DNA of 50,129 nt. It comes from an uncultured Clostridia bacterium (GTDB lineage Bacteria > Bacillota > Clostridia > Oscillospirales > Ruminococcaceae). Within the stretch, counting starts at the first letter, position 1, and every line of letters begins with the position of its first letter. Of the stretch, positions 1 to 50,129 are shown in pieces. A model generated the notes under the pieces. It did not search any database. It saw only the letters and a list, made by a program, of their open reading frames with translations, and had not been told where the DNA came from. The stretch spans positions 1-50,129 of the forward strand of contig CANQWC010000015.1 in the NCBI GenBank assembly GCA_947627455.1, in the 5' to 3' direction. The position numbers and the translations under genes are program-made.

Positions 1-121
1 TATTTGTTTGTTCATACACATATTATAGCACATTTATACTCATTTTGGAATACTTTTTTGTGCGGTGTTGCCTTAAGTAAATCTGCGCGAATAATTATTT
101 GCGATTCGGCTTATAGCTGAC

Positions 122-164
122 AATCCCCGCTCTCTGTCAATTACGATAGAGCGCGGGGATTTTA
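122..164 (+). terminator. Intrinsic terminator-like hairpin
   Basis: CCCCG and CTCT pair with AGAG and CGGGG across a loop of about 14 nt and are followed by TTTT. It probably ends a gene lying left of the window. The rest of bases 1-294 shows no supported gene. Confidence 0.55.
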
Positions 165-294
165 ATATTATTTTGCGGGCGGGCAGGGCTACTTTCCAAG
201 ATCTCCAACGCCAGAGTTACTCTACTTGAAAAAGACCTGTATTACCCTCTTATTTATCGTTTTTCACCCCATTTTATTAAATTCCCCCGCCATC

Positions 295-323
295 TTGAAA
301 TCTCCTCGTATTTACGATATAAT
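295..323 (+). promoter_or_regulatory. Sigma-A-type promoter for the ECF sigma operon
   Basis: TTGAAA (295-300) and TATAAT (318-323) are separated by 17 bases. This lies about 75 bases upstream of the sigma factor start, so the operon appears to have a housekeeping promoter as well as any autoregulated one. Confidence 0.7.
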
Positions 324-398
324 ACAAGAAAACCGCTGCTTCGGTGCGCCGATGTTTCAGCCGTAACAATTTATCTGTTTTACAAAAGGAGTGGTAAA

Positions 399-953
399 AT
401 GCTCGCACTGTATCTTGCGATGATCGATTCGCCGAGCGATCGCGAGAAGTTTTCGGCGATATATCGGGAATACCGTGAGCTGATGTTTCGTGCGGCGATG
501 GCGGTGCTGCGCAACGAGGCTCTCGCCGAAGAAGCCGTTCAGGAGGGCTTTTTGAAGATTGCGAAAAATATTTCCCGATTTTCCGAACCGATTTGTAGCA
601 AATCGGCTTCTTTTATCGTTATTATAGTTAGAAACACCGCGATAGACATTCTTCGCAAGGAAAACCTCGGCGCGTCTTTGCCGTATGACGAGGATATCGC
701 GTTCCCCGACAACCTTAAAATGCCCGACATCGGCGAGGTTCTCTACGGCGGAGGCGAGACTGTTTTTGAGACGATATCGTCGATGGATAAGATTTACAGC
801 GACGCGCTGAAGCTTAAATATGTTTACGGATTCAAAAATTCCGAGATCGCCGAGCTTTTGGGGATAAGCGAAAAGAACGCGCAGATGCGGGTCTACCGTG
901 CAAAGCTGATTTTAAAGAAAAAGCTTGAGGAGGCAGGTTATGAAATTAAGTGA
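399..953 (+). CDS. ECF-type RNA polymerase sigma factor
   Basis: This 184-residue protein has the size and layout of a group IV (extracytoplasmic function) sigma-70 factor. The N-terminal sigma-2 region (about residues 20-90) includes the helix MAVLRNEALAEEAVQEGFLK and the RNTAIDILRKE segment. The C-terminal sigma-4 helix-turn-helix (about 130-180) includes LKYVYGFKNSEIAELLGIS followed by the AQMRVYRAK recognition helix. The start is supported by AAAGGAG just upstream. The stop overlaps the next gene, which encodes a one-pass membrane protein, the usual arrangement for a sigma factor and its anti-sigma partner. The downstream transport genes look like part of the same transcription unit. Family assignment is firm; the target promoters are unknown. 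Confidence 0.9.
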   Translation: MLALYLAMIDSPSDREKFSAIYREYRELMFRAAMAVLRNEALAEEAVQEGFLKIAKNISRFSEPICSKSASFIVIIVRNTAIDILRKENLGASLPYDEDIAFPDNLKMPDIGEVLYGGGETVFETISSMDKIYSDALKLKYVYGFKNSEIAELLGISEKNAQMRVYRAKLILKKKLEEAGYEIK

Positions 954-1641
954 CAGGGCAAACGAACGGCTTTGGGACGGCCTTTTGACCGAACTTTTGG
1001 CTGAGGACTGCCTGCGTGAGCTCGGCGAATTGCGCTCTGACGGGGAGATTCACGGCTTCTCCGAGGGCTTTGAGAAGAAAATATCGGGGATAAAGCGCTC
1101 CGTCGGCAGAAAGGAAGCGCTCAGAAATCTTGCAAAGGCAGTTAAAACAGGCGCGGTCACGGCGGCGTCGATTCTCGGAATATGCTTTGTCATGCTTCTC
1201 ACCCAGCCGAAAATCTACGCTGCTGTCAGCGACGTGATTAGAGAGGTATTTTCCGACTACGACAAGTTCTCATATCAAGGCGAATTTGAGGGCGAGATAG
1301 ACGACAGCAAGCGCCTCGGTTATGTTCCCGAGGGCTATAAACTTCGCAATATCGACTATGTTGCCGATGTGCTTATGAGCTTAAGCTATCGAAACGAAGT
1401 CAGCGAAACAATATCATTTGAATACGGCATCGCTTCAAAATGCACCCTCTCGGTCTATAAAAACGGCAGAGAATTCAAGGAAAAAGAGATTGACGGCAGA
1501 ACCTATTATCTTTACATGTCGTCTGACGGTGCGGGAATGTGGAGCTATATCGTCTGGTATGACGGCGACTATGCCTTTAGTGTGAGCGGACAACTTGACG
1601 AGGACGAAATTGTTAAAATCGCCGAAAATGTCGTCGGATAA
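940..1641 (+). CDS. DUF4367-like membrane protein, putative anti-sigma factor
   Basis: A 233-residue protein with a basic cytoplasmic N-terminal part of about 70 residues, one membrane segment near residues 75-95 (AASILGICFVMLLTQ) and an extracellular C-terminal domain. That domain begins with a motif like YVPEGYKLRNID and ends in a strand-rich stretch, the pattern of DUF4367 domains found behind clostridial ECF sigma factors. I chose the ATG at 940 because GAGGAGG precedes it; this start overlaps the sigma stop codon, giving translational coupling. I infer that it holds the sigma factor inactive and senses an envelope signal. There is no obvious zinc-binding HxxxCxxC motif, so it is not a classical ZAS anti-sigma. 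Confidence 0.7.
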   Translation: MKLSDRANERLWDGLLTELLAEDCLRELGELRSDGEIHGFSEGFEKKISGIKRSVGRKEALRNLAKAVKTGAVTAASILGICFVMLLTQPKIYAAVSDVIREVFSDYDKFSYQGEFEGEIDDSKRLGYVPEGYKLRNIDYVADVLMSLSYRNEVSETISFEYGIASKCTLSVYKNGREFKEKEIDGRTYYLYMSSDGAGMWSYIVWYDGDYAFSVSGQLDEDEIVKIAENVVG

Positions 1642-1712
1642 AATATTTTGTAGTGATTCTTCCGAAATTTTCGTTTTTATTGGTGAAACCTTATCACGAA
1701 AGGGTCATAGAC

Positions 1713-3122
1713 ATGAAATTTTTAAGAATCATTACAGCTTTAATTCTTTCCTCGGCGATGCTCTTCGGTTGTGCGACTAAAAGCGATATGCCTGCGAAAA
1801 ACGAGGGCGATGTCACCTCGCCGAGCGATTCTTCGGGCGAAGATTACGGCGTAATATGGTGGAAAAATCCCGACGAGACTACCGCCGCGGTGACTGTCGA
1901 AACAATGCCTTTTGAGGAAAGCAGGCAGCCCGAGCCCGACTCCTCGGTCCTGACGATAAGCGGCTGGAATTATAAGAGCGAGCTTGACGACGAGGCCTTT
2001 ACAAGGGCCGCCGCTCTTTCGGGGCTCGGTGCAAGGTTTGCGCAGTACGGCCCCGAGCAGGTCTCGGTGAAGATAATGGCAGGCGACAAGGATGTCGACA
2101 TATACGTTGTCACGGCGATGTTCCTTAACGATCTTATTGAGCGCGGGCTTTGCCTGCCGATGGGTTCGGAAATTATCGACAGCTTCAACGCCGAGTGCTT
2201 TGGCTATATCTCCGAGCTTTGCCGTGACGAGAACGGAAACACCGTCGCCATGCCTATCGGTAACGAGCCGTCAATGATACTCTATCCCGAGCAGGCCGCC
2301 GAAGAGATCGGCTTTACGTGTGAGGATATCGCATATATGGCGGACTTTCACCGCCTTGTCGAAAACTATGGCGGCGAAAGGGTCTCCTACGCCTCATGGG
2401 CCGGACCGATATATAACTATCTTACGCAGTATAACTGCTTCATCTGCGATTTTGAAAACAAAAAAGCCGACTATGACACCGAGCTTTTTAGGGAGATCTA
2501 CGGCATGTTCGGCGGCTGGAATCTCAACAGCTATGCCCTTGACGGAACCCTGCCCTCGCCAAGGGGTTTTGTAAACCCGAACTCGGTGGAGAGCCCAAAC
2601 GTCGACAGAACGGTGCTTGACAGCAAGAACACCCTGTTTTTGGCCAACACCACCTCGTATTACACTCTGAAGTGGGTATCGGTGCCCGACCCGTTCGCCG
2701 AGGGCGCTCCCAAGTTTGACATTAACGACTGGCGGGCGGCGCATATTCCGTGGATATCCGAAGAGGTCGACAAAAACCTCAGCTCGCCGATCTATGCGGT
2801 CGTGAACCCCTATTCCGAGCACTTCGATGCTGCGGTGAAGGCGCTTGAATACATCGCCGAGAACTTCTATACCTCGGTCGATCCATATCTCAACGGCAGC
2901 CCGTTTCTCAAAAAGGATATCTCGGGCTACCCCGAAAGCTATATGACCGACACGCAGGTCTTCAAAGACGCGTTTGAGATAGCCGAAAACGGCTGCGTAG
3001 CGCTCGCGCCCTCAACGCTCGGCTCGACCGACGATTTTGTCAACTATCAGTCGGGGCGGGTCACGCTTGACGAGGCGATAGAGGTTTACAGCCGACAGAT
3101 AGACGCATATTTAAACGAGTGA
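1713..3122 (+). CDS. Solute-binding-type lipoprotein (ABC importer), paralogue 1
   Basis: A 469-residue exported lipoprotein. The signal peptide MKFLRIITALILSSAMLFGC ends at a lipobox cysteine (residue 20), followed by a low-complexity linker rich in S, T, E and P. The body resembles family 1 extracellular sugar-binding proteins, and the two sugar-type permeases downstream support that role. The motif MAGDKDVDIYVV and the C-terminal YQSGRVTLDEAIEVYSRQ recur in the next gene, so the two are paralogues. An in-frame ATG at 1653 exists, but the ATG at 1713 has AAAGGG upstream and gives a proper signal peptide. The ligand cannot be read from sequence. Confidence 0.75.
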   Translation: MKFLRIITALILSSAMLFGCATKSDMPAKNEGDVTSPSDSSGEDYGVIWWKNPDETTAAVTVETMPFEESRQPEPDSSVLTISGWNYKSELDDEAFTRAAALSGLGARFAQYGPEQVSVKIMAGDKDVDIYVVTAMFLNDLIERGLCLPMGSEIIDSFNAECFGYISELCRDENGNTVAMPIGNEPSMILYPEQAAEEIGFTCEDIAYMADFHRLVENYGGERVSYASWAGPIYNYLTQYNCFICDFENKKADYDTELFREIYGMFGGWNLNSYALDGTLPSPRGFVNPNSVESPNVDRTVLDSKNTLFLANTTSYYTLKWVSVPDPFAEGAPKFDINDWRAAHIPWISEEVDKNLSSPIYAVVNPYSEHFDAAVKALEYIAENFYTSVDPYLNGSPFLKKDISGYPESYMTDTQVFKDAFEIAENGCVALAPSTLGSTDDFVNYQSGRVTLDEAIEVYSRQIDAYLNE

Positions 3123-3129
3123 GGCGCGC

Positions 3130-4317
3130 ATGAAAAGATTATTTGCTTTTTTGACTTCGGCGCTGATTTTATGCTCCTGCGGGGCTTTTCCGAATGAAGT
3201 GGAAAAGGAAGACGCGGGAAATGTCGTGATTAACGATCCGTACAGCGGGCAGGGCGGCGCTTCAAGCAGCATAATCAGGCTCGACCGCTTTTCGGATTAC
3301 TCGGACATTCCTATTTCCGTCACGGGTTACGGCTATTCCGATGCGGTGTTTAAGATACTTGCGGGCGACAGCGACGTGGATATTTATTTTCTCAGCGCGT
3401 CGGAGGCGCGGCATCTGATCGAAAAGAAAATTTACGGGTCGATAGCCTCTGAGGTTGTTGAAAATTACAACCAAAGCTGCTTTGACTATCTTAAAGAATT
3501 CAGCGCCGTTGACGGAGAGGCGGTTTTGATGCCGATAATGTCGTCGGTCACGGCGATTCTTGTTCCGAACGGGGCGGCCGAAGATATGCCCGACATAACC
3601 TATATCGACAGTTATCTCGGATGGGTGAGAAATTACTCGGGAGAAAGAAAGGCCTATACCCGCGCCGACAATCTCTATACCTTTTTGAATTATCAGTATG
3701 AGAAATATTACTGCGATTTTGAAAACCGCTCGTTCGACTATAATACCGAAATTTATCGGCATATCTACTCCGAGCTTCTTGGCGGCTTTGAGAGATATTC
3801 AAATCCGCCCGAAACGGTCATGGGCTTTGAAAGCGCAGGCTTAAAAGATACTTCCGATGAAAAGACCGTTTTGGCTGCGGAGGGGAATTTTTCGGAATAT
3901 GCCGAAGCTGCGGACAACTGGCGAGCATTCCCTATCCCGAAAATTACCGAAAAAGTCGGCGGAAATTTTGTCAACACAATTTTCGCCTATATAAACCCTT
4001 ACGGCAAGCACAAAGAGGCGGCGGTCAAGGTTCTTGAATCGATCGCGGAAAACTATTCAAGCCTGACCAACGGCGGGGTATACGAAATTTTCAACTACCC
4101 CTTTATCAAAAAGGACAGAGCAGACTACGGTGAAAAATACCTCACTAACAGTGCTCTTTTCGATGATTTCTTCACAATCGCCGAGGGTGGCTTTGTGCAT
4201 GAATATCAGTTTATGAGCACAAGAAACGACATCGACCTTTACCAGTCGGGGCAGATTTCTCTTGATGAAGCGATAGAAATGTATTCCCGCGAGGTCGGCG
4301 CATGGCTGAATGAGTGA
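3130..4317 (+). CDS. Solute-binding-type lipoprotein (ABC importer), paralogue 2
   Basis: A 395-residue lipoprotein with signal peptide MKRLFAFLTSALILCSC and an acylated cysteine near residue 17. It is a shorter, diverged duplicate of the preceding gene: LAGDSDVDIYFLSASE matches MAGDKDVDIYVVTAM, and YQSGQISLDEAIEMYSREV matches its C-terminus. It starts 7 bases after its paralogue stops and its end overlaps the first permease start, so all are co-transcribed. A tandem pair of binding proteins on one permease pair would let the importer accept two ligands or sense and import separately; this is inference. Confidence 0.72.
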   Translation: MKRLFAFLTSALILCSCGAFPNEVEKEDAGNVVINDPYSGQGGASSSIIRLDRFSDYSDIPISVTGYGYSDAVFKILAGDSDVDIYFLSASEARHLIEKKIYGSIASEVVENYNQSCFDYLKEFSAVDGEAVLMPIMSSVTAILVPNGAAEDMPDITYIDSYLGWVRNYSGERKAYTRADNLYTFLNYQYEKYYCDFENRSFDYNTEIYRHIYSELLGGFERYSNPPETVMGFESAGLKDTSDEKTVLAAEGNFSEYAEAADNWRAFPIPKITEKVGGNFVNTIFAYINPYGKHKEAAVKVLESIAENYSSLTNGGVYEIFNYPFIKKDRADYGEKYLTNSALFDDFFTIAEGGFVHEYQFMSTRNDIDLYQSGQISLDEAIEMYSREVGAWLNE

Positions 4318-5155
4318 CGATATGAACAAAAAACTCAAACTTAAATTTCTGGCCCTCGGCCTCCCTGAGGCGGCGGGCTTCGCGGCGTTTTATATCCTGC
4401 CGTTTATAAGAAGCGTCGGCTATGCGTTTACGGGCGGTGGCCTCGAAAAGCATTTTGTCGGGCTTGAGAACTTCAAAGCTGTCGCCGAAAACGGCTATTT
4501 TCGCCTCGCGGTGAGAAATACCGCGCTGTTTTCCCTGATAGGAGTTGCGGCGGTGATGACCCTCGCGCTGCTGCTTTCGTTCGGGCTGATGAGGCTCTCG
4601 GAGCGTTTTTTGTGGATAAAAAGCGCGTTCATAATGCCCTATGTTCTTCCGAGCGCGAGCATAATTTTAATATGGCAGACGGTTTTTAACTCCGACGGGT
4701 ATTTTGCCCTCACGATGTCGGACAAATTTGGCGGCTTCTTCGACGTCCTGCCGCTCTATCTTTTATTCATCTGGAAAAACGTCGGCATAGACATAATTCT
4801 TCTGACGGCGGCGATGTCAAAGGTTCCGAAAGAGGTCTATGAGGCGGCGGCTATCGACGGCGCAAGCCCGCGAACCGTTAGGCTTAAAATAACTCTCCCT
4901 CTCATTTCGCCGACGCTTATGTTTGTCGGCGTCCTCAGCTTTGTAAACTCGCTGAAAATCTTCAAGGAGAGCTATCTTTTTTACAACACCGACTACCCGC
5001 CCGACTCGGCTTATATGCTCCAGAACTACATGAACAACCACTTTTACAAGCTTAACTATGAAAACCTTTCGGCAGCGGCAGTGATGTTCACGCTCTTTGT
5101 CGGCGCGCTGATTTTTGCGGTATATATGCTTTCCGAAAGGGGCAGTGAGCGATGA
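4310..5155 (+). CDS. Sugar-type ABC transporter permease (MalF/UgpA-like)
   Basis: A 281-residue inner-membrane permease of the carbohydrate-uptake (CUT1) type. Six membrane segments are visible, starting with AAGFAAFYILPFIRSVGYAF. The cytoplasmic coupling loop has the EAA motif around residues 180-205: YEAAAIDGASPRTVRLKITL. It should pair with the MalG-like permease that follows with a 4-base overlap. The start at 4310 overlaps the previous stop; an in-frame ATG at 4322 is an alternative, and neither has a strong Shine-Dalgarno sequence, so translation is probably coupled. No MalK-type ATPase is present in the operon. Confidence 0.85.
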   Translation: MSDDMNKKLKLKFLALGLPEAAGFAAFYILPFIRSVGYAFTGGGLEKHFVGLENFKAVAENGYFRLAVRNTALFSLIGVAAVMTLALLLSFGLMRLSERFLWIKSAFIMPYVLPSASIILIWQTVFNSDGYFALTMSDKFGGFFDVLPLYLLFIWKNVGIDIILLTAAMSKVPKEVYEAAAIDGASPRTVRLKITLPLISPTLMFVGVLSFVNSLKIFKESYLFYNTDYPPDSAYMLQNYMNNHFYKLNYENLSAAAVMFTLFVGALIFAVYMLSERGSER

Positions 5156-5907
5156 AAAATAAAGCCTCGACCGCAATTTTAACTGCGCTCGGTGTCGTGT
5201 TCTTTCTTCCTGTCGCGGCGACGTTTTTAAACTCGCTGATATATGACGGCAGACCGTCCCTCAAAGAATATTGGGAGCTTTTCACAACGAATCACGCTTA
5301 TTTCAAATACTTTTGGAACTCGGTGCTGTACGCCGCGCTCATCACCTCGGCGAGCATAATAATTTCGCTGCCGCTCGGCTTCGTCTTCGCAAAAATAAAA
5401 TTCAGAGGCGCAAAAGTGCTGTTCTTTATTTACATAGCCGTGATGCTGCTGCCCTTTCAGGCGACGCTTCTGCCGAATTATATTCAGCTTCGCGATTTCG
5501 GCTTTTTGAATACCCCGCTTGCGCTCACCCTGCCGATGATCTTCTCGCCCTTTGCGGTGTTTTTAATGAGGCAGTTTATGATTTCCGTGCCCGACGAGCT
5601 TATAGATTACGCTCAGCTTGAAACGTCGTCGGCGCTGAAAATCATGCGCTATGCGGTTTTGCCGCAGATAAAATCGGCCGTATCCGCGCTTGCCGTCTTA
5701 ATCTTCTGCGAAAGCTGGAACATCGTCGAGCAGGCGCTTATATTCTCGATGGACAATCCCGAAATTTACCCGCTTTCGGTGAAGCTGTCGGAGCTCCCCG
5801 AAAATGTCGCAAGCGCAGGCGGCGCGGTTTATATGTTTCCGGTGCTCATGCTGTTTCTGATATTCAGAAAGCCGCTTGAGACGTCGATGGAAAGCTATAA
5901 GTTGTGA
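5152..5907 (+). CDS. Sugar-type ABC transporter permease (MalG-like)
   Basis: A 251-residue permease, partner of the preceding one (ATGA overlap). It begins with a membrane segment (TAILTALGVVFFLPVAATF) and shows the MalG-type segment LPLGFVFAKIKFRGAK. The coupling loop near residues 150-175 (ELIDYAQLETSSALKIMRYA) corresponds to the EAA loop, but the usual EAAxxDGA has become DYAQLETSS. That may mean an unusual ATPase partner. The pair should form the membrane channel for substrates delivered by the two lipoproteins upstream. Confidence 0.82.
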   Translation: MKNKASTAILTALGVVFFLPVAATFLNSLIYDGRPSLKEYWELFTTNHAYFKYFWNSVLYAALITSASIIISLPLGFVFAKIKFRGAKVLFFIYIAVMLLPFQATLLPNYIQLRDFGFLNTPLALTLPMIFSPFAVFLMRQFMISVPDELIDYAQLETSSALKIMRYAVLPQIKSAVSALAVLIFCESWNIVEQALIFSMDNPEIYPLSVKLSELPENVASAGGAVYMFPVLMLFLIFRKPLETSMESYKL

Positions 5908-5914
5908 GGCGCTC

Positions 5915-6298
5915 ATGAAAAGATTGACAGTGATAATAATGCTTACTTTCAGTGCGGTGATAGTCTTTTTCTCTCTTTTCGGCGACGCGATCTATCACCT
6001 CGTGACTGTCGACGTAAAAACCTATACGGTTTCAGCGGCAGTAATGTCTGCCGACGGGCCGAAGCTTGTACTGCCGAAGGAATGTGTAAGGGGCGGGAAA
6101 GTCTTGCTCATAGAGGCCGCGCCCGCGTTTGAAAGAACGGTTTTTACAGTGAGAAATGTTGAAGTGACCCTGCGCGATGACGACCATGACAGCGGCATGT
6201 ATCTGATTGAAAGCGGGCTGAGACAGGGGGATAGGGTGGTTCTGGAGTGCGGGAAAGAGCTAAAAGACGGCGAAAGAGTTGAACCGCAGGCAGAATAG
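5915..6298 (+). CDS. Small membrane-anchored protein with a membrane-fusion-protein-like tail
   Basis: A 127-residue protein: one N-terminal membrane segment (about residues 4-25) and a small extracellular domain. The end (ESGLRQGDRVVLECGKELKD) matches the C-terminal membrane-proximal region of HlyD/RND-type periplasmic adaptor proteins, which usually reads sGLkxGDrVVxxgxxxLkdGxxV. The lipoyl and coiled-coil parts of such adaptors are absent, so this is only the terminal domain on an anchor. ATG 5915 starts 7 bases after the permease stop; the open frame extends further upstream but overlaps the permease. Function is unknown; context suggests it assists the importer. Confidence 0.6.
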   Translation: MKRLTVIIMLTFSAVIVFFSLFGDAIYHLVTVDVKTYTVSAAVMSADGPKLVLPKECVRGGKVLLIEAAPAFERTVFTVRNVEVTLRDDDHDSGMYLIESGLRQGDRVVLECGKELKDGERVEPQAE

Positions 6299-6485
6299 CT
6301 CGGCCGAAAATTTTTAGCCAAAGACGCACCCGACTGACGCGCTGCGGCGGCTGAATTATTCAATGTTTTTGATAATCTGTTTATAATAGGAAAGCGCGGA
6401 TGATGATGTTCTAAGCCATAGAACACCTTTAGGCAAATGCACAAGTTATTGCTCGGATATAGAAGTACACAAGCGGAGGACATAG

Positions 6486-6528
6486 AAAAAGCACGAAGCA
6501 GGGAAAATCCCTATACTTCGTGCTTTTT
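6486..6528 (+). terminator. Strong intrinsic terminator
   Basis: AAAAAGCACGAAG pairs with CTTCGTGCTTTTT, a 13-bp stem, with a small inner hairpin (CAGGG/CCCTA). With A and T runs on both sides it can work in both directions. It ends the sigma-transport operon or a small transcript initiated near 6390. Confidence 0.85.
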
Positions 6529-6594
6529 GGTTGCTATATTCCGTCCGACGGATGCCGTAACTTAAATTTTTTGATTGAAAACTTCTTTATGACG

Positions 6595-6623
6595 CCCCCG
6601 AGGTCTCCCTCGGGGGTTGTTTT
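6595..6623 (+). terminator. GC-rich hairpin followed by TTGTTTT
   Basis: CCCCCGAGG pairs with CCTCGGGGG across a TCTC loop, followed by TTGTTTT. It lies between two convergent transcription units and is a second possible plus-strand terminator. Otherwise 6299-6634 contains no supported gene, only a possible small RNA (see findings). Confidence 0.6.
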
Positions 6624-6634
6624 AAGCGGTTGAA

Positions 6635-7429
6635 TTACCCTTTTCTGAGCGACTGAGCAAGGCTGCGCAAATCGCTGATACTTGGCTCGTTATACGCGGT
6701 AATCAAGTCGGCTAACGATTCAAACTTGAGCTTGTAGCTGTCGTTTATATCCGTTGCTCTGAGCCTGTCAAGCAGTACCGATCTCAGCGCTTTTGAGGTC
6801 TCGTCGCTCATAACTCCCGCGTCGCACCGCTCTATTGCGCTGACGATCTGCTCCAATGAAAAATGATTGAAATCGACAGGTTCCGGCTTTATGTCGTCAT
6901 AGAGCTTCTCATAAAACGCGATGAGCTTCTGATTCGTGGCTTCGCGGTGTACCGCTACGTCGCGAATGGCTTCACACCTCGCCTGATTAGCAATGTCGCC
7001 GACGCCGTCGTCTAAAACCAGACTGTCCAAAACGCTAATCGCTTTAAAGATGTGCTCATTGTCCTGCTGGATTTTTTCGATCTGCGAAAGAATGTAGCCG
7101 ACGCTGAGCTCGGGTTCTGAGCCGCTCATCTTGCCGCTCATCTCTTCGATTCCCTCGATTTTCTCGGCAGCCTCGATCGGCTCGGCGATTTCATTGACAT
7201 TAGTTTTGATGTTGTTATCAGACATTTTTGTATCCTCCAAAATATTCGGCGGACACGCAAGGCAAACCGTATTTTCGTCTACGAAGCGTGCCCTGCCTTT
7301 TTTAACAAGACCTTTTGCCCTCTTCGGGTAGGTCGCTTCATATTCTCTGCCTGTTTCGTCTATAACGGAAATGTTTTTTTCGATGGGTTCCGACCCCCTT
7401 TTATTGACGCGGATTTCGTTTTTTGTGAT
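6635..7429 (-). CDS. Unidentified protein with a basic N-terminal domain; AUC start codon proposed
   Basis: The reading frame is open from a TAG at 7440-7438 to 6635. A conventional ATG lies at 7225 (GGAGG 8 bases upstream; 196 residues), but the same frame upstream codes for a protein-like segment containing VNKRGSEPIEKNI, EYEATYPKRAKGLVKKGRAR and FVDENTVCLACPP. No ATG, GTG or TTG occurs in that segment until a TTG at 7240. A strong AGGAGG sits 8 bases before an ATC codon at 7429, giving 264 residues. The N-terminal part is basic with a CxxC-less LACPP end; the middle is acidic; the rest is helical. I recall similar YPKRAKGLVK-type segments in Oscillospiraceae proteins, but cannot confirm it here. 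Function unknown; nucleic-acid binding is a guess. Confidence 0.6.
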   Translation of the reverse strand: MTKNEIRVNKRGSEPIEKNISVIDETGREYEATYPKRAKGLVKKGRARFVDENTVCLACPPNILEDTKMSDNNIKTNVNEIAEPIEAAEKIEGIEEMSGKMSGSEPELSVGYILSQIEKIQQDNEHIFKAISVLDSLVLDDGVGDIANQARCEAIRDVAVHREATNQKLIAFYEKLYDDIKPEPVDFNHFSLEQIVSAIERCDAGVMSDETSKALRSVLLDRLRATDINDSYKLKFESLADLITAYNEPSISDLRSLAQSLRKG

Positions 7430-7506
7430 GAGTGTCTCCTCCTATCCTTATTTAAAGATACCATAATATCTCAAACCTGTCAAGAAAAATATTTTTTAAA
7501 ACCCTA

Positions 7507-7535
7507 TTGACAAATCTGTATCAACTGTATATACT
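7507..7535 (+). promoter_or_regulatory. Promoter of the GntR/ABC operon
   Basis: TTGACA (7507-7512), 17 bases, TATACT (7530-7535). It is close to consensus, about 43 bases upstream of the GTG start. Confidence 0.85.
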
Positions 7536-7549
7536 GTAAATATACAGTT
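7523..7549. promoter_or_regulatory. Palindromic operator, probably for the adjacent GntR regulator
   Basis: AACTGTATAT (7523-7532) and ATATACAGTT (7540-7549) form a perfect 10-bp inverted repeat around 7 bases and cover the -10 box. That position would block RNA polymerase, as in self-repressed YtrA-type operons. Confidence 0.7.
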
Positions 7550-7577
7550 TGCGCAGCTGACAGAAAGGAGTGTTTCG

Positions 7578-7949
7578 GTGAACATTTTTATCGACAACAA
7601 AAGCGGCTCGCCGATATATGACCAAATATATTCTCAGATCAAGGCGGCGATAATAAGCGGAGAGTTAAAAGAGGACGACGCCCTGCCCTCTATCCGCGCC
7701 CTTGCGAAGGACCTCAGAATCAGCGTCATCACGACAAAGCGTGCCTATGACGAGCTTGAGCGCGAGGGGTATATCTACACCGTCGCGGCGAAGGGCTGTT
7801 TTGTCGCGCCGAAGAATCTTGAGCTCATTCGCGAGGAAAACCTTCGCAGAATCGAGGAGCACATGGAAGAAATACTCAGGCTTTCAAAGAGCGTCGGCCT
7901 TTCTTCCGATGATCTCATCGAGATGCTCAAAAATCTTAAGGAGGAATAA
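7578..7949 (+). CDS. GntR-family regulator, YtrA subfamily
   Basis: A 123-residue DNA-binding regulator. It has the YtrA-subfamily form: an N-terminal winged helix (residues 1-75; SGSPIYDQIYSQIKAAIISG, LPSIRALAKDLRISVITTKR, YDELEREGYIYTVAAKGCF) and only a short helical C-terminal tail of about 45 residues, too small for ligand-binding FadR or UTRA domains. The start is GTG with AAAGGAG upstream. It is followed after 3 bases by an ABC ATPase and two ABC-2 permeases, the standard YtrA arrangement. I infer that it represses its own operon through the palindrome at 7523-7549, with inducers often being cell-wall-active peptides in this family. Confidence 0.92.
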   Translation: MNIFIDNKSGSPIYDQIYSQIKAAIISGELKEDDALPSIRALAKDLRISVITTKRAYDELEREGYIYTVAAKGCFVAPKNLELIREENLRRIEEHMEEILRLSKSVGLSSDDLIEMLKNLKEE

Positions 7950-7952
7950 AAA

Positions 7953-8798
7953 ATGACCAACGCGATCGAAATAAAAAATCTCACAAAAAATTACAAAGAT
8001 TTTTCTCTTGACAACGTCTCGCTGACGCTGCCCTCGGGCTGTATAATGGGCCTAATCGGCGAAAACGGCGCGGGAAAATCAACCACGCTGAAGCTCATAC
8101 TCAACATGATAAAGCGCGACGGCGGCGAAATCAAAATCATGGGCAGGGACAACCGCGAGGCCGCAAAGCTTTTAAAAGAGGACATCGGCGTTGTGCCCGA
8201 CGAAATAGGCCTGCCCGCGGTTTTAACGGCGAAACAGGTTGGAAATATCATGGCGAACATCTTCAGGAACTGGGACGCCGAGGCCTATGCGCAGTACCTT
8301 GAAAAGCTTTCGGTGCCCGAGAAAAAGAAATACTCCGAGCTCTCGCGCGGTATGAAAATGAAACTCGGAATAGCTATCGCGATGTCACATCACCCGAAGC
8401 TTCTGATTCTTGACGAACCCACCAGCGGTCTCGACCCCGTTATCCGCGACGAGGCAGTCGATATGTTCAACGACTTCACCCGCGACGAAAGCCACTCGAT
8501 ACTTATTTCATCTCACATCGTCAGCGACCTTGAAAAGCTCTGCGACTACATCGCTTTTCTCCACAAGGGCAGGCTTATGCTCTGCGAAGAAAAGGACCGC
8601 CTCAAGGAGGAATACAAAATCGTGCGCGGCTCGAAAGAGGTCATCTCGGGCATACCCGCGGGCTCGGTCATCGGCAAAAAAGAAACGCCCTACGGCGTTG
8701 AGGCTATCGTTCACAAGAGCGCGGTGCCCTCGGGCGTCGAGGCGGGCGCTGTCGACATCGAGCAGCTGTTTGTGTTCATGGTCAGAAAAGAGGGGTAA
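7953..8798 (+). CDS. ABC-2-type transporter ATP-binding protein
   Basis: A 281-residue ATPase subunit. Visible motifs are Walker A GENGAGKST (about residues 36-44), the signature region ELSRGMKMKLGIAIA (about 130), Walker B LLILDEPTSGLD and the H-loop ISSHIVSDLEKL. The C-terminal 60 residues form the small variable domain found in export ATPases such as EcsA and YtrB. AAGGAGG precedes the start, and two ABC-2 permeases follow at 2-base spacings. It should power export or removal of a substrate at the membrane. It is an exporter-type ATPase and unlikely to be the missing partner of the sugar permeases at 4.3-5.9 kb. Confidence 0.95.
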   Translation: MTNAIEIKNLTKNYKDFSLDNVSLTLPSGCIMGLIGENGAGKSTTLKLILNMIKRDGGEIKIMGRDNREAAKLLKEDIGVVPDEIGLPAVLTAKQVGNIMANIFRNWDAEAYAQYLEKLSVPEKKKYSELSRGMKMKLGIAIAMSHHPKLLILDEPTSGLDPVIRDEAVDMFNDFTRDESHSILISSHIVSDLEKLCDYIAFLHKGRLMLCEEKDRLKEEYKIVRGSKEVISGIPAGSVIGKKETPYGVEAIVHKSAVPSGVEAGAVDIEQLFVFMVRKEG

Positions 8799-8800
8799 TT

Positions 8801-9436
8801 ATGAAAGGTTTACTGCTTAAAGATTTTTATGTATCGCTGAGAACGGGTTGGCTGTATTTTGCCGTGACTTTGGTTTTCGGTGCGATAATCGCCTTCGGGG
8901 GCGCTCGGCCGTTTGTTTTCCTAACGGCGGCATATCTTATGATAATTCTGCCGATGACCGTTCTTGCGATAGACGAGCGCGCAAAGTGGCATGTTTATGC
9001 CGACGCCCTTCCCGTGACAAGGGCGCAGGTCGTCGCCGAAAAGTATATTCTGACGCTGCTGTTAAGCGCGTTTTCGGCGGCCGTTCTTGCGGCTTCGGTG
9101 CTCATCGCGATGTTCAACCCCTTGCTCGGCGACGAGCGGCCCGACCTCAGCAGCTTTTTGTCGACCCTCAGCTGTTTTCCGCTTGAATTGGCGCTGACAT
9201 CTGTCTGTATACCGTTTGTGTTCAGATTCGGGTTTGATAAGGGCAGAATCGCGTACATGTTTGCCTGCGCTTTGGTGGGCGTGGGGCTCGGCGTTTTTAC
9301 GTCGTGGAACGTGAACGACCTGCCGAATATAAATATCCCCTCACATATAATGCTGATATCTTCTGCCGCAAGCGCGGCGGTGTTCGGGGCGTCGTGGGCT
9401 GCTTCGACGCTGCTCTATAAAACAAGGGAGTTTTAA
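8801..9436 (+). CDS. ABC-2-type permease 1
   Basis: A 211-residue integral membrane protein beginning MKGLLLKDFYVSLRTGWLYF, the amphipathic start typical of small ABC-2 permeases. It has about six hydrophobic segments and the motif LPVTRAQVVAEKYILTLLL after the second, seen in many ABC-2 subunits as LPxxRxxxVxxKy. It lies 2 bases after the ATPase gene and 2 bases before a second permease. The two permeases would form a heterodimeric channel. The substrate is unknown. Confidence 0.85.
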   Translation: MKGLLLKDFYVSLRTGWLYFAVTLVFGAIIAFGGARPFVFLTAAYLMIILPMTVLAIDERAKWHVYADALPVTRAQVVAEKYILTLLLSAFSAAVLAASVLIAMFNPLLGDERPDLSSFLSTLSCFPLELALTSVCIPFVFRFGFDKGRIAYMFACALVGVGLGVFTSWNVNDLPNINIPSHIMLISSAASAAVFGASWAASTLLYKTREF

Positions 9437-9438
9437 TT

Positions 9439-10092
9439 ATGAAAGCTGTAATTCAAAGCGATTTTTACTGTTCAAAGGTGTTTACAGTATTTTACATAAT
9501 CTTTACGCTGTTTTTCGCAGCGTTTTCCTGCGTGGGAATGCCCCCGCTTCTTACGCTGTTTCCGTTTGCACTATTCAATTTCTCAATATTTCAACGCACG
9601 CAGATCAGCGAAAACTGCGGCTGGGAAAAATATCTCATCGCTTCGGGCATGAGCCGAAAAGCGCAGGTCTCGGCGAGGTTTTCGGAATCGGCCGCCGTAA
9701 ACCTTTGCACCGCGGCGGTCTTTGCCGTCGCCATGGCGATAAACACCCTTTTCGTTAAAGAAGATAATATTCTGTCGCCTGCTCAGATATTCATGTTCGT
9801 GTCGCTCGATATCTTTGTCGGCGCGGTGTACAGCCTGCTTATTGCGGTTTATTATATCATCTCGGACACGAAGACAAGAGGCGCGGTATATTTTATCGCG
9901 CTGCTTGCGATAATGTTTCTGCCTCAGCTTGCGCTGCACTCGAAAAGCGATGAAGCGGCGCAGCTCCCGCTGATGGATTTGAGCGCAAAAAGCGCGGTTT
10001 TGTGCGGCGCCGCCCTGTTCGCCGTCTCAGCCGCGATTTATGCTGCGCTGTATACAGCGTCGGTATGGAGGTTTATGAAGAAAGAGGTTTGA
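9439..10092 (+). CDS. ABC-2-type permease 2
   Basis: A 217-residue, six-segment membrane protein beginning MKAVIQSDFYCSKVFTVFYI. It contains the same kind of central segment (GWEKYLIASGMSRKAQVSAR) as its neighbour, so it is a diverged paralogue and heterodimer partner. It is the last gene of the GntR-ABC operon; the next 260 bases hold repeat sequence and the promoter of the next gene. Confidence 0.85.
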   Translation: MKAVIQSDFYCSKVFTVFYIIFTLFFAAFSCVGMPPLLTLFPFALFNFSIFQRTQISENCGWEKYLIASGMSRKAQVSARFSESAAVNLCTAAVFAVAMAINTLFVKEDNILSPAQIFMFVSLDIFVGAVYSLLIAVYYIISDTKTRGAVYFIALLAIMFLPQLALHSKSDEAAQLPLMDLSAKSAVLCGAALFAVSAAIYAALYTASVWRFMKKEV

Positions 10093-10098
10093 AATCCT

Positions 10099-10155
10099 GC
10101 TGTCTAACCTCTAATCTCTGTTTTTTTGATGCGTCCGCTTCGGCCACATCTCAAT
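10099..10155 (+). repeat. Partial copy of dispersed repeat A
   Basis: This holds a TCTAACCTCTAATCTCTG-type pyrimidine tract followed by a decayed GATGCGTCC...CACATC hairpin, matching the right part of the fuller copy just downstream. It is a degenerate partial unit. Confidence 0.6.
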
Positions 10156-10160
10156 CATTT

Positions 10161-10286
10161 GGGAGTGTCCATTTCGCACGCATTATCCTCAATATTTAAA
10201 ACCGTCGCCGCAGGCGACACCTTAAAACTCTAACATCTAATTTCTAACTTCTATCTTCTTGATGCGTCCGCTTTGGGCGCATCAAT
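10161..10286 (+). repeat. Dispersed repeat A, copy 1
   Basis: About 125 bases similar throughout to 20384-20509. Order: GGGAG start, AACCGTCGCC with a short GTCGCC/GGCGAC hairpin, the word ACACCTT, an iterated TCTAAC/TTCTA tract, then a 9-bp hairpin GATGCGTCC/GGGCGCATC with a 5-base loop. No coding capacity is seen. Confidence 0.75.
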
Positions 10287-10298
10287 CATTTTCTTCCC

Positions 10299-10327
10299 TT
10301 GACACTTCCCCTTCCGCGTTATATAAT
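10299..10327 (+). promoter_or_regulatory. Consensus promoter of the RhaT-like gene
   Basis: TTGACA (10299-10304), 17 bases, TATAAT (10322-10327): a perfect sigma-A match, 25 bases upstream of the start codon. Confidence 0.9.
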
Positions 10328-10352
10328 TGAAAAAACGCTTCGGAGGGATACT

Positions 10353-11318
10353 ATGGTTTACGGATTCATGCTTCTTTTGCTCGCGGGGCTCTGTCAGGGC
10401 TCGTTCGGGCTGGGTTATAAAAAATACCCGCCGTTTTCGTGGGCGGCTTTCTGGGGAGTTTACTGCGTTTGCTGCATAATCATCTCGGGCGGCTTCGCGG
10501 CTGCTTTGACGGGCAACATCGGAATTCTGCCGATGATTGCCGAAAGGGGCGCCGCCTACTGGCTCACCCCGATTTTGTGCGGAGCTGTCTGGGGGCTCTC
10601 GGCGATAGGCTTTTCAAAGGGCATCACGATGATCGGAATGTCGCTCGTCTACGGCATCTCGATGGGAATTTCAACGATAATCGGCTCGGTCACGCCGATG
10701 GTCATCAGCAAAACAGTGCCGTCTGGCGGGTCGCTTTTCTTTTTCGCGATGGGTCTTATTCTCACGCTGCTCGGCGTTGTTTTGGTGACGGCGGCAGGCG
10801 TCAAGCGCGACGGCGGTGCGAAAGGCTCGGCCCTCGGGATAGTTCTTTCGGTGCTGTCGGGTCTCGGCTCGGGAATGATGAACGTCGGGTTCACCCATAC
10901 CGAAGATTTCGGCGCCGCGATGCTCTCAAAGGGTGCAGGCTCTGCCGCGGTATCCGCTTTTCGGTGGGCGCCCGTGCTGATCGGCGGCTGTCTGGCAGGC
11001 GCTTTGTGGTGCGCTGCCGAAATGAGCTCAAAAAAAGAGTGGAAAACCCTGACCGAAAAGGGTGCGATAAAGCGCTGCGGCGTTTTGTTCTGCGTCGCGA
11101 TAGTCTGGTATGCCGCCCTGCTGCTCTACGGGCTTTCAAGCGAAATGCTCGGCAGCCTCGGCTCGACGGCCGGCTGGATACTCTTCAACGCGCTTGCGCT
11201 GATAATTTCGGTCGGCTGGGGTCTGAAAACGGGCGAGTGGAAGGGTCACAAAAAGGGTATGCTCTTTGCAGGCTGCGGGGTGCTGATCGCCGCATGGATA
11301 TTCACCGCGCTCGCGTAA
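10353..11318 (+). CDS. RhaT-like sugar/proton symporter (DMT superfamily)
   Basis: A 321-residue, roughly ten-segment membrane protein. It matches the L-rhamnose-proton symporter family: a start like GFMLLLLAGLCQGSFGLGYK, then LCGAVWGLSAIGFSKGITMI, GMSLVYGISMGISTIIGSV and LLGVVLVTAAG correspond to the conserved WG..., GMS...GI and LLGV segments of RhaT. The ATG at 10353 is preceded by GGAGGG; the upstream frame lacks such a site. No rhamnose catabolic genes are nearby, so the substrate could be another sugar. The stop is followed after one base by the exonuclease start. Confidence 0.75.
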   Translation: MVYGFMLLLLAGLCQGSFGLGYKKYPPFSWAAFWGVYCVCCIIISGGFAAALTGNIGILPMIAERGAAYWLTPILCGAVWGLSAIGFSKGITMIGMSLVYGISMGISTIIGSVTPMVISKTVPSGGSLFFFAMGLILTLLGVVLVTAAGVKRDGGAKGSALGIVLSVLSGLGSGMMNVGFTHTEDFGAAMLSKGAGSAAVSAFRWAPVLIGGCLAGALWCAAEMSSKKEWKTLTEKGAIKRCGVLFCVAIVWYAALLLYGLSSEMLGSLGSTAGWILFNALALIISVGWGLKTGEWKGHKKGMLFAGCGVLIAAWIFTALA

Positions 11319-11319
11319 C

Positions 11320-12165
11320 ATGGCTAACCGTTTCTTGATTGTCGACGGCAGCAATCTGCTGTTTCAGATGTTTTTCGGCATGCCCTCAAGAATAACAAAC
11401 CGCCGCGGCAGGCCGATTCACGGAACGCTCGGGTTTGTCGGCGCTCTGCTGAAAATGATCCGCAGAACATCGCCGACGCATATTGTTGTGTTATTTGACG
11501 GCGAGCATGAAAACCCGCGCACCGAGCTCAACGCCGATTATAAGGCGAATCGCCCGAATTACAGCCAAGCGCCCGAGGAAGATAACCCATTTTCTCAGCT
11601 TCCCGATGTACATGCCGCGCTCGGCTTCCTCGGAATCAAATATGCCGAGACAACTACCTGCGAGGCAGACGACTGGGTCGCGGGCTATGCGCTTACATAT
11701 CAAAACGAGGCGGATATAATAATATCTTCCTTTGACAGCGATTTCTTTCAGCTTATTACCGACAGCGTCTCCGTCCTAAGATATCGCGGAGACGACACGG
11801 TAATCTGTACAGCGGATTACATCAAGACCAAATTCGGCGTCACCCCGTCGCAATATGCCGATTTCAAATCTCTTGTCGGCGATGCTTCCGACAACATCAA
11901 GGGCGCGGAGAAGATCGGCCCTAAAACCGCGGCCAATTTGTTGAACCGCTTCGGAACGCTCGAAAATATCCTCGCGAGCGCCGACAAAATCGAGAAGCCG
12001 TCAATAAAAGATTCGATTATAAAGAACGCAGAGCGCCTGAGAAGCAACTATGAGATAATCAAGTTAAACAATTCAGCGCCGCTGCCTTTTAAGCTCGAGC
12101 AGCTCGCCTGCCGCCCGCCCGACCTCACCACAACCGAGGTTTTAAGGGGCATCGGGCTTTACTGA
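11320..12165 (+). CDS. 5'-3' exonuclease (PIN/FEN fold), stand-alone
   Basis: A 281-residue protein matching the N-terminal nuclease of DNA polymerase I. Metal-binding acidic motifs appear in order: LIVDGSNLLF, VVLFDGEHENPR, CEADDW and ISSFDSDFFQLI, followed by LVGDASDNIKGAEKIGPKTA, which is the helix-three-turn-helix DNA-binding element. There is no polymerase domain, so this is a separate flap-endonuclease-type enzyme that could remove primers or process repair flaps. It begins one base after the transporter stop, implying coupled translation. Confidence 0.92.
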   Translation: MANRFLIVDGSNLLFQMFFGMPSRITNRRGRPIHGTLGFVGALLKMIRRTSPTHIVVLFDGEHENPRTELNADYKANRPNYSQAPEEDNPFSQLPDVHAALGFLGIKYAETTTCEADDWVAGYALTYQNEADIIISSFDSDFFQLITDSVSVLRYRGDDTVICTADYIKTKFGVTPSQYADFKSLVGDASDNIKGAEKIGPKTAANLLNRFGTLENILASADKIEKPSIKDSIIKNAERLRSNYEIIKLNNSAPLPFKLEQLACRPPDLTTTEVLRGIGLY

Positions 12166-12191
12166 CGAAATTTTAAAAATCGGAGGAAAAT

Positions 12192-12878
12192 ATGAAAGCT
12201 GTTGTCTTTGACATCGGCGGAACGCTGATGGAATACGTCGGAATGCCGTATGTATGGCTTGATTTTTATGAAAGCGCCTTTCGCGAGCTCAACTCAAAGC
12301 TCGGCCTCGGGCTTTCAAATGAACAGCTCTCGGCCTCTCTCGAGGTCCTGAGAAATTATAACCCCGGGGTGAATTACCGCGAGGTCGACTACCCTCCCGA
12401 AAAAATTTTCGGCGATGTCACAAAGGGCTGGAAAACCGATATGCCCATCTCAAAAATCATCGACGGCTTTTTCGAGGCTCTTCACTTAAAATCGATGATC
12501 TACCCCGAGAGCGTTGAGGTTCTTGAAGAACTCAGGCGCAGGAAAATCATCGTCGGGACGTATACGAACGTGGTCTCGGGAATGCCCGACGAGACGCACA
12601 AAAGCTATTTTAAAGAGCTTTTGCCGCTGTTTGACATCTATGTAAGCTCGGTCAGCTGCGGCTTCAGAAAGCCCAACCCCCGCGGTCTTGAGATAATCGC
12701 GGAAAAATTCGGGCTCTCCCCGCGCGAGATGATCTTCGTCGGCGACGAGAAAAAAGACCCCGAAACCGCGCGCAGGTTCGGCTGCAAATCGGTGCTCATA
12801 AACCGCAGCGGCGAGAAAAGGGCTTTCGGGCAAGATGTTGAAATCAATGGGCTCAGGGAGATACTTGAGATGGTGTGA
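12192..12878 (+). CDS. HAD-superfamily hydrolase
   Basis: A 228-residue haloacid-dehalogenase-fold protein with a helical cap inserted after motif I (about residues 15-95). Motif I reads VVFDIGGTL, with the first Asp present but Gly in place of the second Asp normally seen in phosphatases. Motif II is around GTYTN, motif III has Lys in GFRKPNP, and motif IV is GDEKKDPETA. GGAGG precedes the ATG. The fold is clear; the altered motif I may mean a non-phosphatase activity or a shifted acid/base. Substrate unknown. Confidence 0.85.
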   Translation: MKAVVFDIGGTLMEYVGMPYVWLDFYESAFRELNSKLGLGLSNEQLSASLEVLRNYNPGVNYREVDYPPEKIFGDVTKGWKTDMPISKIIDGFFEALHLKSMIYPESVEVLEELRRRKIIVGTYTNVVSGMPDETHKSYFKELLPLFDIYVSSVSCGFRKPNPRGLEIIAEKFGLSPREMIFVGDEKKDPETARRFGCKSVLINRSGEKRAFGQDVEINGLREILEMV

Positions 12879-13030
12879 GTGCAAAAAGAATAGGTAGGAA
12901 TTAAAAATAAATTCGTGTAAGATTCGTGTAAGGAATTATAAGGTCGTGGAGACAAAGCGCCCAAACATTGATATATGTATAACTTTCGAGGCGCTTTGAT
13001 TGGGTTCATCGCTCAAAAGGGTTTACCAAT

Positions 13031-13058
13031 AAAAAATCCCTGCAAAGCAGGGATTTTT
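13031..13058 (-). terminator. Orphan tRNA-type terminator
   Basis: AAAAAATCCCTGC pairs with GCAGGGATTTTTT. It has the same position relative to the tRNA tail as the terminator at 13249-13278, but a different stem (CCCTGC versus CCACGC) with pairing kept. Confidence 0.8.
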
Positions 13059-13060
13059 TA

Positions 13061-13085
13061 TTGGTGGACCCGATGGTGACTCGAA
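13061..13085 (-). pseudogene. Fragment of tRNA-Ala 3' end
   Basis: The complement reads TTCGAGTCACCATCGGGTCCACCA-like sequence ending in CCA, equal to the acceptor and T-arm end of the intact tRNA at 13281 except for one extra base. The following 85 bases do not resemble a tRNA. It is a remnant, not a functional gene. Confidence 0.7.
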
Positions 13086-13170
13086 TGGAAGCGCTGCTTT
13101 CAGCCGTTCGCTCTCGCTCACCGTCACGTATTGGCTCGCGGAGCTCACGGGAAAGCAGCCGCGTCCATAC

Positions 13171-13305
13171 CAAAGCGCCCAAACATTGATATATTTACAA
13201 CTTCCGAGGCGCTTTGATTGGGCTCATCACTCAAAAGGGTTTACCAATAAAAAATCCACGCTAATGCGTGGATTTTTTGTTGGTGGACCCGATGGGACTC
13301 GAACC
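13171..13305. repeat. tRNA-tail duplication, right copy
   Basis: This is the second copy of the 133-base unit, running into the intact tRNA-Ala gene. The CAAAGCGCC/GGCGCTTTG stem is kept exactly while the loop has drifted, suggesting selection or recent duplication. Confidence 0.8.
13249..13278 (-). terminator. Terminator of tRNA-Ala
   Basis: On the minus strand AAAAAATCCACGC pairs with GCGTGGATTTTTT around a 4-base loop, immediately downstream of the tRNA CCA end. Confidence 0.85.
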
Positions 13306-13356
13306 CACGGTCTCCGCGTTGCGAACGCGGCGCTTTACCAACTAAGCTACGAGCCC
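13281..13356 (-). tRNA. tRNA-Ala(CGC)
   Basis: A 76-base cloverleaf including an encoded CCA. The anticodon stem CCGCG/CGCGG holds the loop TTCGCAA with anticodon CGC (codon GCG). The T-arm contains GTTCGAGTC. The acceptor stem has the G3-U70 pair that defines alanine tRNAs. A promoter lies upstream at 13369-13397. Confidence 0.93.
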
Positions 13357-13368
13357 GTCAGCTTTTAT

Positions 13369-13397
13369 ATTTTAGCGTCTTTTGATAGATTTGTCAA
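13369..13397 (-). promoter_or_regulatory. Promoter of tRNA-Ala
   Basis: On the minus strand TTGACA (13397-13392), 17 bases, TAAAAT (13374-13369), 13 bases before the tRNA 5' end. Confidence 0.8.
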
Positions 13398-13404
13398 GAC
13401 CTTC

Positions 13405-13433
13405 TTGACTATTTTTTTATTTTGCCGTAAAAT
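13405..13433 (+). promoter_or_regulatory. Promoter of the alpha/beta hydrolase
   Basis: TTGACT, 17 bases, TAAAAT, 31 bases upstream of the ATG. It is back to back with the tRNA promoter. Confidence 0.7.
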
Positions 13434-13464
13434 AAATTTATAAAACGTTCGGGAGGCCCAAAAA

Positions 13465-14436
13465 ATGCTCATACTCAAAATTTTAATCGTGATAATTGTT
13501 CTTGCGATGGTTGCCGCCGCGGTTTTGGCGGTGCTGATCGCGAAAACGACCTTTAAGATCACCTGTCTTCAGACTGACGCGCAGAAAAAGAAGAACGCCG
13601 ACCCCCATATCGAATTCGGCCAAGAGCAGTACGCCGACGTAATTCCGCGCATTCACGAGCTTGTCAGCAATGCCGAGGCTGCGCCCTGCGAGTGGTGCGA
13701 GATCAAGTCGAGCGTCGACGGCACGGTTTTAAAAGGAAGATTCTACCGTTTTTCCGATGCCGACAGCCCGCTGATGATCTTTTTCCACGGCTATCGGGGC
13801 ACCGCTCTTCGCGACGGCTGCGGCGGCTTCAAGATGGCCAAGGAAACGGGCCGCAACATTCTGATGGTCGACCAGCGTGCCAACGGCGAGAGCGGCGGAA
13901 ACGTCATCACGTTCGGTGTTCTTGAGCGCCGCGACTGCCGCGACTGGTGCGAATACGCGGTGAAGAGATTCGGAGAAAACATCAAAATCATGCTTTCTGG
14001 CGTGTCCCTCGGTGCGGCGACGGTTCTGATGGCCTCAGACGTCGGGCTTCCGAAGAACGTCAAGGGCATAATTGCCGACTGCGGCTATTCATCGCCAAAA
14101 GAGATAATCTGCAAGGTCGCAAGCGAGGGCGGCTACCCCGTCTCGATCTGCTATCCGCTCTTAAAAATCGCCTGTAAGCTTAAATCGGGGTTCGACCTCG
14201 ATTCCTCAAGCGCAGTAGAATCGGTCAAAAATACCGATATCCCGATACTTATTATCCACGGCGACGACGACCGCTATGTCCCCTGCGAGATGGCGCATAA
14301 GATCTATGCCGCCTGCGCCTCAAAAAAGGAGCTTCTGATCGTTTCGGGCGCTCCCCACGCGGCCGCCTATATGTTCGACGAAGCGAAGTATACCGCTACC
14401 GCCGAGCGCTTCATGTCCGAGTGCCTCGGAGAGTGA
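13465..14436 (+). CDS. Membrane-anchored alpha/beta hydrolase
   Basis: A 323-residue protein. An N-terminal hydrophobic segment (residues 2-28) would anchor it with the catalytic domain outside. The domain shows the oxyanion region FFHGYRGT, nucleophile elbow SGVSLGAAT (Ser near residue 178), acid region IIHGDDDRYVP and catalytic His in GAPHAAAY: a complete Ser-Asp-His set. It most resembles the serine aminopeptidase/BAAT-type hydrolases common in Clostridia. GGGAGG precedes the start. It is a single-gene unit ending in the terminator at 14535. Substrate unknown. Confidence 0.88.
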   Translation: MLILKILIVIIVLAMVAAAVLAVLIAKTTFKITCLQTDAQKKKNADPHIEFGQEQYADVIPRIHELVSNAEAAPCEWCEIKSSVDGTVLKGRFYRFSDADSPLMIFFHGYRGTALRDGCGGFKMAKETGRNILMVDQRANGESGGNVITFGVLERRDCRDWCEYAVKRFGENIKIMLSGVSLGAATVLMASDVGLPKNVKGIIADCGYSSPKEIICKVASEGGYPVSICYPLLKIACKLKSGFDLDSSSAVESVKNTDIPILIIHGDDDRYVPCEMAHKIYAACASKKELLIVSGAPHAAAYMFDEAKYTATAERFMSECLGE

Positions 14437-14534
14437 GAGCGCGGCTATTCGCTGATGTATCAATATGATAAGGCGCTGACGGAAAGCTCAGTGTTTCATA
14501 TTGCTGCAGGGAAAAAGTTGAAATAATCAGCACA

Positions 14535-14562
14535 AGAAAGCAGGCCGAAAGACCTGCTTTCT
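14535..14562. terminator. Bidirectional terminator between convergent genes
   Basis: AGAAAGCAGG pairs with CCTGCTTTCT, followed by a T run. It serves the hydrolase gene and, on the other strand, borders the stop codon of the giant membrane protein. Confidence 0.8.
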
Positions 14563-14564
14563 TT

Positions 14565-17500
14565 TTATTCCCCCATCTCCACAAATCTCTGCTCAATCGC
14601 GGGAACATAATACACCCCATATTCTCCCGCGACGCAGCCGCGCCAGCCGTCGGCGGGGCAGTAAAACTTGTAGTACGGAACGCCGTCGCGGCCGTAAACG
14701 AGCTCGGTGCGCACAACGTCGGCGGCGGTCCTGCCCGATTCATCAAACGCCGTCCAAACGTACCCGCCCTCGTCGATGAGCGCCCTCGCCTCATCGGGGG
14801 TGATCATCGGATAGTCGCCGACCTTGCGGTACTGCGTCTCAAAGGCGTTGGGAATGCCGTAGCAGAAAATATCCCCGTCGTCCATGAAGTCGATGTTGTT
14901 CAGGCTGAAATTGATAATCGTTTTAACGATGTCGTTTCGGTCGGGCTCGGGCAGAGTGCCGTCGTCATAGGGTATAAACTCACCGACGCAGGGGTGATAC
15001 ATCGTGACGAAGCACCTGTCACTCTCGCCGCTGTCGACCGCGGTTTTTCCCGCGTCGTTGTTGCCGATGAGCCACTCATACTCCGTCAGAAGCGCCGCTT
15101 CGGCGTTTTCGGCTTCCTCGCGGGATGCCCCGAAATAGAACCCCACCTTTGCGCCCTCGGGCAGCTCAAAGCCGCTGTCGATGCCGATATCAACGCGATA
15201 GAACATTCCGTCGGTGACGTAGATCTCAACCTCAACGCCGTCCTTTTCAAAGCTCATTCGCGTCGGCTCGGCGTATTCCTCGGGAAGCTCGGTTCGGGTG
15301 CTTTCCGATAGCTTTTCAAGCTCCTCGGGGGTGAGGCGGTCCTCCTCGATTTCGATCTCGTCGGGGTCAAAGCCGAAGCCTATCGCATAGAACCTCAGCG
15401 CCTCGCGCATGAAATCCCTGTCGACGTTTTCGATCATGCCGTTCATCTCAAAGTTTCTGCTCAAGACCCGCTCATAAACGGGCAGGGTATCGCCCTCCGA
15501 AATTTCAAGCATATCCCACGGGTTGCCGTTTTCAAGCCCCGAAACGTCGCCCGCCGAATAGATCTCATCGCCGAGCGAGACCTCGGCAGGGGTGATTTTC
15601 AGAATCGGCAGGCTTTCGGCGCTCGCGTCATCGGGCGTGAACAGCCCGCGGTCGTAAAGCTCATCGCGCATAAATTCCGCAAGGCTCTGAAGCGTCGATT
15701 TCTGGGTGAAGCGTATAGGGTTATTTTTTGTGGTCGTGATGACCTCCCGCTCGCTCTCTGCCATTTCAAGGTCGAGGTTCGGGTAGGCGTCGCTCTCGAA
15801 CCGAATACGGCTTTTGCCGATGTGATAGGCTACCTTCACGCCGTCGATTTCAAAGAGCATGAATTCAAAGTTGCTGTTCGGGACTTTTATCTCGGAATCG
15901 TTCACTCTGAAAAACGAGAGAAGCCTGTCTCCGACCGTGTACGGCGGCCAACCGTCCTCCTGAGCATCGGCCGTGCCCCAACCCGCGACGTCGAAGTAAT
16001 AGTCGAGCGGCTTGTCGTTTAAAACGTCATAAAAGGCGTGCGCGCGATAGAGCGTTCTGCTTGCGTACAGAGAATCGGCGAAATCCTCGTGAAGATTTTC
16101 CGCCTCCTCGCGGGTATAAACGCCTGTTATCTCATACGCTATTCCCGAAAGCTGCCCGCTCATGCCGCTTAAAACCTCATCAAAGCTCATCGGCATTCCC
16201 GTCGCGGGAACGGTGTCGATAGGTATCCGCCTCTCGTAAATCGGCTCAGAGACATATTCAAGCGCCGCGACCTCGGCGGGTTCTTCTTTGAAACTGCCGC
16301 CAAACCCCAAAACCCCGGGGCCGAATCTGCCCTCGCTCAGATTTTCAAGCGGCGTTTTCTCCGCGCCGTCAACTATTTCCTTAAGCTTTTGGGCGAGTTC
16401 TTCGGGGTCATATGCACCGTGATAGACAGCGGGATTATATGTCGAAGATGTGACTATGCTCGCGGTTTCATCTGTCATGTAGTCGGTAAGGCTGTCTTCA
16501 AGCTCGGGCACCCTCTGGCCCCTCGCAAGAAGGTATTCCCCGCCGTCGATATTTTCAACATCATACACAAACGCATAGCACTTGAACGCGCGGTTAAAGT
16601 CGGATACCTCGGAATCGCGGAACAAAAGCAGCGCTGCCTCGTCGCCCGAGGTGTACGGAGGCGAACCGCTTTCCTGCATTTTAACGCTCCCCGCCATTCT
16701 GAAAATTATATCCTTATGCATCGCCTTTTCAGCAAAGTAGTCATAAAGAACGGTTGCACGGTAGAAAGTGGCCTGATCGTCCTGCGCGCCCGTCGTATAG
16801 CCGTTTAGCCAGAGCGCGTCGCTGCCGTCTAAGGTCTCATTGACCCTGACCTTATAGAACGAGCCTATCTGCGCGTTGAAGTCTCTGTCAGAAAACAGTT
16901 CTTCAAGGCTCTCGTCGGCAGAGGTCGCGGGCTTTGCGTCTTTCATCACGCCGTCATAATATCCTGCGTTCTGATACGGCGGTATATCCTCGGCCGAGAA
17001 CGGCATAAGCCTGACCTCTTCGCTTGTCGAGATGCCGCTTTCCTCGAAGTATCGCGGCTCTATCGCGGGCACGGTATAGACGTTGTAAAGCTTCATGCTC
17101 ATCACCCGCTCGATCGCCCCATCGGGGTCATAGACCCAAAGCCGATAGCACGGGAACCAAAATTCCGAGCTGCCAGAGACGTATTCAAGCTCAATTTTCT
17201 CGATGTTTTCAGCGTCCCTGACGTCGGTCTCGTCGGCGCCGAGGTAAAACCCCTGCTCAAATAACTCTGCCGCCTCATCGGGTGTTATCGTCGGGTAGTC
17301 GCCGAGTTCCTCGCCCTTTTCATCGTGATAATCAAAGGTCAGCGAGTCCCCGTCAAGATATACCCCGACCGAGCGGAATTCCATGCTCAGAAGCCGTTCA
17401 AGCGCGTCGCCCGAGCCCTCAAAGAAGCTCACCGAGCGGTTTTGCCCGCCGTCGGCGTTTCTCTCCCCGCCGATGATGTTGATTTCGGGCGCGCTCATCA

Positions 17501-18266
17501 AAAGCCTGTCGGCGTAGTTTTCAAGAACATATTCCGCGAGCCCGTTTTCGTCCTCAAAGCTCGGCAGACCCGCGCTTTCAACGGTCACGCTCGCGCCGTA
17601 TTGGCTCGCCGAAACGGTGATTCCGTCCGCGCTGACGCTCATTTTCTGCGGCTGATGCACCCCCTCGGGCACGGGCACGCCGTAGGTGTCCGAGAAGATC
17701 TTGTCAAGGTCGTCGGAAGAATACTCCGAGAAAGGATTTTCCTCGGTTATTTCGAGCGATGAGATATCAAGCCCCCACGCGGCGGCGTATTTTTCAAGCA
17801 GCGATTTAATTCTGTCGGTGTCAACGCTGTCGGGGTAGATTCCTCCGTAAAATTTCGTCGTGTTCTTATAAACGGGCAGGGTCTCGGGCGTCTCCGACGG
17901 CAAAATCGGCTCAACGCCCAAAAGGTCTTCGACGCCGTTTTTAAGGAATACCCCCCTGCCGCCCTCGGCAGAGGATTCATCGGCGAATCTCAGCATCGGC
18001 AGGCCGTCCGAAGCTGCGGGCTCGACGGGCTCTGCGGCGGTCTCGCTCTCAAAAACGGGGGTGGTGACATCGGGAACATCTCTCTCGATATGAACCCCTC
18101 TCGCGACACCGAGGCCGACAAGAACAACTATCGCGGCGCAGGCGGCTACTGCGGCATATTTCAGCGAGGCGGGCTTTTTCTTCCGAGCGTTTCTTGCGGC
18201 TTCCGCCTCGGCAATCGTCTCGTCCGAAAGGTGGTTCAGCGACGCCGAAAAATCAAGCTTTTTCAT
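14565..18266 (-). CDS. Giant one-pass membrane protein, putative anti-sigma factor
   Basis: A 1233-residue protein. Residues 1-36 are cytoplasmic and charged, 37-58 form one membrane segment (YAAVAACAAIVVLVGLGVAR), and the remaining 1170 or so residues are acidic and extracellular. Its start overlaps the stop of an ECF sigma gene by 4 bases, so I infer that it is the sigma partner. The outside part is built from two kinds of domain in mirror order A-B-B'-A'. A (about 125-405) and A' (about 929-1233) share LPVY, DYPTITPDEA/DYPMITPDEA and a YTVPAIEPRY/YYVPAIEQRF end; B (about 465-630) and B' (about 705-865) share YRA, PPYT-GD and TTxxNP. No enzyme motif is seen. Anti-sigma proteins are usually about four times shorter. 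Confidence 0.75.
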   Translation of the reverse strand: MKKLDFSASLNHLSDETIAEAEAARNARKKKPASLKYAAVAACAAIVVLVGLGVARGVHIERDVPDVTTPVFESETAAEPVEPAASDGLPMLRFADESSAEGGRGVFLKNGVEDLLGVEPILPSETPETLPVYKNTTKFYGGIYPDSVDTDRIKSLLEKYAAAWGLDISSLEITEENPFSEYSSDDLDKIFSDTYGVPVPEGVHQPQKMSVSADGITVSASQYGASVTVESAGLPSFEDENGLAEYVLENYADRLLMSAPEINIIGGERNADGGQNRSVSFFEGSGDALERLLSMEFRSVGVYLDGDSLTFDYHDEKGEELGDYPTITPDEAAELFEQGFYLGADETDVRDAENIEKIELEYVSGSSEFWFPCYRLWVYDPDGAIERVMSMKLYNVYTVPAIEPRYFEESGISTSEEVRLMPFSAEDIPPYQNAGYYDGVMKDAKPATSADESLEELFSDRDFNAQIGSFYKVRVNETLDGSDALWLNGYTTGAQDDQATFYRATVLYDYFAEKAMHKDIIFRMAGSVKMQESGSPPYTSGDEAALLLFRDSEVSDFNRAFKCYAFVYDVENIDGGEYLLARGQRVPELEDSLTDYMTDETASIVTSSTYNPAVYHGAYDPEELAQKLKEIVDGAEKTPLENLSEGRFGPGVLGFGGSFKEEPAEVAALEYVSEPIYERRIPIDTVPATGMPMSFDEVLSGMSGQLSGIAYEITGVYTREEAENLHEDFADSLYASRTLYRAHAFYDVLNDKPLDYYFDVAGWGTADAQEDGWPPYTVGDRLLSFFRVNDSEIKVPNSNFEFMLFEIDGVKVAYHIGKSRIRFESDAYPNLDLEMAESEREVITTTKNNPIRFTQKSTLQSLAEFMRDELYDRGLFTPDDASAESLPILKITPAEVSLGDEIYSAGDVSGLENGNPWDMLEISEGDTLPVYERVLSRNFEMNGMIENVDRDFMREALRFYAIGFGFDPDEIEIEEDRLTPEELEKLSESTRTELPEEYAEPTRMSFEKDGVEVEIYVTDGMFYRVDIGIDSGFELPEGAKVGFYFGASREEAENAEAALLTEYEWLIGNNDAGKTAVDSGESDRCFVTMYHPCVGEFIPYDDGTLPEPDRNDIVKTIINFSLNNIDFMDDGDIFCYGIPNAFETQYRKVGDYPMITPDEARALIDEGGYVWTAFDESGRTAADVVRTELVYGRDGVPYYKFYCPADGWRGCVAGEYGVYYVPAIEQRFVEMGE

Positions 18267-18817
18267 ATTTCATAGCCCTCCTTCGTGAGATATTCCTTTA
18301 GCCCCTGCCGCGTGCGGAAGAGCATACTTTTGACTGCGGCCTCGCTCGCGCCCTGCCTCGCCGAAATTTCTCTGAGCGAATCGGCGAAAAAGTAGCGCTG
18401 CACAAACGCGGTCCGCGCCTCATATGAAACGGTCTGCAAATATCTGTCGATGGCCTCGCCCAAAAGCTTAAGGTCGATCTCGCCCTCAAAACCCTCAGAA
18501 ACGATGTCGCCAAGCTCGTCGAGCGAAACGGTGAATTCCGAGGCCACCCGTTTTTTGCGATGCTTTGTCCTGTACATGTCAAGCGAAAGCTCCCTCGCGA
18601 TCTTCCCGAGGTATGTCTTCAACATGCTCGGCCGCTGCGGCGGAATCGAGTTCCAAGCCCGAAGAAGCGTCTCGTTGATTATCTCGCGGGCGTCCTCAAG
18701 GTCTGCCAGAACCGAGTATGCGATTTTTGAAAGATAGCTCCGATATTTCCCCTCAGATTCGGATATAGCTGTTTCGTCCCTCTTCCAGAACAGTTCAACT
18801 ATCATTTCGTCCTGCAT
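18263..18817 (-). CDS. ECF-type RNA polymerase sigma factor
   Basis: A 184-residue sigma-70-family protein. The sigma-2 region is near residues 15-85 (YLSKIAYSVLADLEDAREII, then LLRAWNSIPP and KTYLGKIARELSLDMYRTKH). The sigma-4 helix-turn-helix is near residues 130-180 (FVQRYFFADSLREISARQG, then AVKSMLFRTRQGLKEYL). The in-frame extension upstream of 18817 lacks a ribosome binding site, whereas AAAGGAG precedes this ATG. It is co-transcribed with the giant membrane protein through an ATGA overlap. It belongs to a different ECF lineage from the one at 399. Confidence 0.9.
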   Translation of the reverse strand: MQDEMIVELFWKRDETAISESEGKYRSYLSKIAYSVLADLEDAREIINETLLRAWNSIPPQRPSMLKTYLGKIARELSLDMYRTKHRKKRVASEFTVSLDELGDIVSEGFEGEIDLKLLGEAIDRYLQTVSYEARTAFVQRYFFADSLREISARQGASEAAVKSMLFRTRQGLKEYLTKEGYEI

Positions 18818-18842
18818 TCCGTTCACTCCTTTTGTCAATTCT

Positions 18843-18871
18843 ATTATAATACCCGACAAAAGCATTGACAA
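18843..18871 (-). promoter_or_regulatory. Promoter of the second ECF sigma operon
   Basis: On the minus strand TTGTCA (18871-18866), 17 bases, TATAAT (18848-18843), about 26 bases before the start codon. Confidence 0.75.
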
Positions 18872-18886
18872 GGTTTCGGGAAAATA

Positions 18887-18913
18887 AAAAAACGCACCCT
18901 TTTTTGGGTGCGC
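18887..18913 (-). terminator. Terminator of the tRNA-Gln pair
   Basis: On the minus strand GCGCACCC pairs with GGGTGCG, followed by seven T residues, directly after the tRNA CCA end. Confidence 0.85.
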
Positions 18914-18989
18914 TGGCTGCGGCACTAGGATTCGAACCTAGGGAATGCTGGAGTCAGAGTCCAGTGCCTTACCACTTGGCGATGCCGCA
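18914..18989 (-). tRNA. tRNA-Gln(CTG)
   Basis: A 76-base cloverleaf with encoded CCA. The acceptor starts UGCGGCA (U1-A72, usual for glutamine). The anticodon stem CTGGA/TCCAG holds CTCTGAC with anticodon CUG. The T-arm contains GGTTCGAATCC. Confidence 0.93.
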
Positions 18990-19004
18990 ATATATAGATG
19001 GCTT

Positions 19005-19080
19005 TGGCTGGGATAGGTGGATTCGAACCACCGGAATGACGGAGTCAAAGTCCGCTGCCTTACCGCTTGGCTATATCCCA
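19005..19080 (-). tRNA. tRNA-Gln(TTG)
   Basis: A 76-base cloverleaf with encoded CCA, acceptor UGGGAUA. The anticodon loop CTTTGAC gives anticodon UUG. It lies 15 bases upstream of tRNA-Gln(CTG) and shares its promoter, so both glutamine codons are served by one small operon. Confidence 0.93.
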
Positions 19081-19119
19081 AAATCGCCGCGGTACCGTCA
19101 AGCGTTCAACAGCTTTGTT

Positions 19120-19148
19120 ATTATACCAAATCCCGCTGAAAAATGCAA
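19120..19148 (-). promoter_or_regulatory. Promoter of the tRNA-Gln operon
   Basis: On the minus strand TTGCAT (19148-19143), 17 bases, TATAAT (19125-19120), 40 bases before the first tRNA. Confidence 0.75.
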
Positions 19149-19172
19149 GGGGTTTTGAAAAATTTTTTTAAA

Positions 19173-20315
19173 TTATTTTAAAATGCATACCGCGTGTGCG
19201 GAAATGCCCTCTCCTCTGCCCGAAAAGCCGAGCTTTTCCTCTGTCGTCGCCTTTACCGAAATATCGCGAATATCTGTTCCCGCGGCCCTCGCGATGTTTT
19301 CCCTCATCTTTTCGATGTGCGGCGAAAGCTTCGGCGCTTGGGCGATCACCGTCGCGTCGATGTTTCCGATCTCATACCCCGCCTCGCGAACCCTCGCCGA
19401 GACTGCTTTTAAAAGCTCAATGCTGTCCGCCCCCGAATACTTCGGGTCGGGGTCGGGAAAAAGCTTCCCGATGTCTCCGAGCGCCGCCGCGCCCAAGAGC
19501 GAATCCATTATCGCGTGAACGAGGACGTCGGCGTCAGAATGGCCTAAAAGCCCCTTTTCGTAGTCGATTTTAACCCCGCCGAGAATGAGGTCTCTGCCCT
19601 CTTCAAGCCGATGAACGTCATAGCCGTGGCCGATTCGCATACTTCCGCCTCCCAAAAAAAGCTTCGCGAGAACAAGGTCGTCGCGGGTCGTGAGCTTAAT
19701 ATTTTTATATTCACCGACGGTGATGTGCGGTGTCACGCCTATTCTGTCAAGAAGCTGAGCGTCGTCGGTGAAATCCCCGCTCACCGCCGAGAGCGCATAG
19801 CCGTAGAGCGCCGTTGAAAACGTCTGCGGCGTGCGAACGGTATAAAGGTTCTCCCTCGGCGGCGAGAAGCTTTTTTCGCCGTCCGAAAACCTCAGCGTAT
19901 CCTTCGTCGGGGTGCAGATGACCGAGCTTCCGAATTCAAAGCAGTCGTCTATCGAGCGCTGAATTTCCTCTTTGCTGACGAGCGGACGTGCGCCGTCGTG
20001 AATCAGAACGATATCGCCCGTGACCTTTGAAAATGCCGACCGCACCGATTCCGAGCGGGTGCTTCCCGCCTCGGCAAATTCAGCCCCGAGGCCGTCAAGC
20101 TCGCGGGAATAGACAGGCCAAAGCTCTTTCGGCGCAGCGACGACAAGCCCGATAACATCGCGCGAGCCGAGCACCGCCTCTGCCGAGCGGCGAATAACGC
20201 TCTTTCCGCAGAGGTTTATCAAAAGCTTATTTTCGCCCATACGCGTTCCCCTGCCTCCGCAGGCAAGTATCGCGGTGGTTTTTTTCGATTTCGGCATAAG
20301 CTCAGACAGTTCCAT
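19173..20315 (-). CDS. ispDF: Bifunctional IspD/IspF isoprenoid enzyme
   Basis: A 380-residue fusion of two enzymes of the non-mevalonate (MEP) pathway. Residues 8-225 are IspD (MEP cytidylyltransferase), with the nucleotide loop [18 protein letters not shown] and the segment [12 protein letters not shown]. Residues 226-380 are IspF (cyclodiphosphate synthase), beginning [12 protein letters not shown] and including [19 protein letters not shown], the metal-site Asp/His motif, and the FPDPDPKYS loop. The intermediate IspE step must be encoded elsewhere. The fused arrangement is known in several phyla and some Clostridia. An in-frame ATG at 20297 is an alternative start. Confidence 0.96.
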
Positions 20316-20339
20316 CTTCCCGCCCCCTATATATCATAA

Positions 20340-20368
20340 ATAATAACCTTTCGCGCGATAATTGTCAA
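20340..20368 (-). promoter_or_regulatory. Promoter of ispDF
   Basis: On the minus strand TTGACA (20368-20363), 17 bases, TATTAT (20345-20340), about 25 bases upstream of the start. Confidence 0.75.
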
Positions 20369-20383
20369 GAGTGATGTATTTGC

Positions 20384-20509
20384 GGGAGCGCCCGTTCCGC
20401 GCACATTATTCGCCCATCTTTAAAACCGTCGCCGTAGCGACACCTTGAAATTCTGACAATCTGACCTCTGACTTCTGTCTTCTTGATGCGGCCGCTCAGG
20501 CCGCATCAT
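20384..20509 (+). repeat. Dispersed repeat A, copy 2
   Basis: Similar along its length to 10161-10286: GGGAG start, AAAACCGTCGCC, GACACCTT, a TCTGAC-type tract and a terminal 9-bp hairpin GATGCGGCC/GGCCGCATC with a 5-base loop. Compared with copy 1 the stem keeps pairing despite base changes. Confidence 0.75.
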
Positions 20510-20514
20510 GTGTT

Positions 20515-20573
20515 TGTAACGCTTCTGTAATTTATTTCGGCGAAACTGTAATCAAAGCGTAACCATTTGTAAT
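20515..20573 (+). promoter_or_regulatory. TGTAAY direct repeats, Pho-box-like activator site
   Basis: Hexamers TGTAAC, TGTAAT, TGTAAT, CGTAAC and TGTAAT start at 20515, 20526, 20547, 20558 and 20568, spaced 10-11 bases (one double step of 21), that is, one helical turn. They end 10 bases before the -35 box. OmpR/PhoB-family response regulators bind direct repeats with this geometry. Confidence 0.5.
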
Positions 20574-20583
20574 CGCTCTGTTC

Positions 20584-20611
20584 TTGAATTTAAATTTCAG
20601 GGTGGTATACT
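20584..20611 (+). promoter_or_regulatory. Promoter of the small lipoprotein
   Basis: TTGAAT (20584-20589), 16 bases, TATACT (20606-20611). The slightly weak -35 fits an activator-dependent promoter. Confidence 0.65.
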
Positions 20612-20641
20612 TGAATTACAACAACAGAAGGAGGGTTTCCC

Positions 20642-20869
20642 ATGAAAAGCTGCAAAATAAGTATCGTCAGTTCGATAATCGTCGGGATAATGGTATGCGG
20701 AATGCTTGCCGCGTGCGGCGCCGCAGAAAGTCAGATGAAGAATCCTCCTGCCGCCGGCCTCGGCATCAGCGAGGCCGTAGATAAGAACATTCCCGACAAC
20801 GTTGTTCCGAGCTCTGAAGAGCCCGCAAATGACGGAACAGCGCAATCTGAGACGGGTATCCGTCCTTAA
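20642..20869 (+). CDS. Small unidentified lipoprotein
   Basis: A 75-residue protein. The signal peptide ends at lipobox LAAC (Cys 25), leaving a mature chain of about 51 residues rich in S, E, P and A and without predicted secondary structure. AAGGAGG is 8 bases upstream, there is a good promoter, and a terminator follows at 20907, so it is a real stand-alone gene. No family is recognised. Its promoter carries Pho-box-like repeats, which would link it to phosphate or another two-component signal. Confidence 0.7.
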   Translation: MKSCKISIVSSIIVGIMVCGMLAACGAAESQMKNPPAAGLGISEAVDKNIPDNVVPSSEEPANDGTAQSETGIRP

Positions 20870-20906
20870 CGCGACATCATCATTTTCCTCCTTACTTTCA
20901 TTTTTC

Positions 20907-20946
20907 AAAAAAGCCGACGGGGTTGCAGAGACCCCGTTGGTTTTTT
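20907..20946 (+). terminator. Intrinsic terminator of the small lipoprotein gene
   Basis: A 17-bp stem from AAAAAAGCC...ACGGGGT to ACCCCGT...GGTTTTTT, with two G-U pairs and a 6-base loop, followed by the T run. Confidence 0.85.
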
Positions 20947-20978
20947 GTGAGGGGTATTGGCGAAATTACGCAAGAAGA

Positions 20979-21225
20979 TAAAAAGTTTTCGATCCAACCT
21001 TTTACAAAAGGTTGGCGAGAGTCCAGAGGCGAGAAGCCTCTGGTCGCGACCGCAGTCGCGAAACCCTTTGCGTAAGCGAAACGCAGGAAGGGGAGCGAAA
21101 ATCTGTCCTGCGGACAGTTTTCGCGTGGGGAAACCCTCGTCGGGGGTTTCCCCGCCGCCGAGCTTCGCTCGGCGGCCAGTGCTCAGAAAGGGCGTGGGGA
21201 AACCCTGCAAGGGTGTCCCCACTAA
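20979..21225 (+). repeat. Dispersed repeat B, copy 1, with a tandem hairpin array
   Basis: The core (20979-21066) matches 22165-22253. It starts AAAAGTTTTCG and has three hairpins: AACCTTTT/AAAAGGTT, CAGAGGC/GCCTCTG and TCGCGAC/GTCGCGA. Further hairpins follow to 21225: CTGTCC/GGACAG, GGGGAAACCC/GGGGTTTCCCC, GCCGCCGAG/CTCGGCGGC and an imperfect GGGGAAACCCT stem. No coding potential is evident. Confidence 0.8.
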
Positions 21226-21310
21226 TAATAAAAAGGTCGCTCTATTGTGCTCCTCACACGGCAGTGCGCAGGCTCCCCCAACTTTCAATCGCCGTCTCAA
21301 AAAATCCCCC

Positions 21311-21339
21311 TTGACAACCCCTCGGAGTTGTGCTAATAT
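21311..21339 (+). promoter_or_regulatory. Promoter of thiT
   Basis: TTGACA (21311-21316), 17 bases, TAATAT (21334-21339) with an extended TGn. It starts the riboswitch transcript near 21346. Confidence 0.85.
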
Positions 21340-21349
21340 AGCACTGTCA

Positions 21350-21436
21350 AAACAGGGGGGCCGATGGATCGGCTGAGATAGCGCTCAAAGCGCTGACCCT
21401 TAAACCTGATTCGGTTAATACCGACGTAGGGAGCTT
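21350..21436 (+). promoter_or_regulatory. TPP (thiamine pyrophosphate) riboswitch
   Basis: All conserved blocks of the THI element are present in order: GGGGGGCC, GGCTGAGAT, GACCCTTAAACCTGATTCGG, TTAATACCGACG and TAGGGAG. A terminator follows at 21459, so it most likely stops transcription when thiamine pyrophosphate is abundant. The downstream gene is a thiamine transporter, which agrees. Confidence 0.96.
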
Positions 21437-21458
21437 TTGCTTTGTTATGTTGATTTTA

Positions 21459-21494
21459 AGCCTCAGGATTGACAGAAAATCTTGGGGCTTTTTC
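21459..21494 (+). terminator. Riboswitch-controlled terminator
   Basis: A 12-bp stem AGCCTCAGGATT/AATCTTGGGGCT with G-U pairs, followed by TTTTT, between the TPP aptamer and the thiT ribosome binding site. Confidence 0.85.
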
Positions 21495-21526
21495 ATTTGC
21501 CCCGACCCGTTAAGGAGGTAACAAAA

Positions 21527-22108
21527 ATGAAAAACAAAAAACTTGTCGCCCTTGTTGAGGGCGCGCTGATGGTTGCGCTCGCGACCATTTTAAGCTTTAT
21601 TCAGGTCTTCAAGCTTCCGTGGGGAGGCGCAATAACCCTTCTCTCGATGCTCCCGATCGTCATCTTCAGCATACGCAGAGGCGTCAAGATGGGTCTCATC
21701 GCCTCGTTTGCCTATTCGCTGATCCAGTTCCTTCAGGGCATCATCGGCGACGGCCTCTTCGGCTGGGGCCTCACGCCCGTGGCGCTCATCGCCTGCATCT
21801 TCCTCGACTACATAATCGCGTTCACGGTTTTGGGCCTCGCAGGAATTTTCGGCAATAAAAATCTCGCGAGCATGATCGGCGGCACTGTTCTCGCGATCTG
21901 CCTCAGATACGTCAGCCACGTCATAAGCGGCGCCGCGGTCTTCCACTCGGCAGGCAAGATCTGGGAAGCGTTCTCGACCGACAACGAATGGCTCTACAGC
22001 TTGATTTACAACGGCTGCTACATGCTCCCCGAGCTTGTTTTCACCGTCATCGCGGCAGTTATCCTGTTCAAGCTCCCGCAGACCAAAAAGCTTGTCTCTG
22101 CCGAATAA
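21527..22108 (+). CDS. thiT: Thiamine-specific ECF transporter S component ThiT
   Basis: A 193-residue, six-segment membrane protein: the substrate-binding subunit of an energy-coupling-factor importer for thiamine. Family features are GALMVALATILSF at the start, the LPWGGAITLLSMLPI loop, RRGVKMGLIASFAYSLIQF, and CLRYVSHVISGAAVF and YNGCYMLPE, which in ThiT carry thiamine-binding residues. AAGGAGGT precedes the ATG. It needs the shared EcfA/A'/T module, not in this window. It is under TPP riboswitch control. Confidence 0.94.
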   Translation: MKNKKLVALVEGALMVALATILSFIQVFKLPWGGAITLLSMLPIVIFSIRRGVKMGLIASFAYSLIQFLQGIIGDGLFGWGLTPVALIACIFLDYIIAFTVLGLAGIFGNKNLASMIGGTVLAICLRYVSHVISGAAVFHSAGKIWEAFSTDNEWLYSLIYNGCYMLPELVFTVIAAVILFKLPQTKKLVSAE

Positions 22109-22164
22109 CCCTCCCGATTGAGAGTGGGTGAAAATCACGGGCAGCCAAGCTGCCCATATAAAAT

Positions 22165-22372
22165 AAAAGTTTTCGCTTGAGCCTTTTACAAAAGGCTCAC
22201 GAGAGTCCAGAGGCGAGTAGCCTCTGGTCGCGACCGCAGTCGCGAAAACCTTACGTAGTGCGCTCCGCAAGGGGTGAATTGAAAAACAATTCAGTGAATT
22301 GTTTTGAAAGAGGGGACGCCCTGTAAGAGAGGGCGTCCCCTTAAGATTCGCAGCTCTGACAAGAGCTGCGCA
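22165..22372 (+). repeat. Dispersed repeat B, copy 2, with a tandem hairpin array
   Basis: The core (22165-22253) matches copy 1: AAAAGTTTTCG, then GAGCCTTTT/AAAAGGCTC, CAGAGGC/GCCTCTG and TCGCGAC/GTCGCGA. The first stem differs from copy 1 but stays paired. Further perfect hairpins follow: TGAATTG/CAATTCA, GGGGACGCCCT/AGGGCGTCCCC and CGCAGCTCT/AGAGCTGCG. The stretch up to 22468 shows no gene. Confidence 0.8.
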
Positions 22373-22468
22373 CCTTAACGTTGAAGCCCAAACTAAGCGC
22401 GCTTGAGCGTGCTCTTTTTAAAAGCGTAAGCGAGAAAATTTCTCCCCGCGCTTCCCTTTCCCCTCTTT

Positions 22469-23677
22469 TCACCCCTTCACAAACCTCTCAATCAGCTTAT
22501 GCCCTACCGCCTGATAATTCCCCGTCGCCTCGGCGGATTTCTCGCAAAGGTTCTCGACGCCCGCGGTCTCGCCCTTCTTATGATAGATCATATACGGCAC
22601 GGGGTCGTTGGTGTGGGTTCTCAGCGACAGCGGCGTCGGGTGGTCGGGAAGAATCATGATCTTATAGTCGTCATACTCCTCGAGCGCCTGAAGAAGCGGC
22701 CCGAGAATTTTTTTGTCGATGAGTTCGATCGACTTCACCTTGTTTTCAATCTCGTGTCGATGCCCGCACTCATCGGGCGCCTCGACGTGAATATAAACAA
22801 AGTCGCTGCCGTTTTTAAGCTCGTCAATCGCGGCCTGAGCCTTGCCCTCAAAGTTGGTGTCGAGGTATCCCGTCGCGTCCTCGACGTTTACGACGTTCAT
22901 ACCCGAGAACTTTCCGATGCCCTTCAAAAGGTCGACGGCTGATATCATCGACCCCCTGAGCCCGAACTTCTCCTCAAACGAAGCAAGCGGCTTTCTCACG
23001 CCCTCGCCCCAGAACCACATCGAATTAGCGGGGCGCTCCCCTCTTGCGATTCTTTCGAGGTTGAGCGGGTGATTTTTCAGAACGTCATAGCTCTTTCTCA
23101 TCATCTCATAGAGCTTTTTCGCGTTCGGGTGATTCGGCAGATGCCCCTTTATCGGCTTCCCCGTGATGTCGTGAGGAGGTGTCAGCGTGCCGAGGTCGAG
23201 CGTGCCGTTATTCCAAATAAGGCAGTGGCGATAGCTCACTCCCGCATAAAGCGTGAACTCGTCGTTGTCAAAAGCCTCTTTAAGCGAGTCGATGAGAATT
23301 TTCGCCTCAGCAGTCGAAATATCCCCCGCGCAGTAGTCGATTATGGTCTTGTCGTCATAATTCTCCTCGTCCGAGAGGGTGACAAGGTTGCAGCGCAGCG
23401 AAACGTCCGTCGGCTTCATATCTATTCCTATCGAGCCCGCCTCAAGGGGCGAGCGCCCCGAGTAATAAACCGCGGGGTCATAGCCGAGAACCGAGAGGTT
23501 CGCGACGTCGCTGCCGGGTTTAAGGCCGTCGGCGACGGTCTTGACCAGCCCGACCTCAGACTTTTTCGCGAGCATATTCATATTCGGCTTAAAAGCCTTT
23601 TCCATCGGCGTAAGCCCGCCGAGCTCATCGACAGGGCGGTCCGCCATTCCGTCGCAGAGCAAAACAACATATTTCAT
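22469..23677 (-). CDS. Cofactor-independent phosphoglycerate mutase, ApgM type
   Basis: A 402-residue alkaline-phosphatase-superfamily enzyme that interconverts 3- and 2-phosphoglycerate in glycolysis. It is the archaeal-type (ApgM) form, not GpmI. Metal and active-site motifs are VVLLCDGMADRP at the start, GSDVANLSVLGYDP with the nucleophile serine (near residue 55), and HVEAPDECGH and LPDHPTPL towards the end. I chose the ATG at 23677 (AAGGAGA upstream) over the longer frame from 23725. The gene is divergent from the glucan-synthase-like gene. Confidence 0.9.
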   Translation of the reverse strand: MKYVVLLCDGMADRPVDELGGLTPMEKAFKPNMNMLAKKSEVGLVKTVADGLKPGSDVANLSVLGYDPAVYYSGRSPLEAGSIGIDMKPTDVSLRCNLVTLSDEENYDDKTIIDYCAGDISTAEAKILIDSLKEAFDNDEFTLYAGVSYRHCLIWNNGTLDLGTLTPPHDITGKPIKGHLPNHPNAKKLYEMMRKSYDVLKNHPLNLERIARGERPANSMWFWGEGVRKPLASFEEKFGLRGSMISAVDLLKGIGKFSGMNVVNVEDATGYLDTNFEGKAQAAIDELKNGSDFVYIHVEAPDECGHRHEIENKVKSIELIDKKILGPLLQALEEYDDYKIMILPDHPTPLSLRTHTNDPVPYMIYHKKGETAGVENLCEKSAEATGNYQAVGHKLIERFVKG

Positions 23678-23713
23678 AGCACCGTTATCTCCTTGCTGAA
23701 AATTCATGACGCA

Positions 23714-23742
23714 AGTATAGCACAAACCCTCTGAAAATGCAA
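23714..23742 (-). promoter_or_regulatory. Promoter of the phosphoglycerate mutase gene
   Basis: On the minus strand TTGCAT (23742-23737), 17 bases, TATACT (23719-23714), about 37 bases before the ATG. Confidence 0.65.
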
Positions 23743-23815
23743 GTCAAAACTTCCCCGCATATTTTCCTTTCTTTTGGAAACAATACATCAAAACCCTCGC
23801 GAAAGGAAGTATTCT

Positions 23816-26800
23816 ATGAACTACGGCGGGATCGGCGGAGAATTCATAAGCCTCGCGCGATTTTCAAAACAGACTTCAAAGCGCCTCCGCGCCCTGAAGC
23901 GCACCTATTCCGAGCTCTGCACATCGGGGACCTCTTCGGAGGCTCTCTCGTTTTTTGCCGATAATTTCCACACCCTCATCGCTTCGGCGGGCGAAAAATA
24001 CTCGCGAAAAAGCTCTGCCCACATCTTCTTTAACGGCCGATTTGAGCTTGCCGAGGCGCTGATCTCCTCTTCCGACGGCTTCTTCGGCGACACCGACGAA
24101 ACCGTCATGACCCTGAGAAAAGTATGCTCAAAGCGGCGGGTCTACGGCTGCGAAATCGAATATCTCCGCTTCACGGTCGTCTACACCCTCATCGAAAGAA
24201 TTCACGAGGCCGTCAAAGCCGACGACAAAAGCCTTATCCGTTACATGACTCTTCTTTGCGGCATCGCAAGCCTCGACACCGTACGCATCAACGACATTTT
24301 AAACCCCGTCGCGATAAAGCTCTCGGCCGACCGCGCCTATTCTCAAAGCGATCCCCGCACCCGCCTTTCCTACCGCGAGGCGATCTATAATACCGCCCTG
24401 AGATTTCAGCTCGACGAAATGAAGCTCTGCGACGAGCTCATCGAAAAATACTCGGGCGCCGATATCGACATCAAAAGCCTCGCGGTGATAAAGAATCAGC
24501 GCCTCGGCGAGGGCTTCGCGCTGCTTTCCGCCGTCGCGATAATCTTCGGCGCTCTCGCGATATCGCTTGCCGTCGCTCTTTGGGCGGGTTCTCCGATTTT
24601 GGCGATCTTCCTGTTTCTCCCCGCTACCGAGGCCCTTCGCCCGCTCTCCGACAGGCTCCTGACGCTTCGCCAAACCCCTCAGCGGCTCATGAGGCTCGAC
24701 CCCGAGTCAAAAGAGGTCAAAAATACCCCCGTCGCAATAGTCCTCTCCGAAGCTATCTTCGGCCCCGAGAGCGCCGAAAAGCTTTACGACAAGCTTTTGA
24801 GGCTCCACTGCCTCAACCCCGCCGACAACATCAGAATATGCGCGCTTTTGGACCTTGCCCCCGACCGCGTCCCGATAACCTCGGAGGACAGAGCGGTCAT
24901 CGACAGCCTCTCCGAGACTGTCGCGAGGCTCAACGCCGCCGTCGGCGGCAAATTCTCCTGCCTTGTGAGGAAAAGGACCTTCTCCGAGACCCAGCAGGAA
25001 TACATGGGCGCAATGAGAAAAAGGGGCGCGCTTGCCGAGGCAGCGCGGTTCATGACCACGGGTCAGGGCGATTTCTATGCCGCCCTCGGCAGCTTTGAAT
25101 CTCTCATCGGAACAAAATATATTTGCGCCGTCGACAGCGACACCCGCCCGCTGATGGATTCGGTCAGCGAGCTTTTGGCGGTGGCGCTTCACCCCGCGAA
25201 CAAGGCGGTGCTCGAAAACGGCCGAGTTGTCGGCGGATACGGCATCATCGCGCCGAGAATGATCGTGAGGCTCGGCGATTCGCTTCGCACCGAGTTTTCA
25301 AAGAGCCTCGGCGGCATAGGCTCGCGCTCAAGCTATGACGAAGAATCCGCCAATCTCTATGCCGACGTCTTCGGCAGGGGCACCTTCTGCGGCAAGGGCC
25401 TGATAAACGCCGAGGCGCTTTTCAGCTGCTCGTCGCTTCTTTCGGGCGAGCGTATACTCTCACACGACATCTTGGAGGGCGAGCTCCTCAGAACCGCCTA
25501 CGCGGGCGATATCTGCTTCTCCGAGGGCTTCCCCCGAACGCCTCAGAGCTACTACCGCCGCCTCGACCGCTGGATCCGCGGCGATTTTCAGAACCTCCCC
25601 GAAATTTTCTCGAAGAAATATTCCGCGCTCTCAAAGCTTAAACTGCTTGACAATCTTAGGCGTGCGGCGATACCCGTATCGGTGTTCGCGGCGGCGCTCG
25701 CGGGCTTTTTCACCGAGCCTCTGACCTCGGGCATTATCGCCGCTGCGGCGCTTATCCTCTGGCTGATGCCTCAGATCTTCGGCTCGCTCCATGCTCTTTT
25801 CAGCGACCGTGCCATCGGCCGAAGATTCTACTCGGGGCTCTTAAGCGCAGCTTCCCAGAGCGCCCGCTTCATCTTATACAGCATCGTGATGCTCCCGACC
25901 CTCGCGATAAAATCCCTCCGCGCGATTCTGACGGCGCTGACAAGACTTATAACGGGCCGACGGCTTCTTGAGTGGACGACCTCCGACGCCTCAGACATCG
26001 CGGGCCGGAACCCGCTGAGCTTTTATTTCCTCCCCGAGGTCCTAAGCCTTGCGCTTTTAAAGTCGCCCGACTATTTCATCAGGCTCTTGGGCGCGGTTTT
26101 TTCCGCGATGCCAGCGCTCTTGGCGATAAACGACGGCGAATCGGCGCTCTCCGAGCCGAAGCTGAAATACGGCGATATCCGCGAGCTTTCAAAGCAGACC
26201 GCCGACATGTGGGGCTTCTTTGAGGAGCACGTCACCCGCGATGAAAACTTCCTTCCGCCAGACAACGTCCAATTTTCGCCCGTCTATAGGGTCGCCCACC
26301 GAACCTCGCCGACAAACATCGGGCTCTATCTTCTCTCGGCGCTCGCGGCCCACGACCGCAGGCTCATCAGTCAAAAAGCGCTTCTTACGCGGCTCGAGGG
26401 CACGCTTAAGACCCTTGCCCGAATGGAAAAATACCGCGGCAACCTCTACAACTGGTACGACACCAAGACCCTCGCGCTGCTGCCGAACCCGTTTGTTTCA
26501 AGCGTCGACAGCGGAAATTTCGTCTGCTGCCTCGTGACCCTCAAAGAGGGCCTAAAAGAGCTCGAACCCTCGCCGAGGGTGCTCGACCTTATCGCCAAAA
26601 CCGAAAAACTCATCGCCGAGACCGATCTTTCTATCTTCTACGACGACGTCCGCGGGCTGATGTCGATAGGCATCGACCCGAAGAGCGGCACGCGCGTCCG
26701 CTCCCACTATGACTACCTGATGAGCGAGTCGCGGCTTGCCTCTTTCTGGGCGATCGCCTCCCGCCAAGTGACGAAAAGCCATTGGCAAAGGCTTTCCCGT

Positions 26801-29800
26801 GCGATGCTCCGAACAGGCTTCTTCGGCGGCGCTGCGTCATATTCTGGAACGATGTTTGAATACTTCATGCCCGAAATTTTCCTGAAAAGCCCCGAGGGCT
26901 CCCTCTTCGGCGAAAGCCTGAGATACGCCCTATGGGTCCAGCGGCGCTACGCCTCAAAGCTCGGGCGGCCCTACGGAATTTCCGAGAGCGGCTACTACAG
27001 CTTCGACAGCGCCCTGAATTACCGCTACATGGCCCACGGCGTGCCGAACACGGGCGTCCGCAGGGGCTTAGAGCAAAGCTATGTCGTCTCGCCCTATTCG
27101 ACCTACATCTCGCTATGTTTTTCGGGCGGCGACGGCGCCGAAAACCTCCGAAAGCTCTCGGAATACGGAATGTACGGCTCCTACGGCTTTTATGAAGCCC
27201 TCGACTTCACCGCGCCCGATTCCGACAAGCCCGAGCCCGTGCGAAGCTATATGGCCCACCACGTCGGAATGAGCATCTGCTCCTGCGACAATATTTTGGG
27301 CGACGGAATAATGCAGCGCCGCTTCATGCGCGACATGAGCGTCAGGGGCGCTCTCGAGCTTCTTGATGAGCGCTTCCACCTCGGCACCGCCGTATTTGAA
27401 AACGCTCTGAGGCGCCCGAAAGCCTCGTCGCCCGAGCCCCTCAGAACCGAAACCGAGGCCTTTGACAGCTTCAGCCTCACCTCGCCGAGAATAAAGCTTC
27501 TGAGCAACGGCGAGCTCACGCTTTTGATCGCCGACAGCGGCATCTGCCAATCGCTCTACCGCTCGAAAAACGTATACTCAAAGACCCGCGACCCCATGCG
27601 CCCGAAGGGCATTTACAGCTTTGTCAGCGACGGCGGCGACGCCATTTCGCTAAGTTATCTCCCCGACAGATCCCCCGATTCCTCCGCCGAATTCGGCGAG
27701 GACTTCGCGGCGTTTTATAAGAGCACCGAAAAGCTCAGCGCGGGCATGAAAATTCGGCTTCACTCCGAATACCCCTGCGAGGTGCGAACCTTCGCGCTCA
27801 AAAACGAAACCGCCGAGCCCCTGCCCGTGTCGGTGCTGAATTATCTTGAGCCCTCTCTTTGCGACGGCGCCGCCGAGCAGGCCCACCCCGCCTTTTCAAA
27901 GATGTTCCTGCGGCTCAGCTTCGACCCCGAGTGGAACATCGCGACGGTTACACGCGTCAGGGAAGAAAAGAGCTTTTTTGTCGGCGTCGGTTTTGTTGAG
28001 GATATCCGCACCGCCGTAAGCTTCAACCGCAGCGAGGTCTTAAGCTTCCCCGACGGCGTCGAGGGCCTCGGCCGAGGTTTTGAAGATATCCCCCAAAGCC
28101 TGATCTCCGAGCCCGACCCATGCGTCTATATCCGCGCCTCGGTCGAGCTCCCGCCCAAGTCCGAGGCCGAATTCAGCCTGTTTATCCTCTGCGCCGATTC
28201 AAAGGACGAGCTCATCAACCGCGTGGCCGAGCTTCGCAGAAAAAAGCCGAAATTCACCTCTCTTCCGAGGCTTGACACCGCGCGCGGCAGGGTCGCCTCC
28301 GAGCTTCTGCCGAAGATCCTCTTCGGCTCATCTCAAAGTGATGAAAAATCCGAGGCGGTCAGGAAAAACCGCCTGCCCCTGCGCGCCCTCTGGGAGATCT
28401 CCGTCTCGACCGAGCTCCCGCTTGTCCTTGTGATGCTCAACGGCCGAAACGACCGCCAGAAGCTTTCTGCCTACCTCGGCGCATATAAGCTGCTGAGGCT
28501 CTGCGGCGTCGGTCTTCAGCTCGTCTTTGCGTTCGACGACGGCGGCCGCTATGAGCGCGAGCACTATTCCGAACTCATCGCCGCGGCAAAGGAGGAGGGC
28601 CTTGAAAGCTCGGTTTATTCAAGCGGAGGCATTCTCCCGCTCGACCTTTCAAAGGCCCGCAGCGGGCTTTTAGAGCTCTGCCTTGCCGCCGCCTGCCACA
28701 TCTGCACCGAAGAGATCGCCCCTCCCGCCGATAAGATCATCACCGCGCTCTATAAAAAAATACTTCCCTCCGCGCCTGTCGCCCAAAAAGTCGACTACCC
28801 AGTTGCCTGCGGCGGTTTTTGCGGCGAAAGCTACGTCATCAACGAAAAACCGCCCCTGCCGTGGTGCCATGTCCTCTCAAGCCCCGTGTTCGGAACGCTT
28901 CTGTCGAGCGGCTCGCTCGGCTTCACGTTCGCGTTCAACTCCCGCGAGAACCGCCTCACCCCGTGGGACAACGACCCCGCCCGCGACAATCTCGGCGAGC
29001 GCCTGATTTTAAACGTCGACGGCACTCTCTGCGACCTGATCCGCGGCTCGGCGGCGGTCTTCTCGCCCTATAAGGCCGAGTATTTCTCAACCGGCGGCGG
29101 CTATTCCGCCAAAGTCACGGTGACTGTCTCGAAAAAGGGCGCAAACAAGCGCGTCTCGGTCGATATCAAGACCTCAAAGCGGGCGCTTCTTGCCTATTAT
29201 TGCGAGCCCTGCGTCGGCGCCGACCGCTCCCGTGCGGGAATGATCATCCCGCTTCGTTTTGAGCGCGGCCTGACCTTTTACGCTCCCGCCTCCGAGACCG
29301 AGGGCTTCATGAGCCTCTCCTGCTCAAAGCCCTGCTCGGCGACAACCGAGCGCACCGCGTTTTTCTGCGGCGACTGGGAAGAAAAAATCTCCCCTTCCGA
29401 TGCTCTCATCGGCGCGGTTTTTGCCGAGGTCAGCGGAAAGGAAACAATCGTCTTCGACCTCAGCTTCGGCCTGACGAAAGCTTCTGCCGAGGCCATGCCT
29501 AAATATTACGCTCCCCAGACCGACACCCGCGAGCGCAAGTCTGAAATTCCCGACGGCTCGCCCGCCGAAAAGCTTATGGCGAACGTCTGGCTTCGGTATC
29601 AGGCGCTTCACGCAAGGATATGGGCGAGAACGGGCTTCTGGCAGTGCTCGGGCGCCTACGGGTTCAGAGACCAGCTTCAGGACGCCGTCGGCATCGCGGC
29701 CGAGAACCCCCGCGCGCTCAAAACCCAGATACTCCGCTGCTGCCTCGTCCAGTTTGAAGAGGGCGATGTGCTCCACTGGTGGCACACGCTTCCCCGAACG

Positions 29801-30814
29801 AAAACTCGCGGCATAAGAACCCGAATCTCCGACGACGCCCTCTGGCTGCCCTACGCCGTCTGCGAGTATATCTCCCAAACGGGCGACCGCGATATTTTAA
29901 ATCTTGAGGTCTCGTTCTGCGGCGGTCTTTCCCTCGGCGAGGGCGAAAACGAGCGCTACGGCGAGGTCTACAAGACCTCGGAAAAAGCGTCGGTATATGA
30001 GCACTGCCGCCGAGCTGTCGACCGCAGCGCCTCAAAAACTGGCCGCCACGGGCTCATGCTCATCGGCTCGGGCGACTGGAACGACGGCTTCGGAAACGTC
30101 GGCAAAAACGGCGAGGGCGAATCGGTCTGGCTCACCGAGTTTTATATAATCGTTTTAAAGCGCTTTGCCGACGTCGCGCTGTCCTTCGGCGACCCCGAAT
30201 ATTCGTCGCTGCTCAACGAGCTTTCCGAGGCCCTCGGCGAATCCGTCGAGAAAAACGGCCGAGACAAGACCCACTATCTCCGCGCCTATTTTGACGACGG
30301 CTCAAAGCTCGGCTCGGCGAAAAATTCCGAGTGCCGAATCGATTCGATAGCTCAATCCTTCGCCGAGTTTGCGGGCCTCGGCCGAGACGGCTTTTCAAGG
30401 TTTGCGCTTTTAAATGCCTATGCCGAGCTCGCCGACATCAGGCGCGGCGTGATAAAGCTCTTCACTCCGCCCTTCTCCGACAGCGCCGACCCCGACCCGG
30501 GGTATATAAAATGCTACCCCGAGGGCATGCGTGAAAACGGCGGCCAGTATACCCACGGCGCGGTCTGGCTCGGGCTTGCCTGTCTGAGGGCGGGCCTCAC
30601 CGAAGAGGGCGACAACATTCTCGACGCCCTGAACCCGATAACCCGCTCGGAAAACGGCGGCTATAAGCGATATATGGCCGAGCCCTATTATCTCTGCGGC
30701 GATGTCTATACAAACAAAAACTGCCACGGCCGCGGCGGCTGGTCGATCTACACGGGCTCCGCCGCATGGTATTACAAAGCTCTCAGAGAAAGGCACAAAA
30801 ATAGGAGAGGTTAA
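23816..30814 (+). CDS. Cyclic beta-1,2-glucan synthase-like protein (GT84-GH94)
   Basis: A 2332-residue membrane protein with NdvB/Cgs-like layout. Membrane segments lie near residues 235-275; a glycosyltransferase-like region follows with a DxD-type AVDSDTRP (near 440) and YRRLDRWIRGDFQ (near 580). More membrane segments lie near 615-660 and 680-710. Next come a glucoamylase-like domain (YGISESGYYSFD near 1060, MAHHVGMS near 1145) and a C-terminal GH94 phosphorylase module (NSRENRLTPWDNDP near 1715, GSGDWNDGFGNVG near 2085 with the general-acid Asp). GH94 enzymes act on beta-linked glucans. AAAGGAAG precedes the ATG. The likely product is a beta-1,2-glucan; linkage and cyclisation are not readable from sequence. 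Confidence 0.85.
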   Translation: MNYGGIGGEFISLARFSKQTSKRLRALKRTYSELCTSGTSSEALSFFADNFHTLIASAGEKYSRKSSAHIFFNGRFELAEALISSSDGFFGDTDETVMTLRKVCSKRRVYGCEIEYLRFTVVYTLIERIHEAVKADDKSLIRYMTLLCGIASLDTVRINDILNPVAIKLSADRAYSQSDPRTRLSYREAIYNTALRFQLDEMKLCDELIEKYSGADIDIKSLAVIKNQRLGEGFALLSAVAIIFGALAISLAVALWAGSPILAIFLFLPATEALRPLSDRLLTLRQTPQRLMRLDPESKEVKNTPVAIVLSEAIFGPESAEKLYDKLLRLHCLNPADNIRICALLDLAPDRVPITSEDRAVIDSLSETVARLNAAVGGKFSCLVRKRTFSETQQEYMGAMRKRGALAEAARFMTTGQGDFYAALGSFESLIGTKYICAVDSDTRPLMDSVSELLAVALHPANKAVLENGRVVGGYGIIAPRMIVRLGDSLRTEFSKSLGGIGSRSSYDEESANLYADVFGRGTFCGKGLINAEALFSCSSLLSGERILSHDILEGELLRTAYAGDICFSEGFPRTPQSYYRRLDRWIRGDFQNLPEIFSKKYSALSKLKLLDNLRRAAIPVSVFAAALAGFFTEPLTSGIIAAAALILWLMPQIFGSLHALFSDRAIGRRFYSGLLSAASQSARFILYSIVMLPTLAIKSLRAILTALTRLITGRRLLEWTTSDASDIAGRNPLSFYFLPEVLSLALLKSPDYFIRLLGAVFSAMPALLAINDGESALSEPKLKYGDIRELSKQTADMWGFFEEHVTRDENFLPPDNVQFSPVYRVAHRTSPTNIGLYLLSALAAHDRRLISQKALLTRLEGTLKTLARMEKYRGNLYNWYDTKTLALLPNPFVSSVDSGNFVCCLVTLKEGLKELEPSPRVLDLIAKTEKLIAETDLSIFYDDVRGLMSIGIDPKSGTRVRSHYDYLMSESRLASFWAIASRQVTKSHWQRLSRAMLRTGFFGGAASYSGTMFEYFMPEIFLKSPEGSLFGESLRYALWVQRRYASKLGRPYGISESGYYSFDSALNYRYMAHGVPNTGVRRGLEQSYVVSPYSTYISLCFSGGDGAENLRKLSEYGMYGSYGFYEALDFTAPDSDKPEPVRSYMAHHVGMSICSCDNILGDGIMQRRFMRDMSVRGALELLDERFHLGTAVFENALRRPKASSPEPLRTETEAFDSFSLTSPRIKLLSNGELTLLIADSGICQSLYRSKNVYSKTRDPMRPKGIYSFVSDGGDAISLSYLPDRSPDSSAEFGEDFAAFYKSTEKLSAGMKIRLHSEYPCEVRTFALKNETAEPLPVSVLNYLEPSLCDGAAEQAHPAFSKMFLRLSFDPEWNIATVTRVREEKSFFVGVGFVEDIRTAVSFNRSEVLSFPDGVEGLGRGFEDIPQSLISEPDPCVYIRASVELPPKSEAEFSLFILCADSKDELINRVAELRRKKPKFTSLPRLDTARGRVASELLPKILFGSSQSDEKSEAVRKNRLPLRALWEISVSTELPLVLVMLNGRNDRQKLSAYLGAYKLLRLCGVGLQLVFAFDDGGRYEREHYSELIAAAKEEGLESSVYSSGGILPLDLSKARSGLLELCLAAACHICTEEIAPPADKIITALYKKILPSAPVAQKVDYPVACGGFCGESYVINEKPPLPWCHVLSSPVFGTLLSSGSLGFTFAFNSRENRLTPWDNDPARDNLGERLILNVDGTLCDLIRGSAAVFSPYKAEYFSTGGGYSAKVTVTVSKKGANKRVSVDIKTSKRALLAYYCEPCVGADRSRAGMIIPLRFERGLTFYAPASETEGFMSLSCSKPCSATTERTAFFCGDWEEKISPSDALIGAVFAEVSGKETIVFDLSFGLTKASAEAMPKYYAPQTDTRERKSEIPDGSPAEKLMANVWLRYQALHARIWARTGFWQCSGAYGFRDQLQDAVGIAAENPRALKTQILRCCLVQFEEGDVLHWWHTLPRTKTRGIRTRISDDALWLPYAVCEYISQTGDRDILNLEVSFCGGLSLGEGENERYGEVYKTSEKASVYEHCRRAVDRSASKTGRHGLMLIGSGDWNDGFGNVGKNGEGESVWLTEFYIIVLKRFADVALSFGDPEYSSLLNELSEALGESVEKNGRDKTHYLRAYFDDGSKLGSAKNSECRIDSIAQSFAEFAGLGRDGFSRFALLNAYAELADIRRGVIKLFTPPFSDSADPDPGYIKCYPEGMRENGGQYTHGAVWLGLACLRAGLTEEGDNILDALNPITRSENGGYKRYMAEPYYLCGDVYTNKNCHGRGGWSIYTGSAAWYYKALRERHKNRRG

Positions 30815-30828
30815 ATCCTCTCCTATTT
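30799..30828. terminator. Terminator hairpin enclosing a stop codon
   Basis: AAATAGGAGAGG pairs perfectly with CCTCTCCTATTT. The loop TTAAAT contains the TAA of the preceding gene. A weak A/T tail on each side suits convergent termination. Confidence 0.65.
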
Positions 30829-30830
30829 CA

Positions 30831-32207
30831 TTACCAGTCATTTCTTCGCGAGCTCTGCTTCGGTGAGCCGTAAAGCCTTGCCCGCTTTTTATTCGCCCTC
30901 GCGAATGCTATCTTGATGATTATGATGAGTACAGTATAGACAAGAAAAAATGCGACTGAAAATTTTGCGGCGTTATAAAAGTCGTCCGAGCCGATAAAGC
31001 TCTGCGCGATGGCGATGGTCTCCTTCTGCTTCGAGCGCGCCACGTCCGAGGTCGCGACAAGGTTCATCGTCGCAAGCGTTTCGCCGCCGTACTGAAGCTC
31101 CATCGTGCCGAGTACGTCGCCCTTTTTAATCGGCGCGATGACGTTCTCCTTAAGCTTGATATCGCGGTAAACCGAATCGGTCGGCACCCTGTTGTTCCAC
31201 ACCCGTGAGAATTCCGCGTCGGGCCTCACTATCACATAGTCCACGCCGTCGCCGTATTCAACAGGCACCTCGGCGATCTCCTCCGTCCCGCTGATCACGG
31301 TCGTATATTCAAAGCTGTTGAACGCCCACTCATATATATTCTTGTGGTCGATCATGTTATACATGACGTCGTTGCCGTTTTCGTCCTTCTGAGGCGCGCC
31401 GAGGGTCACAAGAAGATATCTGTACCCGTCCTTGCTCGCGGTCGAGATAAGGCACCTTCCCGCCTCGTCAAGGGTTCCCGTCTTGATTCCCTTAACGTAT
31501 TCATAGTAATAGCTGCTGCCCTTCTGCATCATCGAGTTGGTGTGGCTGATAAGCCTTTCCTCGTGATAGCTCGTCTCCTCCATGGTATATGTAGCCGAGC
31601 AGGCGATCTCGGTGAAAAGCGGCAGCGACATCGCATACTGAGTTAAAACCGCGAGGTCCTTCGCGGTCGAATAGTGGTCCTCCCAGAAAAGCCCGTGGGC
31701 GTTTGTGAAGTGCGTATTGTTCATTCCGAGCTGCGAGGCCTTAAGGTTCATCATCTCGGCGAACCCCGAAAGGCTTCCGCCGATGTTCACCGCGATGATA
31801 TTTGCCGCCTCACACGCCGAGCGCAGCATCAGCGCATATAAAAGGTCCTTATACGAGACCTTTTCATAAGGCTGAATATCCGCCGTCGAAGCCCCCGTCA
31901 TATAAAGCTCGTCATAACATTCATACCCGCCCGAGACATAGGTCGTCGAGAGCGCCGTGATATCGTTTGCGAATTGTTCAAGAACCAGCACCGCCGTCAT
32001 AATTTTTGTCAGCGATGCGGGCGTGAGCTGTTTGTCGGCGTTTTTCTGATACAAAACGTCGCCCGTGTCGAGGTTGACAAGATAAGCCGCATCCGAATAA
32101 ACATCGAATTCGGGGGTAAAGCTCACCGCCGAAATATCGGCGCAGAACAGCAGCGCAAGCATTATAAAGGCAAGCGCGGCCGAACAGGCCCTCCTCACAA
32201 AGCTCAT
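30831..32207 (-). CDS. D-alanyl-D-alanine carboxypeptidase, DacF/PBP5 family
   Basis: A 458-residue membrane-bound penicillin-binding protein that trims the terminal D-Ala of peptidoglycan stem peptides. It has a signal sequence (residues 1-27), the SxxK motif in TPASLTKIM (near residue 67), a KTG motif in GIKTGTLDEAG (near 240), then a beta-rich C-terminal domain and a membrane segment (about 405-430) with a short basic tail. The second motif, normally SxN, reads SACEAAN here, with Cys at the Asn position. I chose the ATG at 32207 (GAGGT 8 bases upstream) over a TTG at 32213. Confidence 0.92.
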   Translation of the reverse strand: MSFVRRACSAALAFIMLALLFCADISAVSFTPEFDVYSDAAYLVNLDTGDVLYQKNADKQLTPASLTKIMTAVLVLEQFANDITALSTTYVSGGYECYDELYMTGASTADIQPYEKVSYKDLLYALMLRSACEAANIIAVNIGGSLSGFAEMMNLKASQLGMNNTHFTNAHGLFWEDHYSTAKDLAVLTQYAMSLPLFTEIACSATYTMEETSYHEERLISHTNSMMQKGSSYYYEYVKGIKTGTLDEAGRCLISTASKDGYRYLLVTLGAPQKDENGNDVMYNMIDHKNIYEWAFNSFEYTTVISGTEEIAEVPVEYGDGVDYVIVRPDAEFSRVWNNRVPTDSVYRDIKLKENVIAPIKKGDVLGTMELQYGGETLATMNLVATSDVARSKQKETIAIAQSFIGSDDFYNAAKFSVAFFLVYTVLIIIIKIAFARANKKRARLYGSPKQSSRRNDW

Positions 32208-32301
32208 AGCCAAAACCTCGCAATCAATAGTGGTACTTTTACATTATATCAGCTTTCCCGACATTTGAAAAGGGGCAAAAGATTAAAAAACGGTTACAGT
32301 T

Positions 32302-33336
32302 TCAATCCTCCCAGATCTCCTCGGGAAGCGTCTTAAGAAAAGCCGTCATCTCGCCCGCCATCTCCTCCTGCTCGGGATATCTCGGGTGCCCGGGGGTCGC
32401 CTTTCCGCAGCGCGAATAAACAAAGTGATAAGCTCTGCCCTTCTCTCCGCCGAGTCTGGCGCAGATTTCATCAAGCGCTTCGTCCCATGCGGGGTCGTGC
32501 TGCAAAACGGTCAGCGCGAACACCGCCGCGGCTTTCGGCGCGTGCGAGCGCACCGCGTTGACTATCTCGATATATTTTGATATCCACCTCTCGCGGGTAT
32601 CCGCCTTTTTGAGAACGTCGGGGTCGGGGTAGGCGTCGTTTTGACCGATCGCGAAGATTACAACGTGCGGCACAAACGAGAAATCCCAAGCCTTCTGCGG
32701 AACATAGGAAGAATAGCGCAGCTTATCAAAGCATGACTCCACCCCGCGTGTATTCGGCATTTCAAAATAACCCGTGCCGTCAAAAATCGCTATGCCGCCC
32801 TGCGAGCTGTCAAAAACCTCAGCGGGAAGGCTTCTTGCGATTATCTGCGGATAAGCGTGCCACGAGTTGTCGAACATTCCGTCGTGCCCCTCGGGGTCCG
32901 ATTTTCCGACATAGTCAAGCGCGTCGACCACCGAGCCCGCCGAGACCGAATCGCCGTAGACCTCAATCCTCTTCTTCGGCTTCGGCGGAGGGTCAATCAG
33001 CTCGCCGTCGGTATAAATCTTCCTGACGGTGAAATAATGCCCCTCCATTCTCTTATAGATTGCCGCCTCGTGCTCTTTGTCCTCAAGCCCCTCGGCGATG
33101 ACGAATTTCTCAAGCTGACAGCTTCCGCCGAGCTTAAACTGCTTCTCCTCTCCGTCGATGACAGCGCCCATGATCGTCGGCCAGCCGAAGTTTCGGTTTT
33201 CCCCGTCGATGAGAAGCTTTGTGCCCCTGAACCTGAAAACGATCATCGACCCGGGCCAGCACAAAGTCGCGCCGCCGTCGGTATCGATTCTCCCGACAAG
33301 TCTGATTTTTTTATCGCAAGGCATTATTTCGGTCAT
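32302..33336 (-). CDS. SGNH/GDSL hydrolase, CE2-like carbohydrate esterase
   Basis: A 344-residue protein with an N-terminal beta-sandwich (about 1-120) and a C-terminal SGNH hydrolase domain, the layout of CE2 acetyl esterases. The nucleophile is in VYGDSVSAG (Ser near 134), an IGQND motif (Asn near 230) supplies the oxyanion block, and the catalytic His is in TPGHPRYPEQ (near 318). There is no signal peptide, so it acts inside the cell or on imported acetylated oligosaccharides. AGGAGGG precedes ATG 33336. It is divergent from the pullulanase gene. Confidence 0.85.
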   Translation of the reverse strand: MTEIMPCDKKIRLVGRIDTDGGATLCWPGSMIVFRFRGTKLLIDGENRNFGWPTIMGAVIDGEEKQFKLGGSCQLEKFVIAEGLEDKEHEAAIYKRMEGHYFTVRKIYTDGELIDPPPKPKKRIEVYGDSVSAGSVVDALDYVGKSDPEGHDGMFDNSWHAYPQIIARSLPAEVFDSSQGGIAIFDGTGYFEMPNTRGVESCFDKLRYSSYVPQKAWDFSFVPHVVIFAIGQNDAYPDPDVLKKADTRERWISKYIEIVNAVRSHAPKAAAVFALTVLQHDPAWDEALDEICARLGGEKGRAYHFVYSRCGKATPGHPRYPEQEEMAGEMTAFLKTLPEEIWED

Positions 33337-33417
33337 AAAATTCCCTCCTGTCTGATATATTATTGACATTTTACCATAAATCAAAGAACATTTCAACACC
33401 GATTTTAAAATTTGGTA

Positions 33418-33446
33418 TTGAAATAATCGGCAATAAATGTTATTAT
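33418..33446 (+). promoter_or_regulatory. Promoter of the pullulanase gene
   Basis: TTGAAA (33418-33423), 17 bases, TATTAT (33441-33446), about 43 bases before the ATG. Confidence 0.75.
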
Positions 33447-33488
33447 ATTATCACTCAGCCGAAACTTCGGCGCGGAACGGAGATTTAT

Positions 33489-35369
33489 ATGAATTCAAAT
33501 GATTTTGAAAACAAAACCGATTATTTTTCAGGGGCTCTCGGCGCCATTCCTCTTGATGATTCCACCTGCTTCACCGTCTGGGCGCCAAAGGCCGACGGCG
33601 TTTTGCTGAGGCTTTATTCCTCCCCATGCGATGCCCCCTGTGAGGAGATTCCCCTTTCACCCTCCTCCTGCGGCACATGGAGTTATACCTATCCCAAGCG
33701 CCTCTGCGGAATGTACTACAACCTTGTGTTCAACTACGGCGGAACCCTTACCGAGTGTGTCGATATCTACGCCAAAGCATGCTCATCAAACGGCACTCGG
33801 GGTTATATTCCCGATCTCGAAGCCGCCTCGCCCCCGGGTTGGGAAAACGAGGGCTACGTCAAGCTCAAAAGCCCCACCGACGCGGTCATATACGAGCTCT
33901 CGGTGAGAGATTTTTCCACCGACCCGAGCTCTAAAATCCCGCCGAGCGAGCGCGGAAAATTCGCGGCATTCTGTCAAAAAAACTCAAAGCTGAATTCGGG
34001 CGAGCCGACCTGCCTCGGCCACCTGAAAAAGTTGGGCATAACCCATGTTCAGCTTATGCCGATCTTTGATTTTGCGGGCGTCGATGAAAACGCCCCGCTC
34101 TTCTCCTATAACTGGGGCTACAACCCCGTAAACTACAACATTCCCGAGGGCTCATACTCAAAGAACCCCTCCGACCCCGAGCTCAGAATAAAAGAGCTCA
34201 AGAGCCTTGTCCGCTCGCTTCATGAAGAGGGCATCGGCGTTGTTATGGACGTTGTGTATAATCACACATGGTTCACCGAAAACTCAAACTTCAACATCAC
34301 CTACCCCGACTATTACTACCGCAAAAACCCCGACGGAAGCTATTCAAGCGGCTCGGGCTGCGGAAACGAGATCGCCTCCGAGCGCCCGATGGTGAGAAAA
34401 TACATCATCGATTCTGTCCTCTATTGGGCGAGGGAATTCAAAATCGACGGCTTCCGCTTTGACCTCATGGCGGTGCTCGATATCGACACGATGAACATTC
34501 TTGCCGACAGGCTTCTTGACCTCAACCCCTCGGCGCTTCTCTACGGCGAGGGCTGGACAGGCGGCGATATCGCGATAACCTACGACAAGTCGACCTCAAA
34601 GCAGAACGCAAGGTATTCTCCGAAATACGCGTTCTTCAACGACACCTACCGCGACGCCATAAAAGGCGACAACTTCGTCGAATCCGGCCTCGGCTATGTC
34701 AACGGCAATATCCATTATAAACAGTCTATAGTGAACGGCCTGCTCGGCTCGGTGAATTGGGCGGGCTCTCCCGCTCAGTCGGTGAACTACTGCGAGGCCC
34801 ACGACAACCTCACCCTCTGGGACAAGCTCACGCTTTCGGCGGGCTGCAGCCACGAGGAGGACAGAAAAAAGATGTCCCGCCTCGCGACCGCCCTCGTGAT
34901 ACTTGCTCAGGGCATTCCGTTCATTCACGCGGGTCAGGAATTCCTGCGTTCAAAGCCCCTCGGCGACGGCAGGTTCTCTCACAACAGCTACAACTCGCCC
35001 GATATAGTCAACTCGCTGAAGTGGTATCTTCTTGATGAAAACCGCCGCGAATCCGACTACTGCGCGGGGCTGATCGCGTTCAGAAAGGCCCACCCCGTCC
35101 TGCGGCTCACAAACTATTGGGACGTCGAGCACGCTTCCGAGGTGCTCTCCTCGCCCGACGGCACCGCCGCGATAAAGCTTTCATACAGGGGCGACGAGCT
35201 TCTTATCCTCGTGAACCCCGTTCCCCGCGCAAAAATGTTCATTCTTCCCGACGGCGAATGGAATCTTCACATCAGCGATATAAAAGCTTCTGCCGAGCCG
35301 CTCGCGACCTACTGCGAGGGCGTGATCGTTCCGCCGATCTCGGCGATGGTTCTCGTGAAAAAGAATTAA
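33489..35369 (+). CDS. Type I pullulanase (GH13)
   Basis: A 626-residue debranching enzyme that cleaves alpha-1,6 links of pullulan, glycogen or amylopectin. Residues 10-110 form a CBM48-like domain (FTVWAPKADGVLLRLY). The GH13 barrel carries the pullulanase signature YNWGYNP, then DVVYNH (region I), GFRFDLM (region II, nucleophile Asp), EGWTGG (region III, acid Glu) and EAHDNLTLWD (region IV). There is no signal peptide, so it probably acts on internal glycogen or imported maltodextrins. The true start is the ATG at 33489 behind CGGAG; the frame upstream is non-coding. The next gene follows after 13 bases. Confidence 0.95.
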   Translation: MNSNDFENKTDYFSGALGAIPLDDSTCFTVWAPKADGVLLRLYSSPCDAPCEEIPLSPSSCGTWSYTYPKRLCGMYYNLVFNYGGTLTECVDIYAKACSSNGTRGYIPDLEAASPPGWENEGYVKLKSPTDAVIYELSVRDFSTDPSSKIPPSERGKFAAFCQKNSKLNSGEPTCLGHLKKLGITHVQLMPIFDFAGVDENAPLFSYNWGYNPVNYNIPEGSYSKNPSDPELRIKELKSLVRSLHEEGIGVVMDVVYNHTWFTENSNFNITYPDYYYRKNPDGSYSSGSGCGNEIASERPMVRKYIIDSVLYWAREFKIDGFRFDLMAVLDIDTMNILADRLLDLNPSALLYGEGWTGGDIAITYDKSTSKQNARYSPKYAFFNDTYRDAIKGDNFVESGLGYVNGNIHYKQSIVNGLLGSVNWAGSPAQSVNYCEAHDNLTLWDKLTLSAGCSHEEDRKKMSRLATALVILAQGIPFIHAGQEFLRSKPLGDGRFSHNSYNSPDIVNSLKWYLLDENRRESDYCAGLIAFRKAHPVLRLTNYWDVEHASEVLSSPDGTAAIKLSYRGDELLILVNPVPRAKMFILPDGEWNLHISDIKASAEPLATYCEGVIVPPISAMVLVKKN

Positions 35370-35382
35370 GGAGGTCTTTTAA

Positions 35383-36756
35383 ATGGACATGAAAAAAGTT
35401 TTTGAGAGAATAGACGAGCTTCAGCCCGAGATGGTAAAAACCCTCGGCGAGCTGATTTCCTTCCCCTCGTTCCGCCAGGGGCCCGCAGACGGTGCGCCTT
35501 TCGGCAAGCCCGCGAGGGAATGCCTTGACCGTGCGCTCGCGATCTGCAACGGCCTCGGCTTTGAGACCGAGAATATCGGCGGCTATGCGGGCACCGCAAA
35601 GCTCGGCGTCGGCGAACCGAGCCTCGGCATTTTGGCCCATCTTGATGTCGTTCCCGCGGGCGACGGCTGGACCTATGAGCCCTATAAAGCCACCGTCGTC
35701 GGCGACAGGCTCTTCGGCCGCGGCGCGATGGACGACAAAGGCCCCGCCGTGTCGGTCATCTACGCGATGAAGGCCCTAAAAGACCTTAATATCCCCCTGA
35801 AAAGCGCCGTCGAGCTCATCGTCGGCACCGATGAGGAATGCGGCTCGTCGGACATAAAATATTTCAAAGAGCACGCAAAGCTCCCCGAAAAGCTCTTCAC
35901 CCCCGACGCGAGCTACCCGCTCATAAACATCGAAAAAGGGCGAATCGCCGCCCGTTTCACCGCCTCGGCAAAGCCCGAAAAGCTTTTAAGCCTCCACGGC
36001 GGAAAGACGGTGAACGCCGTTCCCGCGACTGCTTCCGCAGTTCTTGCCGATGTCTCCGAGGGCGAGGTAAAATCGGCTGTCGAAAAGGCCGCCCTGACGG
36101 TTAAATTCTCCATAAAAAAATGCCCCGAAGGGCTTGAGATATCGGCCGTCGGCGAAAGCGCCCACGCCTCCACCCCCGAGCACGGCGACAACGCCCTCAC
36201 GGCGCTTATAAAGGTTCTGTCGATGCTCGACCTCGGCGAGGCGGGCGAAAGGCTCAGCGGCCTCGCGAAGATCTTCCCCCACAAAGAGACCGACGGTAAA
36301 AGTGCGGGCGTCGCCTCCCGCGATGAGATTTCGGGCGCGCTGACGCTCGCGTTCAGTATTCTCGACTATAAAAGCGGCGTTTTCAGCGGCGCAGTTGATA
36401 TAAGGTTCCCCGTCTGCGAAAGTGTTGAATCGCTCGCAAAAAGGCTTGGCAAGGCGCTTGAAAGCGTCGGCTTCAAGCCCGAGATCGGCGGCGTCGAGCC
36501 GCACTGCGTGCCGTCTGACAGCCCGTTTATAGGCGAGCTCCTCTCGGCCTATGAATCGGTCACGGGCATCAAGGGCGAGCCGATGGCCATCGGCGGCGGA
36601 ACTTACGTCCACGGCATTTCGGGCGGCGTTGCCTTCGGCTGCGAGGTTGACGGCGAGGACAACCGTATCCACGGCGCCGACGAATTTATCCGCCTCAGCG
36701 CCCTCACCGAAAACGCCAAAATCTTCGCCCAAGCGATAGTGAATGTGTGCGGGTAA
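35383..36756 (+). CDS. M20-family dipeptidase, PepV-like
   Basis: A 457-residue zinc dipeptidase. Metal and catalytic residues appear in ILAHLDVVPAGDGW (His and Asp near 88-90), FGRGAMDDKGPA (bridging Asp near 120) and GTDEECGSSD (Glu near 153-154), with a C-terminal His in GTYVHGISG (near 410). The middle lid domain (about 175-370) is as in PepV and Sapep. AAGGAGG precedes the ATG. It is probably co-transcribed with pullulanase. It likely completes peptide breakdown in the cytoplasm; the exact specificity is uncertain. Confidence 0.92.
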   Translation: MDMKKVFERIDELQPEMVKTLGELISFPSFRQGPADGAPFGKPARECLDRALAICNGLGFETENIGGYAGTAKLGVGEPSLGILAHLDVVPAGDGWTYEPYKATVVGDRLFGRGAMDDKGPAVSVIYAMKALKDLNIPLKSAVELIVGTDEECGSSDIKYFKEHAKLPEKLFTPDASYPLINIEKGRIAARFTASAKPEKLLSLHGGKTVNAVPATASAVLADVSEGEVKSAVEKAALTVKFSIKKCPEGLEISAVGESAHASTPEHGDNALTALIKVLSMLDLGEAGERLSGLAKIFPHKETDGKSAGVASRDEISGALTLAFSILDYKSGVFSGAVDIRFPVCESVESLAKRLGKALESVGFKPEIGGVEPHCVPSDSPFIGELLSAYESVTGIKGEPMAIGGGTYVHGISGGVAFGCEVDGEDNRIHGADEFIRLSALTENAKIFAQAIVNVCG

Positions 36757-36762
36757 GGCATG

Positions 36763-38061
36763 CTACCCCTCTCCCCTCCTCGGCAAAATAATCTGCACCC
36801 CGAACATTCCGCCCTCTTCAAAATAGCTTATGATTCCGTCATAGCTCTCGACCACGCTCACCACGATCTTATGCCCGAGGCCGTGCTCTCTCGCGTTATT
36901 TTTGGTTGAGGACAAAAACCTGTTCTTTTCGAGCACGGGCTTCTCGACCGAGTTGCGGCAGATTATAATTCTGTTCTCGCCCTGCGTCGCGAAGGTAAGC
37001 TCGATTCGCTTCTCTTTCAGCGGTTTGACGGCCTCGACGGCGTTGTCCAAAATATTTCCGATCATGCATGACAGGTCAACGTCGCTGATATCTGCGAGGC
37101 TGCCGATATTCCCCGAGACGATGACCTGCGTGTCCTCAAGCCTGCCGAGCTTTGCGTTGATGAGATAGTCAACGACCGTGTTGCCCGACTGAATAATATT
37201 TCCGATCTTGTCTGCCGAGGAATACAGATTTTTAACATATTCTCTGCACTCGTCGGTCTTCCCGTCGTCGAGGTACCCGCCTATAACGGTCAGGTGCTGC
37301 TTCATGTCATGCTTGATTTTTCGGCATGTGTCGAGCATAGCGTTTGCGTCGTTGATGCGGTTTTGTTCAAAGCTCAGGCGCTCGTTGATTAACATAAGCT
37401 CCGATTTTTTCTGCTGAAGCCGTTGTATCTGCCCGACGAGCGCATAGAGTATCACGTTTATCGCGACAAAAATGACCGTAAGCGCGATGACGGGGCCTTT
37501 TATATTGTTTTCTTCAAGCTCTGCGATTTTTGTAGTCGCCCCCAACCCTATCAGGGTGAGGAATGACGTTGCAAACATCACAAGGCTTGTTTTTATGTTC
37601 AAAGACCTGTCCACCGCAAAAATGCCGAGTATAAGCTTTGCGATTATAAAAACAAGCAGGTTCACGACGACTACATATACATACCTTATCACGGAATCCG
37701 AGCCCTGAATCGCCGTGTCAAAGTCGTTTATCAGCGATGATATCACCGCGTACATCAGCGTTGACGAGAGCATCGTGACGGTGTGTATTATGCAGTTTGA
37801 CAAAATCGCCCGCGCATACGCCTTTTCGCAGATCATCAGGGCATAGGCAAGCGAAATCGAAAACAGAATCACAACCGAGATTTGGCTGAATCCGGGCAGA
37901 AAATAGTCGCTGAAAAGTGTCCCTCCGAACTGTATGAGTGAAAAAAGAATCGCCAAGAAGCTGCCGAAATACGGCTTCTTATTGAATCTCGTGATGAACC
38001 ATACCGTCATGCAGCTTTGGAAAAACGACGCCGAAATCTCAAAAACCGTGTTGAACATCAA
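36763..38061 (-). CDS. Sensor histidine kinase, AgrC-like (GHKL type)
   Basis: A 432-residue sensor. About six membrane segments fill residues 1-200 (for example FGSFLAILFSLIQFGG), as in peptide-sensing AgrC or VirS kinases. A coiled-coil linker leads to the His box RKIKHDMKQHLTVIGGYL (His near residue 253) and a GHKL ATPase domain with N box IGNILDNAVEAV (near 335) and a degenerate G box near LGHKIVV. It is translated from an overlap with the response regulator upstream. No processing protease (AgrB) or AgrD-like peptide is seen nearby, so the signal is open. Confidence 0.9.
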   Translation of the reverse strand: MMFNTVFEISASFFQSCMTVWFITRFNKKPYFGSFLAILFSLIQFGGTLFSDYFLPGFSQISVVILFSISLAYALMICEKAYARAILSNCIIHTVTMLSSTLMYAVISSLINDFDTAIQGSDSVIRYVYVVVVNLLVFIIAKLILGIFAVDRSLNIKTSLVMFATSFLTLIGLGATTKIAELEENNIKGPVIALTVIFVAINVILYALVGQIQRLQQKKSELMLINERLSFEQNRINDANAMLDTCRKIKHDMKQHLTVIGGYLDDGKTDECREYVKNLYSSADKIGNIIQSGNTVVDYLINAKLGRLEDTQVIVSGNIGSLADISDVDLSCMIGNILDNAVEAVKPLKEKRIELTFATQGENRIIICRNSVEKPVLEKNRFLSSTKNNAREHGLGHKIVVSVVESYDGIISYFEEGGMFGVQIILPRRGEG

Positions 38062-38783
38062 AGCACCCTCTTTCTTGTGAAAAGCGCATACGCCTCTTTG
38101 AACGCCGAGACCTTTCGCTGGCTGATATAAAGCTCGGCGGTTTCAAGGATCAGCTTGTTCGGGCTTTCAAACCGCTTTATCCTCTCCATGTTCACAAAAC
38201 AGCCCGAGTTGATTCTGAAAAAGCTGTATTTTTTAATGAGCTCCTCGGCCTGAGACATCGTGCCCCTGCACTTATATTCAAAGTCGGTTCCGCATACCGC
38301 GTAATAATTTTTCTCGCTCATGATATAAAGAATATCCCTGACCCGAAGCTCAACCGTTTCGCGGTCGGTTTTTATTGTGATTGTCTCGGCGCTCGCCATA
38401 TGCCGCTCAACCGCCTTGATAAGCGCGTCCTCAAGTTCCGCGTCGAGCTTGTTTTTGCGAAGAAACCTGAACGGGTTATACTCAAACGAGCTGAACACAA
38501 AGTTTTCGTGAGACGACACAAAAATGATGATCGTATCGGGCTGAAGCTGATTTATCTTCTCTGCAAGCTCAAACCCGTTCATCTCGGGCATGTCGATATC
38601 AAGAAACAAAATATTGATGGTATTCTTGGCGATATAGTCAAGCACCGCCGCCGAAGAATGCATCTCGACAGCGACCTGACACATATATCTCTCGGGAATT
38701 TTAAAGGCGCAGATGTCTTTGATCCTGTCGCAAAGAGACCCTGCAAACCGAATATTGTCGTCGCATACCGCTATCGTAACCAT
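38058..38783 (-). CDS. LytTR-family response regulator, AgrA-like
   Basis: A 241-residue regulator: a receiver domain (residues 1-120; acidic pocket near VCDDN, phosphorylation Asp in LFLDIDMPEMNGFEL, switch Ser/Lys near VSSHENF and RKNK) and a LytTR DNA-binding domain (about 140-238; VELRVRDILYIMSEKNYYAV and FFRINSGCFVNMERIKRF). Its start is preceded by GAGGTGAGG and a consensus promoter. It pairs with the downstream kinase through a 4-base overlap. Confidence 0.93.
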   Translation of the reverse strand: MVTIAVCDDNIRFAGSLCDRIKDICAFKIPERYMCQVAVEMHSSAAVLDYIAKNTINILFLDIDMPEMNGFELAEKINQLQPDTIIIFVSSHENFVFSSFEYNPFRFLRKNKLDAELEDALIKAVERHMASAETITIKTDRETVELRVRDILYIMSEKNYYAVCGTDFEYKCRGTMSQAEELIKKYSFFRINSGCFVNMERIKRFESPNKLILETAELYISQRKVSAFKEAYALFTRKRVL

Positions 38784-38800
38784 GTCCTCACCTCAAAAAT

Positions 38801-38829
38801 ACTATAACACATTAAACGGATAGTGTCAA
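38801..38829 (-). promoter_or_regulatory. Promoter of the Agr-like operon
   Basis: On the minus strand TTGACA (38829-38824), 17 bases, TATAGT (38806-38801). The leader would be only about 10 bases, just enough for the ribosome binding site. Confidence 0.85.
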
Positions 38830-38864
38830 TAATTCATCGATTTTCCCAAAAGTCAATCATTTAT
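38825..38864 (+). repeat. Direct repeat between divergent promoters
   Basis: GTCAATAATTCAT (38825-38837) and GTCAATCATTTAT (38852-38864) are 27 bases apart. The first overlaps the -35 box of the regulator operon; the second lies just upstream of the lipoprotein promoter. A shared regulator site is possible. Confidence 0.4.
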
Positions 38865-38871
38865 CCCATTT

Positions 38872-38901
38872 TTGGTTTTTCGCCGATTTTTGAGCTACAA
38901 T
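38872..38901 (+). promoter_or_regulatory. Possible promoter of the lipoprotein
   Basis: TTGGTT (38872-38877), 18 bases, TACAAT (38896-38901), 41 bases upstream of the ATG. Confidence 0.5.
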
Positions 38902-38941
38902 ACAGACAGAATAAATTCTCAATCCCCAAAGGAGAATCAAG

Positions 38942-39463
38942 ATGAAAAAATCAATCAAAATATTTCTTGCTCTCGCGCTGACCTCGGCGCTTGCCCTGTT
39001 TAGCGCATGCGGCGCCAAAGAAAACCTCACCGACGAAACAATAACCGAGCTCATCGACTCCGACCTGCAAATCACAAAATTTTTATACTGCGAGCCGCCG
39101 ACCTGCGACTATTCCGACTCCGCCGAGCTCAACGGAATCACCTATTACCGCATCACTGACGAAAAATTCGACACCCAAAGCGAGTGGGAGAATTTTATTC
39201 TGAGCGCCTACTGCGGCGAGCTTGCCGAAACCGCTCTCTCGTCCGACGCGGTAGTCTGTATCGACGGCAAAACCTATTCCGACGGCGGCAGCAGAGGCTA
39301 TGACCTTTCGGATAACTACACCTACGAGACCGTTTCATCAGGCTCCGACGCCGCCGCGGTTGTCATGCATAACCCCTCCGCCGACCCCGATGACAGCTAT
39401 TCAAAAGAGACGGAATATTCCTTCAGGCTCACCGCCGACGGCTGGCGAATCGAGGCAAAATAG
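38942..39463 (+). CDS. Lipoprotein, possibly IseA-like
   Basis: A 173-residue secreted lipoprotein. The signal peptide ends at lipobox FSAC (Cys near 22). The mature domain has the layout YYRITDEKFDTQSEWENFI, then VVCIDGKTYSDGG, and ends in RLTADGWRIEAK. That order (tyrosine-rich strand, a Sxxxl-helix, an IDGKtY hairpin, a terminal W-x-I strand) resembles the IseA inhibitors of cell-wall DL-endopeptidases, but I cannot confirm it without a profile search. AAAGGAG precedes the ATG. It is divergent from the Agr-like operon, so it may be its target. Confidence 0.6.
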   Translation: MKKSIKIFLALALTSALALFSACGAKENLTDETITELIDSDLQITKFLYCEPPTCDYSDSAELNGITYYRITDEKFDTQSEWENFILSAYCGELAETALSSDAVVCIDGKTYSDGGSRGYDLSDNYTYETVSSGSDAAAVVMHNPSADPDDSYSKETEYSFRLTADGWRIEAK

Positions 39464-39486
39464 CCCGAAAAAAGAAGTGTTTATAT

Positions 39487-39528
39487 AAAAATCACTCAGG
39501 CGCAAAATCTTGCGCTTGGGTGATTTTT
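39487..39528. terminator. Bidirectional terminator
   Basis: A long stem AAAAATCACTCA/TGGGTGATTTTT with an inner GCGCAA/TTGCGC stem, between the lipoprotein and the end of glmS. Confidence 0.85.
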
Positions 39529-39561
39529 CGGTGTTGATAAATTTTGTGTTTAGGCGGCTTT

Positions 39562-41400
39562 TTACTCCACCGTCACGCTCTTTGCGAGGTTTCTCGGCTT
39601 GTCGACGTCGAGGCCCTTGGCGCAGCTCACATAGTAGCCCATGAGCTGGAGCGGAATGACCGCGAGGCTTGCGAGGAACAGGTGGTCGACGTTCGGCACA
39701 TAAACCGTGAAGTCGGCGAGGTCCTCGATGCCGTAATTGCCGTAGCAGGTGAGGCCCATAAGGTACGCGCCCCTGCTCTTGACCTCGACCATATTCGAGA
39801 CGGTCTTTTCATAGAGCGCCTCTTGGGTCACAACGCTGATGACAAGCGTGCCGTCCTCAATAAGGCTTATCGGGCCGTGTTTAAGCTCGCCCGCGGCATA
39901 TGCCTCGGAGTGGATATAGCTTATCTCCTTCATCTTAAGGCTTCCCTCAAGCCCGACCGCATAGTCTATTCCCCTGCCGATGAAGAACGCGTCCTTGACG
40001 GCGGCGAACTTCGCGGCGAACCACTGAATCCTCTCCTTGTCCTCGAGGATTTTCTCGATTTTCTGGGGAAGGCTGCAAAGCTCCTCAATAAGCCTGTCAT
40101 ACTCGTCGGCGCTGATCTCTTTTCTCGCGAAGGCGAACTGAATCGCCAAAAGATAACTCGCCGCAAGCTGGCAGCTGTAAGCCTTTGTTGTCGCGACGGA
40201 GATCTCGGGCCCCGCGAGGGTATAGAACACGTTGTCCGCCTCTCTTGCGATCGAAGAGCCGACGACGTTTACAATGCCGAGGGTCTTTGCGCCGCTTGCC
40301 TTCGCCATTTTAAGGGCTGCAAGGCTGTCGGCGGTCTCGCCCGACTGGCTTATGATGATGACGAGGCTGTCCTCCCGAAGCTTCATTTTGCGATATCTGA
40401 ACTCCGACGCAAGCTCGACCCTCACCTGAAGCGAGGTAAGCTCCTCGATGACATACTGCGCCGCCATTCCGACGTGATATGCCGAGCCGCATGCGACAAT
40501 ATAAATCTGCTTGATTTTTTCGATATCCCCGTCCGAAAGCCCGACCTCCGAGAGGTCGATTTTGCCGTCTTTGAGAACGGAATTTATCGTATCGCGAACC
40601 GCCTTGGGCTGCTCGTGAATCTCTTTGAGCATAAAGTGCTCATAGCCCGCCTTTTCAGCGGCTTCGGCGTCCCACTTAATCTCGACCGATTCCTTCTGAA
40701 TTTCCTCGCGGTCGATATTATAGAAGGTGACTTCGCCCTTTGTAAGCCTTGCGATTTCAAGATCTCCGACATAGTAGACGTTTCGCGTATATTTCAGAAT
40801 CGCGGGAACGTCGGAAGCCAAATAGCTCTCGCCGTCGGAAATTCCGATAATCATCGGGCTGTCCTTGCGAATCGCGTAAATCTCCTCGGGAAAATCGGCG
40901 AACATAAGCTCCATCGCGTAAGACCCGCGAATTCTCGTCATCGCGCGGGCAAGCGCGTCGACAGGGCCGCCGCTGTATTTCTTATAATAGTAGTCAACAA
41001 GCTTGACAGCGACCTCGGTGTCGGTCTGGCTCTTGAAGCTGTAGCCGTTCTTGATGAGCTTTTCTTTAAGGCTCTGATAGTTCTCGATGATGCCGTTATG
41101 AACGCCGACGACGTTATTGTCGTCCGAAGCGTGCGGGTGAGCGTTTGTCACCGAGGGCTCGCCGTGTGTCGCCCAGCGCGTATGCCCGATTCCGCAGGTG
41201 CCCGATATTGCCCGACCCTCGTCGGTCATCTCCCTTAAAATCTTAAGCTTTCCCTTTGCCTTTACGATCTCAACGGGGTCAAGCCCGTTTCTCACCGCGA
41301 TTCCCGCGGAGTCGTAGCCGCGGTATTCAAGCTTTGCAAGCCCGTCGAGCAAAACGGGGGCCGCCTGCCTTTTGCCGGTAAAGCCGACTATTCCGCACAT
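39562..41400 (-). CDS. glmS: Glutamine-fructose-6-phosphate aminotransferase GlmS
   Basis: A 612-residue enzyme making glucosamine-6-phosphate, the first step of amino-sugar synthesis. Residues 1-240 are the glutaminase domain with catalytic Cys 1 after Met removal (MCGIVGF) and TRWATHGEPS. Residues 285-612 are two SIS sugar-isomerase domains (ACGSAYHVGM, ISQSGETADSLAAL, GRGIDYAVGLEGSLKMKEIS). It ends SVTVE, the conserved C-terminal loop. GAGGT precedes the ATG. It follows glmM by 38 bases, so the two form an operon. No glmS ribozyme-like leader is seen. Confidence 0.98.
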   Translation of the reverse strand: MCGIVGFTGKRQAAPVLLDGLAKLEYRGYDSAGIAVRNGLDPVEIVKAKGKLKILREMTDEGRAISGTCGIGHTRWATHGEPSVTNAHPHASDDNNVVGVHNGIIENYQSLKEKLIKNGYSFKSQTDTEVAVKLVDYYYKKYSGGPVDALARAMTRIRGSYAMELMFADFPEEIYAIRKDSPMIIGISDGESYLASDVPAILKYTRNVYYVGDLEIARLTKGEVTFYNIDREEIQKESVEIKWDAEAAEKAGYEHFMLKEIHEQPKAVRDTINSVLKDGKIDLSEVGLSDGDIEKIKQIYIVACGSAYHVGMAAQYVIEELTSLQVRVELASEFRYRKMKLREDSLVIIISQSGETADSLAALKMAKASGAKTLGIVNVVGSSIAREADNVFYTLAGPEISVATTKAYSCQLAASYLLAIQFAFARKEISADEYDRLIEELCSLPQKIEKILEDKERIQWFAAKFAAVKDAFFIGRGIDYAVGLEGSLKMKEISYIHSEAYAAGELKHGPISLIEDGTLVISVVTQEALYEKTVSNMVEVKSRGAYLMGLTCYGNYGIEDLADFTVYVPNVDHLFLASLAVIPLQLMGYYVSCAKGLDVDKPRNLAKSVTVE

Positions 41401-41438
41401 AAAAACTACCTCATTTCGTTAATATATTCAGCTTTCTG

Positions 41439-42824
41439 TTATAAAGCGTGACCTTTTTTCTTAATGACCTCAACGATTCCGCTGACGAGTTTTTTGCAGG
41501 TCTCCTCGGTCTCGGCCTCGGCCATCACCCTGACGAGCGGCTCCGTCCCGCTCTCGCGGACCAAGACCCTTCCCGCGTCGCCGATTTCATCTTCGGCCTT
41601 TTTGACGGCTTCAAGAACATCGGGGTCGTTCATCGCGGCGGCCTTATCCTTCACCCTGACGTTTTCAAGAAGCTGAGGATAAACGGTAAAGCCCTCGCAG
41701 AGCTCGCTCATTTTCTTCTTCGAGGCGAGCATGACCTCCATCATCTTCAGGCTCGTGAGAATTCCGTCGCCTGTCGAGGCATACTTTGTGAAGATTATGT
41801 GCCCCGACTGTTCGCCGCCGAGACGGCAGCCGTTTTTCTGCATGTATTCATAGACATACTTGTCGCCGACGGCGGTCTTGGCGTATCCTATGCCGTACTC
41901 GTCGAGCGCCTTATAAAGCCCGAAGTTCGACATCACCGTCGTCACAACGGTGTTCGTAAGAAGCTTTCCGCGATCTTTCATATACTTGCTGTAAACATAG
42001 AGAATGTGGTCGCCCGTCACAACGTTTCCCTTTTCGTCAACGCAGAGGCACCTGTCAGCGTCGCCGTCATAGGCAAAGCCGATGTCGAGGCCCTTTTCGA
42101 CGACAAGCTTCTGAAGGCTCTCGATATGTGTCGAGCCTACGCCGTTGTTGATGTTAGTGCCGTCGGGCTCAGCGCCGATGAGGTATGTCTTCGCGCCGAG
42201 GGCGTCGAACACCGATTTTGCGATGTTCCAGCTTGAACCGTTTGCGCAGTCAAGCCCGACCTTGACCCCTCTGAACGAATAAATTCCGAGGGAAATAAGA
42301 TAACCTATATAACGGTTTCTCCCCGCGACATAGTCGACGGTTCTTCCGATTTTTTCGCGAGTTGCGTAGGGCGGCTCGGCAATATCAAGCCCGAAAGCGG
42401 TGACCTTGCCGTCGATGTAGTCCTCGATAAGCGCGATTGTCTCTTCGTCCATCTTCTCGCCGTTCGAGTTTATGAGCTTGATTCCGTTGTCGTAGTAAGG
42501 GTTATGGCTCGCCGAAATCATTATTCCGCAGTCGAAATCGTCCGTTTTCGCGATATAAGCGACCGACGGCGTTGTGGTGACATGAAGAAGATAAGCGTCA
42601 GCCCCCGAGGCGGTAAGCCCGCCGACGAGCGCGTATTCAAACATATAGCTCGAGCGGCGCGTGTCCTTCCCGATGACGACTCTCGCGGGTTCGTCCACTC
42701 CCGCGCGACGTTTCAACTCGCAGAAATACCAACCGAGAAATCTTCCGACTTTAAAGGCGTGATCGGCTGTTAGCCCGACATTTGCCTCCCCGCGGAATCC
42801 ATCGGTCCCGAAATACTTTCCCAT
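41439..42824 (-). CDS. glmM: Phosphoglucosamine mutase GlmM
   Basis: A 461-residue enzyme converting glucosamine-6-phosphate to glucosamine-1-phosphate. It has the GKYFGTDGFRGEAN start, phosphoserine loop ISASHNPYYDNGIK (Ser near 104), metal-binding DGDADRCLCVD (near 245), sugar-binding GGEQSGHI (near 330) and phosphate-binding RESGTEPLVRVMAE (near 425). It lies directly upstream of glmS and shares its consensus promoter. Together the pair feeds UDP-GlcNAc synthesis for MurA and MurG. Confidence 0.97.
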   Translation of the reverse strand: MGKYFGTDGFRGEANVGLTADHAFKVGRFLGWYFCELKRRAGVDEPARVVIGKDTRRSSYMFEYALVGGLTASGADAYLLHVTTTPSVAYIAKTDDFDCGIMISASHNPYYDNGIKLINSNGEKMDEETIALIEDYIDGKVTAFGLDIAEPPYATREKIGRTVDYVAGRNRYIGYLISLGIYSFRGVKVGLDCANGSSWNIAKSVFDALGAKTYLIGAEPDGTNINNGVGSTHIESLQKLVVEKGLDIGFAYDGDADRCLCVDEKGNVVTGDHILYVYSKYMKDRGKLLTNTVVTTVMSNFGLYKALDEYGIGYAKTAVGDKYVYEYMQKNGCRLGGEQSGHIIFTKYASTGDGILTSLKMMEVMLASKKKMSELCEGFTVYPQLLENVRVKDKAAAMNDPDVLEAVKKAEDEIGDAGRVLVRESGTEPLVRVMAEAETEETCKKLVSGIVEVIKKKGHAL

Positions 42825-42888
42825 TTTCTCTCATTTCCTTTCAGGTTGCGGCAAAACATTATTGCCCAAATTAGATAATACTTTTGTA

Positions 42889-42917
42889 ATTATATTATAC
42901 CCTCGCGAAAATGTCAA
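42889..42917 (-). promoter_or_regulatory. Consensus promoter of glmM-glmS
   Basis: On the minus strand TTGACA (42917-42912), 17 bases, TATAAT (42894-42889), a perfect match. A second overlapping TATAAT lies 5 bases upstream. Confidence 0.9.
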
Positions 42918-43215
42918 GAGCTAAAAATCGCCGCCGCCATATTTAATCGTATAATCGCCCAAAAGGTATTCGGCTCCGCCTCATGCTATCTCTACCGCTC
43001 CGCCCATGCCTCACCGCGCGCGCAAAAATTCCCCCTAAATCTCCCCAAAGTATACCATTATATAAAGGGCATGTGCGTCGCTTTCACCCCACCCCCACCA
43101 TACTTCGCTATGTATTAAATCTTTGGCTTTGTCCCCCGCCCCTCAAGGGGCGGGGGCGGGGTATGAACGCGATTTTTACCCAAGTGCGGGGGCAACGTCA
43201 TATTCCCCCCTCACC
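42918..43215. other. Intergenic region without genes
   Basis: I see no supported gene here. It holds a very stable hairpin (CCCCCGCCCC/GGGGCGGGGG, 43133-43156) running into a GGGGCGGGGGCGGGG tract (43147-43161), and C-rich tracts on either side. Both flanking genes are on the minus strand; the glmM promoter is at its left end. Confidence 0.6.
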
Positions 43216-43243
43216 AAAAAAGACGGCCGATCTCTCGGCCGCC
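43216..43243 (-). terminator. Terminator of ftsZ
   Basis: On the minus strand CGGCCGA pairs with TCGGCCG across a GAGA loop, followed by GTC and six T residues, 18 bases after the ftsZ stop. Confidence 0.85.
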
Positions 43244-43260
43244 TTTGGCTTTTACCTATC

Positions 43261-44331
43261 TCACTTATTATTAAGGAAGCTCCACAAGCCGTCATAGAAC
43301 GGGTCGCCCTTGTGGTCGGGGTTCTCGGGGTCAGCCTCGGCGCTCTCCTCTTCTTCCTGAGGCTCAGGCTCAGAGGAATACTCATCGAAGTCCGCCGCGA
43401 TGACGATAATGTCGATGGTGTCGTTGAGCTCGGCGTTGAAGTCCGCGCCGAAGATGAGGTTGACATCGGGCGCTGCGGCCTTGGTGATGGCCTCGGTAAG
43501 CTCGGTGACGTCGCCCGTGCCGATGTCTTCAGACATCGTGATGTTAAGCAGCAGCCTCTTTGCGCCCTTGATAGAGGTCTCGAGCAGCGGGCTGGAGATG
43601 ACCTGCTGAACGGCGTCGGCGACCTTGTCCTTGCCCTCGCCGTGGCCGATGGCCATGTGCGCATAGCCCGAATCCGCCATGATCGACTTCACGTCGGCAA
43701 AGTCGACGTTTATCCAGCCGTGGCAGAGGATAAGCTGAGTGACCGAGAGAACGGCGGTCTTGAGGATATCGTCGGCAAGCGCGAACGACTGACGCATGGT
43801 GAGGTTTTCCTTCCCCGTGAGGAGCTTCTGGTTGGGTATCACGACGAGCGAGTCGACGTTTTTAAGAAGCGAATCAATTCCGCGCTCGGCCTGCGCAAGC
43901 TTTTTCGCGCCCTCAAAGGCAAAAGGCTTGGTGACTACCGCGACGGTCAGAATTCCGAGGTCTCTTGCGATCTCCGCTACAACGGGTGCGGCGCCCGTGC
44001 CTGTTCCGCCGCCCATTCCCGCGGTGATAAAGATCATATCCGCCCCTTTAAGAGCGTCGGTGATTTCATCTTTGGATTCTTGGGCAGCGCCCTCGCCGAT
44101 TTCGGGCTTTCCGCCCGCGCCGAGGCCGTGGGTAAGCTTCTGCCCAATCTGGATCTTGACGGTCGCCTTTGAGTTCTTAAGGGCTTGGGCGTCAGTGTTG
44201 ATGGCGATGTATTCGACATTCTGGATTCCTGTCGAGACAATGCAGTTCAACGCGTTTCCGCCGCCGCCTCCGACTCCGACTACTTTGATCTTTGCCAAAT
44301 CGATGCCTTCATTTTCCATGATGAATCCCAT
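43261..44331 (-). CDS. ftsZ: Cell-division GTPase FtsZ
   Basis: A 356-residue tubulin-like protein that forms the division ring. It has GVGGGGGNALN (T1 loop), AINTDAQAL, GTP-binding GMGGGTGTGAAPVVAEIA (T4 loop) and the T7 catalytic loop NVDFADVK. The linker after residue 315 is very acidic and the protein ends DGLWSFLNNK, an apparent variant of the conserved C-terminal peptide. I chose the ATG at 44331 (GGAGG 9 bases upstream); another lies at 44319. It is the last gene of the dcw cluster and has its own upstream gap of 167 bases. Confidence 0.96.
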   Translation of the reverse strand: MGFIMENEGIDLAKIKVVGVGGGGGNALNCIVSTGIQNVEYIAINTDAQALKNSKATVKIQIGQKLTHGLGAGGKPEIGEGAAQESKDEITDALKGADMIFITAGMGGGTGTGAAPVVAEIARDLGILTVAVVTKPFAFEGAKKLAQAERGIDSLLKNVDSLVVIPNQKLLTGKENLTMRQSFALADDILKTAVLSVTQLILCHGWINVDFADVKSIMADSGYAHMAIGHGEGKDKVADAVQQVISSPLLETSIKGAKRLLLNITMSEDIGTGDVTELTEAITKAAAPDVNLIFGADFNAELNDTIDIIVIAADFDEYSSEPEPQEEEESAEADPENPDHKGDPFYDGLWSFLNNK

Positions 44332-44428
44332 TTTCAACTTCCTCCAATATCCGATATTCAAAACTCGAAGCTTATAAACTGACCTTGTTCCAATATATAA
44401 ACATAAATTCGAGCAGTCAAAACTAAAT

Positions 44429-44443
44429 ATAGTATTATACTAT
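44429..44443. promoter_or_regulatory. Inverted repeat at the ftsZ promoter region
   Basis: ATAGTAT and ATACTAT flank a single T in the 167-base gap before ftsZ. On the minus strand it includes TATAAT. A TTGTCA lies 20 bases further up. It is a candidate promoter with overlapping operator. Confidence 0.4.
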
Positions 44444-44498
44444 CACAAAAAAACCGATTTGACAATAGGTTTTGTGAAATTTTTTCAGGAAAGTTCTA

Positions 44499-45374
44499 TC
44501 AATTTTCGCCGTTTTCCCCGTTTTCGTCCTCGGGGGTGTTCTGAAGCGCTTCTTCCTCGGCCTTTCTCTCCTGCTCGGTAAGCTCCATATCCTCCTTCGA
44601 GATGAACGAAGCTCCCGCCGCCGAGCTATGATAAATCACCGTCCCGACGGCGTCGGGTTCAAGGTTATCCTCAATTATCGCGGTGATATACCTGAGCTTA
44701 TAGTCATAGTCCAGCGAGCTTCCGAAGTCTATCTCGATTCTGTCGTCATAGGTCATCGTGATATTCGTTCTGTCGGTGATGTCTATCGCGGTAATCTTTC
44801 CGCCGCAAACCTCGTCTATCGACTCCATAAGTTCAAGAATGATGGTCTTTTTTGTCTCGTCCGCCGATTCAAAATCGTTCCCGATGGCAACGTTTTTAAG
44901 TTCAAGCCCCTTTATCTGAATAAGCCCCGCCCTTGCGCCAAGCTGTTCGGTTTCAAGGTATCTCCCGCTCTTCGTGATGATGGCGTACCGCGAGCCCTCA
45001 TATTCGCAGCATGCAAACGCCGTGGCCTCGGTGACTTCGACGATGAACCTGTCGGGCAGCTTTCTCTTGAGTTTAACGTCCTCGACGTAAATAAGCTTTT
45101 CCTTGATCTTCTCCTCGGTCTTTTTGAGGTTTATGCCGTACATATTTCTCCCTTGGCGCAGGTTTCCCGCGTCAAGTATTGCCTCAGCCGAATAAATCGA
45201 ATTCCCCGTGACTTCATACTCGTCGATGTTGAAGAGAATAGTCCTCGCCAGAACAAGGAATATCAGCGCGCATATCAAAAAAAGCGTCAGATAGTAAAGC
45301 GACATATTCCGCCTTCTGCGGCGCGGGCGGCCCGAGTTCTGCGCCTGTCCCGCCGTTCTGACAACGTCCTTCAT
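44499..45374 (-). CDS. ftsQ: Cell-division protein FtsQ/DivIB
   Basis: A 291-residue bitopic membrane protein of the septal complex. It has a basic cytoplasmic tail (residues 1-25), one membrane segment (about 26-46), a POTRA domain (IDEYEVTGNSIYSAEAIL, about 48-118) and a beta domain (FtsQ) ending near 265, then an acidic tail. LPDRFIVEVTEATAFA is the family hallmark. AAAGGAAG precedes the ATG; murA lies 24 bases upstream. Confidence 0.93.
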   Translation of the reverse strand: MKDVVRTAGQAQNSGRPRRRRRNMSLYYLTLFLICALIFLVLARTILFNIDEYEVTGNSIYSAEAILDAGNLRQGRNMYGINLKKTEEKIKEKLIYVEDVKLKRKLPDRFIVEVTEATAFACCEYEGSRYAIITKSGRYLETEQLGARAGLIQIKGLELKNVAIGNDFESADETKKTIILELMESIDEVCGGKITAIDITDRTNITMTYDDRIEIDFGSSLDYDYKLRYITAIIEDNLEPDAVGTVIYHSSAAGASFISKEDMELTEQERKAEEEALQNTPEDENGENGEN

Positions 45375-45398
45375 TTTAAGCTTCCTTTCTTGAATGGT

Positions 45399-46658
45399 TC
45401 AGACCCTTTTTATCTTCGCGCCAAGGCCCCTCAGCGCCGTCTCGATGGATTCATAGCCCCTGTCGATGTAATGCAGGTTCGAGACGGTTGTGGTGCCCTC
45501 GGCCGAAAGCCCCGCAACGACGAGCGCCGCGCCCGCCCTTAAATCGGTGGCGACCGTCGCCGCTCCCGAGAGCCTTGAAACACCCTCGATCACCGCGACT
45601 TTCCCCTCGGCCTTGATGTCCGCCCCCATTCTCACAAGCTCCGGGGCAGCCCTGAATCTGTTCTCAAAAATATTTTCCACGATCACCGAGGTTCCTCTTG
45701 CCCTTGTGAGTACAGCCATAACTATCGGCTGGCAGTCTGTCGGGAACCCGGGATAAGGCATCGTTCTTATCGTTTTCACCGCGTTGAGCGGCTTCTTTGC
45801 GCTTATGTATATCCTGTCGGAGTATGGGTACACGTTCGCGCCCATCTGTTCAAAAACTGCCACCGTCGAGTACATATCCGCGGGTCTCACTCCGCGAAGC
45901 ATAAGCTCTCCGCCCGTGATTGCCGCCGCGCCCATATAAGTCGCCGCGACTATCCTGTCGGGCATCACGGTATATTCCGCCCCGTGAAGCCTTTCAACTC
46001 CCCTGACCGTCACGGTCGATGTCCCCTGCCCGACTATATCCGCCCCGCAGGCGTTGAGAAAGCCCGCAAGGTCAGCGATCTCGGGCTCCTTCGCGGCGTT
46101 TCTGATGACTGTTTCACCGCTGCCGATCGCCGCCGCGAGCATGATATTTTCCGTCGCGCCGACAGAGGGCAGGTTGAGCGTTATGTCCGCCCCGCCGACC
46201 GTGCCCGAAAGCGTGCAGTCCAAAACTCCGTGGTCCTCGATTATCTTAACGCCGAGCTTTCGCAGGCCCGCAAGGTGAATATCTATCGGCCTCGGCCCAA
46301 GCTCACACCCGCCCGGGAAAGAAAGCCGACATCTTCTCAGCCTTCCGATTATCGCGCCGAGAAAAACTATCGACGAGCGCATCTCGCGCATAAGCTCTTC
46401 GCTGATCTCATAGTCCGAGATCTCCCGCGCGTCTATTTCGACGGTGTCGCCGTCGCGTCGGCATTTACAGCCGAGCGAGCGCAGTATCCGACAGGAAGAA
46501 AAAACGTCCGAAAGCGCGGGGCAGTTATGTATTCTGCATTGGCCGCCCGAAAGAAGCGTTGCCGCCAAAACGGGCAGAACGCTGTTTTTCGCGCCGTGAA
46601 CAAAAATCTCCCCGCGAAGCTTTCTTCCGCCCTCAATATACAGTTTCGATTCTGTCAC
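45399..46658 (-). CDS. murA: UDP-N-acetylglucosamine 1-carboxyvinyltransferase MurA
   Basis: A 419-residue enzyme for the first committed step of peptidoglycan synthesis. It has GAKNSVLPVLAATLL near the start (Lys 22/Asn 23 substrate site), the catalytic Cys in FPGGCELGPRPIDIH (near 116), the fosfomycin-binding residue that is replaced by Asp in resistant MurA, and PGFPTDCQPIVMAVL. The start is GTG with AAAGGGG upstream. It sits between murG and ftsQ, an unusual place for murA, which replaces the usual murB position. Confidence 0.96.
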   Translation of the reverse strand: MTESKLYIEGGRKLRGEIFVHGAKNSVLPVLAATLLSGGQCRIHNCPALSDVFSSCRILRSLGCKCRRDGDTVEIDAREISDYEISEELMREMRSSIVFLGAIIGRLRRCRLSFPGGCELGPRPIDIHLAGLRKLGVKIIEDHGVLDCTLSGTVGGADITLNLPSVGATENIMLAAAIGSGETVIRNAAKEPEIADLAGFLNACGADIVGQGTSTVTVRGVERLHGAEYTVMPDRIVAATYMGAAAITGGELMLRGVRPADMYSTVAVFEQMGANVYPYSDRIYISAKKPLNAVKTIRTMPYPGFPTDCQPIVMAVLTRARGTSVIVENIFENRFRAAPELVRMGADIKAEGKVAVIEGVSRLSGAATVATDLRAGAALVVAGLSAEGTTTVSNLHYIDRGYESIETALRGLGAKIKRV

Positions 46659-46734
46659 CGTTATTTCCCCTTTTAAACCGTTATGCGTTGCTCTTTCTGC
46701 ATAATATGTTCAATCGGGGCTCGGTGCTACTTTT

Positions 46735-47874
46735 TTAAGCGCCCACGGCCTCAGAAATCACCCGCCAGATTCTCTCGGGGGTGTCCTCGATAAACTGTTC
46801 GCTCGCGTGCTGAGACATCTCTTTCAAAGCCGTCGGGTCGGCGATAAGCCCGCTCACCGTCTTCGCGATGAGCCCGGGGGTGATATCCTTCTGCTCATAA
46901 AGAACCGCCGCGCCCGCGCTCTGCAAAACAAGCCCGTTGTAATACTGATGATTCTCCGCAAGATAAGGCGACGGAATGAGTATCGAGGCTTTTCCCTCGG
47001 CCTCAATCTCGGTGAGCGCTCCCATTCCGCAGCGGCTGATGATAAGGTCCGCCGCCGCCATACATGTCGACATGTTGTCGATATATTCCTTAACGATGAA
47101 ATTCGGGTGCTCCGAGAGGTTTATGTTCTTTTCCTTAAGCCTTGCCTCGAATTCCTCGCGGTTATTTTTCCCGAACGAGTGAATGTGGTTGACCTTCACC
47201 CCGTCGCGGATATACCAATCCATAAGCTCAAGCGCGGCCTCGTTGATCGCCCTCGCGCCGAGGCTTCCGCCCGTCGAGAGAATGCACACCGCGTCGTCAA
47301 GCCCGAGCGCCCGCTTGGCGTCGGCCTTTGAAATTTTATTCTCCGAAAATCCCTTTCTTACGGGCAGCCCCGTCACGACGCATTTTCCGCGAAGGTGCTC
47401 GTCGAGGCGATCTGCCGCCTTGTCGACGGTCAGCATAATTTTGTCGACGTCGGGCGCCAGAAGCTTGGTCGTAAGCCCGGGGAAGGCGTTCTGTTCATGA
47501 ATAACGGTTTTAACGCCCATCTTCGCTGCTTCCCTGACGATAGGCCCGCAGACATAGCCGCCCGTGCCGATCACGAGGTCTGGCTTAAAATCCTTTATGA
47601 TTTTTTTCGCCTTGAAGCCCGCTGTCGAAAGATAGGCCGCGGCCTTGATGTTTCTCCCGATGTTTTTAAGGCTCAGGTGCCGCTGAAAACCCGCGACCTT
47701 CATTCCCGCGAACTTAAAGCCCGCGTTTTCGGCGAGGCGGTGCTCCATTCCGTTCGGGGTGCCGACGTATAAAAATTCGGTGTCGGGTCGGTTTTCCCTT
47801 ATTATTTCCGATATCGCGAGCGCGGGGTTCACATGTCCCGCGGACCCGCCGCCCGAAAGAATCACCCTAAGCAT
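46735..47874 (-). CDS. murG: UDP-N-acetylglucosamine transferase MurG
   Basis: A 379-residue peripheral membrane enzyme (GT28) turning lipid I into lipid II. It has the glycine-rich loop SGGGSAGHVNPALAI at the N-terminus, GTGGYVCGPIVREAAKMG, a second G-loop TGGSLGARAINEA and the donor-site segment SRCGMGALTEIEAEGKAS. The ATG is preceded by AAGGGGG and lies 12 bases after ftsW. Confidence 0.97.
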   Translation of the reverse strand: MLRVILSGGGSAGHVNPALAISEIIRENRPDTEFLYVGTPNGMEHRLAENAGFKFAGMKVAGFQRHLSLKNIGRNIKAAAYLSTAGFKAKKIIKDFKPDLVIGTGGYVCGPIVREAAKMGVKTVIHEQNAFPGLTTKLLAPDVDKIMLTVDKAADRLDEHLRGKCVVTGLPVRKGFSENKISKADAKRALGLDDAVCILSTGGSLGARAINEAALELMDWYIRDGVKVNHIHSFGKNNREEFEARLKEKNINLSEHPNFIVKEYIDNMSTCMAAADLIISRCGMGALTEIEAEGKASILIPSPYLAENHQYYNGLVLQSAGAAVLYEQKDITPGLIAKTVSGLIADPTALKEMSQHASEQFIEDTPERIWRVISEAVGA

Positions 47875-47886
47875 CAGAATACCCCC

Positions 47887-49161
47887 TTATATTTCGCACT
47901 GTCTTGAAATTCCGAGTATAACGCCCATCTCGGCGAGCTGAATCAGAAGCGCCGTGCCCCCCGAGCTGAAGAACGGAAGCGACACGCCCGTATTCGGGAA
48001 AGCGTTGCAGGCTACGCCGATGTTCAGAAACGCCTGAAGTCCGATCTGGAAGGTTATCCCCGCCGCAACGAGCATACCGAATTTATCGGGGGCTTTTTTC
48101 GCGATGTAGAACCCGCGATATACCAAAAGCCCGAATAATATCACCACGACGAGCCCGCCGATATAGCCGAGCTCTTCGACTATTATCGAGATGATGAAGT
48201 CGTTCTGCGACTCGGGCAGCCAAAGGTATTTCTGTTTCGATTCCCCGAACCCGAGGCCGAACCACCCGCCCGAGCCTATCGCGATTAGCGACTGGGCGGT
48301 CTGCCAGTTTTCAGCTGTCATCTCTCCGCTCTCGGCGGTCGACATGCTCGTGAACCTGTCAAAGACATATGAAAGGTCTATTACCCCGAGCGCGCTTATT
48401 ATCACAACGCCCACCGCTCCGAGCGCTACAAGCACCAGCGCAAGCTTTACAAGGTCCTTTATCGGTATCCCGCCGATGAACATTACTACAAAGCCTATCG
48501 TCGCCATAAGTATAAGGCCCGAGATGTGCCTTTGAAGCACCATGTTGCCGCATACCGCGACATAGATGAAAATATATCTCCAAAAGTCTGTCTTGCCGAG
48601 CTTGGGGCTCTTCGCCTTTGATATCAAAAACGCGAGCATTACAATGAGAATCGGCTTCATAAGCTCCGACGGCTGGAACGATATACCGCCGCCCTCGGCC
48701 GAGCCGCCTATTCTTATCCATCTTCTTGCCTTCGCGACAGCCTCGCCGAAGAAAGAAGTATATGTCAGAAGCGCGAGCCCGCCGATAAAGCTGAGCAGCA
48801 CTATCTTCGAGTTCATAAGAAAATGATAGTCGAAGAATGATATCACGACCATTATCAGAACGCCGATTACCGCCGCGATTCCCTGCGTCCTGACGTACAT
48901 ATATCCGTCGTGCGAGGGCGATGCAAGCCCCGCGATATAGCTCGCCGAGAACATCATAATAATCCCGTAGACCAAAAGAACGATAACCACCGCGAAGAAA
49001 ACCATGTCAAGGTTTCCGTCGTATATGCGAAGCTTCGGCTCTTTTGTCTTGATTTTTTTCTGTTTCTTCCCCGATCTTGCCTCGGGCTCTGCCGCCTTTG
49101 CTGCGCCCTCAGAGGGCTGCCCGCCGCGGCTCAGTATGTAATTGTATCTTTGCTGCGCCAC
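47887..49161 (-). CDS. ftsW: Lipid II polymerase FtsW (SEDS family)
   Basis: A 424-residue membrane glycosyltransferase of the septum. The first 55 residues are a charged cytoplasmic extension; ten membrane segments follow. Motifs are FQPSELMKPILIVML, the AIGSGGWFGLGFGESKQKYL loop and a C-terminal NTGVSLPFFSSGGTALL, which is diagnostic of SEDS proteins. The start is GTG after GGGAGGAA. It follows mraY by 20 bases; murD, often found between the two, is absent. Confidence 0.96.
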   Translation of the reverse strand: MAQQRYNYILSRGGQPSEGAAKAAEPEARSGKKQKKIKTKEPKLRIYDGNLDMVFFAVVIVLLVYGIIMMFSASYIAGLASPSHDGYMYVRTQGIAAVIGVLIMVVISFFDYHFLMNSKIVLLSFIGGLALLTYTSFFGEAVAKARRWIRIGGSAEGGGISFQPSELMKPILIVMLAFLISKAKSPKLGKTDFWRYIFIYVAVCGNMVLQRHISGLILMATIGFVVMFIGGIPIKDLVKLALVLVALGAVGVVIISALGVIDLSYVFDRFTSMSTAESGEMTAENWQTAQSLIAIGSGGWFGLGFGESKQKYLWLPESQNDFIISIIVEELGYIGGLVVVILFGLLVYRGFYIAKKAPDKFGMLVAAGITFQIGLQAFLNIGVACNAFPNTGVSLPFFSSGGTALLIQLAEMGVILGISRQCEI

Positions 49162-49181
49162 GAACGCTTCCTCCCGAAATT

Positions 49182-50129
49182 TTATCCGATATAAAACACC
49201 GTCGCAAAAATGCCCAAAAGCCCCGCGACAACGGTTATCCCCGAAAATACAAAGACTATCTTATATTCGCTCCAGCCCGAAAGCTCAAAGTGATGGTGAA
49301 TCGGCGCCATCTTGAATACCCTCTTGTGCCTGATCTTATAGCTGCCGATCTGAATGACGTCGCTTAGCGCCTCGCAGAGATAAATTATCCCGACGAGCGG
49401 AATCAGAAGCTCAAGCCCGCTCGCGATGCCGAACGCCACCACGCACCCGCCGAGGAACATCGAGCCCGTGTCGCCCATGAACACCTTGGCGGGGTGAAGA
49501 TTCCACACCAAAAATCCGAGGCAGCCCCCCGCAAGAGCAGTCGCAAACGCCGAGTATTCCCATTTCCCCAGAATCGCGAATATAAGCGTGAACGCCGCCG
49601 AATATACCAGCGTCACCGAGCCGCAGAGCCCGTCTACGCCGTCGGTAAGGTTCACCGCGTTTACAAAGCCGTAGATCGCCACCGCCATGATTATATAGTA
49701 GAACACCCCGAAGTCGACCGCTCCGACAAATGGTATCACGACCGATGTCGTTCCGCCCAAAAAATATCTCGCCACAAGCATGAGTATGACTATAACCGCC
49801 TGAGCTGCGCTTTTGGCCTTGGCGTTGAAGCCTTGATTGCGCTTTTTCACGACCTTTATATAGTCGTCGATAAACCCGACGAGCATAAACCCCAACGCCG
49901 CCCCGAGCCCCAAAAGAAGGTTCCAGAACGGCTTATCGGGCGCCTCGATCAGGTGTGAATCGCGATAGATGCTTATAAGAAGATACCCGAGCAGGGTTGA
50001 AATAACTGTCGAAAGAATGAACATGAACCCGCCCATCAGCGGGGTGCCATCCTTATCCTTCTGCCAGCGCGGCCCGATTTCAAGAATATGCGCCCCGACC
50101 TTGAGCTTTTTGAGATAGGGTATCAGAAT
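49182..50129 (-). CDS. mraY: Phospho-N-acetylmuramoyl-pentapeptide transferase MraY, 5' end outside window
   Basis: The frame stays open to the window edge, giving the last 315 residues. The upstream 31 codons read LIPYLKKLKVGAHIL and GPRWQKDKDGTPLMGG, the typical MraY N-terminal region, so the ATG at 50036 is internal. MraY is a polytopic enzyme making lipid I. It shows the catalytic Asp motifs GFIDDYIKVVKKRNQG, NLTDGVDGL and FMGDTGSMFLGG, and the C-terminal HHHFELSGWSEYKIV. It is the first gene of the dcw block seen here. Confidence 0.97.
   Translation of the reverse strand: MLIPYLKKLKVGAHILEIGPRWQKDKDGTPLMGGFMFILSTVISTLLGYLLISIYRDSHLIEAPDKPFWNLLLGLGAALGFMLVGFIDDYIKVVKKRNQGFNAKAKSAAQAVIVILMLVARYFLGGTTSVVIPFVGAVDFGVFYYIIMAVAIYGFVNAVNLTDGVDGLCGSVTLVYSAAFTLIFAILGKWEYSAFATALAGGCLGFLVWNLHPAKVFMGDTGSMFLGGCVVAFGIASGLELLIPLVGIIYLCEALSDVIQIGSYKIRHKRVFKMAPIHHHFELSGWSEYKIVFVFSGITVVAGLLGIFATVFYIG

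Follow-up and report, generated by a model that had tools for sequence, protein, structure and literature searches.

We describe a gene on the minus strand of the window (the whole stretch of 50,129 nt analyzed here, from contig CANQWC010000015.1 of an uncultured Clostridia bacterium) that may combine four elements: a leader of tandem RNA modules, a long protein form started at an AUN codon, a short form started internally, and an N-terminal domain that would bind the leader of its own mRNA. Taken as a whole, this explanation is in our judgment evenly poised between right and wrong.

The short-form open reading frame begins at ATG 7225-7223 (6635..7225, minus strand), and its frame is open as far up as a TAG at 7440-7438. 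Below that stop, the first in-frame ATG, GTG or TTG is the TTG at 7240. An AGGAGG at 7443-7438 is separated by a gap of 8 bases from an ATC at 7429-7427, and a GGAGG at 7238-7234 lies upstream of ATG 7225. The initial annotation had read all of these features correctly. The probability that 66 codons contain no start codon by chance alone is about 0.036, so the absence of a start in one genome means little, and the case is therefore decided by comparing relatives.

By eye, a -35-like TTGACA (7478..7483) stands 17 bases before a -10-like TATCTT (7455..7460), which is itself 19 bases before the inner hairpin of the first RNA module. After the gene, a hairpin of CCCCCGAGG and CCTCGGGGG (6595..6616), also read by eye, is a possible terminator; all three elements are on the minus strand. 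The divergent neighbor on the plus strand (7578-7949) presumably encodes a GntR/YtrA-type regulator, and what follows it on the same strand (7953-10092) we take to be ABC transporter genes.

Among 297 genomes from the window's family, the window protein had a match in 43, and its search of the genome collection yielded 118 confirmed stretches, with 79 loci retained. A profile of the N-terminal domain matched 49 of 295 genomes of the order and 2 of 299 genomes of the phylum, the window itself being one of the two. The census of start codons comprised 133 distinct loci, window included. Among 22 further loci, 20 found with the domain profile and 2 with the window protein, the RNA module was recognized in all 22 and was present in two copies in 17; the codon at the AUN position was AUC in 13, AUA in 4 and AUG in 5, and 6 loci had no canonical start. 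At least four bacterial families (codes f1, f137, f138 and f141) include start-less members. Two unverified fecal scaffolds labeled Bacteriophage sp., L163 (MT836355.1) and L164 (MT838929.1), carry the cassette with long C-terminal parts; these scaffolds may be bacterial DNA. Genomes G775 and G611 each contain a second match to the domain; the one in G611 is incomplete and interrupted by a stop.

Comparison of these loci indicates that the leader is almost certainly a structured tandem RNA. The layout of a module is a covarying outer stem, a short hairpin, and then AUNNNAAAAAAC. Most loci have two copies and a few have three, 39-135 nt apart; in some loci, only one copy fits the search pattern. 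In the window, module 1 (7411..7447, minus strand) contains the AGGAGG and AUC 7429. Its outer stem pairs GGAT 7447-7444 with ATCC 7414-7411, its inner hairpin pairs GAG 7441-7439 with CTC 7432-7430, and its A-rich strand is ATCACAAAAAAC (7429-7418). Module 2 (7358..7408, minus strand), identified by comparison of relatives, has an inner hairpin of GGG 7397-7395 and CCC 7387-7385 and the A-rich strand ATCGAAAAAAAC (7384-7373); a possible outer stem of GTCAATAA (7408-7401) and TTATAGAC (7365-7358) has one mismatch and is only suggestive. The last module copy overlaps the start of the conserved domain. Its codons read CCC-AUN-GAA-AAA-AAC or close to that, with AUN-GAA-AAA-AAC encoded by the A-rich strand.

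The sequence of the module 1 outer stem varies between genomes, and its pairing tends to persist. We examined 68 aligned sequences of fixed geometry against 500 shuffles. The named structure was paired in 82.5% of cells, compared to 63.8% in the shuffled sets and 35-53% in slid registers; the outer helix alone was paired in 73.8%. Double changes were found in 132 cells as opposed to 59 in the shuffles, and the covariation score was 0.447 as opposed to 0.143. None of the 500 shuffles reached the observed paired fraction, double changes, or covariation. All six pairs of the outer stem showed changes on both sides, and the inner stem GGG/CCC was invariant in this set; in the window's clade, the inner stem is GAG/CTC in 16 of the 19 loci given (14 distinct). 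For module 2, the outer stem in a fixed register was not significant (0.503 observed, with a shuffle maximum of 0.513). With the register left free, the outer stem of the last module scored 6.01, compared to 4.40 in the shuffles, whose maximum was 4.73. The window's own leader was no more stable than its shuffles (z of +0.70). No plausible Rfam family overlapped the leaders given (the window and the loci tested; 20 of 109 loci in one scan). Neither the window's leader nor the leaders of the loci given matched HEARO RNA (RF02033), and the Rfam covariance model of the preQ1-I riboswitch likewise did not match the leaders given.

Sequences resembling TATAAT pile up just before the first module. 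In 88 loci, 60 such hexamers were found 15-19 nt before the GGG of module 1, 20 at 20-24 nt, 12 at 10-14 nt, and 1-8 per 5-nt bin further upstream. Because of the peak at 15-19 nt, we infer that transcripts should begin near the outer stem.

The stretch that carries the AGGAGG and AUC 7429 is conserved as nucleotides, not as protein, and in most relatives it resembles GGGGACGGCACCCATNACAAAAAAC. This is where the initial annotation had placed the start of the long form, and that placement is not supported: AUC 7429 is part of RNA module 1, and the frame from it to the domain is broken in several relatives. The conserved AUN is instead the module 2 codon at 7384-7382; codon 7429 is conserved as RNA. 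Of the conserved-looking segments that had been quoted, PIEKNI and EYEATYPKRAKGLVKKGRAR are indeed kept as protein. VNKRGSE is not: the frame closes 5 codons upstream of the second AUN in L002 and L032 (91% identical overall).

The proposed start codon of the long form (AUC 7382..7384, minus strand) opens a frame of 249 residues (6635..7384). The AUN sits 51 nt before a TYPK motif in nearly all loci. It is AUC, AUA, AUG or AUU in 126 of the 133 distinct loci (ATC in 72, ATA in 30, ATG in 20 and ATT in 4); the position is otherwise occupied by TTG in 4 loci, whose module is displaced by one base, and by another codon in 3 loci with different spacing. In the four loci with the shift (L009-L012), the last module reads ATTGG, the frame of the domain is displaced by one, and TTG GAA AAA replaces ATN GAA AAA. 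By eye, L084 also has an ATTGG module, and the same one-base shift to a TTG start seems to hold there. Comparing the start codons of homologues, as the initial annotation had proposed, thus supports a near-cognate AUC, with AUA and AUU as its counterparts elsewhere in the family, and moves it from 7429 to 7384.

Could translation start at a canonical codon instead, located in the hairpin loop, just inside the domain as GTG or TTG, or further upstream, or could the domain be reached by frameshifting on the A AAA AAC run? Such codons do occur in loci with AUC, AUA or AUU: the loop, three codons before the AUN, holds a canonical codon in 47 of the 133 (ATG in 37, GTG in 6 and TTG in 4), while in 12 canonical codons are confined to a place just inside the domain and in 23 to places further upstream. 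A start in the loop is certainly possible in the lineages that carry such a codon, and canonical loop codons are rarer where the AUN is AUG (3 of 20 as opposed to 47 of 106, p of 0.014), which suggests that the loop codon is used as a start in some lineages. The loop reads TCG in the window and TTG in L003, L093 and L094, and it is possible that the window's TCG is a lost TTG start, a narrower loss than that of the whole upstream frame. However, neither the AUN nor the loop codon is canonical in 59 of the 133 loci, and in 24 of these, all with AUC, AUA or AUU, the stretch from the last stop down to the invariant V contains no in-frame ATG, GTG or TTG. Ten of the 46 loci tested, the window among them, have none of these codons in any frame of the leader (the 46 lack ATG and GTG at both the AUN and the loop by an earlier classification, which counted 48). 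A loop ATG also abuts GGGG directly, leaving no Shine-Dalgarno spacing. Moreover, a quick tree of 76 rows requires no fewer than 17 changes between the canonical and the non-canonical state, by an earlier labeling; 33 of its 85 inner branches are weak. As to frameshifting, L034, L040, L054 and L065 keep the protein although their A AAA AAC run is interrupted. A canonical start for the family as a whole is therefore improbable.

Since canonical starts are excluded in 24 of 133 loci in which the domain is under selection, a near-cognate AUN start, at AUC 7384 in the window, is likely. AUG itself occurs at this codon in 1 of 88 first modules as opposed to 15 of 88 last modules (Fisher p of 3e-4, with no correction for kinship).

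The N-terminal domain is selected as protein even in loci without an in-frame AUG, GUG or UUG, as judged from substitution patterns. Behind the RNA motif, the median dN/dS was 0.21 in 12 loci of the window's clade with TCG in the loop, and it was 0.14 in 15 of 16 start-less loci, whereas the two other frames gave 0.85-2.5. Loci with ATG at the AUN codon gave 0.30, and those with ATG in the loop gave 0.10. In the I-E-K-N stretch, synonymous changes (AAA to AAG and/or AAC to AAT) were found in L034, L037, L040, L054 and L065. The initial annotation had offered decay after loss of the ATG as its second reading, with the upstream frame a relic. A lone genome without an ATG would look alike under decay, but the start-less state recurs across the tree and in many species, the start-less loci are under purifying selection, and the frame runs intact into the second part of the protein in 111 of 111 loci. 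We rejected decay as highly improbable on the contrast between the dN/dS of 0.14-0.21 in start-less loci and that of the other frames.

A near-cognate start could also mean that the gene is regulated by IF3, as infC is, the RNA modules merely presenting a weak start. The infC genes of the window's own order (L162 and L218-L243) have AUU, AUA or AUC where the start is expected, behind a stretch resembling a Shine-Dalgarno sequence, in 25 of 26 parsed (28 given), and ten of the 25 near-cognate starts are AUC. In Staphylococcus aureus, the near-cognate starts of cvfC1, ccpN and citZ are described in the available text of PMC13009471 as reaching, in poor medium, about 10% of the expression obtained with AUG. 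Control by IF3 would leave unexplained both module 1, which provides no start for the frame, and the coupling of the RNA to the domain, and in 4 of the 26 infC genes, an ATG or TTG likewise follows a Shine-Dalgarno-like stretch. We consider it unlikely that IF3 accounts for the arrangement.

The domain behind the near-cognate start (46 residues, 7247..7384, minus strand) is very probably of the PLMP (RRXRR) type found in IscB and IsrB, an assignment that draws on profile comparisons, an AlphaFold2 model and Foldseek. The gathering score of PF14239 (RRXRR) was not reached: the window scored 16.7 bits against a cutoff of 25, over positions 2-35 of 174. Thirty-two of 47 members matched this family at an E value of 0.1 or less, the best at 0.00097, over only about 35 N-terminal positions, and Diacid_rec scored similarly in 4 of the 47 (0.00089 as opposed to 0.00097 for RRXRR). 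The PF14239 search did not find the window's genome. In a sequence search of the PDB, the best match was an unrelated repeat protein, and TbaIscB had an E value of 0.16. Alignment with hhalign to ten IscB-like N-termini gave a P value of 4.1e-5 and a probability of 69.8 (reversed control, 0.035). Against 26 IF3 N-domains, the P value was 8.2e-5 and the probability 60.9 over 22 columns (reversed control, 0.77). The domain thus appears distantly similar to the N-domain of IF3; the window protein had no Pfam match to the IF3 family. With the thresholds applied, neither the window protein nor the 6 relatives given of 111 matched RuvC, HNH or any other nuclease family.

The AlphaFold2 model of the window protein had a mean pLDDT of 73 and a pTM of 0.41, with a pLDDT of 78-86 over residues 1-40, a disordered linker at 46-87, and a helical C-terminal part. 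The modeled domain consists of strands 5-8 and 14-18, helix 20-28, and strands 32-36 and 39-42, and so has the beta-beta-alpha-beta-beta fold of IscB and IsrB. The first five ranks of the Foldseek comparison with the PDB were all IscB or IsrB (7xht, 9k30, 7utn, 9k2z and 8dmb), with probabilities of 0.99-1.00, weak E values of 0.05-0.19, 42-51 columns, and an rmsd of 1.9-6.2.

The second start suggested by the initial annotation is supported by the comparison. A GGAGG (7234..7238 in the window, minus strand) precedes an in-frame ATG or GTG in 127 of the 133 loci, compared to 4 of 667 in-frame ATG or GTG codons beyond codon 90. It lies 36 or 37 codons after TYPK in 102 of the 127. With a looser definition of the Shine-Dalgarno sequence, an internal start was present in 111 of 111 loci. 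The sequences thus predict a short form from a start with a strong Shine-Dalgarno sequence about 54 codons downstream of the first. In the window, this form would comprise the disordered linker and the helical C-terminal part, which belongs to the largest of three groups of C-terminal cargo. The groups contain 88, 21 and 2 of 111 loci and are not linked at an E value of 1e-3. The RNA module and the domain stay together, and the cargo varies. In L017 (G262), a relative of the cargo stands alone, and the stretch retrieved has neither a recognizable domain nor a recognizable RNA module; the cargo may thus occur separately from the domain and the RNA.

This constancy bears on what the RNA does. 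An aptamer is suggested by modules that covary, stand in tandem near the promoter, and carry a conserved loop and an A-rich strand, and the leader could be a two-aptamer riboswitch for a small molecule, with the domain incidental to switching. A metabolite sensor would be expected at the genes of a pathway, and no module was seen away from the gene in 197 genomes: a covariance model found 27 places in 20 of them, all at loci of the gene with the AUN and the PLMP-like domain. Because at most 31 candidates were scored per genome and the window's own GAG-type modules were missed, copies away from the gene may still exist. The exact module pattern occurred at 44 places in 28 of 297 genomes and its reverse at none. 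None of the leaders given matched a riboswitch of Rfam, and one and the same pairing of RNA and domain accompanies cargos of three groups. Since the RNA and the domain are constant and the cargo changes, action of the RNA through the domain is favored over a metabolite sensor serving the cargo, and we think a riboswitch unlikely.

We propose that the gene is a self-contained expression cassette with a two-module leader. Its transcript would start at module 1. The long form would begin, at a low level, at the near-cognate AUN (AUC 7384 in the window) and the short form at the internal AUG. Less surely, and by analogy with IsrB, the PLMP-like domain might bind the tandem modules of its own mRNA. 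A domain seated on module 2 would hide the AUN codon and hold down production of the long form, and module 1 would be a second binding site or a decoy. Autogenous control by the N-terminal domain is, on this analogy, the most likely use of the cassette, though we advance it tentatively and at somewhat less than an even chance. A broader reading is rather unlikely: that gut Clostridia hold a widespread class in which a free-standing PLMP module, whose counterpart in IscB holds RNA and whose fold is related to that of IF3, and a new tandem RNA form a portable autoregulatory start site, with modules that mimic each other around the AUN and a domain that decides initiation there, fused to different cargos, and that this class could be an origin or a remnant of the pairing of PLMP and omega RNA in OMEGA systems.

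A near-cognate start appears to recur across a large gene family. In start-less species, the N-terminal domain would escape gene callers restricted to ATG, GTG and TTG, and both the domain and its RNA would stay hidden. To our knowledge, few conserved near-cognate starts are known in bacteria. The S. aureus examples of PMC13009471 are recent additions to this set. Of these, ccpN (AUA) and cvfC1 (AUU) resemble the present gene in having conserved near-cognate starts, by which expression is held low (PMC13009471, available text); they rely on an extended Shine-Dalgarno sequence, whereas the AUN here follows a hairpin, whose 5' strand in module 2 is the sole stretch resembling one. The gene is like infC in that an AUU, AUA or AUC start is kept across species and in the distant similarity of its domain to the IF3 N-domain. 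Unlike in infC, no C-terminal domain of IF3 is recognized here, and the leader is structured and tandem. With a short hairpin and then an A-rich AAAAAAC strand near the start of the gene, the leader presumably resembles preQ1-I and other tandem riboswitches. Unlike those, it has no Rfam match, the outer stem encloses the module, and the modules are found with one protein domain, not with queuosine genes.

The closest comparison is with IsrB and IscB. In the available text of PMC9581776, the PLMP domain of IsrB is similar to the IF3 N-domain and touches the 3' end of the omega RNA, where hairpins stand in tandem; the isrB Shine-Dalgarno sequence is in one of these hairpins, and the contact could help to regulate IsrB expression. 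In one survey, 65% of the 5' untranslated regions of HEARO genes match HEARO RNA, as reported in the text available from PMC9755519. The gene described here differs in that no RuvC or HNH is recognized, no Rfam HEARO match is found and the C-terminal cargo is unrelated, and in that it has two near-identical modules and a near-cognate start. Its leader before the AUN is also shorter, about 65-80 nt in most loci measured, compared to 200-400 nt for omega RNA (PMC9640706, available text). As in IsrB and IscB (PMC9581776, available text), the coding sequence of an N-terminal PLMP-type domain comes immediately after a structured RNA of the 5' untranslated region. A PLMP-type domain paired with an RNA that overlaps its own start, outside a nuclease, bears on the origin of the IscB-omega RNA pairing, and the cassette offers a small system in which the autoregulation suggested for IsrB could be tested.
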